Of a stretch of 64,000 nt of DNA, positions 1 to 64,000 are shown one piece after another. The notes below the pieces were generated by a model. It saw nothing but the letters and a program-made list of their open reading frames with translations, had not been told where the DNA came from and made no database searches. Origin of the DNA: an uncultured Chryseobacterium sp. (lineage in GTDB: Bacteria; Bacteroidota; Bacteroidia; Flavobacteriales; Weeksellaceae); assembly GCA_913778085.1 (NCBI GenBank), contig CAJYXJ010000040.1, positions 148,937 to 212,936 of the forward strand, in the 5' to 3' direction. The translations under genes and the position numbers were made by a program. Numbering within the stretch: position 1 is the first letter of the stretch; every line of letters begins with the position of its first letter.

Positions 1-78
1 TTCATGTGTTTTGGATTTTCTTTAAAAATAAGAATTTAATTTTAATGAATCACCAGATCCTGTTTACCGCCTTTGAGA

Positions 79-327
79 TTACTTTTCCGGTACCAGGCCG
101 GCAAGATCTTCTGCAATGCCGTTTTGAAAAGATACTTCTTTCATTACTTTGTCTTCTCCGAAAGGCAGGATCCCGATTGTTTTGTCTTTTCTGTTATCGA
201 TAACCTGTAAAGTATTCTATTCTTCTTCCCCATAATTCGGAATATTTCCTTTAAGTTTTATGAATTCTTTATCCTGCGCAAAAGAAAAACGACAAGAAAG
301 AACGCTATGACCGATAAAAATTTTCGT
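79..327 (-). pseudogene. decayed small secreted protein
   Basis: Read leftwards from about 327, the DNA gives a hydrophobic stretch (FLSVIAFFLVVF), then after a one-base shift in a T-rich run SFAQDKEFIKLKGNIPNY, one in-frame TAG, and a further sensible stretch beginning NTLQVIDNRKDKTIGILPF and ending LAGLVPEK before TAA at 79-81. The expected ATG reads ACG at 325-327. The parts look like an export signal with a cleavage site after FAQ and a mature protein of about 65 residues. A missing start, a frameshift and an internal stop together indicate a dead gene. The family is not recognised. It lies 10 bases after the decayed gene at 338-677 and was probably co-transcribed with it. Confidence 0.4.
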
Positions 328-337
328 GATTCTATAA

Positions 338-677
338 TTATTTTGTGAAAACATATCCTCCAGTTAAAGAATCAATATACACATCGGTTTCCAACGTAGA
401 CCTATACCCTATTCCAATCATAGCCCCATTGTTTGAACTGGATGCCGAATCGATAGCCGCACCGATTAAAGCCCCGACAAAACCACCTGCTATTCCCCCT
501 ACAAATGCACCTCCGGTTTTAACTTCCAGAAAAAGGTTCACCCGCGAAGAATGAATATAGAATCCTTTTTCATTTTTATGCATTTCATCGAAACCAACGG
601 GTATTAATTTATAAGCTTTTCCTCCTTCCACATAACCGTACATTTCAGAACAGCATGGATAGAAAAATATTTTTCAT
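338..677 (-). pseudogene. glycine-zipper-like small protein with a broken export signal
   Basis: An open frame starting MYGYVEGGKAYKL runs 643-338 (101 residues). Its centre is rich in Gly and Ala (GGAFVGGIAGGFVGALIGAA), a glycine-zipper-like membrane-associating pattern seen in small envelope proteins. Just upstream, ATG at 677 starts MKNIFLSMLF, a typical start of a Flavobacteria signal peptide, but it stops at once and is out of frame by one base with the main frame. A single-base indel near 644-655 would join the two. I infer a frameshifted exported protein. If a start at 643 is used instead, the product would be cytoplasmic and odd for this composition. Function unknown. Confidence 0.45.
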
Positions 678-721
678 GATTATAATTTGCCGCAAAAATA
701 GAAAAATCGGTTTAACATTAA

Positions 722-751
722 ACGACCCTTACAATAAATTGCAAGGGTCGT
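722..751 (-). terminator. terminator of the sigma/anti-sigma operon
   Basis: ACGACCCTT (722-730) pairs with AAGGGTCGT (743-751) around a short AT-rich loop. It lies about 20 bases past the last gene of the leftward operon, and the minus strand continues into T-rich DNA. Confidence 0.75.
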
Positions 752-773
752 CCAACATTAAAAAAATAAACTA

Positions 774-1289
774 TTATGGGTTTTGCCTCTGCCTTGGAGC
801 AATACTATTAGCGTTCCCCCGGGGTTTCCTTTCATTCACCTTATCCCGCATCATCCCCTCGGATTGGAACAGCTTCAAGACCTTCTGGCAAGGAATGATC
901 TGCTGCATCTTATCAGCATACTTCTTTCTGTTATCAAGCAGCCTCTGCCCTACTTCAAAGCTTTGCTGCAATTTTGCTTTAGCTTCTTCATCCGATAAGG
1001 TTTCAGGATTGAAGTCGGAATTAAACTGGCTTTTGATCTGTTTCTGGCTTTCCAGATATTCATTATAAACATCCGTAAACTCTTCTTTATCACTCGGATC
1101 AATATCCAGGTTTTCCATCACCATGTTGTTCCTGAACTGGGTTAGAAGCTTTTTTCTTTCTGTAGGTGAAAGATTGTTTATTACTTCCTTTCTTTGCTTA
1201 GGGTCCATCTTCTTCCAGTCATAATCCGTCTGTTGGGCGTTTAAGCCAAAACCATAAATCATTAAAAGGGTAAACAATATCTTTTTCAT
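774..1289 (-). CDS. secreted helical protein of the sigma-factor operon (Spy/CpxP-like in layout)
   Basis: 171 residues starting at ATG 1289 (MKKILFTLLMIYGFGLNAQQ). This start is preferred over longer in-frame ones because it opens a clean signal peptide with an LNAQ cleavage site. The mature part is charged, helical and rich in Lys, Gln and Asp (MDPKQRKEVINNL, LSPTERKKLLTQF) and ends in a basic Asn/Arg/Pro tail. Small periplasmic helical proteins of this type, including Spy/CpxP-like ones, often sit next to ECF sigma/anti-sigma pairs. That link is by layout and composition, not by a diagnostic motif. It begins 7 bases after the anti-sigma gene, so it is probably the third gene of the same operon, with a terminator at 722-751. 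Confidence 0.7.
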   Translation of the reverse strand: MKKILFTLLMIYGFGLNAQQTDYDWKKMDPKQRKEVINNLSPTERKKLLTQFRNNMVMENLDIDPSDKEEFTDVYNEYLESQKQIKSQFNSDFNPETLSDEEAKAKLQQSFEVGQRLLDNRKKYADKMQQIIPCQKVLKLFQSEGMMRDKVNERKPRGNANSIAPRQRQNP

Positions 1290-1296
1290 CTTCTTT

Positions 1297-1929
1297 TTAA
1301 TTATATAAATCCAGATAAACATCCTGCGTCGAATTGCTTGCCAATTCCGAAATTTCAGAATTTGAGAAGGAATCCAGATATTCATTCATCTGATTTTCAT
1401 CTTGTTTTGAAACGGTTTTTCCGGTTTTATCCGACGCTTCACGATCTGTTTTTGCCTGAGGCTTATTCTGCGCTACAGATTTATTATTTTTTTGACTTTC
1501 ATTATTTTGATGATCGTTTTCAACAGAAGTTAAATCTGATTTCAAAGTTTCATAGGCCATCTGGGATTCCGTTTCAGGCTGCTGGTTTTTCACCGTATAG
1601 GCAACTGCAGGACTTACATCATCCGCGGTGCTGCTGTTGTTCAGAACAAAAGTCGCTCCAAAAATCAAAGCCAGTGAAGCTGCTGCTGCATACGCCCAGT
1701 TGATCTTAAAAACCGGGGCTTTTTTACGGGGCAATACCTTATTTATTACGTGATCCTGAATATTTTCAAATATGTTTTCAGAAACTGTATAAATATTCTT
1801 ACGTTCCAGTTTTTCCAGGTCAAAATCATGTACTCCGCCCAATACATTCGCCTGAATATTTTCAAACAAATTATCAGGTGCCGTATAAATATTTTTGCGT
1901 TCTAATTTTTCTATATCGAACTTTTTCAT
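1297..1929 (-). CDS. putative anti-sigma factor with duplicated N-terminal motif
   Basis: 210 residues. One membrane segment lies at about 75-95 (INWAYAAAASLALIFGATF), leaving a cytoplasmic N-terminus of about 70 residues and a periplasmic tail rich in Lys, Asn, Gln and Glu. The gene starts 9 bases after the ECF sigma gene, the usual place for a membrane anti-sigma factor. The N-terminal part is a tandem repeat: residues 4-29 (FDIEKLERKNIYTAPDN...) recur at 36-61 (FDLEKLERKNIYTVSEN...), period 32 residues. No zinc-binding HxxxCxxC motif is visible, so it is not a classical ZAS domain. Role by inference: holds the sigma factor at the membrane until an envelope signal arrives. Confidence 0.75.
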   Translation of the reverse strand: MKKFDIEKLERKNIYTAPDNLFENIQANVLGGVHDFDLEKLERKNIYTVSENIFENIQDHVINKVLPRKKAPVFKINWAYAAAASLALIFGATFVLNNSSTADDVSPAVAYTVKNQQPETESQMAYETLKSDLTSVENDHQNNESQKNNKSVAQNKPQAKTDREASDKTGKTVSKQDENQMNEYLDSFSNSEISELASNSTQDVYLDLYN

Positions 1930-1938
1930 TTCAGTTTC

Positions 1939-2496
1939 TCAAAAATTATCTTCGTAATTGTCCTTTATATAATCTTCTATCTTCTGTTTGGCATAATGAT
2001 AATTGGTTTTCAGCGTGCCTACCGACATATCCACGATTTTGGATATTTCTTCATAAGGCAGATCATCATAATACCGCATCATAAATACCAGTTTCTGCTT
2101 TTCCGGCAGGCTTTGTATGGCTTTCTGAAGCAGGATCTGTATTTCTTCGGCATCACCGCCGGCATTATCAGCCACCAGGTTCTGCATGTGGTATTCGGGA
2201 TCTTCATCGGTTTTTTGCATTCTTTTAAGCTTATTCAGCTGCTGTAACGCTTCATTGGTTGCAATTCTATACAGCCAGGTATAGAGCTGGCTATCATTTT
2301 TAAACTGGTGAAAATTCTGATAAGCTTTAATAAATGTTTCCTGCAAAGTGTCCTGAGCAAGATCTCCGTCCACAATAATTCTTCTTATGTGCCAATACAG
2401 TCTGCTTTGATAAGCATCCATCAAAGCACGCACTCCTTTTTCCTGGGTACGTGGATTTTGCATCAACGAAATAATTTCCGTGTCTCTAATCTTCAT
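1939..2496 (-). CDS. ECF RNA polymerase sigma factor
   Basis: 185 residues, normal for sigma-70 family group 4. Region 2 is visible at about 20-85 (LAQDTLQETFIKAYQNFHQF, then TWLYRIATNEALQQL). Region 4 is at about 125-180 (LPEKQKLVFMMRYYDDLPYEEI, then DMSVGTLKTNYHYAKQKI), the helix-turn-helix that reads the -35 element. It is first in an operon with the anti-sigma gene (9-base gap) and the secreted helical protein. ECF factors of this layout usually answer envelope stress and activate their own operon. The region upstream (2497-2716) is shared with the divergent DUF2520 gene. The specific signal cannot be told from sequence. Confidence 0.92.
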   Translation of the reverse strand: MKIRDTEIISLMQNPRTQEKGVRALMDAYQSRLYWHIRRIIVDGDLAQDTLQETFIKAYQNFHQFKNDSQLYTWLYRIATNEALQQLNKLKRMQKTDEDPEYHMQNLVADNAGGDAEEIQILLQKAIQSLPEKQKLVFMMRYYDDLPYEEISKIVDMSVGTLKTNYHYAKQKIEDYIKDNYEDNF

Positions 2497-2704
2497 AAGA
2501 TGCTTTCATTGTTTGGATTACAAAAATAGCTGAAAGTTAAAATACTTATTCAATTTTTAGTCCAATATACTATTTTTTTACAAAAACAGCATCCGGAAAT
2601 TTTAATGTACGGTATAGCAAGGTTTTGCATTTTCCCTTTTATAATCAATGTTCTATTAAATTCATCACTTTTAGCGGCGGCTTATTTCCGGAAAAATAAA
2701 ATAT

Positions 2705-2712
2705 TATCTTTG
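2705..2712 (+). promoter_or_regulatory. Bacteroidota -7 box, near-leaderless start
   Basis: TATCTTTG matches the TAnnTTTG -7 consensus of the Bacteroidota primary sigma factor. It ends only 4 bases before the ATG at 2717, so the mRNA would begin at or almost at the start codon. No convincing -33 TTG is seen. Confidence 0.5.
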
Positions 2713-2716
2713 TTGT

Positions 2717-3469
2717 ATGCAAACTGTAATTATCGGATCCGGAAATGTTGCTTATCATCTGGCCAAAGCACTGGTAGAGAATAATATTCCGCCGTCCCAG
2801 ATCTTCGGCAGGAATGAAAAAGAATTGGAAGCAATTTCAAAAGAATTGAACATCCCTTACTCAACTAAAAATTTAGTCGATTCGGACATTTATCTGATCT
2901 GTGTCAGTGATCAGGCCGTAGAAGATGTCTCACGGCATCTCACGAAAAAGGATTGTCTGGTGGCCCATACTTCCGGTTCATTGCCTATTGATGTTTTGAA
3001 AGGGGAGTACAGAAAGGCCAGTTTTTATCCGCTGCAGACCTTTTCAAGATCAAAAGTGCTTGATTATTCAAAAATTCCTTTTTTTATCGAAGCGGAGAAT
3101 GAAGAAGACCTGAATATTTTGTCTGACCTGGCCGCAAAAGTCTCTGAGAATGTCATGGAAAGTACCTACGAGAAGCGAAAATATATTCATCTGACGGCCG
3201 TTTTTGCCTGTAATTTTGTAAATCATCTGTTCTCCAGGGCTAAAGAGATTTCCGATTCACAGAAAATTCCATTCGACTGCTTTCTTCCACTGATCGATGA
3301 GACCGTTCAGAAGATTCATACAATAGAGCCCAAATCTGCGCAAACCGGTCCGGCCGTACGAAACGACAGAAGAATCCTTGAACTGCATGAGCAACTGTTG
3401 AAAGACGAAAGCCTGGAGATCTATAAAATCATGAATCTCTCCATCAAAAAGATGTATCAATTGCCATAA
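2717..3469 (+). CDS. Rossmann-like/DUF2520 oxidoreductase
   Basis: 250 residues. The N-terminal dinucleotide fold starts at once with VIIGSGNVAYHLAKAL (residues 4-19), like F420/NADP oxidoreductases and pyrroline-5-carboxylate reductase. The C-terminal half carries the DUF2520 signature (HLTAVFACNFVNHLF, then AQTGPAVRNDRRILELH). The family is widespread in Bacteroidota but its substrate is unknown to me. Proteins of this build bind NAD(P) and act on small metabolites in the cytoplasm. It opens a rightward run of genes; the next start (3498) is 28 bases downstream. A -7 box sits directly before the ATG. Confidence 0.8.
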   Translation: MQTVIIGSGNVAYHLAKALVENNIPPSQIFGRNEKELEAISKELNIPYSTKNLVDSDIYLICVSDQAVEDVSRHLTKKDCLVAHTSGSLPIDVLKGEYRKASFYPLQTFSRSKVLDYSKIPFFIEAENEEDLNILSDLAAKVSENVMESTYEKRKYIHLTAVFACNFVNHLFSRAKEISDSQKIPFDCFLPLIDETVQKIHTIEPKSAQTGPAVRNDRRILELHEQLLKDESLEIYKIMNLSIKKMYQLP

Positions 3470-3497
3470 TGTTTTAACTTTGAGAAAAACTAAAAAA

Positions 3498-4253
3498 ATG
3501 AATACCAACATTATCCGTTCTCTCATCATTGGTGCAGCTATCGTACTTACGGCACTTATTTTAGGCTCAAGTTTTAAAAACAGGAATTTAAAGCAGGATA
3601 CCATTTCCGTTACAGGCCTTGGCTCCAAAGATTTTATTTCGGACGAGATCAGCTGGAGCGGAAGTTTTGATGCCAGTGCTTTCGATGCCAAAGAAGCATA
3701 TAACCTCATTTCGCAGGATAAAGAAAAAGTAAAGGCTTTTTTCTACAGCAAAGGTTTCAAAGCGGGAGAATTTACGTTTGGCGGTGTCAATTTCTCAAGA
3801 TCTTTCCGTACGGTAACCACGAAAGAATCTGATGGTACAGAAAAATCCGAAGATATTTTTGATGGCTATAAAGCGACTCAAAGTGTGTTTTTCAGGGCAA
3901 AAAAAAATCCGGCCTTGATGAAAAAGATCGAAAGCGTGATCGATAAGACCTCAGAACTCATCAACAGCGGAGTACAATTCGATCCATCTTCACCTCAGTA
4001 TACATATTCTGATCTTGCTTCACTGAAACATAATTTAATTGAGGCAGGCGCAAAAGACGCCAAACAGAGAGCTGAAAAAATTGTAAAAAGTGCAGACGGA
4101 GATTTAGGAAAGCTGAAGGATGCATCAATGGGTGTATTTCAGATTACCGCAAAAGGATCTACCGATGAAGACAGCTACGGAGGGAATTTTGATACTTCGA
4201 GTAAGGAAAAATCGGCCAGAATTACCGTGAGACTTACGTACAACCTCGACTAG
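3498..4253 (+). CDS. SIMPL domain-containing protein
   Basis: 251 residues. The ATG at 3498 (MNTNIIRSLIIGAAIVLTAL) is preferred over an upstream in-frame TTG because it opens directly into a single N-terminal membrane or signal segment (residues 5-22). The rest matches the SIMPL/DUF541 pattern: ISVTGLGSKDFISDEISWSG near the start, a repeated beta-alpha arrangement, FDPSSPQYTYSDL in the middle and a late alanine-rich helix (AGAKDAKQRAEKIVKSADG). SIMPL proteins are periplasmic or membrane-anchored and form large ring assemblies in some species; their role is poorly defined. It lies between DUF2520 and kdsC, 21 bases before kdsC. Confidence 0.82.
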   Translation: MNTNIIRSLIIGAAIVLTALILGSSFKNRNLKQDTISVTGLGSKDFISDEISWSGSFDASAFDAKEAYNLISQDKEKVKAFFYSKGFKAGEFTFGGVNFSRSFRTVTTKESDGTEKSEDIFDGYKATQSVFFRAKKNPALMKKIESVIDKTSELINSGVQFDPSSPQYTYSDLASLKHNLIEAGAKDAKQRAEKIVKSADGDLGKLKDASMGVFQITAKGSTDEDSYGGNFDTSSKEKSARITVRLTYNLD

Positions 4254-4274
4254 ACGATTATACTTTAAAATTAA

Positions 4275-4793
4275 ATGAGCTATAAAGAAAAATTAAAAGA
4301 TATTAAAGCCTTCGTTTTTGATGTGGACGGCGTATTTACAGATGGCAGTGTCTACCTGATGCCCGGCGGGAATATGAGCAGGGTAATGAATGTGCTGGAT
4401 GGCTATGCAGTGGTAAAAGCATTAAAAAACAATTACCTGATTGGGGTCATCACCGGCGGTAACGATGAAATGGTAAAGCACCGGATCAATTATCTGGGCA
4501 TTGAAGATTATTATCCGAAATCCCATAATAAGATGACCGATTTTGAAGATTTTAAATTAAAATACAATCTTACCAGCGAAGAGATCTTAACGATGGGAGA
4601 CGATATTCCCGATCTTCACATGATGCGTGCTTCAGCCGTTGCAGCCTGTCCCGAAAATGCAGTCCCTGAGATCAAGGCGGTTTCCGATTATATTTCTCCC
4701 GTCAAAGGTGGAAGCGGAGCCGTACGTGACGTCATCGAGCAGGTGATGAAAGTACAGGGGAAATGGCATGATGACAATACGCAATCCATTTAA
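4275..4793 (+). CDS. kdsC: 3-deoxy-D-manno-octulosonate-8-phosphatase, KdsC-type HAD
   Basis: 172 residues, normal for KdsC. HAD motif I is FVFDVDGVFTDG (residues 13-24), with D16 as nucleophile and D18 as general acid. Motif II is the VITGG stretch near residue 60 and motif III/IV is ILTMGDDIPDLHMM near 110. The short C1-type cap and the VKGGSGAVRDVIE tail are typical of tetrameric KdsC. It hydrolyses KDO-8-phosphate to KDO in lipopolysaccharide core synthesis. The Maf gene follows: its ATG is 10 bases after this stop. Confidence 0.88.
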   Translation: MSYKEKLKDIKAFVFDVDGVFTDGSVYLMPGGNMSRVMNVLDGYAVVKALKNNYLIGVITGGNDEMVKHRINYLGIEDYYPKSHNKMTDFEDFKLKYNLTSEEILTMGDDIPDLHMMRASAVAACPENAVPEIKAVSDYISPVKGGSGAVRDVIEQVMKVQGKWHDDNTQSI

Positions 4794-4803
4794 TATTGTA
4801 AAA

Positions 4804-5358
4804 ATGAAATTATTACTAGCATCGCAATCACCAAGACGAAAAGAATTATTATCCAGTCTGGGTTTTGAATTTGAAGTGGTAAAGATCGATTGCGAAGAAA
4901 TTGTTCCGGAGCACATCAAAGTAGGAGAGTCTGCCGCTTACCTGTCCGAGTTGAAAGCATCAGCATTTCGGGAACTGGAAAAAGGAGAGGTGCTGCTTAC
5001 TGCGGATACCATTGTAGCTGTTGATAATCAATTCCTTGGCAAACCTAAAGATGCGGAAGAAGCAAAACAGATGCTGAAGCTGCTTTCGGGAAGGACCCAT
5101 CAGGTGTACACGGGAATTACCATTAAAACTTCTGAAAAAACAGTTACGGAAACGGACGTTGCCGAAGTTGAATTTGATGATATTACCGATGATGAAGCGG
5201 AATATTACATTCAGAATTACAGACCTTTCGACAAAGCAGGAAGCTATGGTGTCCAGGAATGGCTCGGCATGGCCAAAATTAAAAGGATGAACGGGAGCTT
5301 TTATACGATTATGGGACTTCCCACCCATTTGGTTTACAAAATTTTGAAAGAAATATAA
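4804..5358 (+). CDS. maf: Maf-family nucleotide pyrophosphatase
   Basis: 184 residues from ATG 4804. The start is fixed by the family's N-terminal motif LLASQSPRRKELL, which lies at residues 3-15; an in-frame ATG at 4768 would add a tail overlapping kdsC. Further motifs are LTADTIVAVDNQFLGKP (the catalytic Asp of the ADTIV motif) and FDKAGSYGVQEWLG near 150. Maf proteins hydrolyse non-canonical or canonical nucleoside triphosphates (dTTP, UTP, CTP classes) and are linked to septum arrest and housecleaning. Which class this is cannot be settled by eye. Confidence 0.88.
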   Translation: MKLLLASQSPRRKELLSSLGFEFEVVKIDCEEIVPEHIKVGESAAYLSELKASAFRELEKGEVLLTADTIVAVDNQFLGKPKDAEEAKQMLKLLSGRTHQVYTGITIKTSEKTVTETDVAEVEFDDITDDEAEYYIQNYRPFDKAGSYGVQEWLGMAKIKRMNGSFYTIMGLPTHLVYKILKEI

Positions 5359-5442
5359 CGGTTTTCCCCATAAAATTTTATTATTTTTACAGAATCATCA
5401 AACTGCTGATAATAAAAAGCAGATTAGAGAGTTATATTGATA

Positions 5443-8058
5443 ATGAAAAAGAATATTTTATTCCTTTTAGTGCTGTGTGTCGTTTTGTCCTGTGGGACTA
5501 AGGTAAAAAAACCTGAGCAGCGGTCTAAGTTCATGAAAGGATTTACCACATACTACAATACTTTATTTAATGCAAAAGATGCCTTAAATAACGAATTTGA
5601 AACAAGAGATAAGGCCCATAAGGACAATTTTTATGCGCCTTATATTCCCATTCTTACCTATGAAGACCAGCCTTTGGGAAGCGACCTCGGACAATCTGCA
5701 GCCTTTGCGGAAAATTCGATGAAGATGGGAGAACTGAACCGGCCTGCTCAGAACGCCGGCCCGCGTGGCGGAATGCCGGGAATGCCCTCCCAAATGCCAG
5801 GAAATCCGATGTCAGGAGGACCGGGAATGCCGTCCGGAGATCCCGGGCAGCCCGAACAGAAAGGAGCAACCACCCTGGAAATTGCAGAAGCAAAGGCTTT
5901 GAAGGCCATCAATAAATATTCGGTAATCAAGAACGGCGAAGAAAAAAACAAGCAGATCTTTGATGCTTATATGATCCTCGCCCAGGCAAGAATTTACAGG
6001 GGAAAATCATTGGAAGCCCTGGATGCGCTGAACTATGTGTTTACGCATATGAAAGATGACAAAAGACTTCCACTGGCAAGGATTTACCAGGGTTTGGCTT
6101 ATGATCAGATCAAAAACTACCATAAAGCGCACGAGACTTTTGCCAAATTAAAAAGTGAAAAGATTTCCAAGCAGTATGAGAAATTACTGAGTATTTATTA
6201 TTCCGAATCCCTGCTTGATGCCGGCAAAAGGGAAGAAGCCGTACGTGAGCTGGATAATGCTTATGAACTTAACGACAACCGAAAATTAAAAAGCAGAATT
6301 GCTTATCTGAGAGGGCAGGTACTGGAAAGCCTTAACCAAAACGAAAAGGCCAGAGAAAGCTTTATGGCCGCTTATAAATATGCCAACGATTTTGAATTCG
6401 AGGTAAAATCCCAGATCGAAATTGCCAAAACCTTCAATGGGAACGGGGATTACAGCGGCGCCCGGAAATACCTGGAAGACATCAGTAAAAAAGGGACCTA
6501 CGGATCCCGTAAAAATGAATTTTATTATGCTTTGGGCCTTATGGCAAATAAAGCCGGAAAGAAAGATGAAGCCCAGGAATATTTCAGAAAATCTTTGAGA
6601 GAAAAAGTTTCTGACGGCCAGGTGCGCGGTCTTACGTACTATGAAATAGGGAAGGGCTACCTCGATAAAAACGATTACATCGGTGCCGGAGCGTATTATG
6701 ATTCCGCTTTAGCCGTGATGACTTACGAGCCTTCAAAGATCCTCTTGGCAGACCAGTCGGTGTATATTAAAAAGATCTCGAAGAATTATTATTTAATCAA
6801 GAAAAATGACAGTATTCTGAATCTGGCAAAAATGACACCGGAACAAAAAAGCGATTTCTTCTCAAAATATATTGCCAAAATCAAGGCCAAAGAAGAAAAA
6901 GAGGAGCAGGAGAGAAGGCGTGCTGAGAGGAGCAAAGGCTTCGATACGGGCGATTACAACTCAACTTCGATATTTGCCAACAGCTCCACCTCTTTTGAGG
7001 ATTTCGGGGTAGCTACGAAAGGATTTTATTTCAGCAACACCGGTACGGTTTCCAAAGGAACCCAGACTTTTAAACAGACCTGGGGAGACCGTGCCCTGAT
7101 CGACAACTGGCGGTTCTCAAAAAAAATGGCTACGCTGGATGATATGAAAAACGATGCCCTCGGAACTGCGGCGGCACCAAATCCGAGACGTTTTGAACCG
7201 GCCTATTATATCGAACAGATCCCTACTGATATGGCACAGCTGGACCATCTGAAAAAGGACCGGGATACGGCTTCTCTAGGTCTTGGGGTGATGTATCAGA
7301 ACTATTTTACCAACACGCCTCTGGCGACAAAAACGCTGTATAACCTGGTGGATGTAAATCCGGAAGAAAAAGTAATGCTGCAGGCTTTGTATGAGATTTT
7401 CGCTATGAATTATGAGAAAAATCCACAGGCTGCCGAGAGAGCAAAACAAATGTTGTTAAAGGATTATCCGTACACTTCCTATGCGGAGTTTGCAAGAAAC
7501 CCGAAAAGCAATTCTTTTGTAAAGTCTTCCGGCGATGTGGAAAGCCAGTACAAACAGGCCTTTGCATTGTATGAATCTGAAAAATTTGGGGAAAGCAAGG
7601 ATATTATCGATAAGACAATCCAGCAATACCCTAAAGATGCCCTGGTTCCTAAATTATATCTGCTGAACGCCTTTAATTCGGGAAAAGCCAGCGGAAAGGA
7701 AGTAATGATTCTTCAGCTTGAACAGATCGCCTTAAACTATGGCAAAACCCCGGAAGGCGAGAAGGCCAAAGAGATGCTGAATTACCTGAAAAGCGATCTG
7801 AGCTTCCAGGCAACGGATAATAAAGGCAATGCAATACCTCAAAATGTTGCTGATGCGAATAACAATGCTTCTGATCAGCAGCTGCAGTTTAATTCCAGAG
7901 GATCAAAAAGAACCCCGTCGCAGCCTGTGCAGAATCAGATGATGAATAATAACACTACGCCGATGCAGCCTGTAAATAATGGCAGCAGAAAACGGCCAAA
8001 CAGCAATAACAACCAGCAGCTGCAGCCTGCGAACCAGGTGCCTGCAAAATCACAATAA
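5443..8058 (+). CDS. porW: type IX secretion lipoprotein PorW/SprE
   Basis: 871 residues from ATG 5443. A lipoprotein signal (MKKNILFLLVLCVVLSC) places the lipidated Cys at residue 17. The body is a long series of tetratricopeptide-like helix pairs (AYMILAQARIYRGKSLEAL, IYQGLAYDQIKNYHKAHE and others), matching the length and layout of SprE of Flavobacterium johnsoniae and PorW of Porphyromonas gingivalis. These link the outer parts of the type IX secretion machinery and are needed for gliding and protein export. Two low-complexity parts stand out: a Gly/Pro/Met-rich insert at about residues 105-140 and an Asn/Gln-rich C-terminal tail. A shared terminator with convergent tsaB follows. Confidence 0.85.
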   Translation: MKKNILFLLVLCVVLSCGTKVKKPEQRSKFMKGFTTYYNTLFNAKDALNNEFETRDKAHKDNFYAPYIPILTYEDQPLGSDLGQSAAFAENSMKMGELNRPAQNAGPRGGMPGMPSQMPGNPMSGGPGMPSGDPGQPEQKGATTLEIAEAKALKAINKYSVIKNGEEKNKQIFDAYMILAQARIYRGKSLEALDALNYVFTHMKDDKRLPLARIYQGLAYDQIKNYHKAHETFAKLKSEKISKQYEKLLSIYYSESLLDAGKREEAVRELDNAYELNDNRKLKSRIAYLRGQVLESLNQNEKARESFMAAYKYANDFEFEVKSQIEIAKTFNGNGDYSGARKYLEDISKKGTYGSRKNEFYYALGLMANKAGKKDEAQEYFRKSLREKVSDGQVRGLTYYEIGKGYLDKNDYIGAGAYYDSALAVMTYEPSKILLADQSVYIKKISKNYYLIKKNDSILNLAKMTPEQKSDFFSKYIAKIKAKEEKEEQERRRAERSKGFDTGDYNSTSIFANSSTSFEDFGVATKGFYFSNTGTVSKGTQTFKQTWGDRALIDNWRFSKKMATLDDMKNDALGTAAAPNPRRFEPAYYIEQIPTDMAQLDHLKKDRDTASLGLGVMYQNYFTNTPLATKTLYNLVDVNPEEKVMLQALYEIFAMNYEKNPQAAERAKQMLLKDYPYTSYAEFARNPKSNSFVKSSGDVESQYKQAFALYESEKFGESKDIIDKTIQQYPKDALVPKLYLLNAFNSGKASGKEVMILQLEQIALNYGKTPEGEKAKEMLNYLKSDLSFQATDNKGNAIPQNVADANNNASDQQLQFNSRGSKRTPSQPVQNQMMNNNTTPMQPVNNGSRKRPNSNNNQQLQPANQVPAKSQ

Positions 8059-8062
8059 AATA

Positions 8063-8090
8063 AAAAGCGAAGATTTTACTCTTCGCTTTT
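8063..8090. terminator. bidirectional terminator between porW and tsaB
   Basis: AAAAGCGAAG (8063-8072) pairs perfectly with CTTCGCTTTT (8081-8090). T-runs follow on both strands. The stem includes the last codons of tsaB, so the hairpin is partly coding. Confidence 0.85.
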
Positions 8091-8759
8091 ATTTTTTTTC
8101 TTGACGCCGTGGAAATCTTTGAGATAAAAAGGTTCGAAGTAGGCAACATCCTCGAAATCTTTCTGCATTATTTTTTCAAGGGTCTTTTTCACCAGATATC
8201 TGGCGGAAGGGTAGACCTCATCTTCAAAAGCAGCATCCGGCAATTGCAAAATTTCCTTTGCTTTTTTAGAACCGTCTCCTATAAATAGAACTTTTTTATC
8301 CTTGTATTCTGAAAAAGAAGTTTCATCCAGAATTTTAGCTTCGGTCTCTGAAATCTCTTTTCCATTTAAGCCGTCATATACTGCGGTATAAACCTCCATT
8401 CTCCTAGCGTCTATAAGAGGGATAATATAATCGTAGTTTTTGCCTAAGAAAGGCTCTATCATGCTCTCCATAGAATTAACGGCAATTAATGGTATTTTGA
8501 GCCCGTAGCAGAAGCCTTTGGCAGATGATGCGCCAATCCGTAAGCCAGTGTAAGAACCGGGACCTCTTCCCAATGAGACCGCTTCAATATCCTTCATGGA
8601 AATGCCTGCTCCTTCCAGAGCCCATTCCACGAAGATATGAAGGCTCTCCGACTGTTTATAGTTTTCGGAAATTTCCTCCGTTACGCACAGCATTTTATCA
8701 TCATCGGAAATGGCTACCGAACAGTTCTTGGAAGAGGTTTCAAGATATAAGATTTTCAT
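8076..8759 (-). CDS. tsaB: tRNA threonylcarbamoyladenosine synthesis protein TsaB
   Basis: 227 residues. An ASKHA fold begins MKILYLETSSKNCSVAI, and the family core SLGRGPGSYTGLRIG is at about residues 62-76, with GFCYGLKIPLIAVNSME after it. TsaB is the inactive paralogue that dimerises with TsaD to make t6A37 on ANN-decoding tRNAs. The metal-binding His pair of TsaD is absent, as expected. It is the last gene of the leftward run starting at lysE, 75 bases after the SDR gene. Confidence 0.93.
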   Translation of the reverse strand: MKILYLETSSKNCSVAISDDDKMLCVTEEISENYKQSESLHIFVEWALEGAGISMKDIEAVSLGRGPGSYTGLRIGASSAKGFCYGLKIPLIAVNSMESMIEPFLGKNYDYIIPLIDARRMEVYTAVYDGLNGKEISETEAKILDETSFSEYKDKKVLFIGDGSKKAKEILQLPDAAFEDEVYPSARYLVKKTLEKIMQKDFEDVAYFEPFYLKDFHGVKKKNKSEE

Positions 8760-8834
8760 TTTTACAGGTCATGTTTAAACAGGTTCAGCAATTCAGCATT
8801 ACTTTTCCTGCAAAGGTAAAGCAATATTTTGAGA

Positions 8835-9584
8835 CTATTTTCTATAAATGGTTCTCGGTTCCGCCTGTGCGGACGGATAAATCGTCATATCCGAGATGCA
8901 GACGTGCCTTGGTGCGTTAATGCAATAGGCGATGGAATCTGCAATATCTTCGGCCTTCAACGGTTCGTATCCTGCATAAACGGTTGCTGCGCGTTCGCTG
9001 TCCCCTTTAAACCTTACTATAGAAAAGTCCGTTTCCACTGCTCCTGGCTGGATGTTTGTGACTTTAATTCCGAATTCCGTGAGTTCAATCCTCATTCCTT
9101 CGGAAATAACATCAACGGCTTTTTTGGTAGCACAGTAAACCACGCCGTTCGCATACGTCTGTCTTGCTGCCACTGAACTAATATTTACGATATGTCCGGA
9201 ATTTCTTTCTTTCATTCCCAGGATAATGGTTTTTGACACATACAGCAGGCCTTTCACATTTCCGTCGATCATGGAGTCCCAATCGTCTGTTTTTCCGGCT
9301 GAAAGAGGATCCAAACCGTGTGCATTTCCTGCATTGTTAATTAAAACATCAATAGATTTCCAATTTTCCGGAAGAGAATTTACAGCTGATTCAACCTCTT
9401 CCAGATTTCTGACGTCAAACTTTAAACTAAATACTTCGGTAAATTCAGATAGTTCTAATTGTACTGATTCAAGAATTTCGGATCTTCTTCCGCAGATGAT
9501 GATTCGGTTTCCCTGTTTTGCCAGAAGTCCGGCGGTGGCTTTTCCTATTCCGGAAGTGGCTCCGGTGATCAATATTGTCTTCAT
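8835..9584 (-). CDS. short-chain dehydrogenase/reductase, YdfG-like
   Basis: 249 residues. The cofactor motif TGATSGIGKA is at residues 7-16, NNAG near 86, and the catalytic Ser-Tyr-Lys set is seen in NISSVAARQTYANGVVYCATKK (SxnYxxxK). A basic residue pattern after beta-2 (CGRRSEIL) favours NADPH. The closest recognised class is NADP-dependent 3-hydroxy acid (serine/allo-threonine) dehydrogenase, YdfG type. This rests on overall similarity (KFDVRNLEEVE, PGAVETDFSIVRF) and the substrate is not proven. It follows the membrane-protein gene by 4 bases. Confidence 0.85.
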   Translation of the reverse strand: MKTILITGATSGIGKATAGLLAKQGNRIIICGRRSEILESVQLELSEFTEVFSLKFDVRNLEEVESAVNSLPENWKSIDVLINNAGNAHGLDPLSAGKTDDWDSMIDGNVKGLLYVSKTIILGMKERNSGHIVNISSVAARQTYANGVVYCATKKAVDVISEGMRIELTEFGIKVTNIQPGAVETDFSIVRFKGDSERAATVYAGYEPLKAEDIADSIAYCINAPRHVCISDMTIYPSAQAEPRTIYRK

Positions 9585-9588
9585 TTAT

Positions 9589-10416
9589 TTATTCGATTGT
9601 CTTATTTTTTATTATTCTTTTCATTATAAAGCTGTAAACTGCAAATTCAAGCCAAGGAATAAGCATCAGAAGACCCCAGACGATCAGAATTCCTTCAGCT
9701 AAAGTTTTGAATTCCGATTTTAAAATCATAAGGAACAGATTTCTGATTTTTTCAATCATTGAATTTTCAATATCCTCCGGATCCAGCACCGCCAGCTGTT
9801 TCGTTATTTTATCAAAATCCTGATAAGAGAGATCACCGGTGGCTTTAACATTCGGTACGGAACTGAGAATGCCATACAGAACCAAGGTATTGATTTTCTC
9901 ACCATAATGTTCCAAAATCCATGAAGTGATCCGATTCTTCGGCTGATCTATTATTGTATATTTTGTATCGTAAGCACTGATAATATCCGCCATCCTGATT
10001 TTTACGTTTTTATTGTTCCGGCTTACTTCCGAAACTACTGATCTTACGCCTTCAATAAATTCAGTTTTTGCTTTTTGATCCCTGAAAACGGCTCCTACAC
10101 CGGAATAATAGATCTGGGAAGAAATAGAATGACTGTCTTTTTTCAGCCCTTGATATGCTCCCCAAAATACACCCAGCTGTAATGAAAAAATGATGTTAAC
10201 GATAAATATTGCGGGAATATAAAGTTTTACCAGCCAGTTGTAATATTTCTGTGTCCGGGAAAATGCCTTGTACTTTTTCATGAGCAGTACAAAAAGCAGG
10301 CTGATAAGAAAGCCTGAAACTATGCAGATAGCACAGTACAAAATGATGGTAAGCGGATAATTTTTTATGATGTATACTAGGGCAGTATAAATGGTTTCCC
10401 AATCCGGATTTTCCAT
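9589..10416 (-). CDS. integral membrane protein of unknown function
   Basis: 275 residues from ATG 10416 (MENPDWETIYTAL). Two hydrophobic segments near the N-terminus (about 20-45 and 68-90) and one near the C-terminus (about 240-268) flank a soluble domain of about 145 residues with conserved-looking charged helices. I do not recognise the family. It is tightly packed in a leftward operon, 2 bases after yraN and 4 bases before the SDR gene, so it is a real translated gene. The context gives no clear role. Confidence 0.7.
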   Translation of the reverse strand: MENPDWETIYTALVYIIKNYPLTIILYCAICIVSGFLISLLFVLLMKKYKAFSRTQKYYNWLVKLYIPAIFIVNIIFSLQLGVFWGAYQGLKKDSHSISSQIYYSGVGAVFRDQKAKTEFIEGVRSVVSEVSRNNKNVKIRMADIISAYDTKYTIIDQPKNRITSWILEHYGEKINTLVLYGILSSVPNVKATGDLSYQDFDKITKQLAVLDPEDIENSMIEKIRNLFLMILKSEFKTLAEGILIVWGLLMLIPWLEFAVYSFIMKRIIKNKTIE

Positions 10417-10418
10417 AA

Positions 10419-10790
10419 TCAATTGGCATCAAATGCTTCAAAGGCATCGGTTATATGTTCGATAATAAGATTTTTTTTCTCGTCGGGAAGTACGGAAATA
10501 ATATCGAAACGAACTTCCTGGTCTTTATTAGATGTTTCCATAAAATGGTTGGCTGCAGAAACCAACAGCTTTATTTTGGTTTTGGTCACTGCTTCCTGAG
10601 GCAGCATAAAGGCATCGGTAGAACGGGCTTTCACTTCAATAATAATAATCACGTTGTTCTTTTCGGCAATAATATCGATTTCTGCTTTCTGAAAACGGAA
10701 ATTCCTCACCAGGATGATATACCCATTTTTCTGTAAATAGGTAACCGCCAGGTCTTCTGCTGTTTTGCCTAATTCGTTGTGATCTGCCAT
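10419..10790 (-). CDS. YraN-family (UPF0102) nuclease-like protein
   Basis: 123 residues from ATG 10788-10790. That ATG overlaps the doxX stop by one base (TAATG), and MADHNELGKTAEDLAVTYL is the usual start of the family; a longer form would only add leader residues. The Holliday-junction-resolvase-like fold shows GxxAE...A..YL, then AEIDIIAEKNNVIIIIEVKA, the D...ExK metal-binding set of PD-(D/E)xK nucleases. The cellular role of YraN is undefined; DNA-repair or uptake links exist in other groups. Confidence 0.9.
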   Translation of the reverse strand: MADHNELGKTAEDLAVTYLQKNGYIILVRNFRFQKAEIDIIAEKNNVIIIIEVKARSTDAFMLPQEAVTKTKIKLLVSAANHFMETSNKDQEVRFDIISVLPDEKKNLIIEHITDAFEAFDAN

Positions 10791-11140
10791 TATTTTCTGA
10801 ATTGATAGGCCCACCATATTAATACAGCCTGTAAAGGAAGCCTTGCCACTGTAAGCCAGAAATATTTATGATGAACGTCATAATACTTTCTTGCCATTTC
10901 AATATTGGCAGGAAATACTGCAATGAAAAGAAAAATACTGAGATAAGCCCCTACTTTCTGCGTTTGGGGAAAAATAAGAAGAAGGCCGCAGAGTATTTCC
11001 ACGATACCGCTTATATAAACCATTTGCAGATGAAAAGGAATGTAGGAAGGCATAATTTTAATGAAAATATTAGGTTTTACAAAATGTAAAATCCCTGTGG
11101 CGATCAGTAAAAAAGAAAGTATGAATTTTGAATATGCCAT
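10790..11140 (-). CDS. DoxX-like small membrane protein
   Basis: 116 residues with four hydrophobic segments: FILSFLLIATGILHF, MVYISGIVEILCGLLLI, AYLSIFLFIAVFPANIEM and LQAVLIWWAY. The spacing and the early GILHFVKP motif match the DoxX/MauE-like superfamily. The ATG at 11140 is preferred; an in-frame TTG at 11152 would overlap the ldcA stop. These proteins associate with redox partners in some species, but the function here is unknown. Stop and next start share one base with yraN. Confidence 0.78.
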   Translation of the reverse strand: MAYSKFILSFLLIATGILHFVKPNIFIKIMPSYIPFHLQMVYISGIVEILCGLLLIFPQTQKVGAYLSIFLFIAVFPANIEMARKYYDVHHKYFWLTVARLPLQAVLIWWAYQFRK

Positions 11141-11148
11141 TTCTATTT

Positions 11149-12078
11149 TCAATAATTAACAGATACCGTTTTACCTATTTTTAAATTTATTTTTCCTCCT
11201 ATGATCAAAGGCCTGTTGTCTCTGATATGCCCGTTCGGAAAACCGAAAATTACAGGAAAATCGTATTTTGAAATCCGGTCTAAAATCAATTGATAAGCAA
11301 ATTCATCGAAGCTTTCCTCATACTGCTTATTTTCTTTTTCGTCGCCCATATTGGTCATTCCTCCAACAATCAGACCTGAGATTTTGTTAAAGATACCGGC
11401 CAGCTCCAGGCTCATAATCATCCGGTCAAGCGCATAGAAATTTTCACCGATATCTTCGATAAAAAGAATTTTATCTTTGAAATCAAAAGAATATTTGGTG
11501 CCCAACAGGGCATAAATCAGGGCTAAATTTCCTCCGACCAATTCTCCTTTGATCGAACCAGGTTTATTGTTTTGATGTGATTTTATAGTGTATTCCGGCA
11601 GGCTTCCGTTTAAAATATCAAAAATAAGATCATAGCTTTCTTCTGTTACGCCAAAGCTTGACGTTTTAACCGTCTGTCCATGGACGGATGCAAAACCTTT
11701 CTTCAGCAGATAACTCTGGATAACCGTATTATCAGAATATCCGATGTACCATTTGGGATTTCTAGCAAAACTCTTAAGATCTAAGCCATTGATGAGATGC
11801 TGACATCCGTATCCTCCTCTGGAAGCCCAGACAGCGGAAATTTCAGGATCATTCAGTGCCCAGTTCATATCTTGCAATCTTTCCTCTTCAGACCCGGCAT
11901 AACTGTATCCATTGGAAAACTTTGCATACAGGTGTTCGCCTAACACAGGTTCATAACCTCTTTTCCGTATCATTTCAATCCCTTTTTCCAGCTGTGCCGG
12001 TTCTACGGAGCCTGCCGGGGAAATGATGGCTATTTTATCGCCTTTTTTGAGGGCTTTGGGAAAGATTATATCTGTCAT
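11149..12078 (-). CDS. ldcA: LD-carboxypeptidase (peptidase S66)
   Basis: 309 residues, normal for the S66 family. The nucleophile Ser lies in WYIGYSDNT (about residues 113-121), and the Glu/His partners are seen in FIEDIGENFYALDRM and FGFPNGHIRDN. AIISPAGSV and WASRGGYGCQHL near the N-terminus are family hallmarks. It cuts the bond between meso-diaminopimelate and D-alanine in murein tetrapeptides, feeding cell-wall recycling in the cytoplasm. Its start overlaps the lysE stop by 4 bases (ATGA), indicating coupled translation. Confidence 0.9.
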   Translation of the reverse strand: MTDIIFPKALKKGDKIAIISPAGSVEPAQLEKGIEMIRKRGYEPVLGEHLYAKFSNGYSYAGSEEERLQDMNWALNDPEISAVWASRGGYGCQHLINGLDLKSFARNPKWYIGYSDNTVIQSYLLKKGFASVHGQTVKTSSFGVTEESYDLIFDILNGSLPEYTIKSHQNNKPGSIKGELVGGNLALIYALLGTKYSFDFKDKILFIEDIGENFYALDRMIMSLELAGIFNKISGLIVGGMTNMGDEKENKQYEESFDEFAYQLILDRISKYDFPVIFGFPNGHIRDNRPLIIGGKINLKIGKTVSVNY

Positions 12079-12761
12079 CTGTTTTTTTGGTATTTAACTT
12101 CAGTTTTCTCAGCTTCTTCAAGGCGTTTATCGAACTGATTGAACTTTTTAAAGCTCTGTAAAAAGATGAAAAAACTGAAGATGATAAGAATTCCGCCAAC
12201 AATCCTTCTGATCTTATTGGCTAAACGCTGCGTTAATTTATCGTGAAATTGCTTGGCCAGGAATATCTTAACCAGATCAATAAAGAGATAAGTACCAATA
12301 ACGATTCCGATATATAAAATAAAATTGCCGGTATCCGGATACTGATTCCTTACAGAGATCACCGTTACCAGCCAGAAAAGAATGACACCAACGTTCAGAA
12401 GGTTAAAGAAAAAACCGTTCATGAAAGTCTTAAAATAATTCTGGTTCATGAATTTTTCCTCACCGGGAATGTGCATTTTGGTCTTCGTGACCATCATGAC
12501 GATTCCGTAAACGAGAATCAGGATGGCGGTGATCCGGTAAAACCCGGGATGTTTATCAATAAGCGTTACAATGTCCGCACTTGCATAATAGGCTGCCAGA
12601 ATGCAGAGCAGGTCTGCAGAAATGACCCCCAGGTCCAATGCCAAAGCATGTTTCGGGCCTCTGGAAAAGCTGGTTTCTATCAAAAGGAAAAAGATAGGTC
12701 CTATAAAAACAAGACTCAGCATGAATCCTAATACGATGGCAGACAATATAAGTTCAAACAT
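12075..12761 (-). CDS. LysE-family amino-acid/metabolite exporter
   Basis: 228 residues, six predicted membrane segments. The N-terminal segment carries GFMLSLVFIGPIFFLLIETS, the LysE/RhtB motif with the conserved Gly-Pro, followed by SRGPKHALALDLG. A positive loop (KTKMHIPGEEKFMN) and a C-terminal charged tail (KNR) are cytoplasmic. It exports small molecules, possibly amino acids, with the cation gradient. It is first in the leftward run to tsaB; the 386 bases upstream contain no gene. Confidence 0.82.
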   Translation of the reverse strand: MFELILSAIVLGFMLSLVFIGPIFFLLIETSFSRGPKHALALDLGVISADLLCILAAYYASADIVTLIDKHPGFYRITAILILVYGIVMMVTKTKMHIPGEEKFMNQNYFKTFMNGFFFNLLNVGVILFWLVTVISVRNQYPDTGNFILYIGIVIGTYLFIDLVKIFLAKQFHDKLTQRLANKIRRIVGGILIIFSFFIFLQSFKKFNQFDKRLEEAEKTEVKYQKNR

Positions 12762-13147
12762 TCAGTGGTGTTTTTCGATGAATAAAATTCATGTATTTAT
12801 ACAAATTTAAACTTTATGTTTTAAAAAGCAAACAGGAAAATGAATTTGGTTCGCCGGAAACGAAACTCATTTTATTTTAATGTAAACCCGCAGTAGAATT
12901 CGGATTAACAGACTGGAAGAGGGAAGCTGGATGCTGGAAGTTTCTCCTGTCAAAATAGATTCGGAAGTCTTTATGATCAAATTAAACCTTCTGTCATTCT
13001 ATTAAATAGAATTCTATTTAAATCCTGATTCAATAGCAATTAAATTAATTAAACAACTGAATATAAACTAAATACAATCGAATTTACGTACTTTAAATTT
13101 ATAATTCTTAAATTATAAATTTATAACATTTTATTTCATGAAATAAA
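12762..13147. other. gene-free region upstream of lysE
   Basis: No coding frame is convincing. It holds a patch with repeated CTGGAAG units (about 12911-12947), like a fragment of a dispersed repeat, and a perfect 18-base palindrome TAAATAGAATTCTATTTA at 13003-13020. The remainder is very AT-rich. The lysE-operon promoter should lie here, but I cannot place it. Confidence 0.4.
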
Positions 13148-13171
13148 AAAACCGCAATCGCTTGCGGTTTT
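13148..13171 (-). terminator. rnr terminator
   Basis: AAAACCGCAA (13148-13157) pairs with TTGCGGTTTT (13162-13171), loop of 4, followed on the minus strand by a T-run. It lies 20 bases past the rnr stop. Confidence 0.85.
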
Positions 13172-13190
13172 CATCTTTTATCTGATGGAT

Positions 13191-15344
13191 TTAGTCTACA
13201 ATCTTAAAGTCCAGCTGTTTGGCGATCAGGTTGGCTTTTACGACTTTTATCTGGACATTGTCCCCCAGCTGATACCTTTTTCCGTGTCTGGATCCGTATA
13301 CTGCGTGGGTTTTTGCATCGTAGGTATAGGAATCATCCATTAAATCCCTCAATTTGATCAGGCCTTCAGCTCCATTCTCCGGAATTTCCACCCAGAATCC
13401 GAACTCTGCAACACCGGAAATTACGCCATTGAAGGTTTCTCCGAGATGTTTTTCCATGAATTTCACCTGCATGTATTTGATGGAATCCCTTTCCGCGTCA
13501 GCAGCCAGCCTTTCCATAGAACTGCAGTGTTTCGCTTTGTCTTCAAGTTCCGCTTTGTTTGGGGATTTTCCGCCGTCCAGATAATGCTGCAGCAAACGGT
13601 GCGCAATCAAATCGGGATAACGCCGGATCGGGGAAGTGAAGTGGCTGTAATAATCGAAACCGAGACCATAGTGGCCAATCGGCTCCGTAGAATATACCGC
13701 TTTGCTCATACTTCGCATCGCCAGCGTTTCGATCATGTTTTCTTCACCCTTTCCTTTTACATCATGAAGGAGCTTATTTAAAGACTCCGCTACTTTTTTG
13801 GTATTGGCAAGATCCATTTTATATCCGAAAGTAGAAACAAAATCCCTCAAAGATTCCAGCTTGGCCGGATCCGGATCGTCGTGAACCCTGTAAATAAAGG
13901 TATTCTGGGTAATTTCGCCTCTTTTGTTCAGGGAAACGAATTCGGATACTTTTTTATTGGCCAGCAACATGAATTCTTCGATCAAGTGATTGGAATCTTT
14001 GCTGATCTTGAAATAAACGCCAATTGGCTCATTGTTTTCATCCAGGTTAAAGCGAACCTCGCTTCGGTCGAAAGTAATAGCTCCATCTTTTATTCTTTTC
14101 TGACGCATGATTTTTGCCAGTCCGTCAAGAACAAGGATTTCTTCCCTAAAATCGCCGTCTTTTCCCTCGATTCTTTCCTGGGCTTCCTCATAGGTAAACC
14201 TTCTGTCGGAATGGATCACCGTTCTTCCAAACCATTGCTTTTTGATTTCAGCTTTCTCATTCAGTTCAAAAACGGCAGAGAAGGTAAACTTATCTTCATG
14301 CGGACGTAGCGAACATACGTCGTTACTCAGTACTTCAGGCAGCATGGGTACTACACGGTCTACCAGGTATACTGACGTCGCTCTCTGGTAAGCTTCATCA
14401 TCCAGCATGGTTCCCGGAACGACGTAATGGGAAACATCTGCAATGTGTACACCGACTTCCCAGTTTCCGTTCTCCAGTTTTCTGACAGACAGGGCATCAT
14501 CGAAATCCTTGGCATCCTTCGGGTCGATGGTAAAAGTAGTAATACCCCGCATATCCCAGCGTTTGGCTACTTCTTCATCATTGATACTTCGGTCGATCTT
14601 ATCGGCATCCCTTTCTACTTCTTCAGGGAATTCGTAAGGCAAACCATATTCAGCAAGGATCGAGTGGATCTCGGTTTCATGTTCTCCCGGAGCTCCCAGA
14701 ACCTGTATGATTTCCCCCTCCGGATTTTTATCGCCCGGTCTCCATTCGGTCATTTTTACGATCACTTTATCACCATCCTGCGCCCCTCCGAATTTTCCTT
14801 TCGGGATAAAAATATCGGTATTGATGGTCTTTTTGTCGCATACTACAAATCCGAAATCTTTATGCGGAACCATCTGTAACGTTCCTACGAATTCCGTTCT
14901 CGTTCTTTCCAGAACTTCCAGTACGGAACCTTCCAGTTTCTTTCCTTTATAGGTATAGGTAACTATTAACACCTTATCGCCCTGCAATGCATCTTTTACG
15001 TTTTTAGAATGGATAAAGATATCGTCTTCCAATCCTTCTACATTTACGTAGGCATTTCCGGACTGGTTGAAATCGATGATTCCCGATAATGTCCCTTTAA
15101 TATTAAGGTTAATGATGTATTTTCCTTTTTCGCTTTCCTTGATTCTCCCGTCTGCCTGCAGCTTGTGTAAGGACTGGATCACCAGTTCGCGCTGTCTCGG
15201 GTTCTTATGATCGATTCCGTCTGCAATCTGCTTATAATTGTAAACTTTCGTTGAATTTTCATTCATAAATCTCAGGATCAGCTTACCGATCTCTCTTAAT
15301 TTATGATCGTTTTTCTGACTTATATATTTTTTCTTTTTTGCCAT
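13191..15344 (-). CDS. rnr: ribonuclease R
   Basis: 717 residues. Order: a basic N-terminal helix-turn-helix-like region, cold-shock domains (about 70-220), an RNB catalytic domain with TIDPKDAKDFDDALSV (the Asp cluster binding Mg2+) near residue 275, and a C-terminal S1 domain (FNGVISGVAEFGFWVEIPEN). It digests structured RNA 3'-to-5' in the cytoplasm, including rRNA and mRNA decay intermediates. The long Lys/Ser tail of enterobacterial RNase R is missing. It starts 3 bases after the thrombospondin-type-3 gene, so it probably shares its transcript. Confidence 0.95.
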   Translation of the reverse strand: MAKKKKYISQKNDHKLREIGKLILRFMNENSTKVYNYKQIADGIDHKNPRQRELVIQSLHKLQADGRIKESEKGKYIINLNIKGTLSGIIDFNQSGNAYVNVEGLEDDIFIHSKNVKDALQGDKVLIVTYTYKGKKLEGSVLEVLERTRTEFVGTLQMVPHKDFGFVVCDKKTINTDIFIPKGKFGGAQDGDKVIVKMTEWRPGDKNPEGEIIQVLGAPGEHETEIHSILAEYGLPYEFPEEVERDADKIDRSINDEEVAKRWDMRGITTFTIDPKDAKDFDDALSVRKLENGNWEVGVHIADVSHYVVPGTMLDDEAYQRATSVYLVDRVVPMLPEVLSNDVCSLRPHEDKFTFSAVFELNEKAEIKKQWFGRTVIHSDRRFTYEEAQERIEGKDGDFREEILVLDGLAKIMRQKRIKDGAITFDRSEVRFNLDENNEPIGVYFKISKDSNHLIEEFMLLANKKVSEFVSLNKRGEITQNTFIYRVHDDPDPAKLESLRDFVSTFGYKMDLANTKKVAESLNKLLHDVKGKGEENMIETLAMRSMSKAVYSTEPIGHYGLGFDYYSHFTSPIRRYPDLIAHRLLQHYLDGGKSPNKAELEDKAKHCSSMERLAADAERDSIKYMQVKFMEKHLGETFNGVISGVAEFGFWVEIPENGAEGLIKLRDLMDDSYTYDAKTHAVYGSRHGKRYQLGDNVQIKVVKANLIAKQLDFKIVD

Positions 15345-15347
15345 TTT

Positions 15348-16373
15348 TTAATTTTCTTTTTTTAATTCTATATTTTTCCATTCACCGTTGATGTACTGAT
15401 ACATTGTCTTATAAACAGCTGTATTTCCATACGGAAATGTTGAATATCCTGTTTTTACTGTGATTTTATTCTCAAAATCATTCTGAGAAATCTCTATGGA
15501 AAGACTGCTGTACTGATTAATTTTAACTGTGCTTTCTTTGTATTTAGGGTATAAAACAGCATCTTCTTCATCAGTATATTTATTGATCTTTATTTTTTTG
15601 TTTATCTTATTTAAAATAGATTTTTTTTCATATTCTACACCGGCACCTTCTCCTTCGCGTTTCGTAGCAAAAATTATATTTTTTGGAAGTCTGTCATACA
15701 ATTGTAAAATTACTTCTTCATTCCAGAAGTCCTCTGTTGAAAATACAGGGATCTGATAATTATAATATGATGGACAATCATAATTATAATTTTTACTGGT
15801 CGTGCCGCACGTTAAAAATTCATATTTAGTGAAGATCACCACATCTTTATGGTTAAGCAATTTTAAATTGATATCATTAACAACCTTTTCGCGAAGTTTA
15901 TTATAATCTGCCAACATAGATTCTTCTTTGAATCTTTTTAACCGTATTTGTCCTTCTTCATATGCTTTCTTACAATCCTGTGTCATGCATCCGTTTTTAT
16001 ATGGGTCTTCAGAAGCATAACCGAATCTTTCAGGGCAGGCATCATCTTTATCCAAAATTCCGTCACCATCATAATCCGACCAAGGGCAACCGGAATTTTC
16101 AGTGGGGCCTGCAATATCAGGACAGAGATCATCCTTGTCACACACCCCGTCTTTATCTATATCCGGCAAGGGACAACCGGAATGTTCCGAAAGTCCTGCA
16201 TCTTCAGGACACCGGTCCAGATAAAATAGAATCGCATCCTTATCCTGATCGGAAATACAGATTTTCTTATTGAATTCCTTCCTGCATTTTTTAAAGGCAT
16301 CTTTGTCCTGTATTTCCTGAGCCCGGAAAAAGGATAATACCAAAAGGAATACCGCAGATAAATAGAATTTCAT
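15348..16373 (-). CDS. secreted protein with thrombospondin type 3-like calcium repeats
   Basis: 341 residues from ATG 16373 ([20 protein letters not shown], signal peptide). Residues about 45-125 contain DxDxDGxxDxxDxC loops: [18 protein letters not shown] and [17 protein letters not shown], each followed by SGCP. This is the thrombospondin type 3 calcium-binding pattern common in OmpA-like and surface proteins of this phylum. No OmpA peptidoglycan-binding domain follows; the C-terminal 200 residues are of unknown type. It is placed 3 bases before rnr. Function unknown; envelope location is inferred. Confidence 0.75.
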
Positions 16374-16582
16374 CAAATTCAATACTTAAAAAATTAACAT
16401 CAATTTTCCTTCCAAATCTGCTATAACGGAAGTTTTAGGTTTGTATAAATGTAATACAAATATGGAGAAGAATGGATAAAACCTTTAATGGAAATGTAAC
16501 TTTTTATTTCAACAGGCTTAAATGGAAATAACAGGTGGTAAACCTGTCGGACATTGCAAATATACGAAATAAAAAATTAAAT

Positions 16583-16610
16583 AAGGCTTGCAATATGATT
16601 TACAAGCCTT
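16583..16610 (-). terminator. rpiB terminator
   Basis: AAGGCTTG (16583-16590) pairs with CAAGCCTT (16603-16610), followed leftwards by TTATTTAATTTTTTATTTC on the minus strand. It starts 8 bases past the rpiB stop. Confidence 0.75.
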
Positions 16611-16617
16611 TATAAGT

Positions 16618-17052
16618 TTAGCAGAATGCAATTTTATCAACCCTGTTCTGATGTCTGCCGCCTTCGAAATCCGTGGAAAGGAATTTATCGGCAATCTCCA
16701 TCGCCAGTTCCTTTGAAATAAACCGGGCCGGAATGGAAATCATATTTGCATCGTTATGCTGTCTCGCCAGTGATGCAATCTCCGGCATCCAGCACAGCGC
16801 ACAGCGGATCTTCTGATGTTTGTTGGCTGTGATCTGCACCCCGTTTCCGCTTCCGCAGATTAAGATTCCTAATTCGTTTTCACCATTTTCCACAGAGGTT
16901 GCCGCAGGATGAACAAAGTCCGGATAATCCACACTGTCTGTGGAAAACGTGCCAAAATCCTGAATATCAAATCTTTCTGAAAGATAGTTCTTCACAATCT
17001 CTTTATATTCATAGCCTGCATGGTCTGCAGCGATTGCTATTTTCCTTTTCAT
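16618..17052 (-). CDS. rpiB: ribose-5-phosphate isomerase B
   Basis: 144 residues from ATG 17052. The start is set by KIAIAADHAGYEYKE, which is at the N-terminus in all RpiB/LacA proteins. The phosphate-binding and catalytic part reads LGILICGSGNGVQITANK. CALCWMPEIASLARQHNDAN carries the His-Asn pair. It interconverts ribose-5-phosphate and ribulose-5-phosphate. It is transcribed away from the gene-free stretch that separates it from pgk. Confidence 0.92.
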   Translation of the reverse strand: MKRKIAIAADHAGYEYKEIVKNYLSERFDIQDFGTFSTDSVDYPDFVHPAATSVENGENELGILICGSGNGVQITANKHQKIRCALCWMPEIASLARQHNDANMISIPARFISKELAMEIADKFLSTDFEGGRHQNRVDKIAFC

Positions 17053-17574
17053 AATTTTTGTATTAAGCCTTTTTTTAGATTTATTCACACAAATTTAAGT
17101 ATAATGTGGATAAGTCTTAAATTTTTGGGAATTAATTGTGAAATGGCTTGTGAATAAGTGTTGAAAAATGGGGCAAAATAAATCTTTCGTAACATTGGAA
17201 AATTTTGTAATGAAGATTACTCAAAGAAATTCCAAGATATTTTTTCACAAAGTTTTCTGGAGTAATTCCTGTAGTTTTCCATAATGACCTTATTCATATT
17301 CGTTTTGGGCAATAATTATCAACAATTATGGATAACTTATATAGAATGCACATTTACAGACCATTAAAATGTATATAAATTGTGAATTACCCTCTGATTT
17401 AATATGAAAAAGTATTCTTACAGAATTTATCCCCGAAACTAACAATACTTAACAACAGTACCCATTTTATTTTTTTAAGAGAAAAGAAAATATGTTGATT
17501 GATGATTGTTGAGGCTGCGGGAAACTTTTTGAAAACTTTTCAAAGGCTGCATCGTCCTGAAAATTTTAAAATCT
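17053..17574. other. candidate replication origin (DnaA-box cluster)
   Basis: This AT-rich stretch between divergent rpiB and pgk has no coding frame. It contains a perfect DnaA box TTATCCACA on the minus strand (17105-17113) and four one-mismatch boxes: TTATTCACA (17081-17089, +), TTATTCACA (17149-17157, -), TTATCAACA (17316-17324, +) and TTATCCATA (17327-17335, -). A weaker TTATCCCCG is at 17428-17436. Five strong boxes in about 255 bases is far more than chance would give. Two parS sites lie 3-5 kb to the right. No dnaA gene is in the window, which does not exclude an origin. Inference only. Confidence 0.5.
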
Positions 17575-17582
17575 TACATTTG
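17575..17582 (+). promoter_or_regulatory. pgk -7 box
   Basis: TACATTTG matches TAnnTTTG, 109 bases before the pgk ATG, giving a leader of about 100 bases. No clear -33 TTG at the usual spacing. Confidence 0.45.
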
Positions 17583-17691
17583 TGAAACGAAAATCGAAAG
17601 AAGCACAGAACCGACCTGGCCGGAAAATTTTTTTGGAAACCTTTTTCCTCAAGCCGGTTCTGCTTTGCCCGGAAAAATATAAAATGTACAT

Positions 17692-18882
17692 ATGAAAACA
17701 ATCAATGATTTCAATTTCAACGGAAAGAAAGCGCTCGTAAGAGTGGATTTCAATGTTCCGCAGGACGACCTGCTGAAGGTTACCGATAATACAAGAATCA
17801 CGGCGGTGAAGCCTACCGTAGATAAAATCCTGAATGACGGCGGTTCCGTGATCCTCATGGCTCATTTGGGAAGACCGAAAGGAGAGGCCAGGGACGAGTT
17901 TTCCCTTAAGCATATCGTTGACGAAGTTTCCAGTGTATTGGGAAAAGAGGTGAAGTTTGTAGAAGAATGTGTAGGGGAAAAGGCGGAAAAAGCAGCTGCT
18001 GACCTTCAGCCGGGTGAAATCCTTCTACTGGAAAACCTCCGTTTCCACAATGAAGAGGAGAAGGGAGATGAAGCCTTTGCAGAAAAGCTCTCCCAGCTGG
18101 CGGATGCCTACGTGAATGATGCTTTCGGTACGGCACACAGAGCACACGCTTCCACTGCTGTTATTGCTAAATTCTTTTCATCAACTAAATTCTTCGGTTT
18201 ATTGATGGCTAATGAACTTCAGGCTATCGATAAAGTATTGAAGAGCGGTGAGAAGCCTGTTACAGCCATTCTGGGAGGATCTAAAGTTTCAACTAAAATT
18301 ACCATTATAGAAAATACTCTTCCTGCAGTCGATAATCTGATCATTGGCGGAGGAATGGCCTTTACTTTTATAAAAGCATTGGGTGGAAAAATCGGAACTT
18401 CATTGGTAGAAGAAGATAAACTTCCTCTTGCATTGGAAATTTTAGGAAAAGCAAAAGAACATAATGTAAAAGTGTATCTTCCTTCAGATACCATCATCGC
18501 AGAAAGTTTTAGCAATGATGCCGACCGGAAAGAATCGGATATTTATGCTATTCCGGAAGGATGGATGGGGCTGGATGCCGGTCCGAAATCAAGAGACCAG
18601 TTCAACGATGTCTTGCTGAATTCAAGAACCATTCTTTGGAATGGCCCCATCGGTGTTTTTGAAATGTCAAACTTTGCAGCAGGAACAGTTGCTTTGGGAG
18701 ACAGCATTGCAGAAGCTACAAAACTCGGAGCTTTCTCATTAGTGGGAGGAGGAGACAGTGTAGCTTTCGTAAAACAGTTCGGTTATGCCGATAAGGTAAG
18801 TTATGTTTCTACCGGTGGAGGAGCAATGCTGGAAAGTCTGGAAGGATTGGAACTTCCGGGAGTTGCTGCGATCAATAATTAA
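17692..18882 (+). CDS. pgk: phosphoglycerate kinase
   Basis: 396 residues, normal length. RVDFNVPQ near residue 18 binds 3-phosphoglycerate. [11 protein letters not shown] near 57 and [14 protein letters not shown] near 112 are family blocks. The C-terminal nucleotide domain has [10 protein letters not shown] and [16 protein letters not shown]. It makes ATP from 1,3-bisphosphoglycerate in glycolysis. It is a single-gene unit with its own -7 box and a strong terminator 18 bases after the stop. Confidence 0.97.
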
Positions 18883-18900
18883 GAAATTTACTTTCTATAA

Positions 18901-18934
18901 AAAAAGTCCGTTGAAATTTTTCAGCGGACTTTTT
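18901..18934 (+). terminator. pgk terminator
   Basis: AAAAAGTCCG (18901-18910) pairs with CGGACTTTTT (18925-18934), extended by inner TTGA/TCAG pairs, then a T-rich tail. Confidence 0.88.
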
Positions 18935-19313
18935 ATTTTTCAGCCTGACTTGTCAAGGCCTTATCCTGCAGTTAAAATATTTTTAAAATTAAATTTTAAA
19001 TCCTGGCGACGACATTTTGGAAGATTCAGCTTTTTGTATCGTTTTAGCTGATCTGATTTTTTCCTCTTAATCTCTTAACAATTTGAAATTTCAGGCATCT
19101 GTTCATATTGCCGGAATTTCTTAAATTTTAATGACTTCGATGTTTCGTGAAAATTAACGGAAAATAATGATCATGTTAGATTTGACTTCTTTTCTCGGAG
19201 TTACTAACTTGTTACTAACAAATATCCAAGTTAAAACAGTGAAAACTTAAAAACGGTTGATTTTTTAAAAATTTTCTGACCGGTAAAAAGAGTAGGGGAG
19301 GGGTTAAAATGGG
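18935..19313 (+). other. gene-free region, possible small transcript
   Basis: No coding frame is supported. A TAGATTTG box (19177-19184) fits the TAnnTTTG -7 pattern. GTTACTAAC occurs twice in tandem near 19202-19220, and a strong rightward terminator lies at 19314-19339. Together these could define an RNA of about 150 bases ending near 19350. It lies between convergent pgk and the methyltransferase gene. Confidence 0.3.
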
Positions 19314-19339
19314 AAAGTCCGGATAGAATTCCGGACTTT
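19314..19339 (+). terminator. strong hairpin with rightward T-run, orphan
   Basis: AAAGTCCGGA (19314-19323) pairs with TCCGGACTTT (19330-19339), followed by TTCAATTTTTTTT. The pgk terminator lies about 400 bases upstream, so this hairpin ends no annotated gene on the + strand. It may serve a small RNA, or act as a bidirectional end for the leftward methyltransferase gene. Confidence 0.6.
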
Positions 19340-19401
19340 TCAATTTTTTTTGTTCAAATTGATCAAAATCGACCTTCAGAAACAGCCCAAAAATCAATTT
19401 T

Positions 19402-20223
19402 CTATTTTTTTTCGATTATGTATATCAAACTTGAAAATTCATTGGAAAAAAGGGCGTTTATGTTGGAAATCGTTCCGTAGATTACTGCTTTTAGCCAGAA
19501 AAGAGGCGATTTTTTATATTTTTCGCTCAACATGGAGATGTAATAAGCGTCCAGAACCAACGGCTTGATTTTTCTCAGTTTCCAGTTGGGTTTTTTAGAA
19601 ATCAGGTTCTCCATACCGTTTTTGGAAAAGTGATAGATGTGTCTCGGAACATCATAAGCCGCCCAATATTCTTTATAATGTTTAGCATCGTAGGAGGTAG
19701 GATTGGGAACGGCAATAATCAGCAGCCCTTTTTCTTTTAATTTCCTGTTAAAGATCTCAAGCATCTCATCCTGATTTTCGACATGCTCGAAAACATGCCA
19801 CAGGGTAATCGCATCCAGGCTATGATCTTCAATTAAGTTGAGATCATTTAAAATTTTCGCTTTTAAAATTTTACTTTTGGCGGCTTTTCTCGCATCCGCA
19901 TCAGGTTCAAATCCAAAGGTTTCAAAATCGGTTTCAATATATTTTACGAATTCCCCTGCACCGCAACCATAATCCAGTACTTTTGATCCTTTAGGAATAC
20001 GGTCCAGGAGAATGTTTTTTTTATATTGTAAATTAAACGACTGCAGAAATTTATAAAGCTTTTCTTTTAAACTTCCTGAATCCTGATGATGGGAAATATA
20101 GTCTTCGCTTTCGTAGTACTTTGAAATGTTCGTTGGGATGGGGAAGGTTTTGAAAACTCCTTGGGTATCTGTTTCTTTTATTTCAAAAACTTCCTGGGAA
20201 AGAAAATGATCCTTTATTTTCAT
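19402..20223 (-). CDS. class I SAM-dependent methyltransferase
   Basis: 273 residues. Motif I is KVLDYGCGAGEFVKYIE (about residues 80-96), the acidic end of beta-2 is FGFEPD, and motif IV is LDAITLWHVFEHVEN. The layout (an N-terminal part of about 70 residues, then Methyltransf_11/23) resembles methyltransferases of cell-surface or lipid modification, but the substrate cannot be assigned. It lies 113 bases downstream of mnmG; a parS site lies between, at 20311-20330. Confidence 0.85.
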   Translation of the reverse strand: MKIKDHFLSQEVFEIKETDTQGVFKTFPIPTNISKYYESEDYISHHQDSGSLKEKLYKFLQSFNLQYKKNILLDRIPKGSKVLDYGCGAGEFVKYIETDFETFGFEPDADARKAAKSKILKAKILNDLNLIEDHSLDAITLWHVFEHVENQDEMLEIFNRKLKEKGLLIIAVPNPTSYDAKHYKEYWAAYDVPRHIYHFSKNGMENLISKKPNWKLRKIKPLVLDAYYISMLSEKYKKSPLFWLKAVIYGTISNINALFSNEFSSLIYIIEKK

Positions 20224-20310
20224 TTGATGGTTTTCTTTTATATTAAAAATTAAGATATTCAGAGCCTATTACAAGCTCATAAATACCTTAATTTTCGTCT
20301 TTAATTTTTA

Positions 20311-20330
20311 AATGTTTCACGTGAAACATT
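20311..20330. promoter_or_regulatory. parS centromere site 1
   Basis: The 20-base perfect palindrome AATGTTTCACGTGAAACATT contains the full 16-base parS consensus (TGTTTCACGTGAAACA) bound by ParB for chromosome segregation. It lies 6 bases after the mnmG stop. An identical copy lies before mnmG at 22242-22261. Confidence 0.88.
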
Positions 20331-20336
20331 TTTATT

Positions 20337-22199
20337 TTAACGTCCTAAATAGACCAGTAAAACATTAATATCCGCAGGCGACACTCCGCTGATTCTTCCT
20401 GCTTGTGCTATCGTCTTCGGTCTTACATTTGACATTTTCTGCTTGGCTTCAGCTGAAAGGCTGGATATCTTTGAATAATCAAAATCCTCAGGAATTTTAA
20501 TGTTTTCAAGACGGTTAAGCTTGGCCACATTCTCTTTCTCCTTTTCGATATATCCCCTATATTTAATATTAACCTCAGCCTGTTCTCTTACTTCTTCATC
20601 ATATTTGGAGGAAACTTCATTAATAAAATCGATTTCATCCAGCTTTTCGAGTGTCATATTCGGTCTTGTAAGGATCTGTGCTGCGCGGTACGCCTGATCT
20701 ACAGGGCTGCTTTCGATAGTTTCCAGGATCGGGTTGATAACTCCGGGCTTTAAAGAAGTTTCCCGCAGGAAGGCTTCAAGCTCTTCACTCTTAGTTACTT
20801 TTTCCTGTACCCTCTGCAAGCGGTCTTCTTTTGCTAATCCTAAATCAAATGCTTTTTGGGTTAATCTGATATCGGCATTGTCCTGCCTTAAAAGAAGCCT
20901 GTATTCCGCTCTTGAAGTAAACATTCGATAAGGTTCTTCCGTTCCTTTTGTAATCAGGTCATCAATCAGAACTCCGATATACGCTTCGTCCCGGTTAAGA
21001 ATGAATTCGGCTTTTTCTTTAACTTTATTATGGGCATTGATTCCAGCAATCAGACCCTGCCCGGCAGCTTCTTCATAGCCTGTAGTCCCATTAATTTGGC
21101 CAGCAAAATACAAGTTGTCGATCAGCTTGGTCTCTAAGGTATGCTTGAGCTGGGTAGGAGGGAAGTAGTCGTATTCAATGGCATAGCCCGGACGGAAAAC
21201 TTTTACGTTTTCAAACCCCGGAATATGTTTCATGGCTTTGATCTGTACGTCTTCCGGAAGGGAAGAGCTGAATCCGTTTACATAGATTTCTACGGTTTTC
21301 CATCCTTCCGGTTCTACAAACAGCTGGTGCCTGTTTCTTTCGGCAAAACGGTTGATTTTATCTTCGATACTTGGGCAATATCTTGGCCCTAAGCTCTGGA
21401 TGGTTCCGTTGAACATTGGGCTTCTGTCAAAACCTTCTCGCAAAATATCATGAACTGTTTCGTTGGTATAAACGATATGGCAGCTTAGTTGTTTGGTTAA
21501 TTTAGGTGTATCCAGATAGCTGAACTTTTGCGGATGATCATCGCCTTTCTGTTCTTCCATTTTAGAATAATCCAGGCTTCTTCCATCTACCCTTGGTGGA
21601 GTACCGGTCTTCATTCTGCCTGCTTCAAAACCCAGAGAAACCAATTGTTCGGTAATGCCGAAAGCACGGGGTTCGCCCATTCTTCCGCCGCCAAGCTGCT
21701 TATCGCCAACATGGATCAGTCCATTCAGGAAAGTACCGTTGGTAAGAACCACGGAATGTCCTTTGATTTCGATTCCTAAAGAAGTAACGACGCCCGTTAC
21801 TTTATTATTTTCAACAATAAGCTGTTTCACCATATCCTGAAAGAAATCAAGATTCGGCGTATTTTCCAATGCCAAACGCCATTCTTCAGCGAAAAGCATC
21901 CTGTCGTTCTGTGTTCTCGGGGACCACATGGCAGGACCTTTGGAAAGGTTCAGCATTTTGAACTGTATGGCAGATTTATCTGCTACAATTCCTGAATATC
22001 CGCCCATGGCATCAATTTCCCGTACGATCTGCCCTTTGGCAATTCCACCCATAGCAGGGTTGCAGCTCATCTGACCGATGGTCTGCATATTCATGGTAAT
22101 AAGCAGGGTCTTCGAACCTAAATTCGCAGCTGCTGCTGCAGCTTCACATCCTGCATGCCCGGCACCTACTACGATTACGTCATATATTTCTGAAATCAT
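20337..22199 (-). CDS. mnmG: tRNA uridine 5-carboxymethylaminomethyl modification enzyme MnmG
   Basis: 620 residues, normal for MnmG (GidA). The FAD-binding GAGHAGCEAAAAAA is at residues 12-25. Cys-containing family blocks include MSCNPAMGGIAKGQIVREID and GTPPRVDGRSLDYS. The C-terminal helical domain binding MnmE ends near RISGVSPADINVLLVYLGR. With MnmE it installs the cmnm5 group at U34 of several tRNAs. In many bacteria gidA lies near the origin next to par genes. Here it is flanked by two parS palindromes, and a DnaA-box cluster lies about 3 kb away. Confidence 0.97.
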   Translation of the reverse strand: MISEIYDVIVVGAGHAGCEAAAAAANLGSKTLLITMNMQTIGQMSCNPAMGGIAKGQIVREIDAMGGYSGIVADKSAIQFKMLNLSKGPAMWSPRTQNDRMLFAEEWRLALENTPNLDFFQDMVKQLIVENNKVTGVVTSLGIEIKGHSVVLTNGTFLNGLIHVGDKQLGGGRMGEPRAFGITEQLVSLGFEAGRMKTGTPPRVDGRSLDYSKMEEQKGDDHPQKFSYLDTPKLTKQLSCHIVYTNETVHDILREGFDRSPMFNGTIQSLGPRYCPSIEDKINRFAERNRHQLFVEPEGWKTVEIYVNGFSSSLPEDVQIKAMKHIPGFENVKVFRPGYAIEYDYFPPTQLKHTLETKLIDNLYFAGQINGTTGYEEAAGQGLIAGINAHNKVKEKAEFILNRDEAYIGVLIDDLITKGTEEPYRMFTSRAEYRLLLRQDNADIRLTQKAFDLGLAKEDRLQRVQEKVTKSEELEAFLRETSLKPGVINPILETIESSPVDQAYRAAQILTRPNMTLEKLDEIDFINEVSSKYDEEVREQAEVNIKYRGYIEKEKENVAKLNRLENIKIPEDFDYSKISSLSAEAKQKMSNVRPKTIAQAGRISGVSPADINVLLVYLGR

Positions 22200-22241
22200 T
22201 TTATTGCTTGTTTTAAGCCTTATATTTTACTCTTTTCTACA

Positions 22242-22261
22242 AATGTTTCACGTGAAACATT
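22242..22261. promoter_or_regulatory. parS centromere site 2
   Basis: A second copy of the same 20-base perfect palindrome (core TGTTTCACGTGAAACA at 22244-22259), 43 bases before the mnmG start. ParB bound here could also affect mnmG transcription. Confidence 0.88.
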
Positions 22262-22296
22262 ATCTGTTTTTACCGGCTTAAACCGGCTGTATCTTG

Positions 22297-22390
22297 GTCC
22301 TATTTAGCCCCGATCGCAGCATTTGTCTGAGCTCGTTTTCTTTTTTTGAAAGAAAACAGCGAGTGCGGAGAGCGGGATTAAGCTCCTGGA
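22297..22390. repeat. long imperfect hairpin, likely dispersed repeat
   Basis: The left arm begins GTCCTATTTAGCCCCG and the right arm ends GGGATTAAGCTCCTGG. The inner stem GTTTTCTTT/AAAGAAAAC closes a T-rich loop. The whole folds as a hairpin of about 94 bases. From memory, similar TAGCCCCG...CGGGA...AGCTCCTG elements recur between genes in Chryseobacterium and relatives. It lies between ybeY and mnmG, both leftward. Confidence 0.55.
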
Positions 22391-22403
22391 AATAAACAGA
22401 GGC

Positions 22404-22811
22404 TTAAAGGTATTTTGCTAAATAATGATCTTCTTTTTCCCGCATCTGCTGTTCTTCTTCCTCGGTTTTATCTTTATATCCACAGAGGTGAAGAATCCCA
22501 TGAGCCAGTACACGTCTCAGTTCTTCTTCATAATTTTTGGACAGGGTAGAGGCGTTATCGTAAATGCGCTGCAAAGATACAAAAATCTCTCCGCTTATGG
22601 TCCTGCCTTTTACATAGTCAAAGGTAATGATATCAGTATAGTAATCGTGCTGAAGATAATCCTGGTTTACTTTCAGCAGATAGTCGTCATCGCAGAAAAT
22701 ATAGTTGATTTCGCCCAGTTTTTTTTCTTCTGAAAGAATGATTTCTTCCAGCCATTCCATATAATCCGTATTTACAGATTCAGGTAAATTTTCGTAAAAG
22801 AATTGTATCAT
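22404..22811 (-). CDS. ybeY: endoribonuclease YbeY
   Basis: 135 residues. The family core is seen in YCDIITFDY-type context (YYTDIITFDYVKGRTISGEI) and RVLAHGILHLCGYKDKTEEEE. The first two zinc-binding His residues (HGILH) are present. The third, usually in GYDH, is not: the sequence reads GYKDK. YbeY processes 16S rRNA 3' ends and takes part in ribosome quality control. It lies 5 bases after the patatin-barrel gene at the end of a leftward operon. The missing His may be normal for this phylum or compensated by another residue. Confidence 0.9.
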   Translation of the reverse strand: MIQFFYENLPESVNTDYMEWLEEIILSEEKKLGEINYIFCDDDYLLKVNQDYLQHDYYTDIITFDYVKGRTISGEIFVSLQRIYDNASTLSKNYEEELRRVLAHGILHLCGYKDKTEEEEQQMREKEDHYLAKYL

Positions 22812-22816
22812 TGTAA

Positions 22817-24976
22817 TTAAAACCAGTGTCCTAAAATAACACTGAATATGCCTTTTTGATTATTTTTAAGAGAGTGACTAAAGTTCACTTTGATTTGCCC
22901 GAAAGGAGATTTGTATCCTGCCGTAAGTCCTACGGAGCTGTAGTTTAATTTCACGGCATCTTCAAAGGATATATCATTGGAAAGATTCGCAAAAGAGAAA
23001 TTTCCGCTTAAAAAGTAGTTTTTGTTGAATTTAAACTGAAGGTCATTTGAAATTAAAACCACATTATTACTATTTAACTGCGCAAAATAAAATCCAGAGA
23101 AGCTTCGGAAGTTTATAATATTCTGCTCAAAAATTCCTCCAAGTCTGTATTTATAGTATTCAGGCAAATTTTCACCCAAAGTAATTCCTCCGTAAAGATT
23201 CAGTCTGTAGGCGAATTGCTTCGACAAGGGAATATTGATTCTTATGTCTGCTTTGATCTGAACAAGCCTTCTGTCTACCTCGGATTTAAGAAGATCAATC
23301 ACCTTGCCTTCTGCATTCATATAGATGCCTCGGGTAGGGAAGTCCCTGTCGTTCTGCGTATCGCTTTTCAGAAATACATAAGGATTCAGAAAGCGGTTGT
23401 ATCTTTTATTGTCGCCATTAAATTCTGCTTCAAAATAATCATGGCTGATCCCGCCGCCAATAGCAAACTTATCTTTCCAGATCGATTGGAGGTAAGCCTC
23501 GTTTCTCAGCCATTCCCATTTATCATACTCGTTGTTGCTCGCGTCTTTCAGATTAAAGCTCATTCCGGAAGAATAAATTCCGAAGCCGGGAATATAGCCG
23601 TTATCGATAAAATAGTTTAAGTAATACCTGGGTTTATCTCCAACCACCACATCAAGCGAAAGATTGGAGTTGCGGAATAAAAGCCGCTTTGCAGAGTAAT
23701 TGACGAGCAGCCCGGTTTTGAAAATTTCATCATAATGCAGCCCGAATTTAAGGAAATGCCGCGTGTCGTCTTCCGTAAGGTAAAGCTTAAGGTAATTGGC
23801 CTTACTGTCCGAAATAATATCGTAGTTAATGAACTTATAATTATTTGTCGCTACAAGCTTGTCTATTTTTTTATTGATGCTACCGTAAGTTTCCATGGAA
23901 GGAAGCCGGAGCCCCATTTTACCAAGGACATAGTTTTTTGCATAAATTCTGTTCCCTTCGATGGCCAGACTGTCAATCTTATATACATTGGAGTAAATGG
24001 GGCTCATTTGCTGTCTTATCCGTTCAAAAGGGCGCTTGGGTAGCTGATCCAGGATATCGGTGTATTTAAGGCCTTCTGCGTAGCCGCTGTCGAGGATTTT
24101 TTTCTTATCGTCATAGCTTGTGGCAGTCATCCCCTGAAGATCGGGTTTAATATTGATATCGGTATATTTATACTGGCGCTCCGTATCCTTTTTTATTCCG
24201 AAATCGATTACCTGATTCAGAATAGCAATTATGCTGTTCAGGTCTTCTCTTTTGGAAAGATCCTGGTTCAGATCTACGCCGATCACGATATCAATCCCTT
24301 TGTCTTTTAAAGGCTTTGACGGATAGTTGACCGTCATGGCTCCGTCAATATAAATGCTATCGTTGATTTTTACAGGATCCATAAGCGAAGGAAAAGCGGA
24401 ACTTGCCATAATGGATTGTACGAGGTCGCCTTTTTCAAAAATTTCCATATTTCCGCTTTCCAGATTGGTAGCGATACACATAAAAGGAATCGGCAGTTTT
24501 GAAAAGTCGTGGATGCCGGATACATTTTTGAAAAGCTCTTTCAGCAGGTACACATTTTTCTGTCCTGAGCTGATGGAAGAAGGAAGGTTAATTTTCCCGT
24601 TTTTCAGCGGAATTGATAAAAGATATTTGTCTACCGATTTGTTAAAGAATGTCGTTTCCTGGCGTTTGGCCTTCGGATCCGTAATCAGGGAATAGAAGTC
24701 CGTATCCATAACGATCTTTTCAATCTCTTTTCCGGAATACCCGGAGGCGTAAAGTCCGCCGACGATCGCCCCCATACTGGTTCCGGCAATGTAATCTACC
24801 TTTACCCCTAAAGAATCCAGTACTTTGAGAACGCCTACATGAGAAAATCCTTTAGCTCCGCCGCCGGCAAGCGAAAGTCCGATCCTGGGATTTTTTGGAA
24901 TCACCAGATCTTTTTTGATCTGAGATTGGATGTGAAGCATTTGAAATGCAAGTAAAATAATCAGGAGCTTTCTCAT
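22817..24976 (-). CDS. patatin-like phospholipase with outer-membrane barrel
   Basis: 719 residues. The signal peptide is MRKLLIILLAFQMLHIQSQ. The patatin domain (about 28-310) has GLSLAGGGAKGFSHVGVL as oxyanion loop, the Ser nucleophile in IAGTSMGAIVGG, and the catalytic Asp in YIDGAMTVNYP. A POTRA-like segment (about 330-400) and a C-terminal beta-barrel of the BamA/D15 type (about 420-719, ending SVILGHWF with terminal aromatic) follow. This resembles PlpD-type autotransported lipases; it would sit in the outer membrane with an esterase domain exported or periplasmic. It starts 11 bases after murF-alr. Substrate unknown. Confidence 0.85.
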   Translation of the reverse strand: MRKLLIILLAFQMLHIQSQIKKDLVIPKNPRIGLSLAGGGAKGFSHVGVLKVLDSLGVKVDYIAGTSMGAIVGGLYASGYSGKEIEKIVMDTDFYSLITDPKAKRQETTFFNKSVDKYLLSIPLKNGKINLPSSISSGQKNVYLLKELFKNVSGIHDFSKLPIPFMCIATNLESGNMEIFEKGDLVQSIMASSAFPSLMDPVKINDSIYIDGAMTVNYPSKPLKDKGIDIVIGVDLNQDLSKREDLNSIIAILNQVIDFGIKKDTERQYKYTDINIKPDLQGMTATSYDDKKKILDSGYAEGLKYTDILDQLPKRPFERIRQQMSPIYSNVYKIDSLAIEGNRIYAKNYVLGKMGLRLPSMETYGSINKKIDKLVATNNYKFINYDIISDSKANYLKLYLTEDDTRHFLKFGLHYDEIFKTGLLVNYSAKRLLFRNSNLSLDVVVGDKPRYYLNYFIDNGYIPGFGIYSSGMSFNLKDASNNEYDKWEWLRNEAYLQSIWKDKFAIGGGISHDYFEAEFNGDNKRYNRFLNPYVFLKSDTQNDRDFPTRGIYMNAEGKVIDLLKSEVDRRLVQIKADIRINIPLSKQFAYRLNLYGGITLGENLPEYYKYRLGGIFEQNIINFRSFSGFYFAQLNSNNVVLISNDLQFKFNKNYFLSGNFSFANLSNDISFEDAVKLNYSSVGLTAGYKSPFGQIKVNFSHSLKNNQKGIFSVILGHWF

Positions 24977-24987
24977 AATTTTGTGGC

Positions 24988-27435
24988 TTAATCTTTTACA
25001 TAAATCCGTTTTACACGGGGTGAAATAGAAGTCAGAACTTCATAGGTTATAGTTTGGCAGTAGGCTGCGAATTCTTTTAAGGTAGGCTTAGCGTTGAATA
25101 TGGTTACGGCGTCCCCTTCTTTTACATGGGAAATATGATCGACATTAATCATCATCATATCCATGCAGATGCTTCCGACAATAGGTGCGAGGGTCTTGTT
25201 AATTCCTACGTTTCCTACTTGGTTACCAATCAGTCTCGGGATTCCGTCTGCGTAACCCACAGGGATAGTAGCTATCTTTGTCTGATGGTCTGCTTTAAAC
25301 CGGCGGCTATAACCCACTGATTCTCCGCTTTGCACGATGGATATCTGGGAAATGACGGTTTTAAAACTTACCACCGGCCGCAGCTGTTTCTGTATTTCAC
25401 TTTTTGGTGATTCTCCCAGCATTCCGATACCGATTCTCACCATATCGAACTGGTAATCGGTGTAAGAGGTAATTCCTGAAGAGTTCAGGATGTGGCGGAT
25501 GGGAGTATACCCAAGCTTTTCTATAATATACGCTGAATTTTTTTTAAATGTCTTTAATTGATTCTCGGTGAATTCCTTTTCATCTGGCATATCAGAAGAC
25601 GAAAGATGGCTGAAAATACTCTGCACCTTTAGATTCATAGAGTTTAAAGTACTGCTCAGCTGATCCAGTTCATCTTCCTTAAAACCAAGACGGTGCATTC
25701 CGGTTTCCAGCTTGATATGGATAGGATATTTTTTATCGTAACCGGATTTCTGAACGGCTTTATAAAATAATTCCAGAACACGGAAACTGTAAATTTCCGG
25801 CTCAAGGTTGTATTCAATAATGGTTTCATAGCTGTGCTGTTCCGGATTCATCACCACAACCGGAACCGTGATCCCTTTTTTACGCAGTTCTACACCCTCA
25901 TCTACAAAGGCAACCCCTAAATAATCAATATGATGATGCTGCAGAAACTCGGAGATCTCATAACTTCCCAACCCGTAGGCATTGGCTTTTACCATCGCCA
26001 TGATCTTTGTGGAAGGTTTCAGCAGGGATTTATGATAATTGATGTTGTGAAGAATGGCGTTTAAATTAATTTCCAGAACGGTATCATGCTTTCTCAGCTC
26101 AAGAATATCTTTTAATTTCTCGATTTCAAATTTTCTTGCCCCCTTTAATAGAATAAGCTGATTATTGAGTTCATTAAGATGTTTACTGTCAATGAGTTCC
26201 TGGGTGTTGATGAAAGTGAACGTTTTAGATTTAAATAATTCACTATATTTTGATATTTCTTCTCCTATAAGGAATACCCAATCAAATTGCTGTTCGTTGA
26301 CCAGCTCGGAAACTTCTTCGTAAAGTTCTTTTGAATTGGAATTCACTCCCAGGATGTCGGTCAGCACCAGAGATTTCTTCGGCTTCTTATATTCTTTGAG
26401 AAATTGCAACGCTGTTTTCAGGGAATCAAGATCAAGATTGAAAGAATCATTGATGACGATATTACCCCTCACGCCTTCGATGGCCTCAAGCCTCATTTCA
26501 ACAGCCTTCAGCGCATTGATTTTTTCGACGATCTCCTGATTTCCGATATTCAGCTCCTTTAATACTGTAATAAGCGCTAAAACATTCGTTAATGTCGCTT
26601 CGTCTCTCTGATGCACGGGAAATGAAATTTCTTCACCGAAACAATGCACCACAACATCTTCATTTTTTTGAATATTGTTTTTATAGCGAATCTGGTTGTG
26701 TTCGCCAAAACCGTAAGCAATTAATTTTTTACCGGAATACTGTTCTTTGATTTTTTTCTCAACCAAAGTATGATCTCCATTGTAAATAATTACTTCAGAA
26801 TTTCTGAAGAGCTTAATCTTTTCGTCAATCAGTTCTTCTTCGGAGCTGAAATTAGCCATATGGGCGGTCCCGATGTGGGTAAGCAGACCGATCTGCGGAT
26901 GGAAAACGGATTCCAGTGTTTCCATTTCTTCCGGATGGGAAATCCCGACTTCAAAAATTCCCAATTTGTGAGAACTGTTGATCTGCAGGAGCGATAAGGG
27001 AAGCCCGATCTGCGAATTGAAGCTTTTCGGGCTTTTCACGGTAGGAAATTCATTCCACAGACATTGATACAGCCATTCTTTTAAAATGGTTTTTCCGTTG
27101 CTGCCGGTAATTCCGATTGATTTTAAATGAGAATTCTCAAAATGATACCGGGCTAATGTCTGAAGAAATATTACGGAATCCTCCACGATAATCCAGGTGA
27201 CATTTTCAAACTGCGGATCATAATGTTCGGAAATAATGATGTCAATGCCGCGGTCGATGGCCGCTTCAATAAATTTTTCGCCGGAATTTTTAGACGTATT
27301 GATTGCAATAAAAGCCGTGTTTTTGGTAGAATAAATAATTCTGCTGTCGAAAGCAATATTCCGGATGATTAAATCTCCGTTCCCTACAATTTCTGCATGG
27401 GTGATTTCTGCGATCTGATTTACACTGTAGTTCAT
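24988..27435 (-). CDS. MurF-alanine racemase fusion protein
   Basis: 815 residues from ATG 27435, which shares one base with the upstream toxin stop (TGATG). The N-terminal half is a Mur ligase: SIGITGSNGKTILKEWL binds ATP, and GIFEVGISHPEEMETL and VINDSFNLD are MurF blocks. The C-terminal half (from about 450) is alanine racemase: the PLP Lys is in IMAMVKANAYGLGSYE, and SICMDMMMINVDH and VGYSRRFKADHQTKIATIPVGYADG carry the catalytic Tyr region and PLP-phosphate contacts. The fusion joins D-Ala supply with addition of D-Ala-D-Ala to the murein precursor, a known arrangement in Bacteroidota. It is co-transcribed with a toxin-antitoxin pair upstream and the patatin gene downstream. Confidence 0.93.
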   Translation of the reverse strand: MNYSVNQIAEITHAEIVGNGDLIIRNIAFDSRIIYSTKNTAFIAINTSKNSGEKFIEAAIDRGIDIIISEHYDPQFENVTWIIVEDSVIFLQTLARYHFENSHLKSIGITGSNGKTILKEWLYQCLWNEFPTVKSPKSFNSQIGLPLSLLQINSSHKLGIFEVGISHPEEMETLESVFHPQIGLLTHIGTAHMANFSSEEELIDEKIKLFRNSEVIIYNGDHTLVEKKIKEQYSGKKLIAYGFGEHNQIRYKNNIQKNEDVVVHCFGEEISFPVHQRDEATLTNVLALITVLKELNIGNQEIVEKINALKAVEMRLEAIEGVRGNIVINDSFNLDLDSLKTALQFLKEYKKPKKSLVLTDILGVNSNSKELYEEVSELVNEQQFDWVFLIGEEISKYSELFKSKTFTFINTQELIDSKHLNELNNQLILLKGARKFEIEKLKDILELRKHDTVLEINLNAILHNINYHKSLLKPSTKIMAMVKANAYGLGSYEISEFLQHHHIDYLGVAFVDEGVELRKKGITVPVVVMNPEQHSYETIIEYNLEPEIYSFRVLELFYKAVQKSGYDKKYPIHIKLETGMHRLGFKEDELDQLSSTLNSMNLKVQSIFSHLSSSDMPDEKEFTENQLKTFKKNSAYIIEKLGYTPIRHILNSSGITSYTDYQFDMVRIGIGMLGESPKSEIQKQLRPVVSFKTVISQISIVQSGESVGYSRRFKADHQTKIATIPVGYADGIPRLIGNQVGNVGINKTLAPIVGSICMDMMMINVDHISHVKEGDAVTIFNAKPTLKEFAAYCQTITYEVLTSISPRVKRIYVKD

Positions 27436-27740
27436 CAACTCCTTTTGGTGATTAAATTATAATTATCATCGGGATTTCGGAAATTGTTAATCATATGAAG
27501 AAGGTTGATCTGATCTGCAGCAATTTCATAAATAATATAATTGTGCTTTGTTACGAGTAATTTATGAAAGTCTGTATCTTCATATTTTTGATGGACTAAA
27601 TTTCCGTTTTCAAGAAGGGAAATCTTTCTTTCTAATATTTCATAAAAATCTTCCACCACTTTAAAACCCCATTTTTTTATTAAAAAATCTTCAAGATTTT
27701 CTAAATCCGATTTGGCTCTATTGGTCCAGCAGATATTCAT
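27435..27740 (-). CDS. RelE/ParE-family toxin
   Basis: 101 residues from ATG 27740 (MNICWTNRAKSDLENLEDFL); this start opens with the usual beta-strand. The pattern W/T...A..DL..I..FI...WG, then VRKHNYIIYEI-like (LLVTKHNYIIYEIAADQ) and INNFRNPDD at the end, fits the ParE/RelE fold. The start lies inside the antitoxin gene (23-base overlap), typical of antitoxin-first modules. Targets of this superfamily are ribosomal mRNA or gyrase; which applies here is unclear. Confidence 0.82.
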   Translation of the reverse strand: MNICWTNRAKSDLENLEDFLIKKWGFKVVEDFYEILERKISLLENGNLVHQKYEDTDFHKLLVTKHNYIIYEIAADQINLLHMINNFRNPDDNYNLITKRS

Positions 27741-28056
27741 GCTTCTTTTTTGCAAGTCTTTCCTTCGCCTCATTCATTACCATCTTATGATCATGAATTC
27801 TGCCATTTTTAACATCTTCCAAACCTTCCTGAATGGCTTTAAGAATGTCTTCCTGTGAATGTTCTTCCGGCTCAATAATTTCCGCGATTCTCAGCAGTTC
27901 TTCCGGAAGGAATTTTTTCTCTTTCATTTTCCGGAAAAAAGTAGGTTCGGAAATCCCGCTCTTTTCAATAATGTATTTCATTTTGAACGGGGAGTTTTTC
28001 AGAATCTCATCAATGGAATTGCTGATTTTTATATAATTTTTGATTTCCAATATCAT
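27718..28056 (-). CDS. antitoxin with N-terminal DNA-binding helices
   Basis: 112 residues. The N-terminal part, MKYIIEKSGISEPTFFRKMKEK near 26-47, looks like a helix-turn-helix for self-repression of the module. The C-terminal part is charged and helical (MVMNEAKERLAKKKHEYLL), the likely toxin-binding arm. It precedes and overlaps the RelE/ParE gene. It is the first gene of the run leading to murF-alr, so its promoter could influence cell-wall genes. Confidence 0.75.
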   Translation of the reverse strand: MILEIKNYIKISNSIDEILKNSPFKMKYIIEKSGISEPTFFRKMKEKKFLPEELLRIAEIIEPEEHSQEDILKAIQEGLEDVKNGRIHDHKMVMNEAKERLAKKKHEYLLDQ

Positions 28057-28116
28057 TTTCCGATAGTTTTTACTATTAAATTTTAAGCAAAAATACGGAT
28101 AAAATTTGATATAGAT

Positions 28117-28701
28117 TTAGTTTTTATCCAAAACTTCATCTACGAAAACCCTACGGCTTACCGCTTCGTAAGCTTCTGTCTCTCCGAGTTCTACCAGATC
28201 TTTGCCTTCGGAAATCCTCATCGAGTAATTGGCAAGGTTTCCGGTCCTTCTGCAGATGGCATGCACCTTCGTTACATATTCCGCAGTAGCCATCAGGTTG
28301 GGCATGGGTCCGAAAGGCCTTCCCAGGAAATCCATATCCAGCCCGGCAATCACAACGCGGACTCCGCTGTTGGCAAGCTGATTGGCAATATACACAATGC
28401 TTTCATCGAAAAACTGGGCTTCATCTATTCCTACGACGTGGCAATTGGAGGCCAGCAGCAGGATTTCGCTGGGATTTTCCACCGACGTGCTGCGGATCTT
28501 GTTCTGGTTATGGGAAACTACATCTTCATCCGAATACCGCGTATCCAGTTTCGGTTTAAAAATTTCTACATTCTGCCCCGCCATTTCGGCTCTTCTCAGT
28601 CTCCGGATCAGCTCTTCGGTTTTTCCGGAAAACATTGAGCCACAAATTACTTCCATCCAACCGCTTTGTTTGGAATGATTAATTGTATTTTCTAAAAACA
28701 T
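28117..28701 (-). CDS. tdk: thymidine kinase
   Basis: 194 residues, type II thymidine kinase. P-loop GSMFSGKTEELIRRLRRA (about 22-39), the catalytic Glu region VVGIDEAQFFD near 98, and the lasso with GLDMDFLGRPFGPMPNL. In the usual zinc site only one Cys remains (VHAICRRTGNLANYS); the CxxC pairs of the E. coli enzyme are absent. It phosphorylates thymidine for salvage. It is transcribed divergently from the acidic protein gene at 28762. Confidence 0.94.
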   Translation of the reverse strand: MFLENTINHSKQSGWMEVICGSMFSGKTEELIRRLRRAEMAGQNVEIFKPKLDTRYSDEDVVSHNQNKIRSTSVENPSEILLLASNCHVVGIDEAQFFDESIVYIANQLANSGVRVVIAGLDMDFLGRPFGPMPNLMATAEYVTKVHAICRRTGNLANYSMRISEGKDLVELGETEAYEAVSRRVFVDEVLDKN

Positions 28702-28761
28702 TTGTTAAATTAGCCGTATATTTTCAAGATCAAAAGTAAGCAATTTTAACAAGATTCTTCT

Positions 28762-30165
28762 ATGCAGAACATCCAAGATTTAAAGGAAAAGATTTTTTTT
28801 GAATCCAGGAATATCATTGGTATTCTGGACAAAGTAAGCCATGTCGACGAGCTTTCGTCCAAGCTGGATCTTGTAGAGGAGCTGGCCGAAAGAATTTCTT
28901 TCCTGCGTCTGCTGGAAAAGAATATCGCGTATTTCGGAGGTGAAAATTTTTCGCCGGTTCCGGAAAATAATGAAAATTTTTACCGATCCGGTGAAAATGA
29001 TGAAGTAACGGAAGAGGAAGCGATTTTCAACAATGAGCTGAATGAAATTAATGAAAAAGAACCCGGCAGTTACTCGGATCAGGTGACTGAAGAAGAGGCG
29101 ATTTTCAATAATCAGCTAAATGAAATTGTAGAAGAAGAACTTCACGAAACTTTGGTTAATTTTGCAGAAGAAAATAAAGGAGCAGGTGTTCAGGAAGTAC
29201 TGAATGACAACGTAGGTGTTTTTAACGATCAGCCGGATGAGAATAATAACGAACCGGATAGTTCTAAGATCAATGTAGAACCGGATAATTTTCCGGATGA
29301 AGAAAAAATTCCTGCTGAATCTGATCCTGATGATGAAAAGACAGAAGAAGAGGCCGTTTTCAACAACCAGTTGAATGAAATCGATGAATTTGAAAATGAG
29401 ATTTCGGATAATGACGGGGAAATTTTAAATTCATTTGAGGAAGAAGAAAGGATTCTGAACAATTATGAATCTTCTTCGGAACTGGAAGAGCATCCTGCGG
29501 AAGAAACCAATGACCCCTTGTTTTCATCCCAGATGATGGGACAGGGAGAGATAGCCAGCGATACTTCCGGTGCGGAAAATATTGTAAATGATCTCAAAAA
29601 CGAGTCGGCAGAAGAAGAGAAACAGGAAGAATCTGTTTTGGCAGAAATAAATGACAGAAGGAAAATTGTAGACATCCAAATTCCGGTTTCTGAAGAAAAA
29701 GAAGAGAAAAGATCTGATGAAAGCTTTGAAAGCCTCGAGGCATATCATGCTTACAATCATGATAAAAAGATAAAACTGGCCAATATAAGAGGCCTGAAAG
29801 CTGTGCAGTCACTTTTTGATGACGATCATCTTGAAAGGGAACTGCCGGCGGAAAAACCAGCTCCTGCAGAGAAAAAAGAAGAGACAGGAAGCATTTTAAA
29901 AACCAATATTCCGACTGATTTTATGGAAGCGGAAAAGAAGAAGCCTGAGTTTAAACTGGATTTGAATGACAGGATTGCCTTTTCCAAGACCTTATTCAGA
30001 GGAAGCCAGTCTGAGCTGAACGAAGTAGTAGCTCATCTCAACAGCTTTAAAACGCTGGAAGAAGCAAAAGAATACCTGAGTGATCTCTATTATTCCAGAA
30101 AATGGAACAAGGTGGATGAATATGCTCAAAGGCTTTGGATATTGGTGGAAAATAAATTTTTATAA
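28762..30165 (+). CDS. acidic repeat protein of unknown function
   Basis: 467 residues, no signal peptide or membrane segment, so cytoplasmic. Very rich in Glu, Asp and Asn. A motif recurs: TEEEAIFNNELNEI (about 78-91), TEEEAIFNNQLNEI (about 107-120), GVFNDQPDEN and TEEEAVFNNQLNEI (about 195-208), with decayed forms such as EEERILNNYES. N-terminal helices (about 1-60) and a C-terminal module (LNDRIAFSKTLFRGSQSELNEV, then YYSRKWNKVDEYAQRLWILV) are not repetitive and look folded. I do not recognise the middle; the C-terminal module seems conserved in Flavobacteriia proteins. It precedes rsmI by 8 bases, probably one operon. Confidence 0.75.
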   Translation: MQNIQDLKEKIFFESRNIIGILDKVSHVDELSSKLDLVEELAERISFLRLLEKNIAYFGGENFSPVPENNENFYRSGENDEVTEEEAIFNNELNEINEKEPGSYSDQVTEEEAIFNNQLNEIVEEELHETLVNFAEENKGAGVQEVLNDNVGVFNDQPDENNNEPDSSKINVEPDNFPDEEKIPAESDPDDEKTEEEAVFNNQLNEIDEFENEISDNDGEILNSFEEEERILNNYESSSELEEHPAEETNDPLFSSQMMGQGEIASDTSGAENIVNDLKNESAEEEKQEESVLAEINDRRKIVDIQIPVSEEKEEKRSDESFESLEAYHAYNHDKKIKLANIRGLKAVQSLFDDDHLERELPAEKPAPAEKKEETGSILKTNIPTDFMEAEKKKPEFKLDLNDRIAFSKTLFRGSQSELNEVVAHLNSFKTLEEAKEYLSDLYYSRKWNKVDEYAQRLWILVENKFL

Positions 30166-30173
30166 ACTTAATT

Positions 30174-30848
30174 TTGAGCGGAATCCTATATTTTGTTCCT
30201 ACACCGGTCGGGAACCTCGAAGATATGACCTTCAGAGCGGTAAATATTCTGAAAGAGGTTGATTATATCTTATGCGAAGACACAAGAACTTCCGGAATTC
30301 TTTTAAAACATTTCGAGATTTCAAAACCTTTGAAGTCTTATCATTTGCACAACGAACATCAGGCTACCGAAAAAGTGATCACCGATCTTAAAAACGGTCA
30401 GAATATCGCCATCATCACCGATGCGGGGACCCCCGGAATTTCAGATCCCGGTTATCTGCTGGCCAAAGCGGGTTCGGATCACCATATCGAAATGATCTGT
30501 CTTCCGGGAGCTACAGCTTTTGTTCCGGCACTTGTGGTTTCGGGATTACCCAACAATGAATTTCTGTTTGCCGGATTTCTTCCCCAGAAAAAAGGCCGCC
30601 AAACCAAGCTGAAGCAGCTGGCTGAGGAAAAAAAGACCATTGTTTTATACGAAAGTCCGCACAAGATCAATACCACTTTGGAGCAGATCAGGGAATTCTT
30701 CGGTGAGGAAACCAAAGTAAGCCTGAGTCGCGAAATCTCCAAAAAATTTGAAGAAACCAAACGCGGAACAATTCTTGAACTCATTGAATTTTCAAAAAGC
30801 AAGACCTTAAAAGGCGAAATCGTTCTCATTGTAAATAATTCCATTTAA
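30174..30848 (+). CDS. rsmI: 16S rRNA 2'-O-ribose C1402 methyltransferase RsmI
   Basis: 224 residues from a TTG start at 30174. TTG is chosen because the family N-terminus GILYFVPTPVGNLEDMT begins right there and no ATG lies upstream in frame before the previous gene. SAM-binding and catalytic blocks: VDYILCEDTRTSGILLKHF, ITDAGTPGISDPGYLL, LPGATAFVPALVVSGLP. It methylates the ribose of C1402 in the decoding centre. The WG-repeat gene follows with no gap. Confidence 0.94.
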   Translation: MSGILYFVPTPVGNLEDMTFRAVNILKEVDYILCEDTRTSGILLKHFEISKPLKSYHLHNEHQATEKVITDLKNGQNIAIITDAGTPGISDPGYLLAKAGSDHHIEMICLPGATAFVPALVVSGLPNNEFLFAGFLPQKKGRQTKLKQLAEEKKTIVLYESPHKINTTLEQIREFFGEETKVSLSREISKKFEETKRGTILELIEFSKSKTLKGEIVLIVNNSI

Positions 30849-32327
30849 TTGAAAAATTTAATTTTCGTACTGCTTTCGTCGGTCTGCCTTGGCCAGACGG
30901 ATCAGTATAAGCAGATTCTTTTAACCAAAAAAATCGGTAAAGAGGTCCGTTCCTATTCAAAAGGTTACGGCACGTTTACCGATGCGCGAACCGGAAAGAG
31001 CGGCATTGTGGATTCTCTGGGCAATATTACTTTTGATTATGCTTTTAAAAGCGAGATTTCACCTTTATGGAAAGACCGTTTTGTACTGAAAGCAAAGGCA
31101 GGAAAAGCCAATGGGAAAACGGCGGTTATTGATGCTAAAGGAAAGGAAGTCATTCCGATGGATTTGTTTAAATTCAGGACCTGGGAGAATAAGGATCGTT
31201 TGATCTATACGAACCGCGGAAAAGATTGTGTATATGATTTTAACGGAAATCTGATCATTCCGGTTTCGGAGAGGATTGTATTCGGAAGCGAAAACAGGTT
31301 TTTTGTAAAAAATGACGGGATATGGATGATTTATGATTTCAACGGTAAAAAAATATCAGACCGGGAATTCGCGGAAGATCTGCGCTTTTACAAAGGCCGG
31401 ACCTATCTTATGAAAGGAGAGAAATCCGGTGAGGTAATCGATAATAACGGAACAACGCTCAGCACGATTTCCAGCCATAATGTAGATAATATCAATGCTT
31501 ATCCTTATCTTATTACTCTGGACTCTGCAAAAGAACGATACGGAATTATTGATGAAAAAGAGAACATCATCGCTGATGAAATGTACGAACAGGCGTTCGT
31601 GGGGAGAGAATATATTTACCTTACGAAAGATGATAAAGTAAGCATTTTTTCAAAGAAGGAAGGGAAGCTGTATGATCTTGATTATCATTATGTAAACCCA
31701 CTTTTTAATGGATTGTTTAAAACTTCTCAGGACCAGAAAAACCCTAAGGCTGCCGTTGTGCGCCTGAATGGGGAAGTAGTATTTCCAAAAGAATATGACA
31801 GGGTGGAAGGACTTACGATTTCCGGGGATAAATACCTGTATCTCAGAAAAGATGACGAAGAAGAAATCCTGAATAAAGATTTGAAAAATATCCTGAACAG
31901 CGATGAGTACGGCATTGAAAAAATATTTCCGAATACACTCATTCTCAACAGAAGCGATAATTATTATATATTCACTCCTAAAACCGGGATTTACAAAGAA
32001 TTAAAAGGTCTTAAAGAAATCCGCGAGTCGGAGCTTTATCCTGCACTTGTAGGAAAAAATGCACTTAACCTTTACGGGATGATGGATGAAAACGGAAATG
32101 AAATCATTCCCTTTATTTATGACGACATTACTACTTTCCTGGGATCGAATGAATTTATCGTAAAAAAAGATAATAAATTCGGGCTTACCAATCATAAAAA
32201 TGAACCGCTGACGGAAGTAAAATATGATAAATTTACCAATGACAAAAAAGGGATCAGGCTTACAAAAGGAAAAGAAACTGAATTCATTTATTTTACCGAG
32301 CAGAAGGATGGTAATTTTATTGATTGA
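30849..32327 (+). CDS. secreted WG-repeat protein
   Basis: 492 residues from a TTG start directly abutting the rsmI stop (no spacer base). The signal peptide MKNLIFVLLSSVCLGQ supports this start. The mature part has many units of the WG-repeat type, with YGIIDEKENIIADEMYE, YGMMDENGNEIIPFIYDDI and FGLTNHKNEPLTEVKYDKF clearest. WG repeats form beta-rich scaffolds of unknown binding role in periplasmic or surface proteins. About 180 non-coding bases separate it from fabG. Confidence 0.83.
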   Translation: MKNLIFVLLSSVCLGQTDQYKQILLTKKIGKEVRSYSKGYGTFTDARTGKSGIVDSLGNITFDYAFKSEISPLWKDRFVLKAKAGKANGKTAVIDAKGKEVIPMDLFKFRTWENKDRLIYTNRGKDCVYDFNGNLIIPVSERIVFGSENRFFVKNDGIWMIYDFNGKKISDREFAEDLRFYKGRTYLMKGEKSGEVIDNNGTTLSTISSHNVDNINAYPYLITLDSAKERYGIIDEKENIIADEMYEQAFVGREYIYLTKDDKVSIFSKKEGKLYDLDYHYVNPLFNGLFKTSQDQKNPKAAVVRLNGEVVFPKEYDRVEGLTISGDKYLYLRKDDEEEILNKDLKNILNSDEYGIEKIFPNTLILNRSDNYYIFTPKTGIYKELKGLKEIRESELYPALVGKNALNLYGMMDENGNEIIPFIYDDITTFLGSNEFIVKKDNKFGLTNHKNEPLTEVKYDKFTNDKKGIRLTKGKETEFIYFTEQKDGNFID

Positions 32328-32412
32328 GCAAGGGTAAGCCATGTATGATAAAAAACAGCTGGAAAATTTAGCTAAAAGAGTGATTTAAAATGTAATGAAT
32401 AACATTTTGTAA

Positions 32413-32420
32413 TATCTTTG
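32413..32420 (+). promoter_or_regulatory. fabG -7 box
   Basis: TATCTTTG matches TAnnTTTG, 90 bases before the fabG ATG. The leader contains CAAGGGGCGAATAGG but no known riboswitch was recognised. Confidence 0.5.
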
Positions 32421-32510
32421 CGCACTGTTTTGTTTCTGTGAAATGAAATGATGTATATTAGCCAACTTTCAAGGGGCGAATAGGTTATAAAGAAAATAAT
32501 TGTCATATAT

Positions 32511-33254
32511 ATGAAACTATTAGAAGGAAAAGTAGCGCTAATAACGGGAGCTACACGGGGAATCGGTAAAGGAATTGCTGAAATGTATGCCCAGCAGGGA
32601 GCAAAGATCGCATTTACCTACGCCGGTTCTGTGGATAAAGCTAGGGAATTGGAAGCGGCTTTAAGTTCTGTCACCCAAATCAAAGGGTACCAGTCGGATG
32701 CATCGGATTTTGATGCTGCGCAGACTCTGGTGGATGAAGTAATTGCTGAATTTGGTAAAATCGATATTCTGATCAACAATGCAGGAATCACCAAAGACAA
32801 CCTGCTCTTAAGAATGTCCAAAGAAGACTGGGACAAAGTAATCAATGTAAACCTCGATTCCGTATTCAACCTTACAAAAGCGGTAATCAAGCCGATGATG
32901 AAGGCTAAAGCAGGATCCATTATCAATATGACATCCGTGGTAGGAATCAGTGGAAATGCGGGACAGGCTAATTATGCAGCTTCAAAGGCAGGCGTAATCG
33001 GCTTTACAAAATCGGTCGCTTTGGAACTGGGTTCCAGAAATATCCGTTGCAACGCAATTGCTCCGGGGTTCATCCAGACTGAAATGACGGATGCCTTAGA
33101 TGATAAAGCCAAAGAAAAATGGAATGAATCGATCCCGATGAAAAAGCTCGGCCAGACCCGGGATGTTGCCAATGCCTGCGTTTTTTTAGGAAGTGAAATG
33201 GCTTCTTACATTACCGGGCAGACCTTAAATGTGGATGGAGGCTTATTAACATAA
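32511..33254 (+). CDS. fabG: 3-oxoacyl-ACP reductase FabG
   Basis: 247 residues. Cofactor motif ITGATRGIGKGIAEMY (about 10-25), NNAGITKDNLLLRMSKEDWD typical of FabG, catalytic Ser in INMTSVVGISGNAGQ and Tyr/Lys in ANYAASKAGVIGFTKSVA. C-terminal YITGQTLNVDGGL is the FabG signature. It reduces 3-oxoacyl-ACP with NADPH in fatty-acid elongation. Single gene with its own promoter box and a terminator 26 bases on. Confidence 0.95.
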   Translation: MKLLEGKVALITGATRGIGKGIAEMYAQQGAKIAFTYAGSVDKARELEAALSSVTQIKGYQSDASDFDAAQTLVDEVIAEFGKIDILINNAGITKDNLLLRMSKEDWDKVINVNLDSVFNLTKAVIKPMMKAKAGSIINMTSVVGISGNAGQANYAASKAGVIGFTKSVALELGSRNIRCNAIAPGFIQTEMTDALDDKAKEKWNESIPMKKLGQTRDVANACVFLGSEMASYITGQTLNVDGGLLT

Positions 33255-33279
33255 GAATCATTTAAATAAAATATAAACA

Positions 33280-33306
33280 AAAATCCGTCCCATTGCGACG
33301 GATTTT
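33280..33306. terminator. bidirectional terminator between fabG and guaC
   Basis: AAAATCCGTC (33280-33289) pairs with GACGGATTTT (33297-33306). It separates convergent fabG and guaC. Confidence 0.85.
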
Positions 33307-33341
33307 CTGTTTGAATTTATCTTAACTATCTTCCTGAATCC

Positions 33342-34382
33342 TTAGTCTTTAAATACCTGGTTTTCCTGCTCCTGAACTCTGATGAATGTTGTTCTTTTCG
33401 ACAGCTCCTTCAATTTTGAGGCCCCTACATACGTACAGGTAGAACGTACGCCGCCGAGGATATCTTTTACCGTTTCCGAAACCGGACCTTTATAAGCCAC
33501 TTTTACCGTTTTTCCTTCGGAAGCACGATACTCCGCAACACCTCCCGAATGTTTGTCCATGGCTGTCTTTGAGCTCATGCCGTAGAAAAGCCGGTATTTC
33601 TTGCCGTTTTCCTCTACCATTTCCCCTCCGCTTTCGTCATGGCCGGCAAACATGCCTCCCAGCATTACGAAATCGGCTCCGCCTCCGAAAGCTTTGGCAA
33701 CATCGCCCGGAACTTTACAGCCGCCGTCTGCGATAATATGGCCGCCCAATCCGTGAGCAGCATCCGAACATTCGATAATTGCGGAAAGCTGAGGATATCC
33801 CACTCCGGTTTTTACCCGGGTTGTACATACCGAGCCTGGACCGATTCCGACTTTAATGATATCGGCACCTACCAAAAGGAGTTCTTCTACCATTTCTCCG
33901 GTTACTACATTTCCGGCCATGATAATCTTATCCGGGAAATTGGCCCTTGCTTTCTTCACAAACTCCACAAAATATTCGGAATAGCCATTGGCAACATCGA
34001 TGCAGAGAAACTCGATTTTAGGGTGCAGTTCGAGGATTCTTCCTAGTTTTTCTTCGTCAGCTTTCCCTGTTCCGGTGCTTAAAGCAATATATTGATGAAT
34101 CTCTTCGGGCTGGCTGTCTAGAAATCCCGTCCATTCTTCTACTGAATAATGCTTATGAACGGCCGTAATGATCTTTTCTTTGGCCAGTTCCACTGCCATT
34201 TCAAAAGTTCCCACCGTATCCATATTGGCCGCGATAATGGGAATTCCCTTCCATTTTCTGCGGGTATGCTTAAAAGTAAATTCTCTTTCCAGATCCACTT
34301 CCGAACGGGATTTCAGCGTGGAACGCTTCGGACGGAACATTACATCCTTAAACCCCAGTTTTATATCATATTCTATTCTCAT
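33342..34382 (-). CDS. guaC: GMP reductase
   Basis: 346 residues from ATG 34382, the same length as E. coli GuaC (347). The start is fixed by [20 protein letters not shown]. An open frame continues 120 bases upstream but does not match the family. The catalytic Cys is in [18 protein letters not shown], with [17 protein letters not shown] and [17 protein letters not shown] as family blocks. No CBS domains, unlike IMP dehydrogenase. It converts GMP to IMP with NADPH. Its promoter must lie in the 293-base region shared with the divergent Lgt-like gene. Confidence 0.96.
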
Positions 34383-34675
34383 AATTTGGAAAATTATTTT
34401 ACTTAAATGTATGAAAAAACTTTGATTGAAACGTTTTGAAGCTGCTTTGAATTTAATGTCAGAATCAGATGGAGCTTTAAGATTACTTATAATCGAATTC
34501 AAACCCAGGAATTGTATAGGATCATTCTTAAATAGATTAATGTATTGATAAACAGTTGTTTTGGGTGTTTTAATTCAATTAATTTATTTAATCCGGAAGA
34601 CAAAAAACGCCTTATGCTGAAATCTGATCTATAATATCATCACATTTGTTAATTAAAAACAATATTTTTGAGACT

Positions 34676-35428
34676 ATGGATTTTCCCGTCACTTTTCAAA
34701 TGTTCGGCAAATCGGTACTTGCCCATCCGCTTTTTGAGGCATTAGGGATGTTTATCGGCATGCGCTATTACTTCTATCTGAAAAGAAAATCCAGAGAGAA
34801 GACGTCATTCAATACTTCGGCAGCTGTTCTTATCGGCGCAACAGCAGGCGCTTTACTGGGTTCCAAACTCATTGGAAACCTTGAAAATCCGTATAAACTT
34901 TTTGAGCATTTCGATCTGAGGACAATCTGGACCAATAACACGATTGTCGGAGGATTGGCGTTTGGATTGATCGGGGTAGAGCTGGCTAAAAAAATAGTGG
35001 GGCACAAAGAAAGCACCGGCGACCTGATCGTTTTTCCGTTGATGCTTGCGATGATCATCGGAAGAATCGGCTGTTTTCTTACCGGGATTTATGAAGAGAC
35101 GTACGGAGTACCAACTGATTCCGTTTTCGGGATGTATCTGGGAGATCAGTACCGCAGACATCCGGTAGCCTTGTATGAAATTGCTTTTCTGATTGCTTTA
35201 TGGGTTGTTTTAAAAGTTATTCAGAGAAAAAGCAACTATCCTTCAGGGTTTATTTTTCAGCTGTTTATGCTGTGTTACTTTACCTTCAGGTTCCTGCTGG
35301 ATTTTATTAAGCCGAGGCTGGAACTGGCAGGAACTTTGGGAACGATCCAGATGGTATGTATTTGCGTAATTATTTATTACATTTATAAAATTAAAAATAC
35401 CTTTCGTTTTAACCACTCATACATATAA
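34676..35428 (+). CDS. Lgt-like membrane protein (prolipoprotein diacylglyceryl transferase family)
   Basis: 250 residues from ATG 34676 (MDFPVTFQMFGKSVLAHPLFE). Seven or so membrane segments. Lgt-like blocks are FGMYLGDQYRRHPVALYEIAF and MIIGRIGCFLTGIYEETYGV, the latter corresponding to the GRxGNFxNxE region of true Lgt, here with Cys in place of Asn and no following N-x-E. It is therefore a divergent relative rather than clearly the housekeeping Lgt. It is followed after 3 bases by a small membrane protein gene and then a radical SAM gene, suggesting a shared job in lipid modification. Confidence 0.75.
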   Translation: MDFPVTFQMFGKSVLAHPLFEALGMFIGMRYYFYLKRKSREKTSFNTSAAVLIGATAGALLGSKLIGNLENPYKLFEHFDLRTIWTNNTIVGGLAFGLIGVELAKKIVGHKESTGDLIVFPLMLAMIIGRIGCFLTGIYEETYGVPTDSVFGMYLGDQYRRHPVALYEIAFLIALWVVLKVIQRKSNYPSGFIFQLFMLCYFTFRFLLDFIKPRLELAGTLGTIQMVCICVIIYYIYKIKNTFRFNHSYI

Positions 35429-35431
35429 AAC

Positions 35432-35668
35432 ATGAAAACCCTGACAATTTTGGAAGTCGGTAATTTGGGAGGCCTGGTTCTGATGGTTATCCTGATCATT
35501 CTTTTTGCGGCTTCGGTTTTTTCCCTGATTTTTACTGTTATGGTGAAAATTATTTACGAATGGAACAACGATAAAAAATTTTCACGGAAGCAGTTTATCC
35601 AGACCATGCTAATCTGTCTGCTGTTTTGCGGTTTGGTGAGTGGATTCATTTGCGGAGGAGGACTATAA
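35432..35668 (+). CDS. small two-segment membrane protein
   Basis: 78 residues. Two hydrophobic segments (GLVLMVILIILFAASVFSLI and MLICLLFCGLVSGFICGGG) flank a short charged loop (YEWNNDKKFSRKQF). No family recognised. Gaps of 3 bases to the Lgt-like gene and 9 bases to the radical SAM gene place it firmly in the same operon. It could be a membrane partner of either. Confidence 0.65.
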   Translation: MKTLTILEVGNLGGLVLMVILIILFAASVFSLIFTVMVKIIYEWNNDKKFSRKQFIQTMLICLLFCGLVSGFICGGGL

Positions 35669-35677
35669 AATAAAATT

Positions 35678-37081
35678 ATGCCGGTAAGAAACTACACCTA
35701 TTACGATTATACGATCAGCCTGTGTCCCGAATGCCTGAAAAGGGTAGGAGCCAAAATCATCATTGAGGATGAAGCAGTCTTTATGACCAAAAGATGCCCG
35801 GACCACGGATTTTTCAAGACAAAAATCGCTTCAGATGTACACTATTATAAAAATATCAGAAATTACAACAAAGCTTCTGAGATGCCTTTTTATTTCGGGA
35901 CGGAAGTAGAATATGGCTGTCCGTACGATTGTGGTTTATGTGTAGATCATGAGCAGCACAGCTGCCTTTCAATTGTTGAGGTAACGGACCGTTGCAACCT
36001 GACGTGTCCGACCTGTTATGCGATGTCTTCACCGCATTATGGCAGCCATAGAACATTGGAAGAAATTGAAGCGATGTTCGATATTATTGTAAAAAACGAG
36101 GGCGAGCCGGACGTTGTTCAGATCAGTGGAGGTGAGCCTACCATCCATCCCGAGTTTTTCAGGATCATGGATATAGCCAAATCAAAGCCCATTAAGCACC
36201 TCATGCTGAATACCAACGGGGTGAGGATCGCCAATGATCCGGGATTTGCTGAAAAGCTGGCGACATATGCACCGGAATTTGAGATTTATCTCCAGTTTGA
36301 TTCTTTTAAACCTGAAGTACTACAGGATTTCAGGGGAAAAGATCTTACCGATGTCAGAATGAAGGCTTTGGAGAAATTAAATGCCCTGAACCTTTCAACT
36401 ACTCTGGTTATCGTTTTGCAGAAAGGCAAGAATATCGATGAGATCGGCCAAATCATCGAATTTGCCTTAAAACAGAAATGTGTCCGCGGGATAACTTTTC
36501 AGCCGGTAGAAATTGCCGGAAGAAACCGTGAAGATTCGGCACACGAAAAAATAACGCTTACCGAGGTACGGCAGGAAATTCTGAACCAGTTTCCGCTGCT
36601 GAATTCGGATGATATTATTCCGGTCCCGTGCAATCCGGATGCTTTGGCGATGGGTTATATCCTGAAGCTGGAAGGGGAAACCATTCCTTTAACGCGATAC
36701 ATCAATCCTGCTGATCTGCTCAATAATGAAACCCGGAATACCATCGTTTACGAACAGGATACCGGCTTGCAGATGCAGCTGCTGGATATTTTCAGCACGG
36801 GAATTTCCGTAGATAAAGTGCAGCCTAAAGTCAACCAGCTATTATGCTGTCTTCCTGAAGTTTCCGCTCCTAATTTAGATTACGACAACCTATTCCGAAT
36901 CATCATCATGAATTTTATGGATGCTCATGATTTCGATGTACGTGCGGTAAAAAAATCCTGTGTCCATATCGTAAATAAAGATCTGAAGCTCATTCCTTTT
37001 GAAACGATGAACCTTTTTTACCGGGATGATAAAAGCAAATACCTGGAAGAACTGAGGCGAGAGGATAAAGTGTTATTCTAA
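35678..37081 (+). CDS. multi-cluster radical SAM protein, MJ0619/Tes-like
   Basis: 467 residues. The radical SAM motif CNLTCPTC binds the [4Fe-4S] cluster with C106, C110 and C113. N-terminal to it are a rubredoxin-like set (C16, C19 and C40 in CPECLK and RCPDHG) and an auxiliary set (C81, C85, C88, C96). Further Cys lie at the C-terminus (LLCCLPEV). VVQISGGEPTIHPEFF is the GGE motif. This order matches the class D methylase/tetraether synthase group (MJ0619, Tes), which acts on lipid chains or pterins. The neighbouring Lgt-like membrane protein favours a lipid substrate. Exact reaction unknown. Confidence 0.8.
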   Translation: MPVRNYTYYDYTISLCPECLKRVGAKIIIEDEAVFMTKRCPDHGFFKTKIASDVHYYKNIRNYNKASEMPFYFGTEVEYGCPYDCGLCVDHEQHSCLSIVEVTDRCNLTCPTCYAMSSPHYGSHRTLEEIEAMFDIIVKNEGEPDVVQISGGEPTIHPEFFRIMDIAKSKPIKHLMLNTNGVRIANDPGFAEKLATYAPEFEIYLQFDSFKPEVLQDFRGKDLTDVRMKALEKLNALNLSTTLVIVLQKGKNIDEIGQIIEFALKQKCVRGITFQPVEIAGRNREDSAHEKITLTEVRQEILNQFPLLNSDDIIPVPCNPDALAMGYILKLEGETIPLTRYINPADLLNNETRNTIVYEQDTGLQMQLLDIFSTGISVDKVQPKVNQLLCCLPEVSAPNLDYDNLFRIIIMNFMDAHDFDVRAVKKSCVHIVNKDLKLIPFETMNLFYRDDKSKYLEELRREDKVLF

Positions 37082-37303
37082 CGTAGATTTAATATTATAA
37101 ATAGTTAAAATTTTGATATTTAAATCATGATATGGTATCGATAAGGGTGAAATTCGGCTGGATTTTATAATAATGAATGAAATCAGCTTTAATTAAAATT
37201 ATTACAGGTTTCGGCTAAGCCCATAATCATGCATCACACGACAGATAGGTTAATTCCTATTAAAAGATAAAAGAATGACCTGTGAAATCTGTGGGAAAAA
37301 ATT

Positions 37304-37324
37304 AAGGCGTAATTTTTACGCCTT
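37304..37324 (-). terminator. surE terminator
   Basis: AAGGCGTAA (37304-37312) pairs with TTACGCCTT (37316-37324), followed leftwards by a T-run on the minus strand, 13 bases past the surE stop. Confidence 0.82.
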
Positions 37325-37336
37325 ATTTGTTTTTAT

Positions 37337-38107
37337 TTAGTCAAATTTCATCACCTCATTCAGCGTATTCATATACTCGTAAGCTGTAAGGTCGAACTTC
37401 ACCGGGACAATGGAGATATATCCGTTGGCCAGTGCTGTTTCGTCGGCATCTTCGGATTCATCCATGTTATTGAAATAACCGGTCAGCCAGTAATATTTTT
37501 TACCGTGGGGATTGATTCTTTCATCAAAGCTTTCTTCCCATTTGGCATGGGCCTGCTTACATACTTTTACGCCTTTGATCTTTTCTTTCGTAAGCTTCGG
37601 AATATTTACATTGAGAACAATTCCTTTCGGCATCGGGTTTTCCAATGTTCTTTTTACAATGTTCTGAATGTATTCTTTGGCTTGGGTAAAATCGGCTTCC
37701 CAGCTGAAATCCAGCAAAGAAAACCCGATCGCAGGGAGATTCTCCACACCGGCTTCCACCGCTGCCGACATCGTCCCGGAATAAATTACGTTGATGGATG
37801 AATTGGCTCCGTGATTGATCCCGGAAACCACAATATCAGGTCTTCTCGGCAATATTTTATCGAGTGCCATCTTTACGCAGTCTACCGGTGTCCCGCTGCA
37901 GGAAAAATCGGTCTGCGGGCCATCCAGCTGCACTTCTTCATAGCTTAAGGTAGAGTTGATGGTAATGGCATGGCCTTTACCGCTTTGCGGGGAATTGGGT
38001 GCTACCACCACTACTTCTCCGATTTCGTTCATAAAACTGACTAGATTTCTGATACCGGGTGCTGTAATTCCGTCATCATTGGTTACCAGAATAAGGGGTC
38101 TTTCCAT
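37337..38107 (-). CDS. surE: 5'/3'-nucleotidase SurE
   Basis: 256 residues. The metal-binding motif ILVTNDDGITAPGIRNL starts at residue 6 (D10 and D11 bind metal). VVAPNSPQSGKGHAIT and SGINHGANSSINVIYSGTMSAA complete the site. It removes phosphate from nucleoside monophosphates and is linked to stationary-phase survival. A short Cys-rich leader peptide gene lies upstream on the same strand with a hairpin between them, so they are probably separate units. Confidence 0.95.
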   Translation of the reverse strand: MERPLILVTNDDGITAPGIRNLVSFMNEIGEVVVVAPNSPQSGKGHAITINSTLSYEEVQLDGPQTDFSCSGTPVDCVKMALDKILPRRPDIVVSGINHGANSSINVIYSGTMSAAVEAGVENLPAIGFSLLDFSWEADFTQAKEYIQNIVKRTLENPMPKGIVLNVNIPKLTKEKIKGVKVCKQAHAKWEESFDERINPHGKKYYWLTGYFNNMDESEDADETALANGYISIVPVKFDLTAYEYMNTLNEVMKFD

Positions 38108-38130
38108 AAAAATATTTATTTAAATAAAAA

Positions 38131-38150
38131 AGAACCTAATATTAGGTTCT
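38131..38150 (-). terminator. terminator of the leader-peptide gene
   Basis: The perfect 20-base palindrome AGAACCTAATATTAGGTTCT is followed on the minus strand by TTTTTTATTT. It lies between the peptide gene and surE. Confidence 0.75.
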
Positions 38151-38172
38151 CTAAAAGTGTATAAGTGTTGAA

Positions 38173-38355
38173 CTATGCTAAACAACATGAGTTGCAAGAC
38201 CAGTATCCTACAAGTGGATCACTCGTATACACGTATCCTGCGCAACCTGATGAACAATTTGTAGTTGCAACACAATTAGATGTTCCGGATGGTAACTTAC
38301 CTGCAAAAACTTGCTTAAGGTTATCCCTTTTTAAAACTTTCAGATTTTTTTTCAT
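38173..38355 (-). CDS. Cys-rich peptide with double-glycine-like leader (bacteriocin-like)
   Basis: 60 residues from ATG 38355. The N-terminal leader KNLKVLKRDNLKQVFAG has the NLKxLxRxxLKxVxAG form seen in precursor peptides of Flavobacteriia annotated as bacteriocin-like; processing would follow the AG pair. The core of about 41 residues has six Cys (including NCSSGC and SCNSCC) and many Ser, Thr and Gly. A -7 box (38374-38381) and a terminator (38131-38150) make it a stand-alone transcript. No C39-peptidase transporter or modifying enzyme lies beside it, so export machinery would be elsewhere. An overlapping frame on the other strand is spurious. Confidence 0.75.
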   Translation of the reverse strand: MKKNLKVLKRDNLKQVFAGKLPSGTSNCVATTNCSSGCAGYVYTSDPLVGYWSCNSCCLA

Positions 38356-38373
38356 AGAAATAAGATTTAGAGC

Positions 38374-38381
38374 CAAATATA
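38374..38381 (-). promoter_or_regulatory. -7 box of the leader-peptide gene
   Basis: TATATTTG on the minus strand matches TAnnTTTG, 18 bases before the ATG at 38355. Confidence 0.55.
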
Positions 38382-38547
38382 GTTTTTTTGTCAAAAAGAA
38401 AAAATAAAATTCAATTTTATTATAAAATATTTAAAAACTAATTCATAATTATAAATAAGGTATTAAATTTGATAATTTGTAACGATGTATAGAAAATAAC
38501 TACTTATTACAATATTTTTTAATTTAATAAAAATACATTACAGATTT

Positions 38548-40677
38548 ATGTGGAAAAATTTTAAGCTGAATAAATTTTTACTCCTCATTCCATTAACAAG
38601 TCTAATGTTTTGTTTCAACTCGCCAAAGAATGATGACGAAAAGATGCAGACGATAATGGTGAGCGTAAAGAATACACTTTCCTATTTGCACTACAGCCCA
38701 AAACCCATCAATGACGCTTATTCCAAAGATGTTTATAAACATTATTTTGAATTGGTGGATCCCGGCAAAAGATATTTCCTTCAATCCGATATGGATGAGT
38801 TCGGCAAGCATGAAACAAAACTGGATGATTATATCAATCAGGGAGATCTTACTTTCTACAAACTTACTATTGACAGGCTATACCAGCGAATAGACGAAAT
38901 TGATAAAATCACCCAGGATATTTTTAGCAAGCCAATTAATCTTGAAGAGGATGAAACGCTGATCCTGGAACCGAAAAACAAAAAAGCACCTGCAAATAAG
39001 CAGGAACAGTACAATGAGTGGAAAAAGTTCATCAAATACAATGTTCTTCAGGAAATTGAATCGATGAACAGCAAGGAAGAAGCTCAGAAAGAGAAAAAAG
39101 ATTCTGTACAGAAGTATAATTTAAAGGATACGATTAAACTTCAGATTCTGACACCACAGCAAAAACTTCTTAAAGCAACAGACGAAATCAAAGATACGAC
39201 AACCGATTTTCTTAGAAGATTAAAGAAGAGAAAGAAAATGGATTTGTTTACAGTATACATGAATGCTTATACAGAAGTTTTCGATCCGCATACCAACTAT
39301 TATTCGCCAAAAGATAAAGAAGAATTTGATAGCCAGTTCAAAGGAAAAGTAATAGGTATTGGTGCAATGATAGAATACAGGAAGGGAAACCTGTTCTTAG
39401 GACCTTTAACCATCGGCGCGCCTGCCTGGAAATCGAAACAGCTTTCTGAAGGTGATAAAATCCTGAAAGTAAAATCAAAACCGAAAGAAGATGCCGTAAA
39501 TGTGGTAGGGATGCTTTCTGATGAAGCCGTAAGATTAATAAGAGGGGAAAAAGGAACTCCGGTAACGCTTACCGTACAGAAAAAAGACGGAACAATTAAA
39601 GATGTGACCATGATCCGCGAAGAGGTGGCCATTGAAGATACTTTCGCCAGAAGTATCGTGGTGAACTCTCCGAACGGTAAAAAATACGGATTTATCAATT
39701 TACCGAGCTTTAATGCCGATTTCGAAAATCCGAATGGCAGAAATGCCTCCGATGATATCAAAAATGAAATTATCAAACTGAAAGCTCAGGGAATCCAAGG
39801 GATCGTGCTTGACCTTAGAAATAACGGCGGCGGTTCTCTTACGGAAGTTGGTGACATCATGGGGCTTTTCATGCAGGCAGGACCATATGTTCAGGTAAAA
39901 GACGGCAACGGAAAAATCCAGACCTTAAAAAATAAAAACGAAACGCCGGTATGGACAGGACCATTGGTGATTATGCAGAACGAATTGTCTGCTTCGGCAT
40001 CTGAAATCCTGGCCGGCGTAATGCAGGATTACGGAAGAGCCATGATTATAGGTTCTCCTCAGTCTTTCGGAAAAGGAACGGTGCAGACTTTCGTAGACCT
40101 GAACCGATTTTTAAATACGGAAGATGACTTCGGATCTCTGAAACTTACCATCCAGAAATTTTACAGGATTACCGGGGAATCTACCCAGAGAAAAGGAATT
40201 GTTTCCGATATTCAGATGAAAGACTTCTTTACGTATGCGGAAGTAGGAGAACGATATGACGAATATGCGTTGGCTTGGGACAAAATACCTTCCACCAGCT
40301 TCCAGAAACTGAATTATTTCAACATTCAGGCGCTGGAGAAAGCCAGTAACGACAGAATGGCAAAGAACACGAAATATCAGCTGTTGCTGGAGTCAGCTCA
40401 ATGGAGAGAGAAACTTGATAAAGAAGAAACCATTACTCTGAACATCAATAAATTTAATGAATTGATGAAGCAGCGAAAAGCACAGATCGACAAGTTCAAG
40501 TCACTGACGAAATTTGAAAACGGACTTCAGTTCACGCTGTACCAGAATGAGATTGAAAGGGAGAAAAAAGATGAAGCCTTCAAGAAGAAATCCGAGATCT
40601 GGATCAAAAATCTTAAAAAAGACCTGTACCTCCAAGAAGCGATGAACATCATTGCAGATATGAGTGCAAAATCTTAA
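38548..40677 (+). CDS. tail-specific (carboxy-terminal processing) protease, S41A
   Basis: 709 residues. N-terminal signal or membrane anchor (FLLLIPLTSLMFCFN), an N-terminal helical region with FDPHTNYYSPKDKEEFD, a PDZ domain (about 265-360; IGAMIEYRKGNLFLGPLTIG) and the S41 catalytic core. The nucleophile is Ser about 483 in NELSASASEILAG, with the Lys base about 509 in SFGKGTVQTF. The C-terminal extension of about 170 residues is as in Prc/Tsp. It degrades or trims periplasmic proteins from their C-termini. Single gene with a strong terminator. Confidence 0.92.
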   Translation: MWKNFKLNKFLLLIPLTSLMFCFNSPKNDDEKMQTIMVSVKNTLSYLHYSPKPINDAYSKDVYKHYFELVDPGKRYFLQSDMDEFGKHETKLDDYINQGDLTFYKLTIDRLYQRIDEIDKITQDIFSKPINLEEDETLILEPKNKKAPANKQEQYNEWKKFIKYNVLQEIESMNSKEEAQKEKKDSVQKYNLKDTIKLQILTPQQKLLKATDEIKDTTTDFLRRLKKRKKMDLFTVYMNAYTEVFDPHTNYYSPKDKEEFDSQFKGKVIGIGAMIEYRKGNLFLGPLTIGAPAWKSKQLSEGDKILKVKSKPKEDAVNVVGMLSDEAVRLIRGEKGTPVTLTVQKKDGTIKDVTMIREEVAIEDTFARSIVVNSPNGKKYGFINLPSFNADFENPNGRNASDDIKNEIIKLKAQGIQGIVLDLRNNGGGSLTEVGDIMGLFMQAGPYVQVKDGNGKIQTLKNKNETPVWTGPLVIMQNELSASASEILAGVMQDYGRAMIIGSPQSFGKGTVQTFVDLNRFLNTEDDFGSLKLTIQKFYRITGESTQRKGIVSDIQMKDFFTYAEVGERYDEYALAWDKIPSTSFQKLNYFNIQALEKASNDRMAKNTKYQLLLESAQWREKLDKEETITLNINKFNELMKQRKAQIDKFKSLTKFENGLQFTLYQNEIEREKKDEAFKKKSEIWIKNLKKDLYLQEAMNIIADMSAKS

Positions 40678-40681
40678 ATAC

Positions 40682-40711
40682 AAAAACCGCTGATGGAAGT
40701 CAGCGGTTTTT
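40682..40711 (+). terminator. protease gene terminator
   Basis: AAAAACCGCTGA (40682-40693) pairs with TCAGCGGTTTTT (40700-40711), 5 bases past the stop. Confidence 0.88.
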
Positions 40712-40880
40712 GTATGTCTGAAAGAGGTCTGTTGCTCTCTCTAAAAAATTATGAATCAGCAATTGATAAGAACATTCTGTAGAAATTACTTAAAAGAATC
40801 AGAAAATCCGGATGAGCATTGTTATTCAAAATCAGCCCGAAATATTTCAACAGAAATTAATAATCCGATACTGATAAATA

Positions 40881-40914
40881 AAGAAAACCACTGATGAATA
40901 TCAGCGGTTTTCTT
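40881..40914 (-). terminator. sodC terminator
   Basis: AAGAAAACC and CTGAT pair with ATCAG and GGTTTTCTT (one mismatch), 16 bases past the sodC stop. Its sequence is close to that of the protease terminator 200 bases away. Confidence 0.75.
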
Positions 40915-40930
40915 ATTGAAATAATGGTAA

Positions 40931-41434
40931 TTACTTAATCTCCACACATCCCACTCTTACTCCGGCATTTCCCGTCGGCTGGGTATGGAAATCATCGGCT
41001 GCAGCGTGAATGATCAGTCCTTTTCCGATAATGTTTTTGGAGGCATCTGTGCAGCCCAGGCACCATTTGCTCGTCTTGAAGGTCAGCATCGCATTTCCGC
41101 TGCTGTCGGCGGTAAGGTTTCCGATATCGCCCATATGGAAATGTTCGGCACCCCATTTCCCATGATCGTCCTTGGCCGGGTTCCAGTGGCCTCCGGTTGA
41201 GGTTCCGTCTGCTGCCGAGCAGTCGCCTTTTTCATGGATGTGTACGGCATGGATTCCCGGAGTAAGGTTGTTTACGGCAAGCTTCATGATCACCTCGTCT
41301 CCTTTCTGGGTAAATTTGGCGGTCCCTCCCGTCTGGGTGTTGCTTTTGGACAGTACCGGATACGTGTTCGTGGTTCCGCAGGAAACCGCAAAAAGTGCAC
41401 AGCCTGCAAGTAAGGCTAATGTTTTACTTTTCAT
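40931..41434 (-). CDS. sodC: Cu/Zn superoxide dismutase, lipoprotein
   Basis: 167 residues. The lipoprotein signal ends LFAVSC with Cys19 lipidated. The eight-stranded SOD barrel shows the metal ligands: GIHAVHIHEKGDC (two Cu His and the disulfide Cys), GGHWNP, KWGAEHFHMGDIGN (Zn His) and IHAAADDFHTQPTGNAGVRVGC (last His and second Cys). It converts periplasmic superoxide to peroxide. Single gene, divergent from the AraC-type regulator remnant. Confidence 0.93.
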   Translation of the reverse strand: MKSKTLALLAGCALFAVSCGTTNTYPVLSKSNTQTGGTAKFTQKGDEVIMKLAVNNLTPGIHAVHIHEKGDCSAADGTSTGGHWNPAKDDHGKWGAEHFHMGDIGNLTADSSGNAMLTFKTSKWCLGCTDASKNIIGKGLIIHAAADDFHTQPTGNAGVRVGCVEIK

Positions 41435-41555
41435 TGTTTAAATGTTTTAAAGTGATTGTAGGATAAATTTAAAAAAGATTTGGCGAAAAGTTTCACAATC
41501 GGAGGATTTTTTACAAAACAGCAACAAAAGACAAGCTTCTTTCTTCCGGACTTTA

Positions 41556-41563
41556 TACATTTG
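41556..41563 (+). promoter_or_regulatory. -7 box of the AraC-type gene
   Basis: TACATTTG matches TAnnTTTG, 18 bases before ATG 41582, which argues against starts further upstream. Confidence 0.5.
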
Positions 41564-41581
41564 CGCCAAATGCTTTGGAAA

Positions 41582-42483
41582 ATGGAAGAATACAAAAAGA
41601 GAATTGTAAAAGCCATCCGGTATATTGATGACCATCTGGATACCGATTTGTCTCTGCAGAAAATTGCTGAGGTGGGTGCTTATTCACCGTTTCATTTTCA
41701 TAGGATTTTCAGGCTGGTTACCGGCGAAAGCGTTCAGCAGTACATCAGCAGGAAAAGAATGGAGAGAGCGGCCTTTTATGTAGCTTTAAGAAAGAAATTA
41801 AGCCTGAAGGACATTTATCTTCAGTTCGGTTTTTCAAGCCACTCCGCTTTTACCAAAACGTTTAAAAATTATTACGGGCAGTCACCTTCCGCCTTTAGGA
41901 AATCTGTTCCGGAAAATGTTCACCAGATCCGCTTAGCAGAAAGCAAGAACGGACAAGTCGATACGGTTTTCAGCCCTTACCTTTGTAATATCGAAAACCT
42001 GTTTAACTGGACAAAAATGAATTTGAAAATTGATGTTATGCATCTTCCTGAGATGAACCTCGCAGCTGTTATGAGCTTAGGAATAGCGAATGTAGAGCCT
42101 TCTTATACCGTTCTGATCGACTGGGCTAAGGAAAGAAGTCTTTTTGCCCGTGAAAATGTAAAGATGATCTCGGTATATCATGATAGCTTCAAGGTGACGC
42201 CTCCGGACAAAGTGAGATCCATGCCTGCATGTTTTTAGATAAAAAATTGGAAAAGCAGGAGGGCGAAATATTTGGTGAAACTATAGAAGCCGGAAAATTT
42301 ATCGTAGGAAGCGGTGAAGTTACCCTGGATGATTTTGAAAAAAGCTGGGTGGCTCTTTTTCTTTGGATGAAAGAGAATGGCTATTCGGTACGTAAAGCAT
42401 TTCCGTTTGAAATCTACCATACCAATTTCAAGGAACATCCGGAAGGCAAAATGATCGTGGATTTCTGCATTCCGGTTAATTAA
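41582..42483 (+). pseudogene. AraC-family regulator with GyrI-like domain, frameshifted
   Basis: The first frame from ATG 41582 (MEEYKKRIVKAIRYIDDHLD) encodes the two AraC helix-turn-helix motifs (LQKIAEVGAYSPFHFHRIF and LKDIYLQFGFSSHSAFTKTF) and the first part of a GyrI-like ligand domain (MHLPEMNLAAVMSLG). It stops at 42236-42238 after DKVRSMPACF. The next frame continues at once with LDKKLEKQEGEIFGETIEAGK to 42483, the rest of the GyrI domain. The break lies in a run of five T at 42231-42235; six T would restore ACFLDKKL. Intact length would be about 300 residues. This may be a real mutation, phase variation or a sequencing error. The DNA-binding half could still be made. Confidence 0.8.
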
Positions 42484-42906
42484 CCTGCTCTAAAAGTGAA
42501 TGATAAATCCGCTTTGTTTGTCAATTCAATTTACTGAATATCAGGCTTGAAATATGCAGCAGTAAAGGCTTATCCCTAAATTATAAAATCACGGATAATA
42601 TCTTAATCTAAATTCCACTCCTTTGGAAGTGGTGGCGAAAATTCTATGAATTTTAGAGGGGTGTTTAAAACTATGGATGGTACTTAAAATAGAAAAATTT
42701 GATGATATTCAACGTATTTTCAATTTGTTATTGAGCATGGGCTTAATTAGGCGCTGATTGAGTATAAATGATTTAATGGATAATACATACTTTGGCCATA
42801 CTGTTGACAGAAGAAACTTCTTATTCCCTGATTTCTATACCAAGCTCACGTTAGATGCTTTTTTTGACCTTTATTTAATCCCCGAATTACATCAAAAAAT
42901 TAAATT
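42484..42906. other. gene-free region before the LytTR-controlled promoter
   Basis: No supported gene; a frame of 67 codons at 42758-42961 runs through the regulatory repeats and lacks any recognisable feature. Two adjacent hairpins occur: CCACTCC/GGAAGTGG at 42615-42632 and AAAATTC/GAATTTT at 42638-42654, followed by AGAGGGGTG. Confidence 0.4.
42615..42669. repeat. double-hairpin element, likely dispersed repeat remnant
   Basis: Two small stems in tandem followed by AGAGGGGTGTTTAAAA. From memory this resembles a dispersed intergenic element of Flavobacteriia in which CCACTCC...GGAGTGG precedes a second AATTC hairpin and GGGGTG. No second copy is in this window. Confidence 0.35.
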
Positions 42907-42979
42907 TTACAGCTCAGCTTCCAAAACCTACCGTTCGGTAACAAAAATTTATCTGCCCTGAAATTTCGTCTTACTTTTG
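42907..42979 (+). promoter_or_regulatory. LytTR-type direct-repeat operator and promoter A (receptor operon)
   Basis: TTACAGCTCAG (42907-42917) and CTACCGTTCGG (42928-42938) are direct repeats offset by 21 bp. A TAnnTTTG box (TACTTTTG, 42972-42979) begins 44 bp after the start of the second repeat. The same geometry occurs at two other promoters of the locus. Two half-sites with 12-bp gaps between 9-bp cores are what LytTR regulators such as AgrA bind. Confidence 0.78.
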
Positions 42980-42997
42980 AATCGAAATAAAACAGCT

Positions 42998-45214
42998 ATG
43001 AAAACAAAACTATTATTTCTTACTACCTTTTTATCTTTCACTTTTCATTTTGCACAGATCAGAATCTCCGGAAAAGTAACCTACAAAAATAAAGGGGTAG
43101 GAGAGGTAAGCGTGACTTTAAAAGATACCTATGACGGAACAACAACAGACGGCGGTGGAAATTTTTCTTTTGAAACCTCAGAAAAAGGCAATTTTGCCAT
43201 CGTTTTTACAAATCCGAAATATACAACCGTTGAAAAATCAGTTCTTATTGAAAACCAGGATCTGGTAATTAATGCAGACCTGAAAGAACAGATCAGCGAA
43301 ATCGATGCAGTGGTGATTTCCGCAGGTTCCATCGAAGCCAGCGACAAGAAGAGAGCAACAGCCGCATTGACGCCGATGGATATTTATACAACGGCGGGTT
43401 CCCAGGGGCAAACCACCACCGGTTACAAATTTTTACCGGGTGTACAGAACGCCGGAGACAGCGAAGGCCTTTTCGTAAGAGGCGGAACAGGCGCAGAAAC
43501 CAAGTTTTATATCGACGGTAATCTGGTCAACAACTACTTCAGCAGCTCGGTACCGGGATTGGCAGGAAGAGAACGTTTTAACACCTCTATTTTCAAAGGA
43601 AGCGTTTTTTCAAGTGGCGGATACTCTGCCCTGTATGGACAGGCCCTTTCATCGGTATTGCTGCTGGAAAGCGTAGATATGCCGGATCAGAGCTCTTATT
43701 CCTTCAATATTTTTCCTTTTTCCCTAGGGGGCGATTACCAGCAACTTAATGAAAAGAAAACCCTTAGTTACGGGATTGCAGCCAATATCTCAGATTTGGG
43801 ATTGGTTACCAAAGTACTGAATTTCGAGACGGATTTTATCAAAGCTCCTAGAAGCATCTCAGTTAACGGAAATTTCAGGATTAAAACTAAATCCGGCGGC
43901 TTCCTGAAATATTACGGGAGTTTTGATGCCAATTCTCTGAAGGTTTCGCAGCCAAGTCTGGAGCAGAATTACGATGAGCAGCAGCCTTCGGTTAACGGGA
44001 AAAATACTTTTCACAGCCTTACCTACAAAAAGAAAATGGGACGTTACCTGATGAACCTGGGTTCTTCCTTCAGCATCAATAAAAATGATCTGGAAATAGG
44101 GATTGTGAATGAAGGAAACAAAATAGGCAATGTCAATATGAATACAGAAGGCCAGTACTGGAACAGCCGGGCGGTCTTCGAAAGAAAAATCGCAGTGGTG
44201 AGCAATATCAAAGCCGGTTTTGAACTTCTTTCGGAAAACGATAAGTCATCCTCCTCGATCTTTGGTTCGCCACAGCAGAAGAACAACATCAGCAATTTTA
44301 CCACGGCTTTATTTGCTGAAAACAACCTGGCTTTCGGACGCAGCTTCTCTACCAGCTTAGGCATCAGAGCAGAAAATTCAAGCTTTCTGAACCAATGGAA
44401 TGTGGCGCCGCGTTTTTCAGCAGCATACCGGCTGTCAGACAAATGGGTAACTTCCTTTGCCTACGGTATTTTTTACCAGACTCCGGAATCCAAATATTTA
44501 ACGCAGAATTTTAAGCAGAATTTCCAGAAGGCGACCCACTATATTTTCCAGCTCCAGAGAAGCGAAGATAACAGGACTTTAAGGATGGAAGCATTTTATA
44601 AAGATTATAAAAATCTGGTGAAAACATCGGTGTCAGGCTTTCAGAATATCATTCTTCCAAATGAAGGAAACGGTTTTGCAAAAGGGGTGGAAGTGCTCTG
44701 GAGGGATAAGAAGAGTATTAAAAACGTAGATTACTGGATCTCCTATTCTTACCTTGACAGCAGAAGGGAATTCTTAAATTATCCTACCGAACTGTACCCG
44801 AGCTTCGCGGCAAAGCATAACATTTCCCTGGTGGCAAAGAAGTTTGTAACTTCATGGAAGACCGGATTTAATTTTTCCTATACCTATACCTCCGGAAGGC
44901 CTTTTTACAACATCGTGGCCCAAAGCGGAGAGAATATCCTGAAATCCGAAGGGAAAGTAAAAGATTTCAACTCATTGAATTTCAGTCTGAATTACCTTCC
45001 GAATCTCGGGAAAAAAGAGGCCAAAGCGTTTACCATACTGGTAGCGGGGGTCAACAACATTTTGGGAAATAAAAATATCTACGGCTACCGTTTTTCTTCC
45101 AACGGCGATAGGAGTGCCGCGGTTCTGCCTGCTGCCCAGACTTTTGTCTATATCGGTGCGCTGATCAGTTTCGGGATCGACAAGACCCAGGAGGCCATTG
45201 ACAACAATCTTTAA
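42998..45214 (+). CDS. TonB-dependent receptor
   Basis: 738 residues from ATG 42998 (MKTKLLFLTTFLSFTFHFAQ, signal peptide). The N-terminal carboxypeptidase-regulatory-like domain (IRISGKVTYKNKGVGEVSVT, about 20-105) is usual in Bacteroidota receptors. The plug domain shows SEGLFVRGGTGAETKFYIDGN, and the barrel continues to IGALISFGIDKTQEA. It imports an unknown substrate through the outer membrane using TonB energy. No SusD-like partner follows, so it is not a glycan system. It is controlled by operator A and followed by a secreted helical protein gene after 47 bases. Confidence 0.88.
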   Translation: MKTKLLFLTTFLSFTFHFAQIRISGKVTYKNKGVGEVSVTLKDTYDGTTTDGGGNFSFETSEKGNFAIVFTNPKYTTVEKSVLIENQDLVINADLKEQISEIDAVVISAGSIEASDKKRATAALTPMDIYTTAGSQGQTTTGYKFLPGVQNAGDSEGLFVRGGTGAETKFYIDGNLVNNYFSSSVPGLAGRERFNTSIFKGSVFSSGGYSALYGQALSSVLLLESVDMPDQSSYSFNIFPFSLGGDYQQLNEKKTLSYGIAANISDLGLVTKVLNFETDFIKAPRSISVNGNFRIKTKSGGFLKYYGSFDANSLKVSQPSLEQNYDEQQPSVNGKNTFHSLTYKKKMGRYLMNLGSSFSINKNDLEIGIVNEGNKIGNVNMNTEGQYWNSRAVFERKIAVVSNIKAGFELLSENDKSSSSIFGSPQQKNNISNFTTALFAENNLAFGRSFSTSLGIRAENSSFLNQWNVAPRFSAAYRLSDKWVTSFAYGIFYQTPESKYLTQNFKQNFQKATHYIFQLQRSEDNRTLRMEAFYKDYKNLVKTSVSGFQNIILPNEGNGFAKGVEVLWRDKKSIKNVDYWISYSYLDSRREFLNYPTELYPSFAAKHNISLVAKKFVTSWKTGFNFSYTYTSGRPFYNIVAQSGENILKSEGKVKDFNSLNFSLNYLPNLGKKEAKAFTILVAGVNNILGNKNIYGYRFSSNGDRSAAVLPAAQTFVYIGALISFGIDKTQEAIDNNL

Positions 45215-45261
45215 AAATTAATTAAAATCAATACAATAATCAACTTTAAAATTTAGAAATC

Positions 45262-45909
45262 ATGAGAAAATATGTTTTAAGTTTCGCTTTAGGCTTTATG
45301 AGTTTAGTATCTTACGCTCAGACTAATTATGAGAAGATAATGACCGAAAAAATAAGCAGGCTGGAATCCACCCGGTCTCCCGAAGAACTGCAGGCACTGG
45401 CCAATGATTTTCAGAGAATTGCCGAAAAGGAAAAAGACAAATGGCAGCCGAGTTATTACGCTGCACTGGCTTACATCCAGAAAGGAAGATCGCAGATGCA
45501 GGGTGGAAATAACCAGGCTTTGGAAGAAAACGCAGATCTGGCCCAGAAGTTTGTGGATGCCGCAGAAGCAATGGAAAAAAATAATTCCGAGATCCACCTT
45601 TTGCAGAAGATGATCTATTCATTGAAAATGATGGTCAATCCGATGGAAAGGTTCAGGACTTTCGGGGGCAAAGCCGAAGAGGAACTGAAAAAAGCAGAAC
45701 AGCTGGACCCGTCCAATCCAAGAGTAACCCTGATCAAAGCGGAAGATACCTATTACACACCGGAGCAGTTCGGGGGAAGCAAGGCAAAGGGAATGGAACT
45801 CTTTAAAGCATCTCTGGAAAAGTTCAATACCTTCAAACCAAAAACTGCCCTGGACCCAAATTGGGGAAAAACGGAAGCCCAGTATTTTTTAAGCGGCGCG
45901 GCGAAATAA
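45262..45909 (+). CDS. secreted TPR-like helical protein
   Basis: 215 residues. Signal peptide MRKYVLSFALGFMSLVSYAQ. The mature part is all helical, with TPR-like pairs (WQPSYYAALAYIQKGRSQM, LAQKFVDAAEAMEKNNSEI, AEEELKKAEQLDPSNPRV, then YYTPEQFGGSKAKGMELF). It lies 47 bases after the receptor gene and is followed by a terminator at 45926-45951, so the two form one operon under operator A. Probably periplasmic; it may accompany the receptor. Confidence 0.75.
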   Translation: MRKYVLSFALGFMSLVSYAQTNYEKIMTEKISRLESTRSPEELQALANDFQRIAEKEKDKWQPSYYAALAYIQKGRSQMQGGNNQALEENADLAQKFVDAAEAMEKNNSEIHLLQKMIYSLKMMVNPMERFRTFGGKAEEELKKAEQLDPSNPRVTLIKAEDTYYTPEQFGGSKAKGMELFKASLEKFNTFKPKTALDPNWGKTEAQYFLSGAAK

Positions 45910-45925
45910 TTCCGAAATATACTTT

Positions 45926-45951
45926 AAAACCTTCTTTCATAAGAAGGTTTT
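45926..45951 (+). terminator. terminator of the receptor operon
   Basis: AAAACCTTCTT (45926-45936) pairs with AAGAAGGTTTT (45941-45951), followed by more T. It touches the first LytTR half-site of operator B. Confidence 0.82.
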
Positions 45952-46023
45952 TTCCGTTCAGTCCCGAAAAACTACCGTTCGGAAAAAAATAATTTTTAGT
46001 ACTTAGAATATAGCCTATTTTTG
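45951..46023 (+). promoter_or_regulatory. LytTR-type direct-repeat operator and promoter B (kinase operon)
   Basis: TTTCCGTTCAG (45951-45961) and CTACCGTTCGG (45972-45982), offset 21 bp; TATTTTTG (46016-46023) begins 44 bp after the second repeat start. The second half-site is identical to that of operator A. The kinase ATG is 18 bases after the box. Confidence 0.8.
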
Positions 46024-46040
46024 AAATAAGAAAATTGTAA

Positions 46041-47357
46041 ATGAAACGGAAGAACCTTATTACTTTATGCTGGATCTCGGTGGCCACATCGATGATCTTT
46101 TTCTTTGGGTTTACCAGCGAGAAAACGGTGGAAAATTTCATGCTTACCGTGGTGGTATGTTTCATGTATTCATTTATCCTGGGTGCGGGAAACGGAGTGA
46201 TCAACGATTATCTCAATAAAAAGTTCCCGTGGTCCGAAGCGACGACGAAAAGGGCGGTTATCAGCATTATTTCCATTTTGGTGGCCAATACGGTAATGGT
46301 GTATTTTTGCAACTACATGAATTTTGTCGTATTCCAGAAAGCAGCAACTACTGAAGAATATTTTTCAGGAAAGTATGGTTTTGTGAATTGGTTTACGATC
46401 AATATCGCTCTGTTGATTTCCGCTTTCCTTCACGCAAAAGGGTTTATGGAAGAGCTGAAAAAGACTTCCAAAAAGGAAGTGGTGGAGCAGAAGCTGATCG
46501 CCAAATCGGCCAATGCCCAGTTTGAGAGCCTTAAAAACCAGCTGGACCCGCATTTTCTATTTAATTCGTTAAACGTTTTAAGTTCGCTGATCGATGAGAA
46601 TCCAAAGCAGGCGCAGAAGTTTACCGCCTCGATGTCAAAGATCTACCGCTATGTTTTGGAACAGAAAGATAAAGAACTCGTAACCGTAGAAGACGAGCTG
46701 GAATTTGCGAAAACCTACTGCGATTTATTGAAAACAAGATTTGAAGACAGCGTAGACTTTGTTTTTGACGTGAAAAAAGATGATTACCGGAGATTTGTCG
46801 TGCCGTTGTCGCTGCAGCTGCTGCTGGAGAACTGCATCAAGCATAATTTCGCCACTTCATCCAAACCTTTGGTCATTAAAATTTTCTCCGAAAACGATAC
46901 GCTCTGTATTGAAAACAACCTACAGGTAAGGGAACAGATCAAGGAAAGTTCAGGAATCGGTTTAGCCAACATTGTACAGCGATATGCGCTGCTGACAAAG
47001 AAAAATGTATTCATTGAAAAATCCGAAGATTATTTTAAAGTAAAGCTTCCGGTGCTTTCTTCCAAATCCAATACATTCAGTGTTATACCGGAAAATAAAA
47101 ACGAATCCTATGAAAGGGCGCAGAAACGCGTCAAAGAAATAAAAAGCTTCTACAGTAACCTGATCTCATACTGTATCATCATTCCATTTTTAGTTATTAT
47201 CAATCTCCTGACAACTCCTGAAAATATCTGGTTCTTTTTCCCGATGCTGGGCTGGGGAATCGGAGTGGTAGCACATGGAATGAGCGTTTTTGCCATCGGT
47301 AAAAAGTGGGAAGACAAAAAGATCAGGCAGATTCTTGAAAAACAAAACAAACAATAA
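46041..47357 (+). CDS. LytS-type sensor histidine kinase fused to a 2TM domain
   Basis: 438 residues. Four N-terminal membrane segments (about 8-24, 33-50, 71-90, 116-132) without a large outer loop; a His_kinase domain with QLDPHFLFNSLN (H171 phosphorylated), LLENCIKHN (N264) and SSGIGLANI; then a C-terminal 2TM domain (about 355-430; ERAQKRVKEIKSFYSNLISY, then FPMLGWGIGVVAHGMSVF). The 2TM domain is related to the separate proteins at 47369, 48556 and 48880. The partner regulator is the LytTR protein at 49213. The first gene after operator B, so probably self-activating. Confidence 0.9.
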   Translation: MKRKNLITLCWISVATSMIFFFGFTSEKTVENFMLTVVVCFMYSFILGAGNGVINDYLNKKFPWSEATTKRAVISIISILVANTVMVYFCNYMNFVVFQKAATTEEYFSGKYGFVNWFTINIALLISAFLHAKGFMEELKKTSKKEVVEQKLIAKSANAQFESLKNQLDPHFLFNSLNVLSSLIDENPKQAQKFTASMSKIYRYVLEQKDKELVTVEDELEFAKTYCDLLKTRFEDSVDFVFDVKKDDYRRFVVPLSLQLLLENCIKHNFATSSKPLVIKIFSENDTLCIENNLQVREQIKESSGIGLANIVQRYALLTKKNVFIEKSEDYFKVKLPVLSSKSNTFSVIPENKNESYERAQKRVKEIKSFYSNLISYCIIIPFLVIINLLTTPENIWFFFPMLGWGIGVVAHGMSVFAIGKKWEDKKIRQILEKQNKQ

Positions 47358-47368
47358 ATTTTAAAATC

Positions 47369-47674
47369 ATGGAACCGATCAGCAAAGACGATATCCGTTA
47401 TAAAGAAGCCGAAAAGCAGGTGAAAAGGATCAAACAATTCTATGTTTTCCTGTTCATCTATCTGGCAGTCAATATTTTTATTCTAATCCTGAATTACCGG
47501 GAACTGAAACCGGGAGAAACGATATGGCACCTGAAATACTTCTCCCTTCCGCTGTTCTGGGGGATAGCCGTGGTCATCCAGGCGATGAGGGCCTTTATTC
47601 CCGGGTTTATGCTGGGAAGCAAATGGGAAGACCGCAAGATCAGGGAACTGATGGAAAAAGAAAAACAGCCGTAA
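47369..47674 (+). CDS. 2TM domain protein
   Basis: 101 residues. An N-terminal amphipathic stretch (RYKEAEKQVKRIKQFYVFL) leads into two membrane segments (VFLFIYLAVNIFILILNY and LPLFWGIAVVIQAMRAF), with a closing SKWEDRKIRELMEKEK that matches the end of the kinase's 2TM domain. It starts 11 bases after the kinase gene. The function of 2TM proteins is unknown; shared sequence with the kinase suggests that they associate in the membrane. Confidence 0.85.
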   Translation: MEPISKDDIRYKEAEKQVKRIKQFYVFLFIYLAVNIFILILNYRELKPGETIWHLKYFSLPLFWGIAVVIQAMRAFIPGFMLGSKWEDRKIRELMEKEKQP

Positions 47675-47715
47675 TTTATTTATTCTTTAATTAAAAATTT
47701 AAAAAACCTGATGCT

Positions 47716-48285
47716 ATGAAAACTTTGCAAATCCTGTTTACCGTGTCCATGGTTGCGTGGTTCATCACAGAAATCCTGTACAAAAACATCCTGAAGTCCG
47801 GTGAGAAAGATCAAAAAGACAAAGACCGGTCTACCCTGAATATTCTCTGGATGGCTATACCCGGTTCCATAATCAGTGCTGTGGCAGCTTCTTATCTTAC
47901 GAGAATTCCGATTTCCGATGAGGTGGGAATTTATTACATAGGCGTAGCCTGTATATGGATCGGAATTATTTTAAGATTCATCATTATCCGCTCTTTGGGT
48001 AAATATTTCACCGTGGATGTCACGATCCGCGAAGACCACAAGATCAAAAGAGAAGGGTTTTACAGGTACATCAGGCATCCGTCGTATGCTTTTTCCCTGC
48101 TTACTTCGTTAGGGCTGGGTTTATACCTAAATAACTGGATTTCTCTATGTTTAGCTTTTACTGTTCCTTTTATGGCGTTCCTTTACAGGATCAAAGTGGA
48201 AGAAAAAGCATTGATCGAGCAATTCGGTGAAGAATACCTGGAATACCGAAGGAAAACAAAGAAACTGATTCCGTTTGTTTATTAG
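47716..48285 (+). CDS. isoprenylcysteine carboxyl methyltransferase-family membrane protein
   Basis: 189 residues, about five membrane segments. The ICMT/phospholipid methyltransferase block RSLGKYFTVDVTIREDHKI, then GFYRYIRHPSYAFSLL, then FGEEYLEYRRKTKKLIPF binds SAM and donates the methyl group. Bacterial members act on unknown lipids or small molecules. It is in the kinase operon, 41 bases after the 2TM gene, and followed by a terminator at 48412-48441. Confidence 0.85.
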   Translation: MKTLQILFTVSMVAWFITEILYKNILKSGEKDQKDKDRSTLNILWMAIPGSIISAVAASYLTRIPISDEVGIYYIGVACIWIGIILRFIIIRSLGKYFTVDVTIREDHKIKREGFYRYIRHPSYAFSLLTSLGLGLYLNNWISLCLAFTVPFMAFLYRIKVEEKALIEQFGEEYLEYRRKTKKLIPFVY

Positions 48286-48411
48286 GTGATGATCTGAAGT
48301 TTAATAAAGTTCTATAAAATACAGGTCAATAAAGGTTCGGCCATAAATTCATTCACTTAGGCTTAAAGTGCCACTGAACTTCTTAAAAAAATCTTTCATA
48401 ATTACCTATCA

Positions 48412-48441
48412 AAATCCCGATTCTCCGCTGAGTCGGGATTT
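48412..48441 (+). terminator. terminator of the kinase operon
   Basis: AAATCCCGA (48412-48420) pairs with TCGGGATTT (48433-48441). As with the receptor operon, the next LytTR half-site begins directly after the hairpin. Confidence 0.8.
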
Positions 48442-48514
48442 TTACAGTTCAGTGTTCATATTCTACGGTTCGGTTATATAAAATTGATTTGGGGCGGTTC
48501 CTATGCTACCTTTG
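48442..48514 (+). promoter_or_regulatory. LytTR-type direct-repeat operator and promoter C (2TM/regulator operon)
   Basis: TTACAGTTCAG (48442-48452) and CTACGGTTCGG (48463-48473), offset 21 bp; TACCTTTG (48507-48514) begins 44 bp after the second repeat start. The first half-site is one base from the AgrA core ACAGTTAAG. Confidence 0.8.
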
Positions 48515-48555
48515 TATCAACAAAAACAAACAATTCATCTTTAAAACAAACAATT

Positions 48556-48849
48556 ATGGAAACATTCATCAACAAAGAAACACAGGCTTACGAAAAAGCA
48601 GCAAGAAGAGTAAAAGAACTGAAAGGGTTTTACGGAAATCTTACTTCCTATGTTTTGGTTATCTCCTTTCTGGTGATTCTGAACCTGATAACTTCACCGG
48701 AATACCTTTGGTTCGTATGGCCGATGATGGGTTGGGGAATCGGTGTCGCCGCACACGCCGCGGGAACTTTCGGAATCGGAAAAGACTGGGAAGAGCGTAA
48801 GATCAAAGAACTGATGGACGAAGAAAGAAAAAGCACAAAAACTTTATAA
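48556..48849 (+). CDS. 2TM domain protein
   Basis: 97 residues from ATG 48556 (METFINKETQAYEKAARRVK). The 2TM core closely repeats the kinase C-terminus: ELKGFYGNLTSYVLVISFLV, SPEYLWFVWPMMGWGIGVA, then GIGKDWEERKIKELMDEE. First gene after operator C; a longer frame starting at 48484 would include the promoter and is rejected. Confidence 0.85.
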   Translation: METFINKETQAYEKAARRVKELKGFYGNLTSYVLVISFLVILNLITSPEYLWFVWPMMGWGIGVAAHAAGTFGIGKDWEERKIKELMDEERKSTKTL

Positions 48850-48879
48850 TCAATTAATAAACTTTAAAAACAAAATACA

Positions 48880-49155
48880 ATGGACTACAATCAGGCACAG
48901 CAAAGAGTAAGAGACCTTAAAAAATTCTACAAAGGCGTTTTATGGTTTTTCATCGTGGCTTTCATTATATTTTTTGATGATATTTTTGAAAAAGGGATCT
49001 TTAACATTTCATTGTGGGACGGTTCGGTATTGCTGGCAATCTGGGGCATTATTCTCACCGTTAAAGCCGTCAGACTATTCCTGCTGGACAATGAATGGGA
49101 GAGAAGCGTGATCGAAAAAGAGATGGGAAAATCAAAACATCCACTTAAATTTTAA
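48880..49155 (+). CDS. 2TM domain protein, divergent
   Basis: 91 residues. QAQQRVRDLKKFYKGVLWFF leads into two membrane segments and closes with DNEWERSVIEKEMGKSK, the same closing pattern as the other 2TM proteins. The loop sequence differs (FDDIFEKGIFNISLWDGS). It starts 30 bases after the previous 2TM gene, and the LytTR regulator gene follows 57 bases on. Confidence 0.8.
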   Translation: MDYNQAQQRVRDLKKFYKGVLWFFIVAFIIFFDDIFEKGIFNISLWDGSVLLAIWGIILTVKAVRLFLLDNEWERSVIEKEMGKSKHPLKF

Positions 49156-49212
49156 AACCGGTAATTTTTGCTTACTTTTATTCGGAATTTTAAAAACTAA
49201 ATCGGGAACTCA

Positions 49213-49956
49213 ATGATTAAGACTGTCATTATCGAAGACGAAAAACCGGCTTCAAGGAAATTGGAAAGAATGCTTAGTGAATTTGCTGATATTGAACTGG
49301 TTGCCAAGATAGAATCGGTAGAAGAAGGCCTGGAGTGGTTTTCGGCAAACGAGCATCCGCAGTTGATATTTTCAGATATCGTCCTTGGGGACGGATTGTC
49401 ATTCGATATTTTTGAGAAAGTCCGTACCAAAGCTTTCATCATCTACACCACGGCTTTTGACCAGTATACCCTGAAAGCTTTTAAACTAAACAGCATCGAT
49501 TATCTATTAAAGCCGATCCTGGATGAAGACCTTGCCGCAGCAGTGGAGAAATTCAAATCTTTTATTCCTTCCGATAATTCGGTCAATTCGCAGGAAATTA
49601 AGCAGTTAATTAAAAAAGAAAAATCTACCCTGTCCAGAATCCTGGTTAAAATCGGGTACAACCTGAAAATCGTGCAGACGCCTGAAGTAAGCTGCTTTTT
49701 CAGCGAAAATAAGATCGTTTACCTGCAGACTCAGGAACGGACGTATCCTTCAGATTTTACACTGGACGAACTGGAAGAGGTGCTGGATGAGAAAAAGTTT
49801 TTCCGGGTAAACCGCCAGTTTATCATTAATTCCGATTACATCAAAAATATTCACACATCGCCTACTTATAAAGTGGAACTGGAGTTTCAGCCGCAGGAAG
49901 AAATTACTGTCAGCCGCGAGCGTGTCAAGGATTTCAAAGACTGGCTCGTCAGCTAA
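49213..49956 (+). CDS. LytTR-family response regulator
   Basis: 247 residues. The receiver domain (1-120) has the acidic pair in VIIEDEKPASR, the phospho-acceptor D55 in LIFSDIVLGDG, the T/Y switch in IIYTTAFDQY and Lys in IDYLLKPI. The LytTR DNA-binding domain is at about 140-245 (ILVKIGYNLKIVQTPEVSCF, then FFRVNRQFIINSDYIKNIH). It is the expected partner of the LytS-type kinase. It probably binds the three direct-repeat operators of the locus, including the one that drives its own operon. Confidence 0.94.
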   Translation: MIKTVIIEDEKPASRKLERMLSEFADIELVAKIESVEEGLEWFSANEHPQLIFSDIVLGDGLSFDIFEKVRTKAFIIYTTAFDQYTLKAFKLNSIDYLLKPILDEDLAAAVEKFKSFIPSDNSVNSQEIKQLIKKEKSTLSRILVKIGYNLKIVQTPEVSCFFSENKIVYLQTQERTYPSDFTLDELEEVLDEKKFFRVNRQFIINSDYIKNIHTSPTYKVELEFQPQEEITVSRERVKDFKDWLVS

Positions 49957-50159
49957 TTGGGAATAAATTTTATTTTCATTGATTTAATAAAGAAAAATAA
50001 AGAATGCCAGAGAAATCATGTTTTAAATGGAACTGATCATTAGCAGGATCATAAATATTATGATTAATAAATGACAGAGGTTGTTTTATTGGCATAAAAA
50101 CGTCCAGCCTCAAGCATATCTCTTCCAGCCTATTAACCTAATCTCTTTATCGCTCACAA

Positions 50160-51056
50160 CTACTTATAGTCGATGCGGTTAGCTTCCGTATCTTCAAGCT
50201 GTTGTACAATGGATTTCGGAATTTCATCGCTGTCGATCGGGAAGCTGATGGAGTCGGTAACGAATGTTTTGCGATCCGCTTTCTGAAAGATTTCAAAAAG
50301 GGCGATCGGTTCCTGGTTAAAACTGATACACGTACTTATAAAATGCAATTCATGGAGCTTATAATCTGGATTCTTCAGCTTTTCCTTAATATCTTTTATC
50401 CTTGAGATAAAATGCCGCTGCCGGATGAAGGTATTGCTGTTCATGATGATAAAAACATAATCGGAATAGGCCGTCACTTTCCCGAAATACTTATGGCGGT
50501 CGCCGCCGCTTCTTTCGATAAAATATTCGCCTGTTGTTTCGGATTTATAGATTTCCGTAGCGGAACGCCAGATCCGGCTGTCTCTTGCCTGCAAAGGATT
50601 TTCCGGTAAATTTCGGTTGTAGGAATACCAGCAGCCCACCAATCGGTCCAGCAGTTCCGTATTCTGCTTGATGTTGTTCATTTCGATCCGCAGATCATTG
50701 AAATTAAAGGATTCCGTATTGGAATTAATAAAGTCTATATAGCTGGAATATCCCAGTACTTTAACGATCAGGCTCAGCTTGGCAAGATTGGGCTTACTGA
50801 GAACGGCATTTTCATTCTGGCTGAATCGTTTTAATTTATTGATGATCAGATGTTCATAAAGATAATTCGAACCCAGAAGATCAGCCTTTTTCCTAATTCC
50901 TTTTTCTTCGTAATCCTTGATTATCAAATCATTCAGCTCGGCAGCGATATAGGACCATTCGGTCTTGGAAACATCTTCCCAATGGCTCTTTTTCAGGAAC
51001 TGCATCCCGAGAAAATTCATCAGCTTTTCAAGATGAATAATATCTTCTTTTTTCAT
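50160..51056 (-). CDS. hypothetical protein
   Basis: 298 residues, no signal peptide or membrane segment. The N-terminal half is helical (AELNDLIIKDYEEKGIRKKA, then LSKPNLAKLSLIVKVLGYSSYIDF). The C-terminal half looks beta-rich (LVGCWYSYNRNLPENP, YFIERSGGDRHKYFGKVTAY, YVFIIMNSNTF). I do not recognise either half; the layout, a helical DNA-binding- or adaptor-like head with a separate sensor-like tail, is a guess. It is transcribed away from the regulator locus and divergently from the Gly/Cys-rich protein. Confidence 0.7.
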   Translation of the reverse strand: MKKEDIIHLEKLMNFLGMQFLKKSHWEDVSKTEWSYIAAELNDLIIKDYEEKGIRKKADLLGSNYLYEHLIINKLKRFSQNENAVLSKPNLAKLSLIVKVLGYSSYIDFINSNTESFNFNDLRIEMNNIKQNTELLDRLVGCWYSYNRNLPENPLQARDSRIWRSATEIYKSETTGEYFIERSGGDRHKYFGKVTAYSDYVFIIMNSNTFIRQRHFISRIKDIKEKLKNPDYKLHELHFISTCISFNQEPIALFEIFQKADRKTFVTDSISFPIDSDEIPKSIVQQLEDTEANRIDYK

Positions 51057-51168
51057 GGAATAAATTTTAAGACTAATATAAGATTAATTTAAAACCAAAT
51101 AAGACCATGCCGAGACTTTTATATTTTAAAATCAAATGATATTTGAACAGAAACTAAAAGTTGAAACA

Positions 51169-51891
51169 ATGAAAACATTCATCTTATTGGAAAACGACCC
51201 GCTGTGGAACAGGCTTCAGAACTTCACATTAGATCATCCCAAAGCAGAATTTCCTTTTTCCAGGAAACTCGCTAAAGAAGAAAACTGGACCGAAAGCTTT
51301 ACCCAAAAAGCCATTGAAGAGTATAAAAAATTTGTCTATCTGTGCTGTACATTACCTAACGGTGCTTCACCGAGCAAAATCGTGGACAAGGTCTGGCATC
51401 TGCATCTTACGTATACGCAAAATTACTGGGAAGAATTCTGCCCGGATATCTTGCAGCGTAAACTTCATCACCACCCGTCAAATGGTGGCAGAAGCGAGAT
51501 TGAAAAGCACAGGAACTGGTTTGTAGAAACTTTGAAGAATTACCGGAAAGTTTTTGGGCAACTACCGCCGGAAGAGATTTGGCTGAAGAAAAATACCGGA
51601 ATATCTTTCAAATTCTTTAAAAAATATCTTCACTTCACAGCACTTTTACCTTTGCTGCTGACGGTGATTTCATGCTCGGGAAACGGAAATATAGCGTTTG
51701 CCGGAATATTCTTCATTTTTATCATTTATGTTATCATTAAATCTTTGACGGGAAACAACAAAAATAATGGCTCTGATGGGAATTCCTGTTTTTCTGGGAG
51801 CTGTGGAGGGCATGATTCGTCCGGCTCCGGGCATTCCTGCGGAAGCAGCTGCAGCAGTTGCGGGGGATGTGGAGGATGCGGCGGAGATTAA
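51169..51891 (+). CDS. glycine-rich-domain-protein-like membrane protein with Gly/Cys tail
   Basis: 240 residues from ATG 51169 (MKTFILLENDPLWNRL); an in-frame ATG at 51136 would add 11 residues. The N-terminal domain has KFVYLCCTLP, then SKIVDKVWHLHLTYTQNYW, the D/VWH.H motif of plant GRDP and bacterial DUF1399-like proteins. A hydrophobic region of two segments (about 155-195) follows, and the C-terminus is a tail of Gly, Ser and Cys (SCGGHDSSGSGHSCG..., ending GGCGGCGGD). The role of the family in bacteria is unknown. Confidence 0.75.
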   Translation: MKTFILLENDPLWNRLQNFTLDHPKAEFPFSRKLAKEENWTESFTQKAIEEYKKFVYLCCTLPNGASPSKIVDKVWHLHLTYTQNYWEEFCPDILQRKLHHHPSNGGRSEIEKHRNWFVETLKNYRKVFGQLPPEEIWLKKNTGISFKFFKKYLHFTALLPLLLTVISCSGNGNIAFAGIFFIFIIYVIIKSLTGNNKNNGSDGNSCFSGSCGGHDSSGSGHSCGSSCSSCGGCGGCGGD

Positions 51892-52028
51892 TTAACATCA
51901 GTTCGGATATCTTTTGCATTGAAGCAGAGAAAAGTATTGGGAACTTGTAAAGTAGATCTTTAGTTTATAATTCAGTTTGAGCCTATTACTCCAGTTTCTA
52001 TTTAGAGTTTATATTTATTAAAATAGCT

Positions 52029-52406
52029 ATGAAAAAAATAATTGTTTATTCGGTCCCGGTAGCCATCAGTTTGATCTGGCTTATTAATACAGGGAATGCA
52101 TTTAATCCGTTTGTTTTAAAAGGTCCCGGATTTCTGAGGTTTTATTTAATTCTGCTTTTCGGATTTTATGCTTCGGCTCTTGCGTTAAAGATTATTGGGG
52201 AACCTTTTTCAAAAATAACCTTTTACGCAATGATCCTTATTTTTATACTGGGAGTCATTAAGCTAATAAAGGGAATGGTTCTGGGAAAGCCAATAGGATA
52301 TCTGATGTTTATTTTACTATTGGAAATGATTGTTTTAGTGATTGTTAAATGGTCTTATATCAACGGTGACACAAAACAAAAATTTCCGCACGGTTTTAAA
52401 AAATAA
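52029..52406 (+). CDS. hypothetical four-segment membrane protein
   Basis: 125 residues. Hydrophobic segments at about 5-22, 38-58, 62-84 and 88-108, then a charged tail (WSYINGDTKQKFPHGFKK). No family recognised. Single gene with a terminator at 52406-52429. Confidence 0.6.
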   Translation: MKKIIVYSVPVAISLIWLINTGNAFNPFVLKGPGFLRFYLILLFGFYASALALKIIGEPFSKITFYAMILIFILGVIKLIKGMVLGKPIGYLMFILLLEMIVLVIVKWSYINGDTKQKFPHGFKK

Positions 52407-52429
52407 ACCCGAAACAAATGTTCCGGGTT
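52406..52429 (+). terminator. terminator after the membrane protein gene
   Basis: AACCCG and AAC pair with GTT and CGGGTT (one internal mismatch) around AAAT. It begins at the last base of the stop codon. The T-tail is weak. Confidence 0.55.
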
Positions 52430-52496
52430 CCGGGTATAAAATTATTAAATAATCTTTTTTTCAGTCCGCAGCCGTATTTCCTGATCAGGGTAGAGG

Positions 52497-52646
52497 TTAC
52501 AACCTCAGTATGATGCTTAAAGTAAGCTGCGATGTTTCCGGATTTGCGATTTCCTGGTATAATTGGTGTCCGAAGAGTATTGATGCGATACCAATGATCA
52601 GTTATTGGATAAACAAATAGTTGTTTTCTAAAATAGGTTTTATCAT
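52497..52646 (-). pseudogene. remnant of a small membrane protein gene
   Basis: On the minus strand from ATG 52646: MIKPILENNYLFIQ, then TAA at codon 15, then LIIGIASILFGHQLYQEIAN and PETSQLTLSIILRL to TAA at 52497-52499. The part after the internal stop looks like a membrane segment with a sensible tail. In another frame further residues (VVTSTLIRKYGCGLKK) may have belonged to it. Lies between the preceding terminator and mnmA. Family unknown. Confidence 0.35.
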
Positions 52647-52715
52647 ACTATTTTTATTGTTATTTACAGCGTAAGGATAACAACTCAAAATAGGTTAAAG
52701 AAATGAGATTTTCCG

Positions 52716-53903
52716 TTATGAAATCACTCCGCTTCCAATCAGCTCCTCATCAACATACCATGCGGCAAACTGCCCTTCGGCAATAGCAGACTGAAGCTCT
52801 TTAAATTCAATATAGAATGCCTCTTCAAACTGGTATAAAGTGGCTTTCTGTAACGGCTGCCGGTATCTGAATCTTGCCATCACTTCCATCGATTCACCGT
52901 TTTTTAGCTTCAGATCTTCCCGTACCCAATGCAGCTCGGAATTATCAATTTTTAAGGCTCTTTTCAGCAGTCCCGGAAACTGATGCCCTTCTCCTACGAA
53001 GAGGATATTGTTTTCCATATCTCTGGAGATAATAAAACAGCTTTCCTTATGGCCGCCGATTCCAAGCCCTTTGCTTTGTCCGATGGTAAAAAACTGGGCA
53101 CCCTGATGTTTGCCTATTACTTTTCCGTCGGATTTTGTATAATTGATCTTCCGGCTCAGGTAATCCAGCTCTTCCTGTTTTGAAGAAAATTCTGGGGTTT
53201 CCCCTGCAAAAAGCGGAGAGTTCCTGAAAATTTCCACAATTTCTCCTTCTTTCGGAACGAGTTGCTGTTGTAAAAACTGGGGAAGGCTTACTTTCCCGAT
53301 AAAACATAATCCCTGAGAATCTTTTTTATCAGCCGTTACCAACCCGATTTCCTTTGCGATTTCCCTTACCTGAGGTTTCGTCAGTTCACCGATCGGGAAC
53401 AGGGCTTTAGACAGCTGATCCTGGCTCAACTGGCATAAGAAATACGATTGGTCTTTATTATTGTCTTTTCCTGCCAAAAGGTGGAAAATTTCCTTACCGT
53501 TTTCATCAATCGTTGAATCGACTCTTGCATAATGCCCGGTAGCTACTTTATCTGCACCCAGCGACATCGCTGTTTTCAGGAAAACATCGAATTTTACCTC
53601 ACGGTTGCACAGGACATCCGGATTCGGCGTACGTCCTTTCTGGTATTCATCGAACATGTAATCTACGATTCTTTCTTTGTATAAGTCGCTCATATCGATT
53701 ACCTGGAAAGGGATTCCAAGCTTCTGGGCAACCATCAGGGCATCATTGCTGTCCTCGATCCACGGACATTCGTCTTCCAGGGTTACGGAAGCATCGTTCC
53801 AGTTTCTCATAAACAAAGCCACTACTTCATGGCCCTGCTGCTGCAACAGATAAGCTGTTACACTTGAGTCTACGCCTCCGGAGAGGCCCACTACTACTTT
53901 CAT
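52716..53903 (-). CDS. mnmA: tRNA 2-thiouridine synthase MnmA
   Basis: 395 residues. The PP-loop [18 protein letters not shown] (about 3-20) binds ATP. The catalytic Cys pair is in [12 protein letters not shown] (about 97-108) and [13 protein letters not shown] (about 195-207). C-terminal beta domains end [11 protein letters not shown]. With a sulfur relay it thiolates U34 of tRNA-Lys, -Glu and -Gln. A -7 box lies about 50 bases upstream. Confidence 0.96.
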
Positions 53904-53953
53904 TGTATTTCAATTTTACGAAACTCTTAACGGGAGTTCTTAGTTTGACCCTG

Positions 53954-53961
53954 CAAAAGTA
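53954..53961 (-). promoter_or_regulatory. mnmA -7 box
   Basis: TACTTTTG on the minus strand matches TAnnTTTG, 50 bases before the mnmA ATG. Confidence 0.5.
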
Positions 53962-54011
53962 CAATTAAAAAGATTCGTAAAAAAATGATAATTTAGGCAT
54001 CGATAAAAACA

Positions 54012-54542
54012 ATGTCTATGAAAAAGCTTATTATTTGTTTATCAATTATATTTTCGGGCTTGGCATTTTCCCAGGAAGCGGAGCAGCCGGTGCAAAATAA
54101 CAGCCGTTGGACATTCGGGGGCGGGATTGGTTTAGGCTTCGGAAGCAACAGCTATTTTAATCTTTCAGCGGCACCAAGAGTCGGGTATATGCTCACCAAC
54201 AATCTTGAAGGCGGTGTATTGGGCAGTGTGTCGTGGCAGAAATCCAATGCCTACAGCTCAACAATGTTCGGAGTAGGGCCTTTTATGAATTATTATATTG
54301 CCAGAACTTTTTTCATAAGTGCCAATTACCAGCATTATTTCATCAATTATAAAGATAAGATTTATAATGTTGAAGCCAATACCAATGAGGATGCTTTGTA
54401 TCTGGGCGGAGGCTATATGCAGAGAATAGGAAATAATTCTTTCCTGCAGTTAGGGCTGATGTACAATGTGTTATGGAAAGAGAATTCAAGTATTTTTTCA
54501 AGTGGACTGGTTCCGAGTATCGGTTTCGTAATAGGGCTTTGA
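54012..54542 (+). CDS. small outer-membrane beta-barrel protein
   Basis: 176 residues, or 174 from the second ATG (54018), which gives MKKLIICLSIIFSGLAFSQE, a clean signal peptide. The mature part has alternating strands (WTFGGGIGLGFGSNSYFNLS, RVGYMLTNNLEGGVLGSVSW, FISANYQHYFINY) and ends SIGFVIGL, with a terminal hydrophobic residue as in Bam-inserted barrels. About eight strands. Function unknown; a strong terminator follows. Confidence 0.78.
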   Translation: MSMKKLIICLSIIFSGLAFSQEAEQPVQNNSRWTFGGGIGLGFGSNSYFNLSAAPRVGYMLTNNLEGGVLGSVSWQKSNAYSSTMFGVGPFMNYYIARTFFISANYQHYFINYKDKIYNVEANTNEDALYLGGGYMQRIGNNSFLQLGLMYNVLWKENSSIFSSGLVPSIGFVIGL

Positions 54543-54550
54543 TATAAAAT

Positions 54551-54583
54551 AAAAAAGCACCGGAAAATTTCCGGTGCTTTTTT
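54551..54583. terminator. bidirectional terminator between the barrel gene and clpC
   Basis: AAAAAAGCACCGGAAA pairs with TTTCCGGTGCTTTTTT, perfect 16-bp stem, between convergent genes. Confidence 0.92.
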
Positions 54584-54600
54584 ATGATTAAATTATTTAT

Positions 54601-57135
54601 TTAAGACTGAGACTTTTCAGCTGCCGACTTTTTCGGTTTTGAACTTTTTCCTGCTAATCCGTCTTTGGCTTCGTTCAGGTCAAGAACTACGGTTTCTCCT
54701 TCGGACAGTTGTTTGTTTACAAGCATTTCAGCCAATAAATCTTCAATGTATTTCTGGATTGCCCGTTTTAATGGTCTTGCTCCAAAGTCTTTATCCCATC
54801 CCTTGTCAGAAATGAAATCTTTGGCTTCATCAGTCAATTCAACTTTATAACCTAATTTTTCAAGTCTGCTGTACAGTTTGTTCAGCTCAAGATCAATGAT
54901 TTTCTTGATATCATCTTTTTCAAGAGAATTAAAGATTACAATATCATCAATTCTGTTTAGGAATTCCGGAGAAAACGCTTTTTTAAGGGCATTCTCAATG
55001 GTACTTCTTGCTCTTGAATCCGAAGTGGATTTTTTCGCTGAAGTTCCGAATCCTACACCGTCTCCGAAATCTTTAAGATCTCTTGTCCCAATGTTGGAAG
55101 TAAGGATAATAATCGTATTTCTGAAGTCTATTTTTCTTCCCAAACTGTCGGTAACGTGTCCTTCATCTAAGATCTGCAAGAGGATATTGAATACGTCAGG
55201 GTGTGCTTTTTCAATCTCATCCAAAAGAACTACCGCATAAGGTTTTCTTCGCACCGCTTCGGTTAATTGCCCGCCTTCTTCATATCCTACATATCCCGGA
55301 GGCGCACCTACCAATCTGGAAACGGCGAATTTCTCCATGTATTCACTCATATCGATTCTGATCAACGATTCATCAGATTCGAATAATTCTCTTGCCATTA
55401 CCTTGGCCAGCTCAGTTTTACCAACCCCGGTTGTTCCCAGGAATATGAAGGTACCGATCGGACGGTTAGGATCTTTAAGGCCGGCTCTGTTTCTCTGGAT
55501 GGCTTTAACCACTTTTTTAACGGCGTCTTCCTGGCCAATTACTTTACCGTTCAGGTTACCGTCCATTCCGGCTAATTTATCCAGTTCGTTTTTGCCGACT
55601 TTCGTTACCGGAACACCGCTCATCATTGAAACCACTTCGGCAACATTTTCTTCGCTTACGGTTTCTTTTTTCTCCTTCACATCCTTGTCCCACTTATCCT
55701 GAGCGGAATTCAGCTCCATCTGAAGTCTTTCTTCTTCATCTTTCAGCTTTCTGGCTTCAAGATAATCCTGAGCTTTTACGGCTTTCTGCTTCAGTTCTTT
55801 GATCTCTTCGATTTTCTTTTCAAAATCGATAATCTCAGTAGGAACCTTCATGTTTTTAATATATACGCGGGATCCTGCTTCGTCCATTGCGTCAATCGCT
55901 TTATCCGGTAAGAAACGGTCTGTAATATATCTCGATGTTAAATTCACACACGCAGCAATAGCTTCCGGTGTATAGACAACATTATGATGCTCTTCGTATT
56001 TATCTTTGATCTGATTCAGGATCTGGATGGTTTCATCGATGGAAGTCGGTTCTACCATTACTTTCTGGAATCTTCTTTCCAAGGCGCCATCTTTTTCAAT
56101 ATACTGACGGTATTCATCAAGCGTGGTAGCCCCGATGCATTGGATTTCTCCTCTGGCCAAAGCAGGTTTGAACATATTGGATGCATCTAGGCTTCCTGTT
56201 GAACTTCCTGCTCCTACGATGGTGTGAAGCTCATCAATAAACAGAATGACATCCCTATTTTTTTCCAGCTCCGTCATGATCGCCTTCATTCTTTCCTCAA
56301 ACTGGCCACGGTATTTGGTCCCGGCAACCAGGCTGGCAAGATCCAGGGTAATCACCCTTTTTCCGTAAAGAACACGCGAAACTTTTTTCTGCTGAATTCT
56401 TAAAGCCAGTCCTTCGGCGATAGCCGATTTACCAACTCCTGGTTCCCCGATGAGAAGCGGATTGTTTTTCTTTCTTCTTGATAAGATCTGCGAAACCCTC
56501 TCGATTTCTTTTTCACGCCCGATGACGGGATCGAGTTTTCCGTCTCTTGCCAATGAAGTAAGATCCCTTCCGAAATTATCCAGCGTAGGCGTCTTGCTTT
56601 TCGCAGAACCCAGATTGCCTGTCGGCTTTCTCATCTGCTCGAAATCCTCCCGCTCGTCATCATCATCGTAAGCACTCATCTGTGGTGCCTGTCCGGAATT
56701 TTTAAGCATCGTCTGATATTCTTTTGAAACACCCTCATAGTCAACGTCATATGCGCCTAATATGTTTGAAGTAGGATCCTCATATTTATAAAGAATACCT
56801 AAAAGCAGGTGAACTGTATTAATCTCATTGCTTTTATACTGTCTGCACTCAAGTTCTGCACGTTTAACGGCATGATCAGCCATTTTCGTGAAAGAAATAT
56901 TGGGAACCTCCTCAGAAATAGGATTTAGACTTGCTGTATTTAAAGTTTCAATTTTTCTTCTGATTTGTGTTAGATCCGCATTAAGGTTTTGAAGGATTTC
57001 TTTTGCAGAGTTTTCTGTTTTTATAATACCTAAAAGTAGATGTTCTGTATTAAGAAATTCACTTTTGAGCCTTTTCGCTTCGCTCTTGCTTTGTTTGAAC
57101 ACCTGGCTCAAACCTTGTGAAAACTTATAATCCAT
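54601..57135 (-). CDS. clpC: ATP-dependent Clp protease ATPase subunit ClpC
   Basis: 844 residues from ATG 57135 (MDYKFSQGLSQVFKQSKSEA); another in-frame ATG lies 12 bases upstream. Two N-terminal Clp repeats (about 4-145), first AAA+ domain with Walker A IGEPGVGKSAIAEG and Walker B LFIDELH, a middle region with the UVR-like EARKLKDEEERLQMEL, and second AAA+ domain with LGTTGVGKTELAK and VVLLDEIEKAHPDVF. The MSGVPVTKVGKNE block is typical. It unfolds proteins for ClpP. No clpP is adjacent; no CtsR or McsB partners, as usual in this phylum. Confidence 0.95.
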   Translation of the reverse strand: MDYKFSQGLSQVFKQSKSEAKRLKSEFLNTEHLLLGIIKTENSAKEILQNLNADLTQIRRKIETLNTASLNPISEEVPNISFTKMADHAVKRAELECRQYKSNEINTVHLLLGILYKYEDPTSNILGAYDVDYEGVSKEYQTMLKNSGQAPQMSAYDDDDEREDFEQMRKPTGNLGSAKSKTPTLDNFGRDLTSLARDGKLDPVIGREKEIERVSQILSRRKKNNPLLIGEPGVGKSAIAEGLALRIQQKKVSRVLYGKRVITLDLASLVAGTKYRGQFEERMKAIMTELEKNRDVILFIDELHTIVGAGSSTGSLDASNMFKPALARGEIQCIGATTLDEYRQYIEKDGALERRFQKVMVEPTSIDETIQILNQIKDKYEEHHNVVYTPEAIAACVNLTSRYITDRFLPDKAIDAMDEAGSRVYIKNMKVPTEIIDFEKKIEEIKELKQKAVKAQDYLEARKLKDEEERLQMELNSAQDKWDKDVKEKKETVSEENVAEVVSMMSGVPVTKVGKNELDKLAGMDGNLNGKVIGQEDAVKKVVKAIQRNRAGLKDPNRPIGTFIFLGTTGVGKTELAKVMARELFESDESLIRIDMSEYMEKFAVSRLVGAPPGYVGYEEGGQLTEAVRRKPYAVVLLDEIEKAHPDVFNILLQILDEGHVTDSLGRKIDFRNTIIILTSNIGTRDLKDFGDGVGFGTSAKKSTSDSRARSTIENALKKAFSPEFLNRIDDIVIFNSLEKDDIKKIIDLELNKLYSRLEKLGYKVELTDEAKDFISDKGWDKDFGARPLKRAIQKYIEDLLAEMLVNKQLSEGETVVLDLNEAKDGLAGKSSKPKKSAAEKSQS

Positions 57136-57287
57136 AATATATCTCATTAGAATAACTGCAACATTGCGGTTTATTCATTATCTAAATTACAAATATTTTA
57201 CCAAATTTCAAGAAATGACTTTATGGCAGAAAAAATTTTATTATCTTATTGGAAATGATTAAGTTTGTTGTCCTTTAAAAATTTCTC

Positions 57288-57512
57288 ATGATTCCTGAAA
57301 TTGCCACTTATATAGGATATTCCGCATCATTGTTTATTGTGCTGAGCTTTATACTGAAAGATATCAGGAAAATCAGGATCGTGAATATGATCGGCTGTAT
57401 CTGCTTTGTAATCTACGGAATCTACAGCGGAATGCTCTGGCCCGTGATCATCCCGAACGGCTTGATCTGTTTCATCCAAATTTACCATCTTCTGGCGGAT
57501 AAAAAGAAGTAA
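57288..57512 (+). CDS. YgjV-like small membrane protein
   Basis: 74 residues, three hydrophobic stretches: ATYIGYSASLFIVLSFIL, NMIGCICFVIYGIYSGM and VIIPNGLICFIQIYHLL. The spacing and the IRKIRIVNMIGCI-type central loop fit the YgjV/small SWEET-like inner membrane family. Its stop overlaps the start of the glycosyltransferase gene by one base (TAATG), so translation is coupled. Function unknown. Confidence 0.7.
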   Translation: MIPEIATYIGYSASLFIVLSFILKDIRKIRIVNMIGCICFVIYGIYSGMLWPVIIPNGLICFIQIYHLLADKKK

Positions 57513-58612
57513 TGGGCAGGAAAAAGATCATTAGTTCCGCTTTCAGTAATTTATATACCGATCAGCGTATCGAAAAGGTATGCCGGACTTTATATGAAAA
57601 CGGATATGAAATTGAGCTGATCGGAAACAATTGGAACGGTGCTGAAAAAATGTCACGCCCTTATCCGTTTTCCAGAATACCTTTGGTTTCAAAAAGTTTG
57701 AAGACCGCCTATTTTGAGTTCAACTGGAAATTGTACCGGGAACTAAAAAAGAAAGCGGACAAAGATACCATACTGCATGCCAATGACCTGGATGCTTTGC
57801 TCCCAAATTTTATTTTAGCTGAAAAACTACATATTCCATTGGTTTTCGACAGCCATGAAATTTTTTCTGAAATGCCGGCCATTCAGGGAAAAATGTCGCA
57901 GAAGCTTTGGCGGTATCTGGAAAAAAGGCTGGTGCCTAATCAACAGTTCATGATCACGGCCAGCACAGGATATGCCGGCTGGTTCAGGAAGAAATACGGA
58001 GTTGATCCGGTAGTCGTTCAGAATGCACCCAGACAACTGGATTTTAAGCAGAATATCCCCGACAACCACCCTAAAATCATTTTATATCAGGGTGCCATAA
58101 ATCCTTTTCGCGGAATTGATAAAGCGATTCTGGCCATGAAGAAGCTAGATGGTGTGATCTTTAAGATTGCAGGGGATGGTCCCAAAAAAAAGGAATACGA
58201 AAACCTCGTTTTAAGTGAAAACCTTCAGCATAAAGTAACGTTTTTAGGTAAGTTATTGCCTGAAGATCTTCAAAAAGTTACCCTCACCGCCGATTGCGGA
58301 ATGAGCATTGAAGAGAACGGGGGAGAAAGCTATTATTATTCCTTACCAAATAAGATCCTTGATGCTGTACAGGCGCGGGTTCCTGTCATTCTGTCAAATC
58401 TTCCTGAAATGCAGAATATTAAGCGACAATTTGACATTGGTGAGATCATCAGCAGTCATCAGCCGGAGGATATTGCAAAAGCAATAGAGATGGTTTTAAA
58501 CAAAGGAAGACTGGATTATCTGCCTGAACTTGAGAAAGCGGCTGATCTTTTTTGCTGGGAAAATGAAGAAGTAAAACTGCTGGAGGTTTTTGAGAAAGCA
58601 TCTGTATTTTAG
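57512..58612 (+). CDS. group 1 glycosyltransferase (GT4-like)
   Basis: 366 residues. GT-B fold: the N-terminal domain with HANDLDALLPNFILAEKL and FDSHEIFSEMPAIQGKMSQ; the C-terminal domain with ILYQGAINPFRGIDKAI, VTFLGKLLPEDLQKVTLTAD and SIEENGGESYYYSLPNKILD, which includes the donor-binding Glu region of GT4. The sugar and acceptor are unknown; cell-surface polysaccharide or lipid glycosylation is likely. First glycosyltransferase of two in this region. Confidence 0.85.
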   Translation: MGRKKIISSAFSNLYTDQRIEKVCRTLYENGYEIELIGNNWNGAEKMSRPYPFSRIPLVSKSLKTAYFEFNWKLYRELKKKADKDTILHANDLDALLPNFILAEKLHIPLVFDSHEIFSEMPAIQGKMSQKLWRYLEKRLVPNQQFMITASTGYAGWFRKKYGVDPVVVQNAPRQLDFKQNIPDNHPKIILYQGAINPFRGIDKAILAMKKLDGVIFKIAGDGPKKKEYENLVLSENLQHKVTFLGKLLPEDLQKVTLTADCGMSIEENGGESYYYSLPNKILDAVQARVPVILSNLPEMQNIKRQFDIGEIISSHQPEDIAKAIEMVLNKGRLDYLPELEKAADLFCWENEEVKLLEVFEKASVF

Positions 58613-58676
58613 TATTGAATAACACAGGCGCTTATATTCCAGGCAGACCGGATTATATTTTCTTTTTTAAATTGGC

Positions 58677-58684
58677 TATCTTTG
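58677..58684 (+). promoter_or_regulatory. sufE -7 box
   Basis: TATCTTTG matches TAnnTTTG, 20 bases before the sufE ATG. Confidence 0.5.
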
Positions 58685-58704
58685 CCATAAGAAATTAGTT
58701 TAGC

Positions 58705-59124
58705 ATGACCATTAAAGAAAAACAGCAGGAAATCATCGATGAATTTGCGTTTCTTGAAGATTGGGAACAGAAGTACGAATATATTATCGATCTCGGGAAG
58801 GAGCTGGAAGGGCTTCCGGAAGATAAGAAGACAGAAGAAAACCTGATCAAGGGCTGCCAGAGCAAAGTCTGGATCGATGCTGAGTTCAGGGATGGAAAAT
58901 TATTTTTCAATGCCGATTCCGACGGGATTCTCCCGAAAGGCATCGTTTCCCTGCTGATAAGTATCTACAGTGGTCATTCAACGCAGGAAATCCTGGATTC
59001 TGATTTTGATTTTATTTCCGAAATCGGGCTACAGGAGTTTCTTTCGCCTTCCAGGGCCAACGGATTGATGGCCATGACCAAACAAATCAAATTCTACGCA
59101 GTAGCCTATCAATTGAAAGCCTAG
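58705..59124 (+). CDS. sufE: SufE family Fe-S cluster assembly protein
   Basis: 139 residues, normal for SufE. The sulfur-accepting Cys lies in NLIKGCQSKVWIDAEFRDGK (about 48-67). IPKGIVSLL-like (LPKGIVSLLISIYSGHSTQE) and SPSRANGLMAMTKQIK complete the family pattern. It takes persulfide from the SufS cysteine desulfurase. No other suf gene is near. The glycosyltransferase-9 gene follows 2 bases after its stop. Confidence 0.93.
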   Translation: MTIKEKQQEIIDEFAFLEDWEQKYEYIIDLGKELEGLPEDKKTEENLIKGCQSKVWIDAEFRDGKLFFNADSDGILPKGIVSLLISIYSGHSTQEILDSDFDFISEIGLQEFLSPSRANGLMAMTKQIKFYAVAYQLKA

Positions 59125-59126
59125 TT

Positions 59127-60095
59127 TTGACACGAATTTTAGCATATCGTTTTTCTGCATTCGGTGATGTTGCCATGACGGCTCCGGTTTTCCGTGAGTT
59201 TCTGGAACAGAATCCTGACGTGGAAATTGTGATGGTTTCCAGAAAAAATTTTGAAAACTTATTTACGGATATTCCAAATGTTATATTCAAAGGGGTAGAT
59301 CTCGATGATTACAAAGGATTTTTCGGCTTAAACAGGCTGGCCAATGAGCTGATCAGAGAATTTAAGCCGCATCTGGTGGCTAATCTCCATGATGTGATCC
59401 GGACAAAGGTGCTGGACCGGATTTATCGGAGAAAAGGACTTAAAGTATTTAAAATCAATAAAGGAAAAGAAGAAAAAGAGCACCTGACCGATGTATGGAA
59501 CCTGAATAAGGTCCAGCTTAGAAAGACCGTTGAGCGGTATGCCGATGTTTTCCGTGAAATGGGCTATGAGGTTGAACTCTCTCACCAACTAAGACCTGCG
59601 CCGGGAGAAAAGTCGGGTATCGGATTCGCACCGTTTGCGCAACACCGCGGAAAAATGCTGCCGCTGGAAAAATCGTATGAACTGGCCAGGATTTTAGCCC
59701 AAAAGCATACCGTCTATTTTTTCGGAGGCGGAAAGACCGAAACCGAAACCCTGGAAAAATGGGAGCAGGAAATCCCGAATACCTTCAGCCTCGCCGGAAA
59801 GCTGAGCCTTACCGAAGAATTGAATAAGATTGCCGGACTGGAGCTCATGATTTCTATGGATTCCGCCAATATGCACCTGGCAAGCCTGATGGGGACCCGG
59901 TGTGTTTCCATCTGGGGGCAGACCCATCCGTATGCCGGATTCTTAGGTTTCGGACAAAGCGAAGATGATGTGGTGCAGATCAAAGACCTCACCTGCAGGC
60001 CATGTTCCGTTTTCGGGGATAAAGAATGTTACAGGGGAGATTGGGCGTGTCTGGAAGAGCTGAGTGTGCAGAAGATTGTAGAGAAAATTTTATAA
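59127..60095 (+). CDS. glycosyltransferase family 9 (heptosyltransferase-like)
   Basis: 322 residues from a TTG start at 59127; the family N-terminus TRILAYRFSAFGDVAMTAPV begins right there and no ATG fits. GT9 blocks: SGIGFAPFAQHRGKMLPLEK (nucleotide-sugar region), VYFFGGGKTETE, AGKLSLTEELNKIAGLELMI, DSANMHLASLMGTRCVSIWG and the C-terminal CRPCSVFGDKECYRGDWACL with several Cys, usual for the Bacteroidota members. Such enzymes add heptose or similar sugars to lipopolysaccharide core. Two bases after sufE, so co-transcribed. Confidence 0.9.
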   Translation: MTRILAYRFSAFGDVAMTAPVFREFLEQNPDVEIVMVSRKNFENLFTDIPNVIFKGVDLDDYKGFFGLNRLANELIREFKPHLVANLHDVIRTKVLDRIYRRKGLKVFKINKGKEEKEHLTDVWNLNKVQLRKTVERYADVFREMGYEVELSHQLRPAPGEKSGIGFAPFAQHRGKMLPLEKSYELARILAQKHTVYFFGGGKTETETLEKWEQEIPNTFSLAGKLSLTEELNKIAGLELMISMDSANMHLASLMGTRCVSIWGQTHPYAGFLGFGQSEDDVVQIKDLTCRPCSVFGDKECYRGDWACLEELSVQKIVEKIL

Positions 60096-60160
60096 ATTTT
60101 ATAAAGTTGCTGTATTGAGAATGTAATTTAGAGCCGATTTCTGATAATACATAAATAAAA

Positions 60161-60180
60161 AACCATCCTATAATATGGTT
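60161..60180 (-). terminator. weak terminator after the third immunity gene
   Basis: AACCAT (60161-60166) pairs with ATGGTT (60175-60180), followed leftwards by a T-run on the minus strand. It looks like a decayed form of the hairpin at 60690-60715. Confidence 0.45.
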
Positions 60181-60210
60181 AAAGAATGGCTTAGGTTAGA
60201 AATATTAGGC

Positions 60211-60477
60211 TTACTCTTCTAAGGGAAATACTTGTCTTACAAATTTTAAGAGCTCCTCAATAGTCTTAAATTCTTTTTCTACTGGAATTTGACCAATAGC
60301 ATAGTCAACTATGATTAAATCTTTTCTTATTTCAACTCCAAAAGCACTCTGCATTATATTAAAAGATAGTTTCTTATTATACTCACTTTTTTGTCCAACA
60401 GTCAGGCTAAAATCTTTTAATAGAAATGTTGCATAACCTTCATTTTCAAGATCTTTCTTTATTTCTTGTATTCTCAT
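60211..60477 (-). CDS. immunity-like protein, copy A2
   Basis: 88 residues from ATG 60477 (MRIQEIKKDLENEGYATFLL). Close paralogue of the protein at 61015-61281: both share DYAIGQIP, EKEFKTIEE and the ending LLKFVRQVFPLEE or VLKFVRQVFPLEE. No signal peptide, so cytoplasmic, as expected for protection against an injected toxin. It lies 11 bases after a displaced toxin C-terminus, exactly the spacing of copy A1 to the full toxin gene. It is therefore a duplicated cassette. Confidence 0.75.
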   Translation of the reverse strand: MRIQEIKKDLENEGYATFLLKDFSLTVGQKSEYNKKLSFNIMQSAFGVEIRKDLIIVDYAIGQIPVEKEFKTIEELLKFVRQVFPLEE

Positions 60478-60488
60478 AATATCTAATT

Positions 60489-60650
60489 TTATAAATTTAT
60501 TAATCCAAAATGGTGTCGACTGTTTTTCCAAAAATATTCAAAATCATCCCATGACATTGTGGCTTCAACTCCGTTTATTTGTCCAATTCCTTTTGTTTTG
60601 TCCCAAGGATTTTTGAAATATTTAATCTTATCTATTATGATTTTATAAAA
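60489..60650 (-). pseudogene. displaced C-terminal fragment of the cysteine-protease toxin
   Basis: On the minus strand the DNA reads IIIDKIKYFKNPWDKTKG, then IGQINGVEATMSWDDFEYFW, then KNSRHHFGLINL and a stop at 60489-60491. This aligns with the end of the toxin at 61293 (IIVDKI...RDPWDKVKG, GFGQKNGVEAKMSLDDFEYFW, RGSRYHWAQPKL), with a gap of a few residues before the PWDK motif. In the same frame a stop lies just upstream, so no start or catalytic Cys remains. It is an orphan toxin tip left by cassette exchange. The flanking DNA (CTAAGAATGTAATTTT at 60659-60674) resembles GAGAATGTAATTT at about 60117-60129. Confidence 0.8.
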
Positions 60651-60689
60651 TTGGCTGCGCTAAGAATGTAATTTTAATACATAGCAAAA

Positions 60690-60715
60690 AACCATTCTTT
60701 ACTTCAAGAATGGTT
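60690..60715 (-). terminator. terminator after immunity copy B
   Basis: AACCATTCTT (60690-60699) pairs with AAGAATGGTT (60706-60715), with TTTTTTGC next on the minus strand. Confidence 0.75.
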
Positions 60716-60737
60716 CTATTTTGACACATTAAATTAG

Positions 60738-61010
60738 TTATTCTTCTATTGGGAACACTTGTCTCACAAACTTAAGAAGTTCGTCAGGGTCAGTAAAATC
60801 TTTTTCTAAACCTAATTGGGAATCAGCATATTGGATGTTATACTTATTATCAGTCATTCTTATATAAAATTCTCTACCAAGTTTTACAACAAATGTATTG
60901 TCTTTGATTCCACAAAACAGAATTTTTTCTGATGTGTTACCTATCTGCTTATATTCACAATAGTATCCTTCGCTTTTAAGGATTTTTTGTATGTATTTCA
61001 GCTCATTCAT
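60738..61010 (-). CDS. immunity-like protein, type B
   Basis: 90 residues (MNELKYIQKILKSEGYYCEY). The N-terminal two thirds differ from copies A1 and A2, but the closing DELLKFVRQVFPIEE is nearly the same, and LGLEKDFTDPDELL corresponds to IPIEKEFKTIEEVL. So all three share a fold with a diverged recognition part. Starts 4 bases after the A1 stop. It may protect against a different toxin tip that once occupied this locus. Confidence 0.72.
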   Translation of the reverse strand: MNELKYIQKILKSEGYYCEYKQIGNTSEKILFCGIKDNTFVVKLGREFYIRMTDNKYNIQYADSQLGLEKDFTDPDELLKFVRQVFPIEE

Positions 61011-61014
61011 AAAG

Positions 61015-61281
61015 TTACTCTTCTAGTGGAAAGACCTGCCTTACAAATTTTAAAACTTCTTCAATGGTCTTAAATTCTTTTTCTATTGGAATTTGACCAA
61101 TAGCATAATCAACTTTGATTAAATCTTTTTTTATTTCCACTCCAAAAGCATTTTTTAGCATTATTAATCCTAACTCTTTATCATGTCCATTTTTTTGACC
61201 TACAGTTAGGCTTGCATCTTTCATGAGCATAACAGAGTAGCCTTCTACCTCAAGTTTTGCTTTTATTTCTTCTATTTTCAT
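61015..61281 (-). CDS. immunity-like protein, copy A1
   Basis: 88 residues from ATG 61281 (MKIEEIKAKLEVEGYSVMLM); a longer form in frame would overlap the toxin end. Starts 11 bases after the toxin stop, the usual place for the cognate immunity gene. Mixed alpha/beta small cytoplasmic protein with DYAIGQIPIEKEFKTIEE. Direct evidence of toxin binding is lacking; the assignment rests on position, size and multiplicity. Confidence 0.75.
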   Translation of the reverse strand: MKIEEIKAKLEVEGYSVMLMKDASLTVGQKNGHDKELGLIMLKNAFGVEIKKDLIKVDYAIGQIPIEKEFKTIEEVLKFVRQVFPLEE

Positions 61282-61292
61282 AATATTTAATT

Positions 61293-63674
61293 TTATAACT
61301 TTGGTTGTGCCCAATGGTAACGACTTCCTCTCCAAAAATATTCAAAATCATCTAAAGACATTTTAGCTTCAACTCCATTTTTCTGTCCAAAACCTTTTAC
61401 TTTATCCCAAGGGTCTCTAATATAGACTATTCCATCTTCTATTTTATCAACTATAATAGTATGTCTGTTTCTTCCAGGTGGTTTTAATGTTGCGATCCAA
61501 GGTCTTTTAGTTGCTTTACAGAGATATTCTGCAGTTTCTTTCATATCATCAATTCCAATATATACGTGACCAGCATTGATTTCTTTGCCCTTAAATACTT
61601 TTTCCATTGCTTCTTGAATTCTATGTAATTGTGTGCCTGTATCAAAATCAGTTCTAGCAAATTCCTTAACCAAGCTTTCAGTAATATCAATCCCATTATC
61701 TTTAGCTAATTGTCTGATACATGCAGCAGCACAAGACATTGGTTCTTCCTGACAAAAAATCCTTGATGAACTGATTTCAGACAAATATTTGAAGGCTCCA
61801 CCAGTTCCAGCACCTAATTTAGGTTTCAGAATTTTACTCCAGAATGCATTAACCTCTTTAAAATCTCCTTTGAAGATGGGTTTTTCTTTCCATTTCAGAA
61901 GGTAGCCATCAACTTTCGCTACAATTTCAATCCCTACTTTTTTAAATCCTGCTCTTGCACTGGTAAGAATGTTGAAAATACTCTGTACCTTCCTTCCTTT
62001 TAATACAACTTCTTCAATTTCCTCTGCTGTCATGGCTAAATCCTCAGCTTTAGCTCCATTCTTAGCACCCTGCAAAAGTTCTTCAATGAATTTAATAAAC
62101 CCTTTGAAACCTTTTGCACAGGCTTTTGCAAATCTAAAGATAAGCTTTCCCAGACCAAGTAACAAATCTGTAATTCCAAATGTCACTGCTGAAAATGTTT
62201 CTCTGGTTAGAACCCAAAGCAGACTGGATACCTTTTGTATATAAGTAGTTCCTTTTATGATATTTCCTTCTCCTGCTGTGAAGATAAGAAGTAAAATATT
62301 GATGATAAACTCAAAGGCAATAACTCCTGTATAAAATGCAACTGTATAACGAGATGCATTGTCCCAATATCCTTTCAACTTGTCAAATATACCCTCAAAA
62401 TCAGATTGGGAAATACCCCCACTAGAACTGAAAAGGTCTTTAACTCCTTTTAAAAATACTGGACCATTTGCAAGAACCCAGTCTAATACATCTTCTGCCT
62501 TCTCTAATAAATCCCTTCTGTTTTTATACTGTTCATAAGATAAAGCCATTGTTGGCTGGAAAAGAGCCTGTAATATGTATAAGATACATTGTAAAAGCCC
62601 CACAAGCCCATTGTTAATCCCACAATAAAAAGCATTGGCTATTTTAAGAACCTCAATTCCTTTCTTTGCTAACTCCACCAATTCATCTTTAACCTCAGAA
62701 AGAAAATTTTTAATTGTATTAATGACAGTGCTAATCTTCTCTACAAGTCCTTTGAAGGCATCAGGAAGATGTTCAATAGAAGCATCTTTGACCTTACTTG
62801 CTGCCTGTTTTACTAATTGCCAAACCTGAGTAAAAGCAACTTCTGCACCTTGAACGAAAGGATTCTCCCCTAATCCCTCAAAGAATTGTGCAGCCTTATT
62901 CAGGTTAACCGCTCCTATGACAGGAATAAGGGGAGAATAGTCTTTAGCTTCGGGATTGTAATTTTTTTCTGTGGGTTTTAAGCTTTCTAGTTGTTCTCCA
63001 CACCATCCAAGAGCATCAGCTGGAATAGAAGAAATATTACCTATAATCTCTTCAAATCTTCTGTCTCCGGTAAAAGACTGATACTCCCTCATTAAGGCAT
63101 CACGCACCAGAGCAGCATTGATTTTATCTCCTTCATAAGTATATGCCAACTGGGCCAGATAAGCAGCTTCGTCTTCCATGGAAGAAATATTCCTGAAGAA
63201 TTTTCCACCGACACTTGAAGGTAATGGCTCAGGAAATCTTTTAAAAAGCTGAACAAAATAATCTCCCATCTTGGCAATATAAAAGTCTCCTGCAAAGTTG
63301 GATTTGTTCGGATTGGGTTTCTCATAAAACAGAAATAGAGCCTGTTTCTTTCGGGCATTAGCCTGATAGCTTCCATATACCTGTGAGCCTGTTTCACAAG
63401 GAAGCACTTCTGCATAATATTCATAACCCTTTTCTCCTTTTTCATTTAATCCTGTAGAAGGAAAAACGGAAGATATGGGATTGTCCGTAAGATAAGAGTA
63501 TCCGGATGGTGTGTTTCTGTAATCGTGAAATGGGCTTCTGTAATCAGGAAAATCATTCTTGTTGATTATTGTGTTTACAAAAGCATTGTTTTGTTTAGAT
63601 CTTTGATTTAATTCTTCAAAAGAACGTGTTTTGAACTCTGATAAATCACCAAAGTCGTCATCGAATTCTTCCAT
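61293..63674 (-). CDS. polymorphic toxin with C-terminal C39/papain-like cysteine-protease domain
   Basis: 793 residues, no signal peptide. The first 200 residues are a polar N-terminal domain (SFEELNQRSKQNNAF, YYAEVLPCETGSQVYGSYQ, DYFVQLFKRFPEPLPSSVGG). The middle (about 250-600) is helical with several hydrophobic segments (FIINILLLIFTAGEG, GITDLLLGLGKLIFRF), perhaps for membrane passage. The C-terminal domain (from about 640) has FCQEEPMSCAAACIRQL, with oxyanion Gln 642 and nucleophile Cys 648, His 738 in GRNRHTIIVDKI and Asp 754 in YIRDPWDKV, the peptidase C39/papain-like triad. Immunity-like genes follow. Delivery by a type VI (subtype iii) apparatus is likely but not shown here. Confidence 0.8.
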   Translation of the reverse strand: MEEFDDDFGDLSEFKTRSFEELNQRSKQNNAFVNTIINKNDFPDYRSPFHDYRNTPSGYSYLTDNPISSVFPSTGLNEKGEKGYEYYAEVLPCETGSQVYGSYQANARKKQALFLFYEKPNPNKSNFAGDFYIAKMGDYFVQLFKRFPEPLPSSVGGKFFRNISSMEDEAAYLAQLAYTYEGDKINAALVRDALMREYQSFTGDRRFEEIIGNISSIPADALGWCGEQLESLKPTEKNYNPEAKDYSPLIPVIGAVNLNKAAQFFEGLGENPFVQGAEVAFTQVWQLVKQAASKVKDASIEHLPDAFKGLVEKISTVINTIKNFLSEVKDELVELAKKGIEVLKIANAFYCGINNGLVGLLQCILYILQALFQPTMALSYEQYKNRRDLLEKAEDVLDWVLANGPVFLKGVKDLFSSSGGISQSDFEGIFDKLKGYWDNASRYTVAFYTGVIAFEFIINILLLIFTAGEGNIIKGTTYIQKVSSLLWVLTRETFSAVTFGITDLLLGLGKLIFRFAKACAKGFKGFIKFIEELLQGAKNGAKAEDLAMTAEEIEEVVLKGRKVQSIFNILTSARAGFKKVGIEIVAKVDGYLLKWKEKPIFKGDFKEVNAFWSKILKPKLGAGTGGAFKYLSEISSSRIFCQEEPMSCAAACIRQLAKDNGIDITESLVKEFARTDFDTGTQLHRIQEAMEKVFKGKEINAGHVYIGIDDMKETAEYLCKATKRPWIATLKPPGRNRHTIIVDKIEDGIVYIRDPWDKVKGFGQKNGVEAKMSLDDFEYFWRGSRYHWAQPKL

Positions 63675-63879
63675 AAGCTTTGCGTTTTAGTAATTAATAT
63701 TTTGTTTAAATATTTCTAAAAGCAAAGCTAAATCCTGACTGCGCCAAAACTCGACGTGTTTTATTTTTTTTAAATTATGTAAATCTTATCATCGAATCTT
63801 ACAATTAGTAATAAGAAGTGGAAACCTAAAAACTAATATTTTTGCCTAGTCCCCAGGTTTTGGCACTGATCCTAAAAAG
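63675..63879. other. gene-free region at the toxin/IS boundary
   Basis: No coding frame. GTTTTGGCACTGATC (63857-63871) is a partial inverted match to TGACTGCGCCAAAAC (63736-63750), which could mark the end of the insertion element entering from the right, or an older insertion. The toxin promoter should lie in the AT-rich left part. Confidence 0.35.
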
Positions 63880-63905
63880 AATCCGTCTCACAACTGAGGC
63901 GGATT
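63880..63905. terminator. hairpin near the IS end
   Basis: AATCCG with inner TCTCA pairs with TGAGG and CGGATT around CAAC. Hairpins just inside insertion-element ends commonly block outside transcription into the transposase. Confidence 0.65.
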
Positions 63906-63909
63906 ATTC

Positions 63910-63940
63910 TTGGTTATTATTTTAGATTTTTGTATATTTA
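63910..63940 (+). promoter_or_regulatory. promoter of the partial transposase gene
   Basis: TTG (63910-63912), a 20-base spacer, then TATATTTA (63933-63940), close to the Bacteroidota TTG/TAnnTTTG pattern, 25 bases before ATG 63965. Confidence 0.45.
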
Positions 63941-63964
63941 CATCTGACAATCAGGTATTTATAT

Positions 63965-64000
63965 ATGAATTTCAAGTATTATAACCAAAATCAGACTGTG
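63965..64000 (+). CDS. transposase, IS1182-like (start only)
   Basis: Twelve codons before the window ends: MNFKYYNQNQTV. This resembles the start of IS1182-family (DDE) transposases, whose N-terminus typically reads like F-K-x-Y-N-Q-N-Q followed by a hydrophobic stretch. Only the N-terminus is visible, so the family call is tentative. Confidence 0.45.
   Translation, partial: MNFKYYNQNQTV

Follow-up and report, generated by a model that had tools for sequence, protein, structure and literature searches.

The Hus system of Porphyromonas gingivalis comprises HusA, the TonB receptor HusB, HusC and HusD. All papers are cited here from excerpts, to which our statements about them are limited. HusA binds porphyrin or haem and has a TPR-like fold, with homologues noted only in Bacteroidetes (PMC6173696). 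The husC gene is annotated in the MarR family and is a proposed, uncharacterised regulator (PMC4222909). A two-component system of the same bacterium, HaeSR, is tied to hemin acquisition (PMC10100897). Among LytTR regulators, the repeats of HdrR are 9 bp long and most such direct repeats lie 12 bp apart (PMC6193735); the promoter-proximal repeat of AgrA is near -60 (PMC4227749). LytTR Regulatory Systems (LRS) are minimal pairs of a regulator and a membrane inhibitor outside the two-component paradigm, and LRS-like operons of Bacteroides have 11-bp repeats spaced by 11 bp (PMC6193735).

We analysed a window of 64,000 nucleotides from a Chryseobacterium genome, in which a TonB receptor adjoins a relative of the HusA haemophore (Table 1). 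Because of this relative the system looks, from its sequence, like porphyrin/haem uptake of the HusAB type, controlled by a LytS/LytTR two-component system that is accompanied by 2TM proteins. The receptor is identified with HusB by position only, and its comparison with solved structures gave no match at E ≤ 0.01. The arrangement resembles the Hus system in that the HusA relative is directly beside the receptor, but it differs by its LytTR and 2TM parts, none of which the excerpts mention for P. gingivalis (PMC6173696, PMC4222909). HaeSR, as a two-component system linked to hemin acquisition, is a further comparable system (PMC10100897).

The promoters resemble those of the AgrA and HdrR type, in which two direct repeats lie immediately upstream with a period near 21 bp (PMC6193735, PMC4227749). 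They differ in having a Bacteroidota -7 box instead of -10/-35 boxes, and in their targets, a TonB receptor/haemophore system. The regulator also has FFRVNRQ where AgrA has FFRCHNS (PMC4227749). Like LRS, the present system joins a LytTR regulator to membrane proteins and apparently regulates itself positively by way of direct repeats (PMC6193735). Yet the regulator carries a receiver domain and is accompanied by a LytS kinase, which places it within the two-component paradigm, and the small membrane proteins are of the 2TM type (PF13239), not of the DUF2154/NfeD type (PMC6193735), with no sign of an inhibitor role. Excerpts of a PSP paper showed no link to the present system.

Table 1. Features of the receptor, kinase and regulator operons (positions in the window).
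Feature	Coordinates	Strand	Basis or remark
Element 1, direct-repeat pair TTACAGCTCAG (42907) / CTACCGTTCGG (42928)	42907..42938	+	Kept before receptor, 72/72 rows
-7 box TACTTTTG, receptor promoter, 44 bp after second half-site start	42972..42979	+	
TonB-dependent receptor, CarboxypepD_reg-like N-terminal domain, HusB-like by position	42998..45214	+	Pfam PF00593, PF13715
HusA-type TPR-like haemophore relative, signal-like N-terminus	45262..45909	+	
Terminator-like hairpin 3' of receptor operon, touching element 2	45926..45951	+	Folding, -11.9 kcal/mol, z -4.1
Element 2, direct-repeat pair TTTCCGTTCAG (45951) / CTACCGTTCGG (45972)	45951..45982	+	Kept before kinase, 67/74 rows
-7 box TATTTTTG, kinase promoter	46016..46023	+	
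LytS-type sensor kinase, N-terminal membrane segments, C-terminal 2TM domain	46041..47357	+	Pfam His_kinase PF06580, 2TM PF13239; hydropathy
Stand-alone 2TM protein 3' of kinase	47369..47674	+	Pfam PF13239
ICMT/PEMT-type membrane methyltransferase	47716..48285	+	Pfam PF04140, PF04191
Terminator-like hairpin 3' of kinase operon, touching element 3	48411..48442	+	Folding, -18.8 kcal/mol, z -6.2
Element 3, direct-repeat pair TTACAGTTCAG (48442) / CTACGGTTCGG (48463)	48442..48473	+	Kept before first 2TM gene, 79/80 rows
-7 box TACCTTTG, 2TM promoter	48507..48514	+	
Stand-alone 2TM protein, first gene of regulator operon	48556..48849	+	Pfam PF13239
Stand-alone 2TM protein, second gene of regulator operon	48880..49155	+	Pfam PF13239
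LytTR response regulator, presumed binder of elements	49213..49956	+	Pfam Response_reg PF00072, LytTR PF04397 (E 7.1e-22)

Geometry and conservation of the direct-repeat elements

The original prediction described three elements, each a pair of half-sites followed by a TAnnTTTG box, which we take to be the -7 box consensus of Bacteroidota. All nine coordinates of half-sites and boxes were correct, and both the 21-bp offset of the half-sites and the 44 bp from the start of the second half-site to the box were exact in the three elements. Two elements had been placed directly after a terminator, and folding indeed put terminator-like hairpins at the starts of elements 2 and 3; it gave none before element 1 (z -1.3). 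A sigma-70/terminator scan, built on another promoter type, did not list the two hairpins.

Within the window, the 31-bp pattern of two half-sites matched only the three elements (≤2 mismatches; shuffles expect 0.01). The composite of half-sites and box had three matches in the 4.63 Mb of the source genome at ≤1 mismatch, all with a box distance of 44 and none at 45, and its backwards control had none. Without the box, the half-site pair was too loose to serve as a regulon finder, with 19 matches in comparison with 4 for its backwards control (≤3 mismatches); its best match beyond the three elements falls within a metalloprotease-like gene. The composite is usable for this purpose because it has 18 informative positions and because its backwards control had no match, at each spacing, in 60 genomes of the genus.

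We scored the element at ≤3 mismatches in 80 loci from other assemblies. It stood before the receptor in all 72 rows, before the kinase in 67 of 74 and before the first 2TM gene of the regulator operon in 79 of 80. Since related genomes are not independent, these and the other counts in relatives, and likewise the Fisher value, overstate certainty. It was absent before the haemophore (0/72), the 2TM gene of the kinase operon (0/73), the methyltransferase (0/67), the second 2TM gene of the regulator operon (0/77) and lytTR (0/80). Receptor matches under 35% identity were dropped, as was L038, whose gene is too near the locus end; L093 counts twice (two overlapping ORFs, one promoter). Among the first-2TM rows L057 was dropped and L091 counts twice, its second, internal paralogue being the one miss. 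The repeats are thus kept at the same three promoters throughout the genus, and their loss in gene-keeping relatives, which the original prediction had named as a refutation, was not observed.

In a grid of geometries scanned on the + strand of the 80 loci (≤1 mismatch), the offset of 21 gave 96 matches at box distance 44 and 116 at 45, and the other 47 cells together gave 2; an exact-match scan of the - strand gave no match in any cell. The predicted distance of 44 therefore holds for the source genome but is not the sole spacing, relatives having 44 or 45. Likewise, the full 11-mer did not stand as the conserved unit of the half-site, whose conserved core is CNN(T/C)TCRG. Shuffles, genome-wide rarity, the grid and the conservation in relatives rule out a chance origin of the repeats.

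The fixed distance between repeats and TAnnTTTG box might suggest that the repeats are a core-promoter or sigma-factor feature conserved in Bacteroidota and not protein sites. We give this reading almost no credence, since only three copies at ≤1 mismatch occur in the whole source genome and since, within the 80 loci, the element is confined to a single set of genes and is missing from 1,301 of 1,303 background windows (2 with it; ≤3 mismatches). The gene-set restriction and the background windows refute a general promoter feature of Bacteroidota.

The LytTR regulator and its candidate circuit

The gene at 49213 encodes a receiver and a LytTR DNA-binding domain, and a membrane kinase with a His_kinase domain is encoded alongside. 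The predicted structure of the regulator was poor (mean pLDDT 42.9). The originally proposed link between the elements and this regulator appears supported by its adjacency, by the 21-bp direct repeat of LytTR type and by the occurrence of the elements alongside LytTR orthologues. At the source sites and in relatives alike, the two repeats recur at about 21 bp and lie upstream of the promoter, and the comparison with LytTR-type 9-bp repeats spaced by 12 bp was borne out for HdrR-type repeats (PMC6193735). A regulator orthologue was present in 60 of 60 genomes of the genus, and 74 of the 80 loci also contained a kinase orthologue; L053, L057, L058, L075, L081 and L104 have none within the available stretch, and L057 and L104 end before lytTR. 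No near-DNA match to the kinase gene was found among plasmids.

Another regulator could bind the elements, for example a paralogous LytTR, leaving the neighbouring lytTR to control something else. There are 11 other LytTR-like or receiver matches in the source genome, and the paralogues L002 and L003 contain a FFRVNRQ or FFRANRQ stretch in their LytTR domains. However, among 148 genomes of the family the element was present in 93 of the 94 that have a close orthologue of the 49213 regulator, in 3 of 30 with a distant one and in 1 of 24 with none (identity classes sorted by hand and recounted; G142, G146, G153 and G162, not listed in the orthologue search, counted as having none). L002 and L003 also have adjacent His_kinase genes of their own, without 2TM domain, and the source genome has no additional composite at ≤1 mismatch. 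We regard binding by another regulator as very improbable.

We think it highly probable that the three elements belong to a single LytTR circuit, in which the 49213 regulator, as partner of the LytS-type kinase at 46041, binds them and activates HusAB-type uptake, a secreted alpha/beta hydrolase (ABH) and its own sensor. Two monomers would sit on the direct repeat of 21-bp period, between about -76 and -45, a placement deduced from the -7 box, directly upstream of RNA polymerase. Once bound, they would activate promoters that have a good TAnnTTTG box and, at the receptor, additionally lack TTG in the -33 zone. The output would comprise an uptake system made of the receptor and the HusA-like TPR haemophore, with porphyrin or haem as its probable cargo, and the unlinked ABH. 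Positive feedback would act on the kinase and its putative 2TM partner proteins, and on the regulator through co-transcription.

The same LytTR might instead act on the same elements as a repressor or dual regulator, keeping the uptake genes off unless the kinase signals. The sign of regulation is not fixed by sequence alone, and 43 of 72 receptor rows have a box distance of 45, most with an extra inverted repeat between the second half-site and the -7 box that could host a second control. By its compensatory and G-U pairs this repeat looks more like a hairpin than a third LytTR half-site. Against repression, the direct repeats end at a constant distance ahead of the -7 box and well clear of it, where activators such as AgrA sit (PMC4227749), and TTG is rare at the receptor promoters (the spacings tested gave 8 in the 72 rows). 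Repression or dual control is in our view unlikely, and we retain activation by the 49213 regulator.

A wider version of this activating circuit is possible, if rather doubtful. It would be a porphyrin/haem-sensing circuit found across the Flavobacteriales. The LytS kinase would detect the ligand, or the activity of the receptor, within the membrane, using both its fused 2TM domain and free 2TM proteins whose production it controls. LytTR would drive HusAB uptake, in some genera a secreted hydrolase, and positive feedback, all by means of a single promoter grammar shared by at least three families. If true, it would assign a role to the 2TM domain.

As the original prediction had supposed, we found no description of this regulon in the open-licence full-text literature. 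The regulon is defined and has a promoter signature that can be searched for, in a bacterial group for which those texts yielded no LytTR regulon. It connects LytTR control to haemophore-type porphyrin/haem acquisition, and it opens both the control of HusA-type systems and the function of the 2TM domain to direct tests.

Operon structure, the ABH gene and diverged relatives

The presence of the element follows operon structure. Kinase genes with at least 110 bp upstream (a cut-off of our own choice) carried it in 65 of 67 cases, plus two without a listed upstream gene; those with less had it in 0 of 5, including L048, whose gap of 109 bp falls narrowly below the cut-off. L045 and L051 have a long gap before the kinase gene without a matching element, L051 having a pair of altered spacing. 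HusA-like genes not directly 3' of a receptor operon can carry their own element (L158, L160, L162-L164, L181). Six HusA-like and two lytTR genes have gaps of at least 110 bp and no element. The lytTR gene, which has no element of its own and starts 57 bp behind the 2TM pair, is probably transcribed from the element 3 promoter.

A weaker, fourth element lies before the ABH gene on another contig of the source genome. The original prediction had overlooked this target, the HusA-type gene at 45262-45909 and the absence of an element directly before lytTR. Because this copy has two mismatches and element 1 has one, some sites may be weak. ABH orthologues carried the element in 19 of 20 genomes of the genus, and the copy of G033 is degraded (4 mismatches). 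In the order sample it was found at 8 of 8 ABH orthologues. Orthologues (E ≤ 1e-40) occur in only 8 of 246 genomes of the order and 2 of 81 genera, so ABH as a target in every family is unsupported.

In diverged relatives the 21-bp period is retained with altered half-sites, and related repeats occur in two further families. This comparison covered 22 chosen regions upstream of receptor or HusA-like genes in 18 loci (L167-L171, L214-L225, L227), most HusA-like genes close behind a receptor being left out. Its half-site part is partly circular because the pattern was widened to CNNYTCRK after viewing the diverged sequences; the comparison across offsets is not circular.

Matches to the element also occurred off the cluster, in G017:C8, G009:C1, G056:C289, G006:C18, G005:C17, G011:C33, G016:C3 and G026:C3, and at three mismatches in L032-L034; in the family scan, 12 off-cluster regions among the matches listed were examined.

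Direct-repeat elements in the window and its genome

Elements 1, 2 and 3 lie where the original prediction had placed them and share one geometry: the half-sites start 21 bp apart, and a TAnnTTTG -7 box begins 44 bp past the start of the second one. Two of them had been predicted to start at the terminator of the preceding operon: folding places the start of elements 2 and 3 against a strong hairpin of that operon, and finds no such hairpin at the start of element 1. The two-half-site pattern (≤2 mismatches) matched the three elements and nothing else in the 64-kb window (0.01 matches expected). In the 4.63-Mb genome, the composite of half-sites and box (≤1 mismatch of 18 positions) gave three matches, and the backwards control gave none; with a box distance of 45 the composite had no match in the whole genome at the same cut-off. 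A slightly altered pattern at ≤3 mismatches matched seven times across the genome, versus none for the control: elements 1-3, one site before a secreted alpha/beta hydrolase gene (ABH) coded away from the cluster, and three sites with three mismatches.

Elements and genes of the cluster (window positions)
Feature	Position	Remark
Element 1	42907/42928	before receptor
TonB-dependent receptor	42998	CarboxypepD_reg-like domain
215-residue protein (HusA-like)	45262	no Pfam/NCBIfam match above curated cut-off
Element 2	45951/45972	before kinase
LytS-type kinase	46041	C-terminal 2TM domain
2TM protein	47369	
ICMT/PEMT-type methyltransferase	47716	
Element 3	48442/48463	before first 2TM gene of regulator operon
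2TM proteins	48556 and 48880	
LytTR response regulator (lytTR)	49213	

An AraC-type regulator gene (window 41480-42484) is seemingly split over two frames, as judged by eye: its ORF stops at 42238 and a similar reading resumes in another frame to ~42484, so that it is either a pseudogene or affected by a sequencing error.

Conservation and operon structure

Other assemblies, almost all of them under the name Chryseobacterium, supplied 80 loci that contain a LytTR orthologue, and in these we scored the 250 bp before each orthologue of a cluster gene (≤3 mismatches of 18); the genomes in these and all other counts are related, and the counts are not independent. As predicted for relatives, the element was present upstream of the receptor (72/72 rows), the kinase (67/74) and the first 2TM gene of the regulator operon (79/80). 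It was absent before the five remaining cluster genes (0/72, 0/73, 0/67, 0/77 and 0/80), and 2 of 1303 background windows from the same loci contained it. The predicted offset of 21 bp held, whereas the box is not fixed at +44: when offset and box distance were varied over a 7x7 grid (+ strand, ≤1 mismatch), there were 96 matches at 21/44, 116 at 21/45, and two in the remaining 47 cells combined. Core positions of the half-sites carry 1.0-2.0 bits each, and the 10 bp separating them little information except for an A/T tract.

The element goes with the operon and not with the name of the gene. Where a kinase gene has 110 bp or more upstream, the element was present in 65 of 67 rows, and also in two rows without a listed upstream gene; where it has less, in 0 of 5, one of them at 109 bp. 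There were counter-cases, i.e., six HusA-like and two lytTR genes with a gap of at least 110 bp and no element. The spacer between the second 2TM gene and lytTR (49155 to 49213) is 57 bp; 76 of the 80 rows have fewer than 70 bp there, and an element directly before lytTR was found in 0 of 80. Given this short gap and the lack of an element of its own, lytTR is probably read from element 3. The strongest argument for the element being a shared regulatory input comes from natural rearrangements that give the 215-residue protein its own element, as in five loci of other genera (L158, L160, L162, L163, L164) and in L181, where this gene and the receptor lie ~45 kb away from lytTR.

The box distance was 45 in 43 of 72 receptor promoter rows (L035-L114, e.g., L090:2785-2849), most of which have an inverted repeat that overlaps the second half-site and spans the spacer up to the -7 box, upstream of the presumed start site. 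Aligned over 39 promoters (42 distinct, three left out), its 14 pairs had 90.8% of cells paired, with both-side changes at five pairs and G-U pairs tolerated. It may be a terminator, a hairpin or a second operator. The receptor promoter of the window belongs to the 44 class, in which the inverted repeat is rare.

Promoter architecture and a putative feedback loop

By convention a -7 box spans -11 to -4, which sets the repeats at about -76 to -45. This position is like that of the LytTR activators AgrA, whose promoter-proximal repeat is placed near -60 in a passage of PMC4227749, and HdrR, for which a passage of PMC6193735 gives 9-bp repeats, with 12 bp between most such repeats. Among kinase promoters, 37 of 65 have a TTG at 17 nt from the box; among 2TM promoters, 75 of 79 have one at 21 nt. 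A TTG is mostly missing from receptor promoters (8 occurrences in 72 rows), which suggests that these are activator-dependent; such dependence is less clear for the kinase and 2TM promoters. Since the kinase and the 2TM proteins are coded downstream of elements, as lytTR would be through co-transcription, positive feedback is likely, with the regulator acting on the kinase, the 2TM proteins and, by co-transcription, its own gene. The 2TM proteins may, at a guess based on the common domain, pair with the 2TM domain of the kinase. All 11 regulator sequences compared have the LytTR motif variant FFRVNRQ. Two paralogues in the genome of the window have FFRVNRQ and FFRANRQ, each beside its own His_kinase gene without a 2TM domain.

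The literature already describes LytTR direct-repeat promoters, LytS/LytTR systems and HusAB uptake. The original prediction knew of no description of this regulon, and among open-licence full texts we too found no paper reporting it or joining the three subjects. For the hus genes of P. gingivalis, PMC4222909 proposes the MarR-family HusC as regulator, whereas here a LytTR regulator is presumed.

Co-occurrence with the regulator and unlinked sites

The composite, scanned at distance 44 only in 148 family genomes from 33 genera, was present in 93 of 94 genomes with a LytTR orthologue of at least 57% identity, in 3 of 30 with one of 41-55%, and in 1 of 24 without one (E > 1e-45); the backwards control matched once in each of three of the 148 genomes. 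The first and last classes differ (Fisher, 3e-22), the genomes being related and hence non-independent. Element and regulator travel together. The 41-55% group still has sites, the first half-site being mostly CNNYTCATC in the loci inspected. Among 22 upstream regions from diverged genera and two further families, a widened half-site pair scored ≥11 of 12 at offset 21 in 18, at offset 20 in four, and at no other offset between 12 and 35 in more than three. There, the HusA-like gene, kinase and lytTR were kept together, with a receptor in reach in 9 of 13 loci. The 14th locus, L226 (G000:C64:106316-106885), holds a distant second HusA-like paralogue (26%); matches within the 8.6 kb inspected there included no kinase, LytTR, receptor or other cluster gene. 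The receptor promoters of L216 and L225 (family f7), and perhaps L223, seem by eye to have three repeats spaced by 20-21 bp.

All 60 genus genomes had one LytTR orthologue each (E ≤ 1e-60) and a composite at ≤1 mismatch (59 at distance 44, 59 at 45, together 60/60); the backwards control had no match in them. Thirteen of the 15 off-cluster sites inspected precede one and the same gene, ABH. It was found in 20 of the 60 genomes (E ≤ 1e-60), with an element at ≤2 mismatches before 19 of the 20, including that of the window's genome (on a different contig). In an order-wide sample, ABH was present in 8 of 246 genomes, with the element at 8/8. In L118 (G057) the element is followed by an ABH gene that is broken over two frames. 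The other two off-cluster sites (L123 in G038, L124 in G007) precede a ChaN-like (haem-binding uptake/Tiki) membrane protein, matched only by Pfam Cofac_haem_bdg at E 0.0059, below the cut-off; both have good half-site pairs and a poor -7 box.

Thirteen more sites, in 12 regions of other genera and genus members, precede ABH (8), a receptor (2), the 215-residue protein (1) and an RND efflux operon (2), the latter a possible additional regulon member. The two RND sites (L179 in G101, L180 in G049) are 1-mismatch composites before adaptor and AcrB-like genes, and similar sites occur at G154:C1:2033696 and G167:C23:92438.
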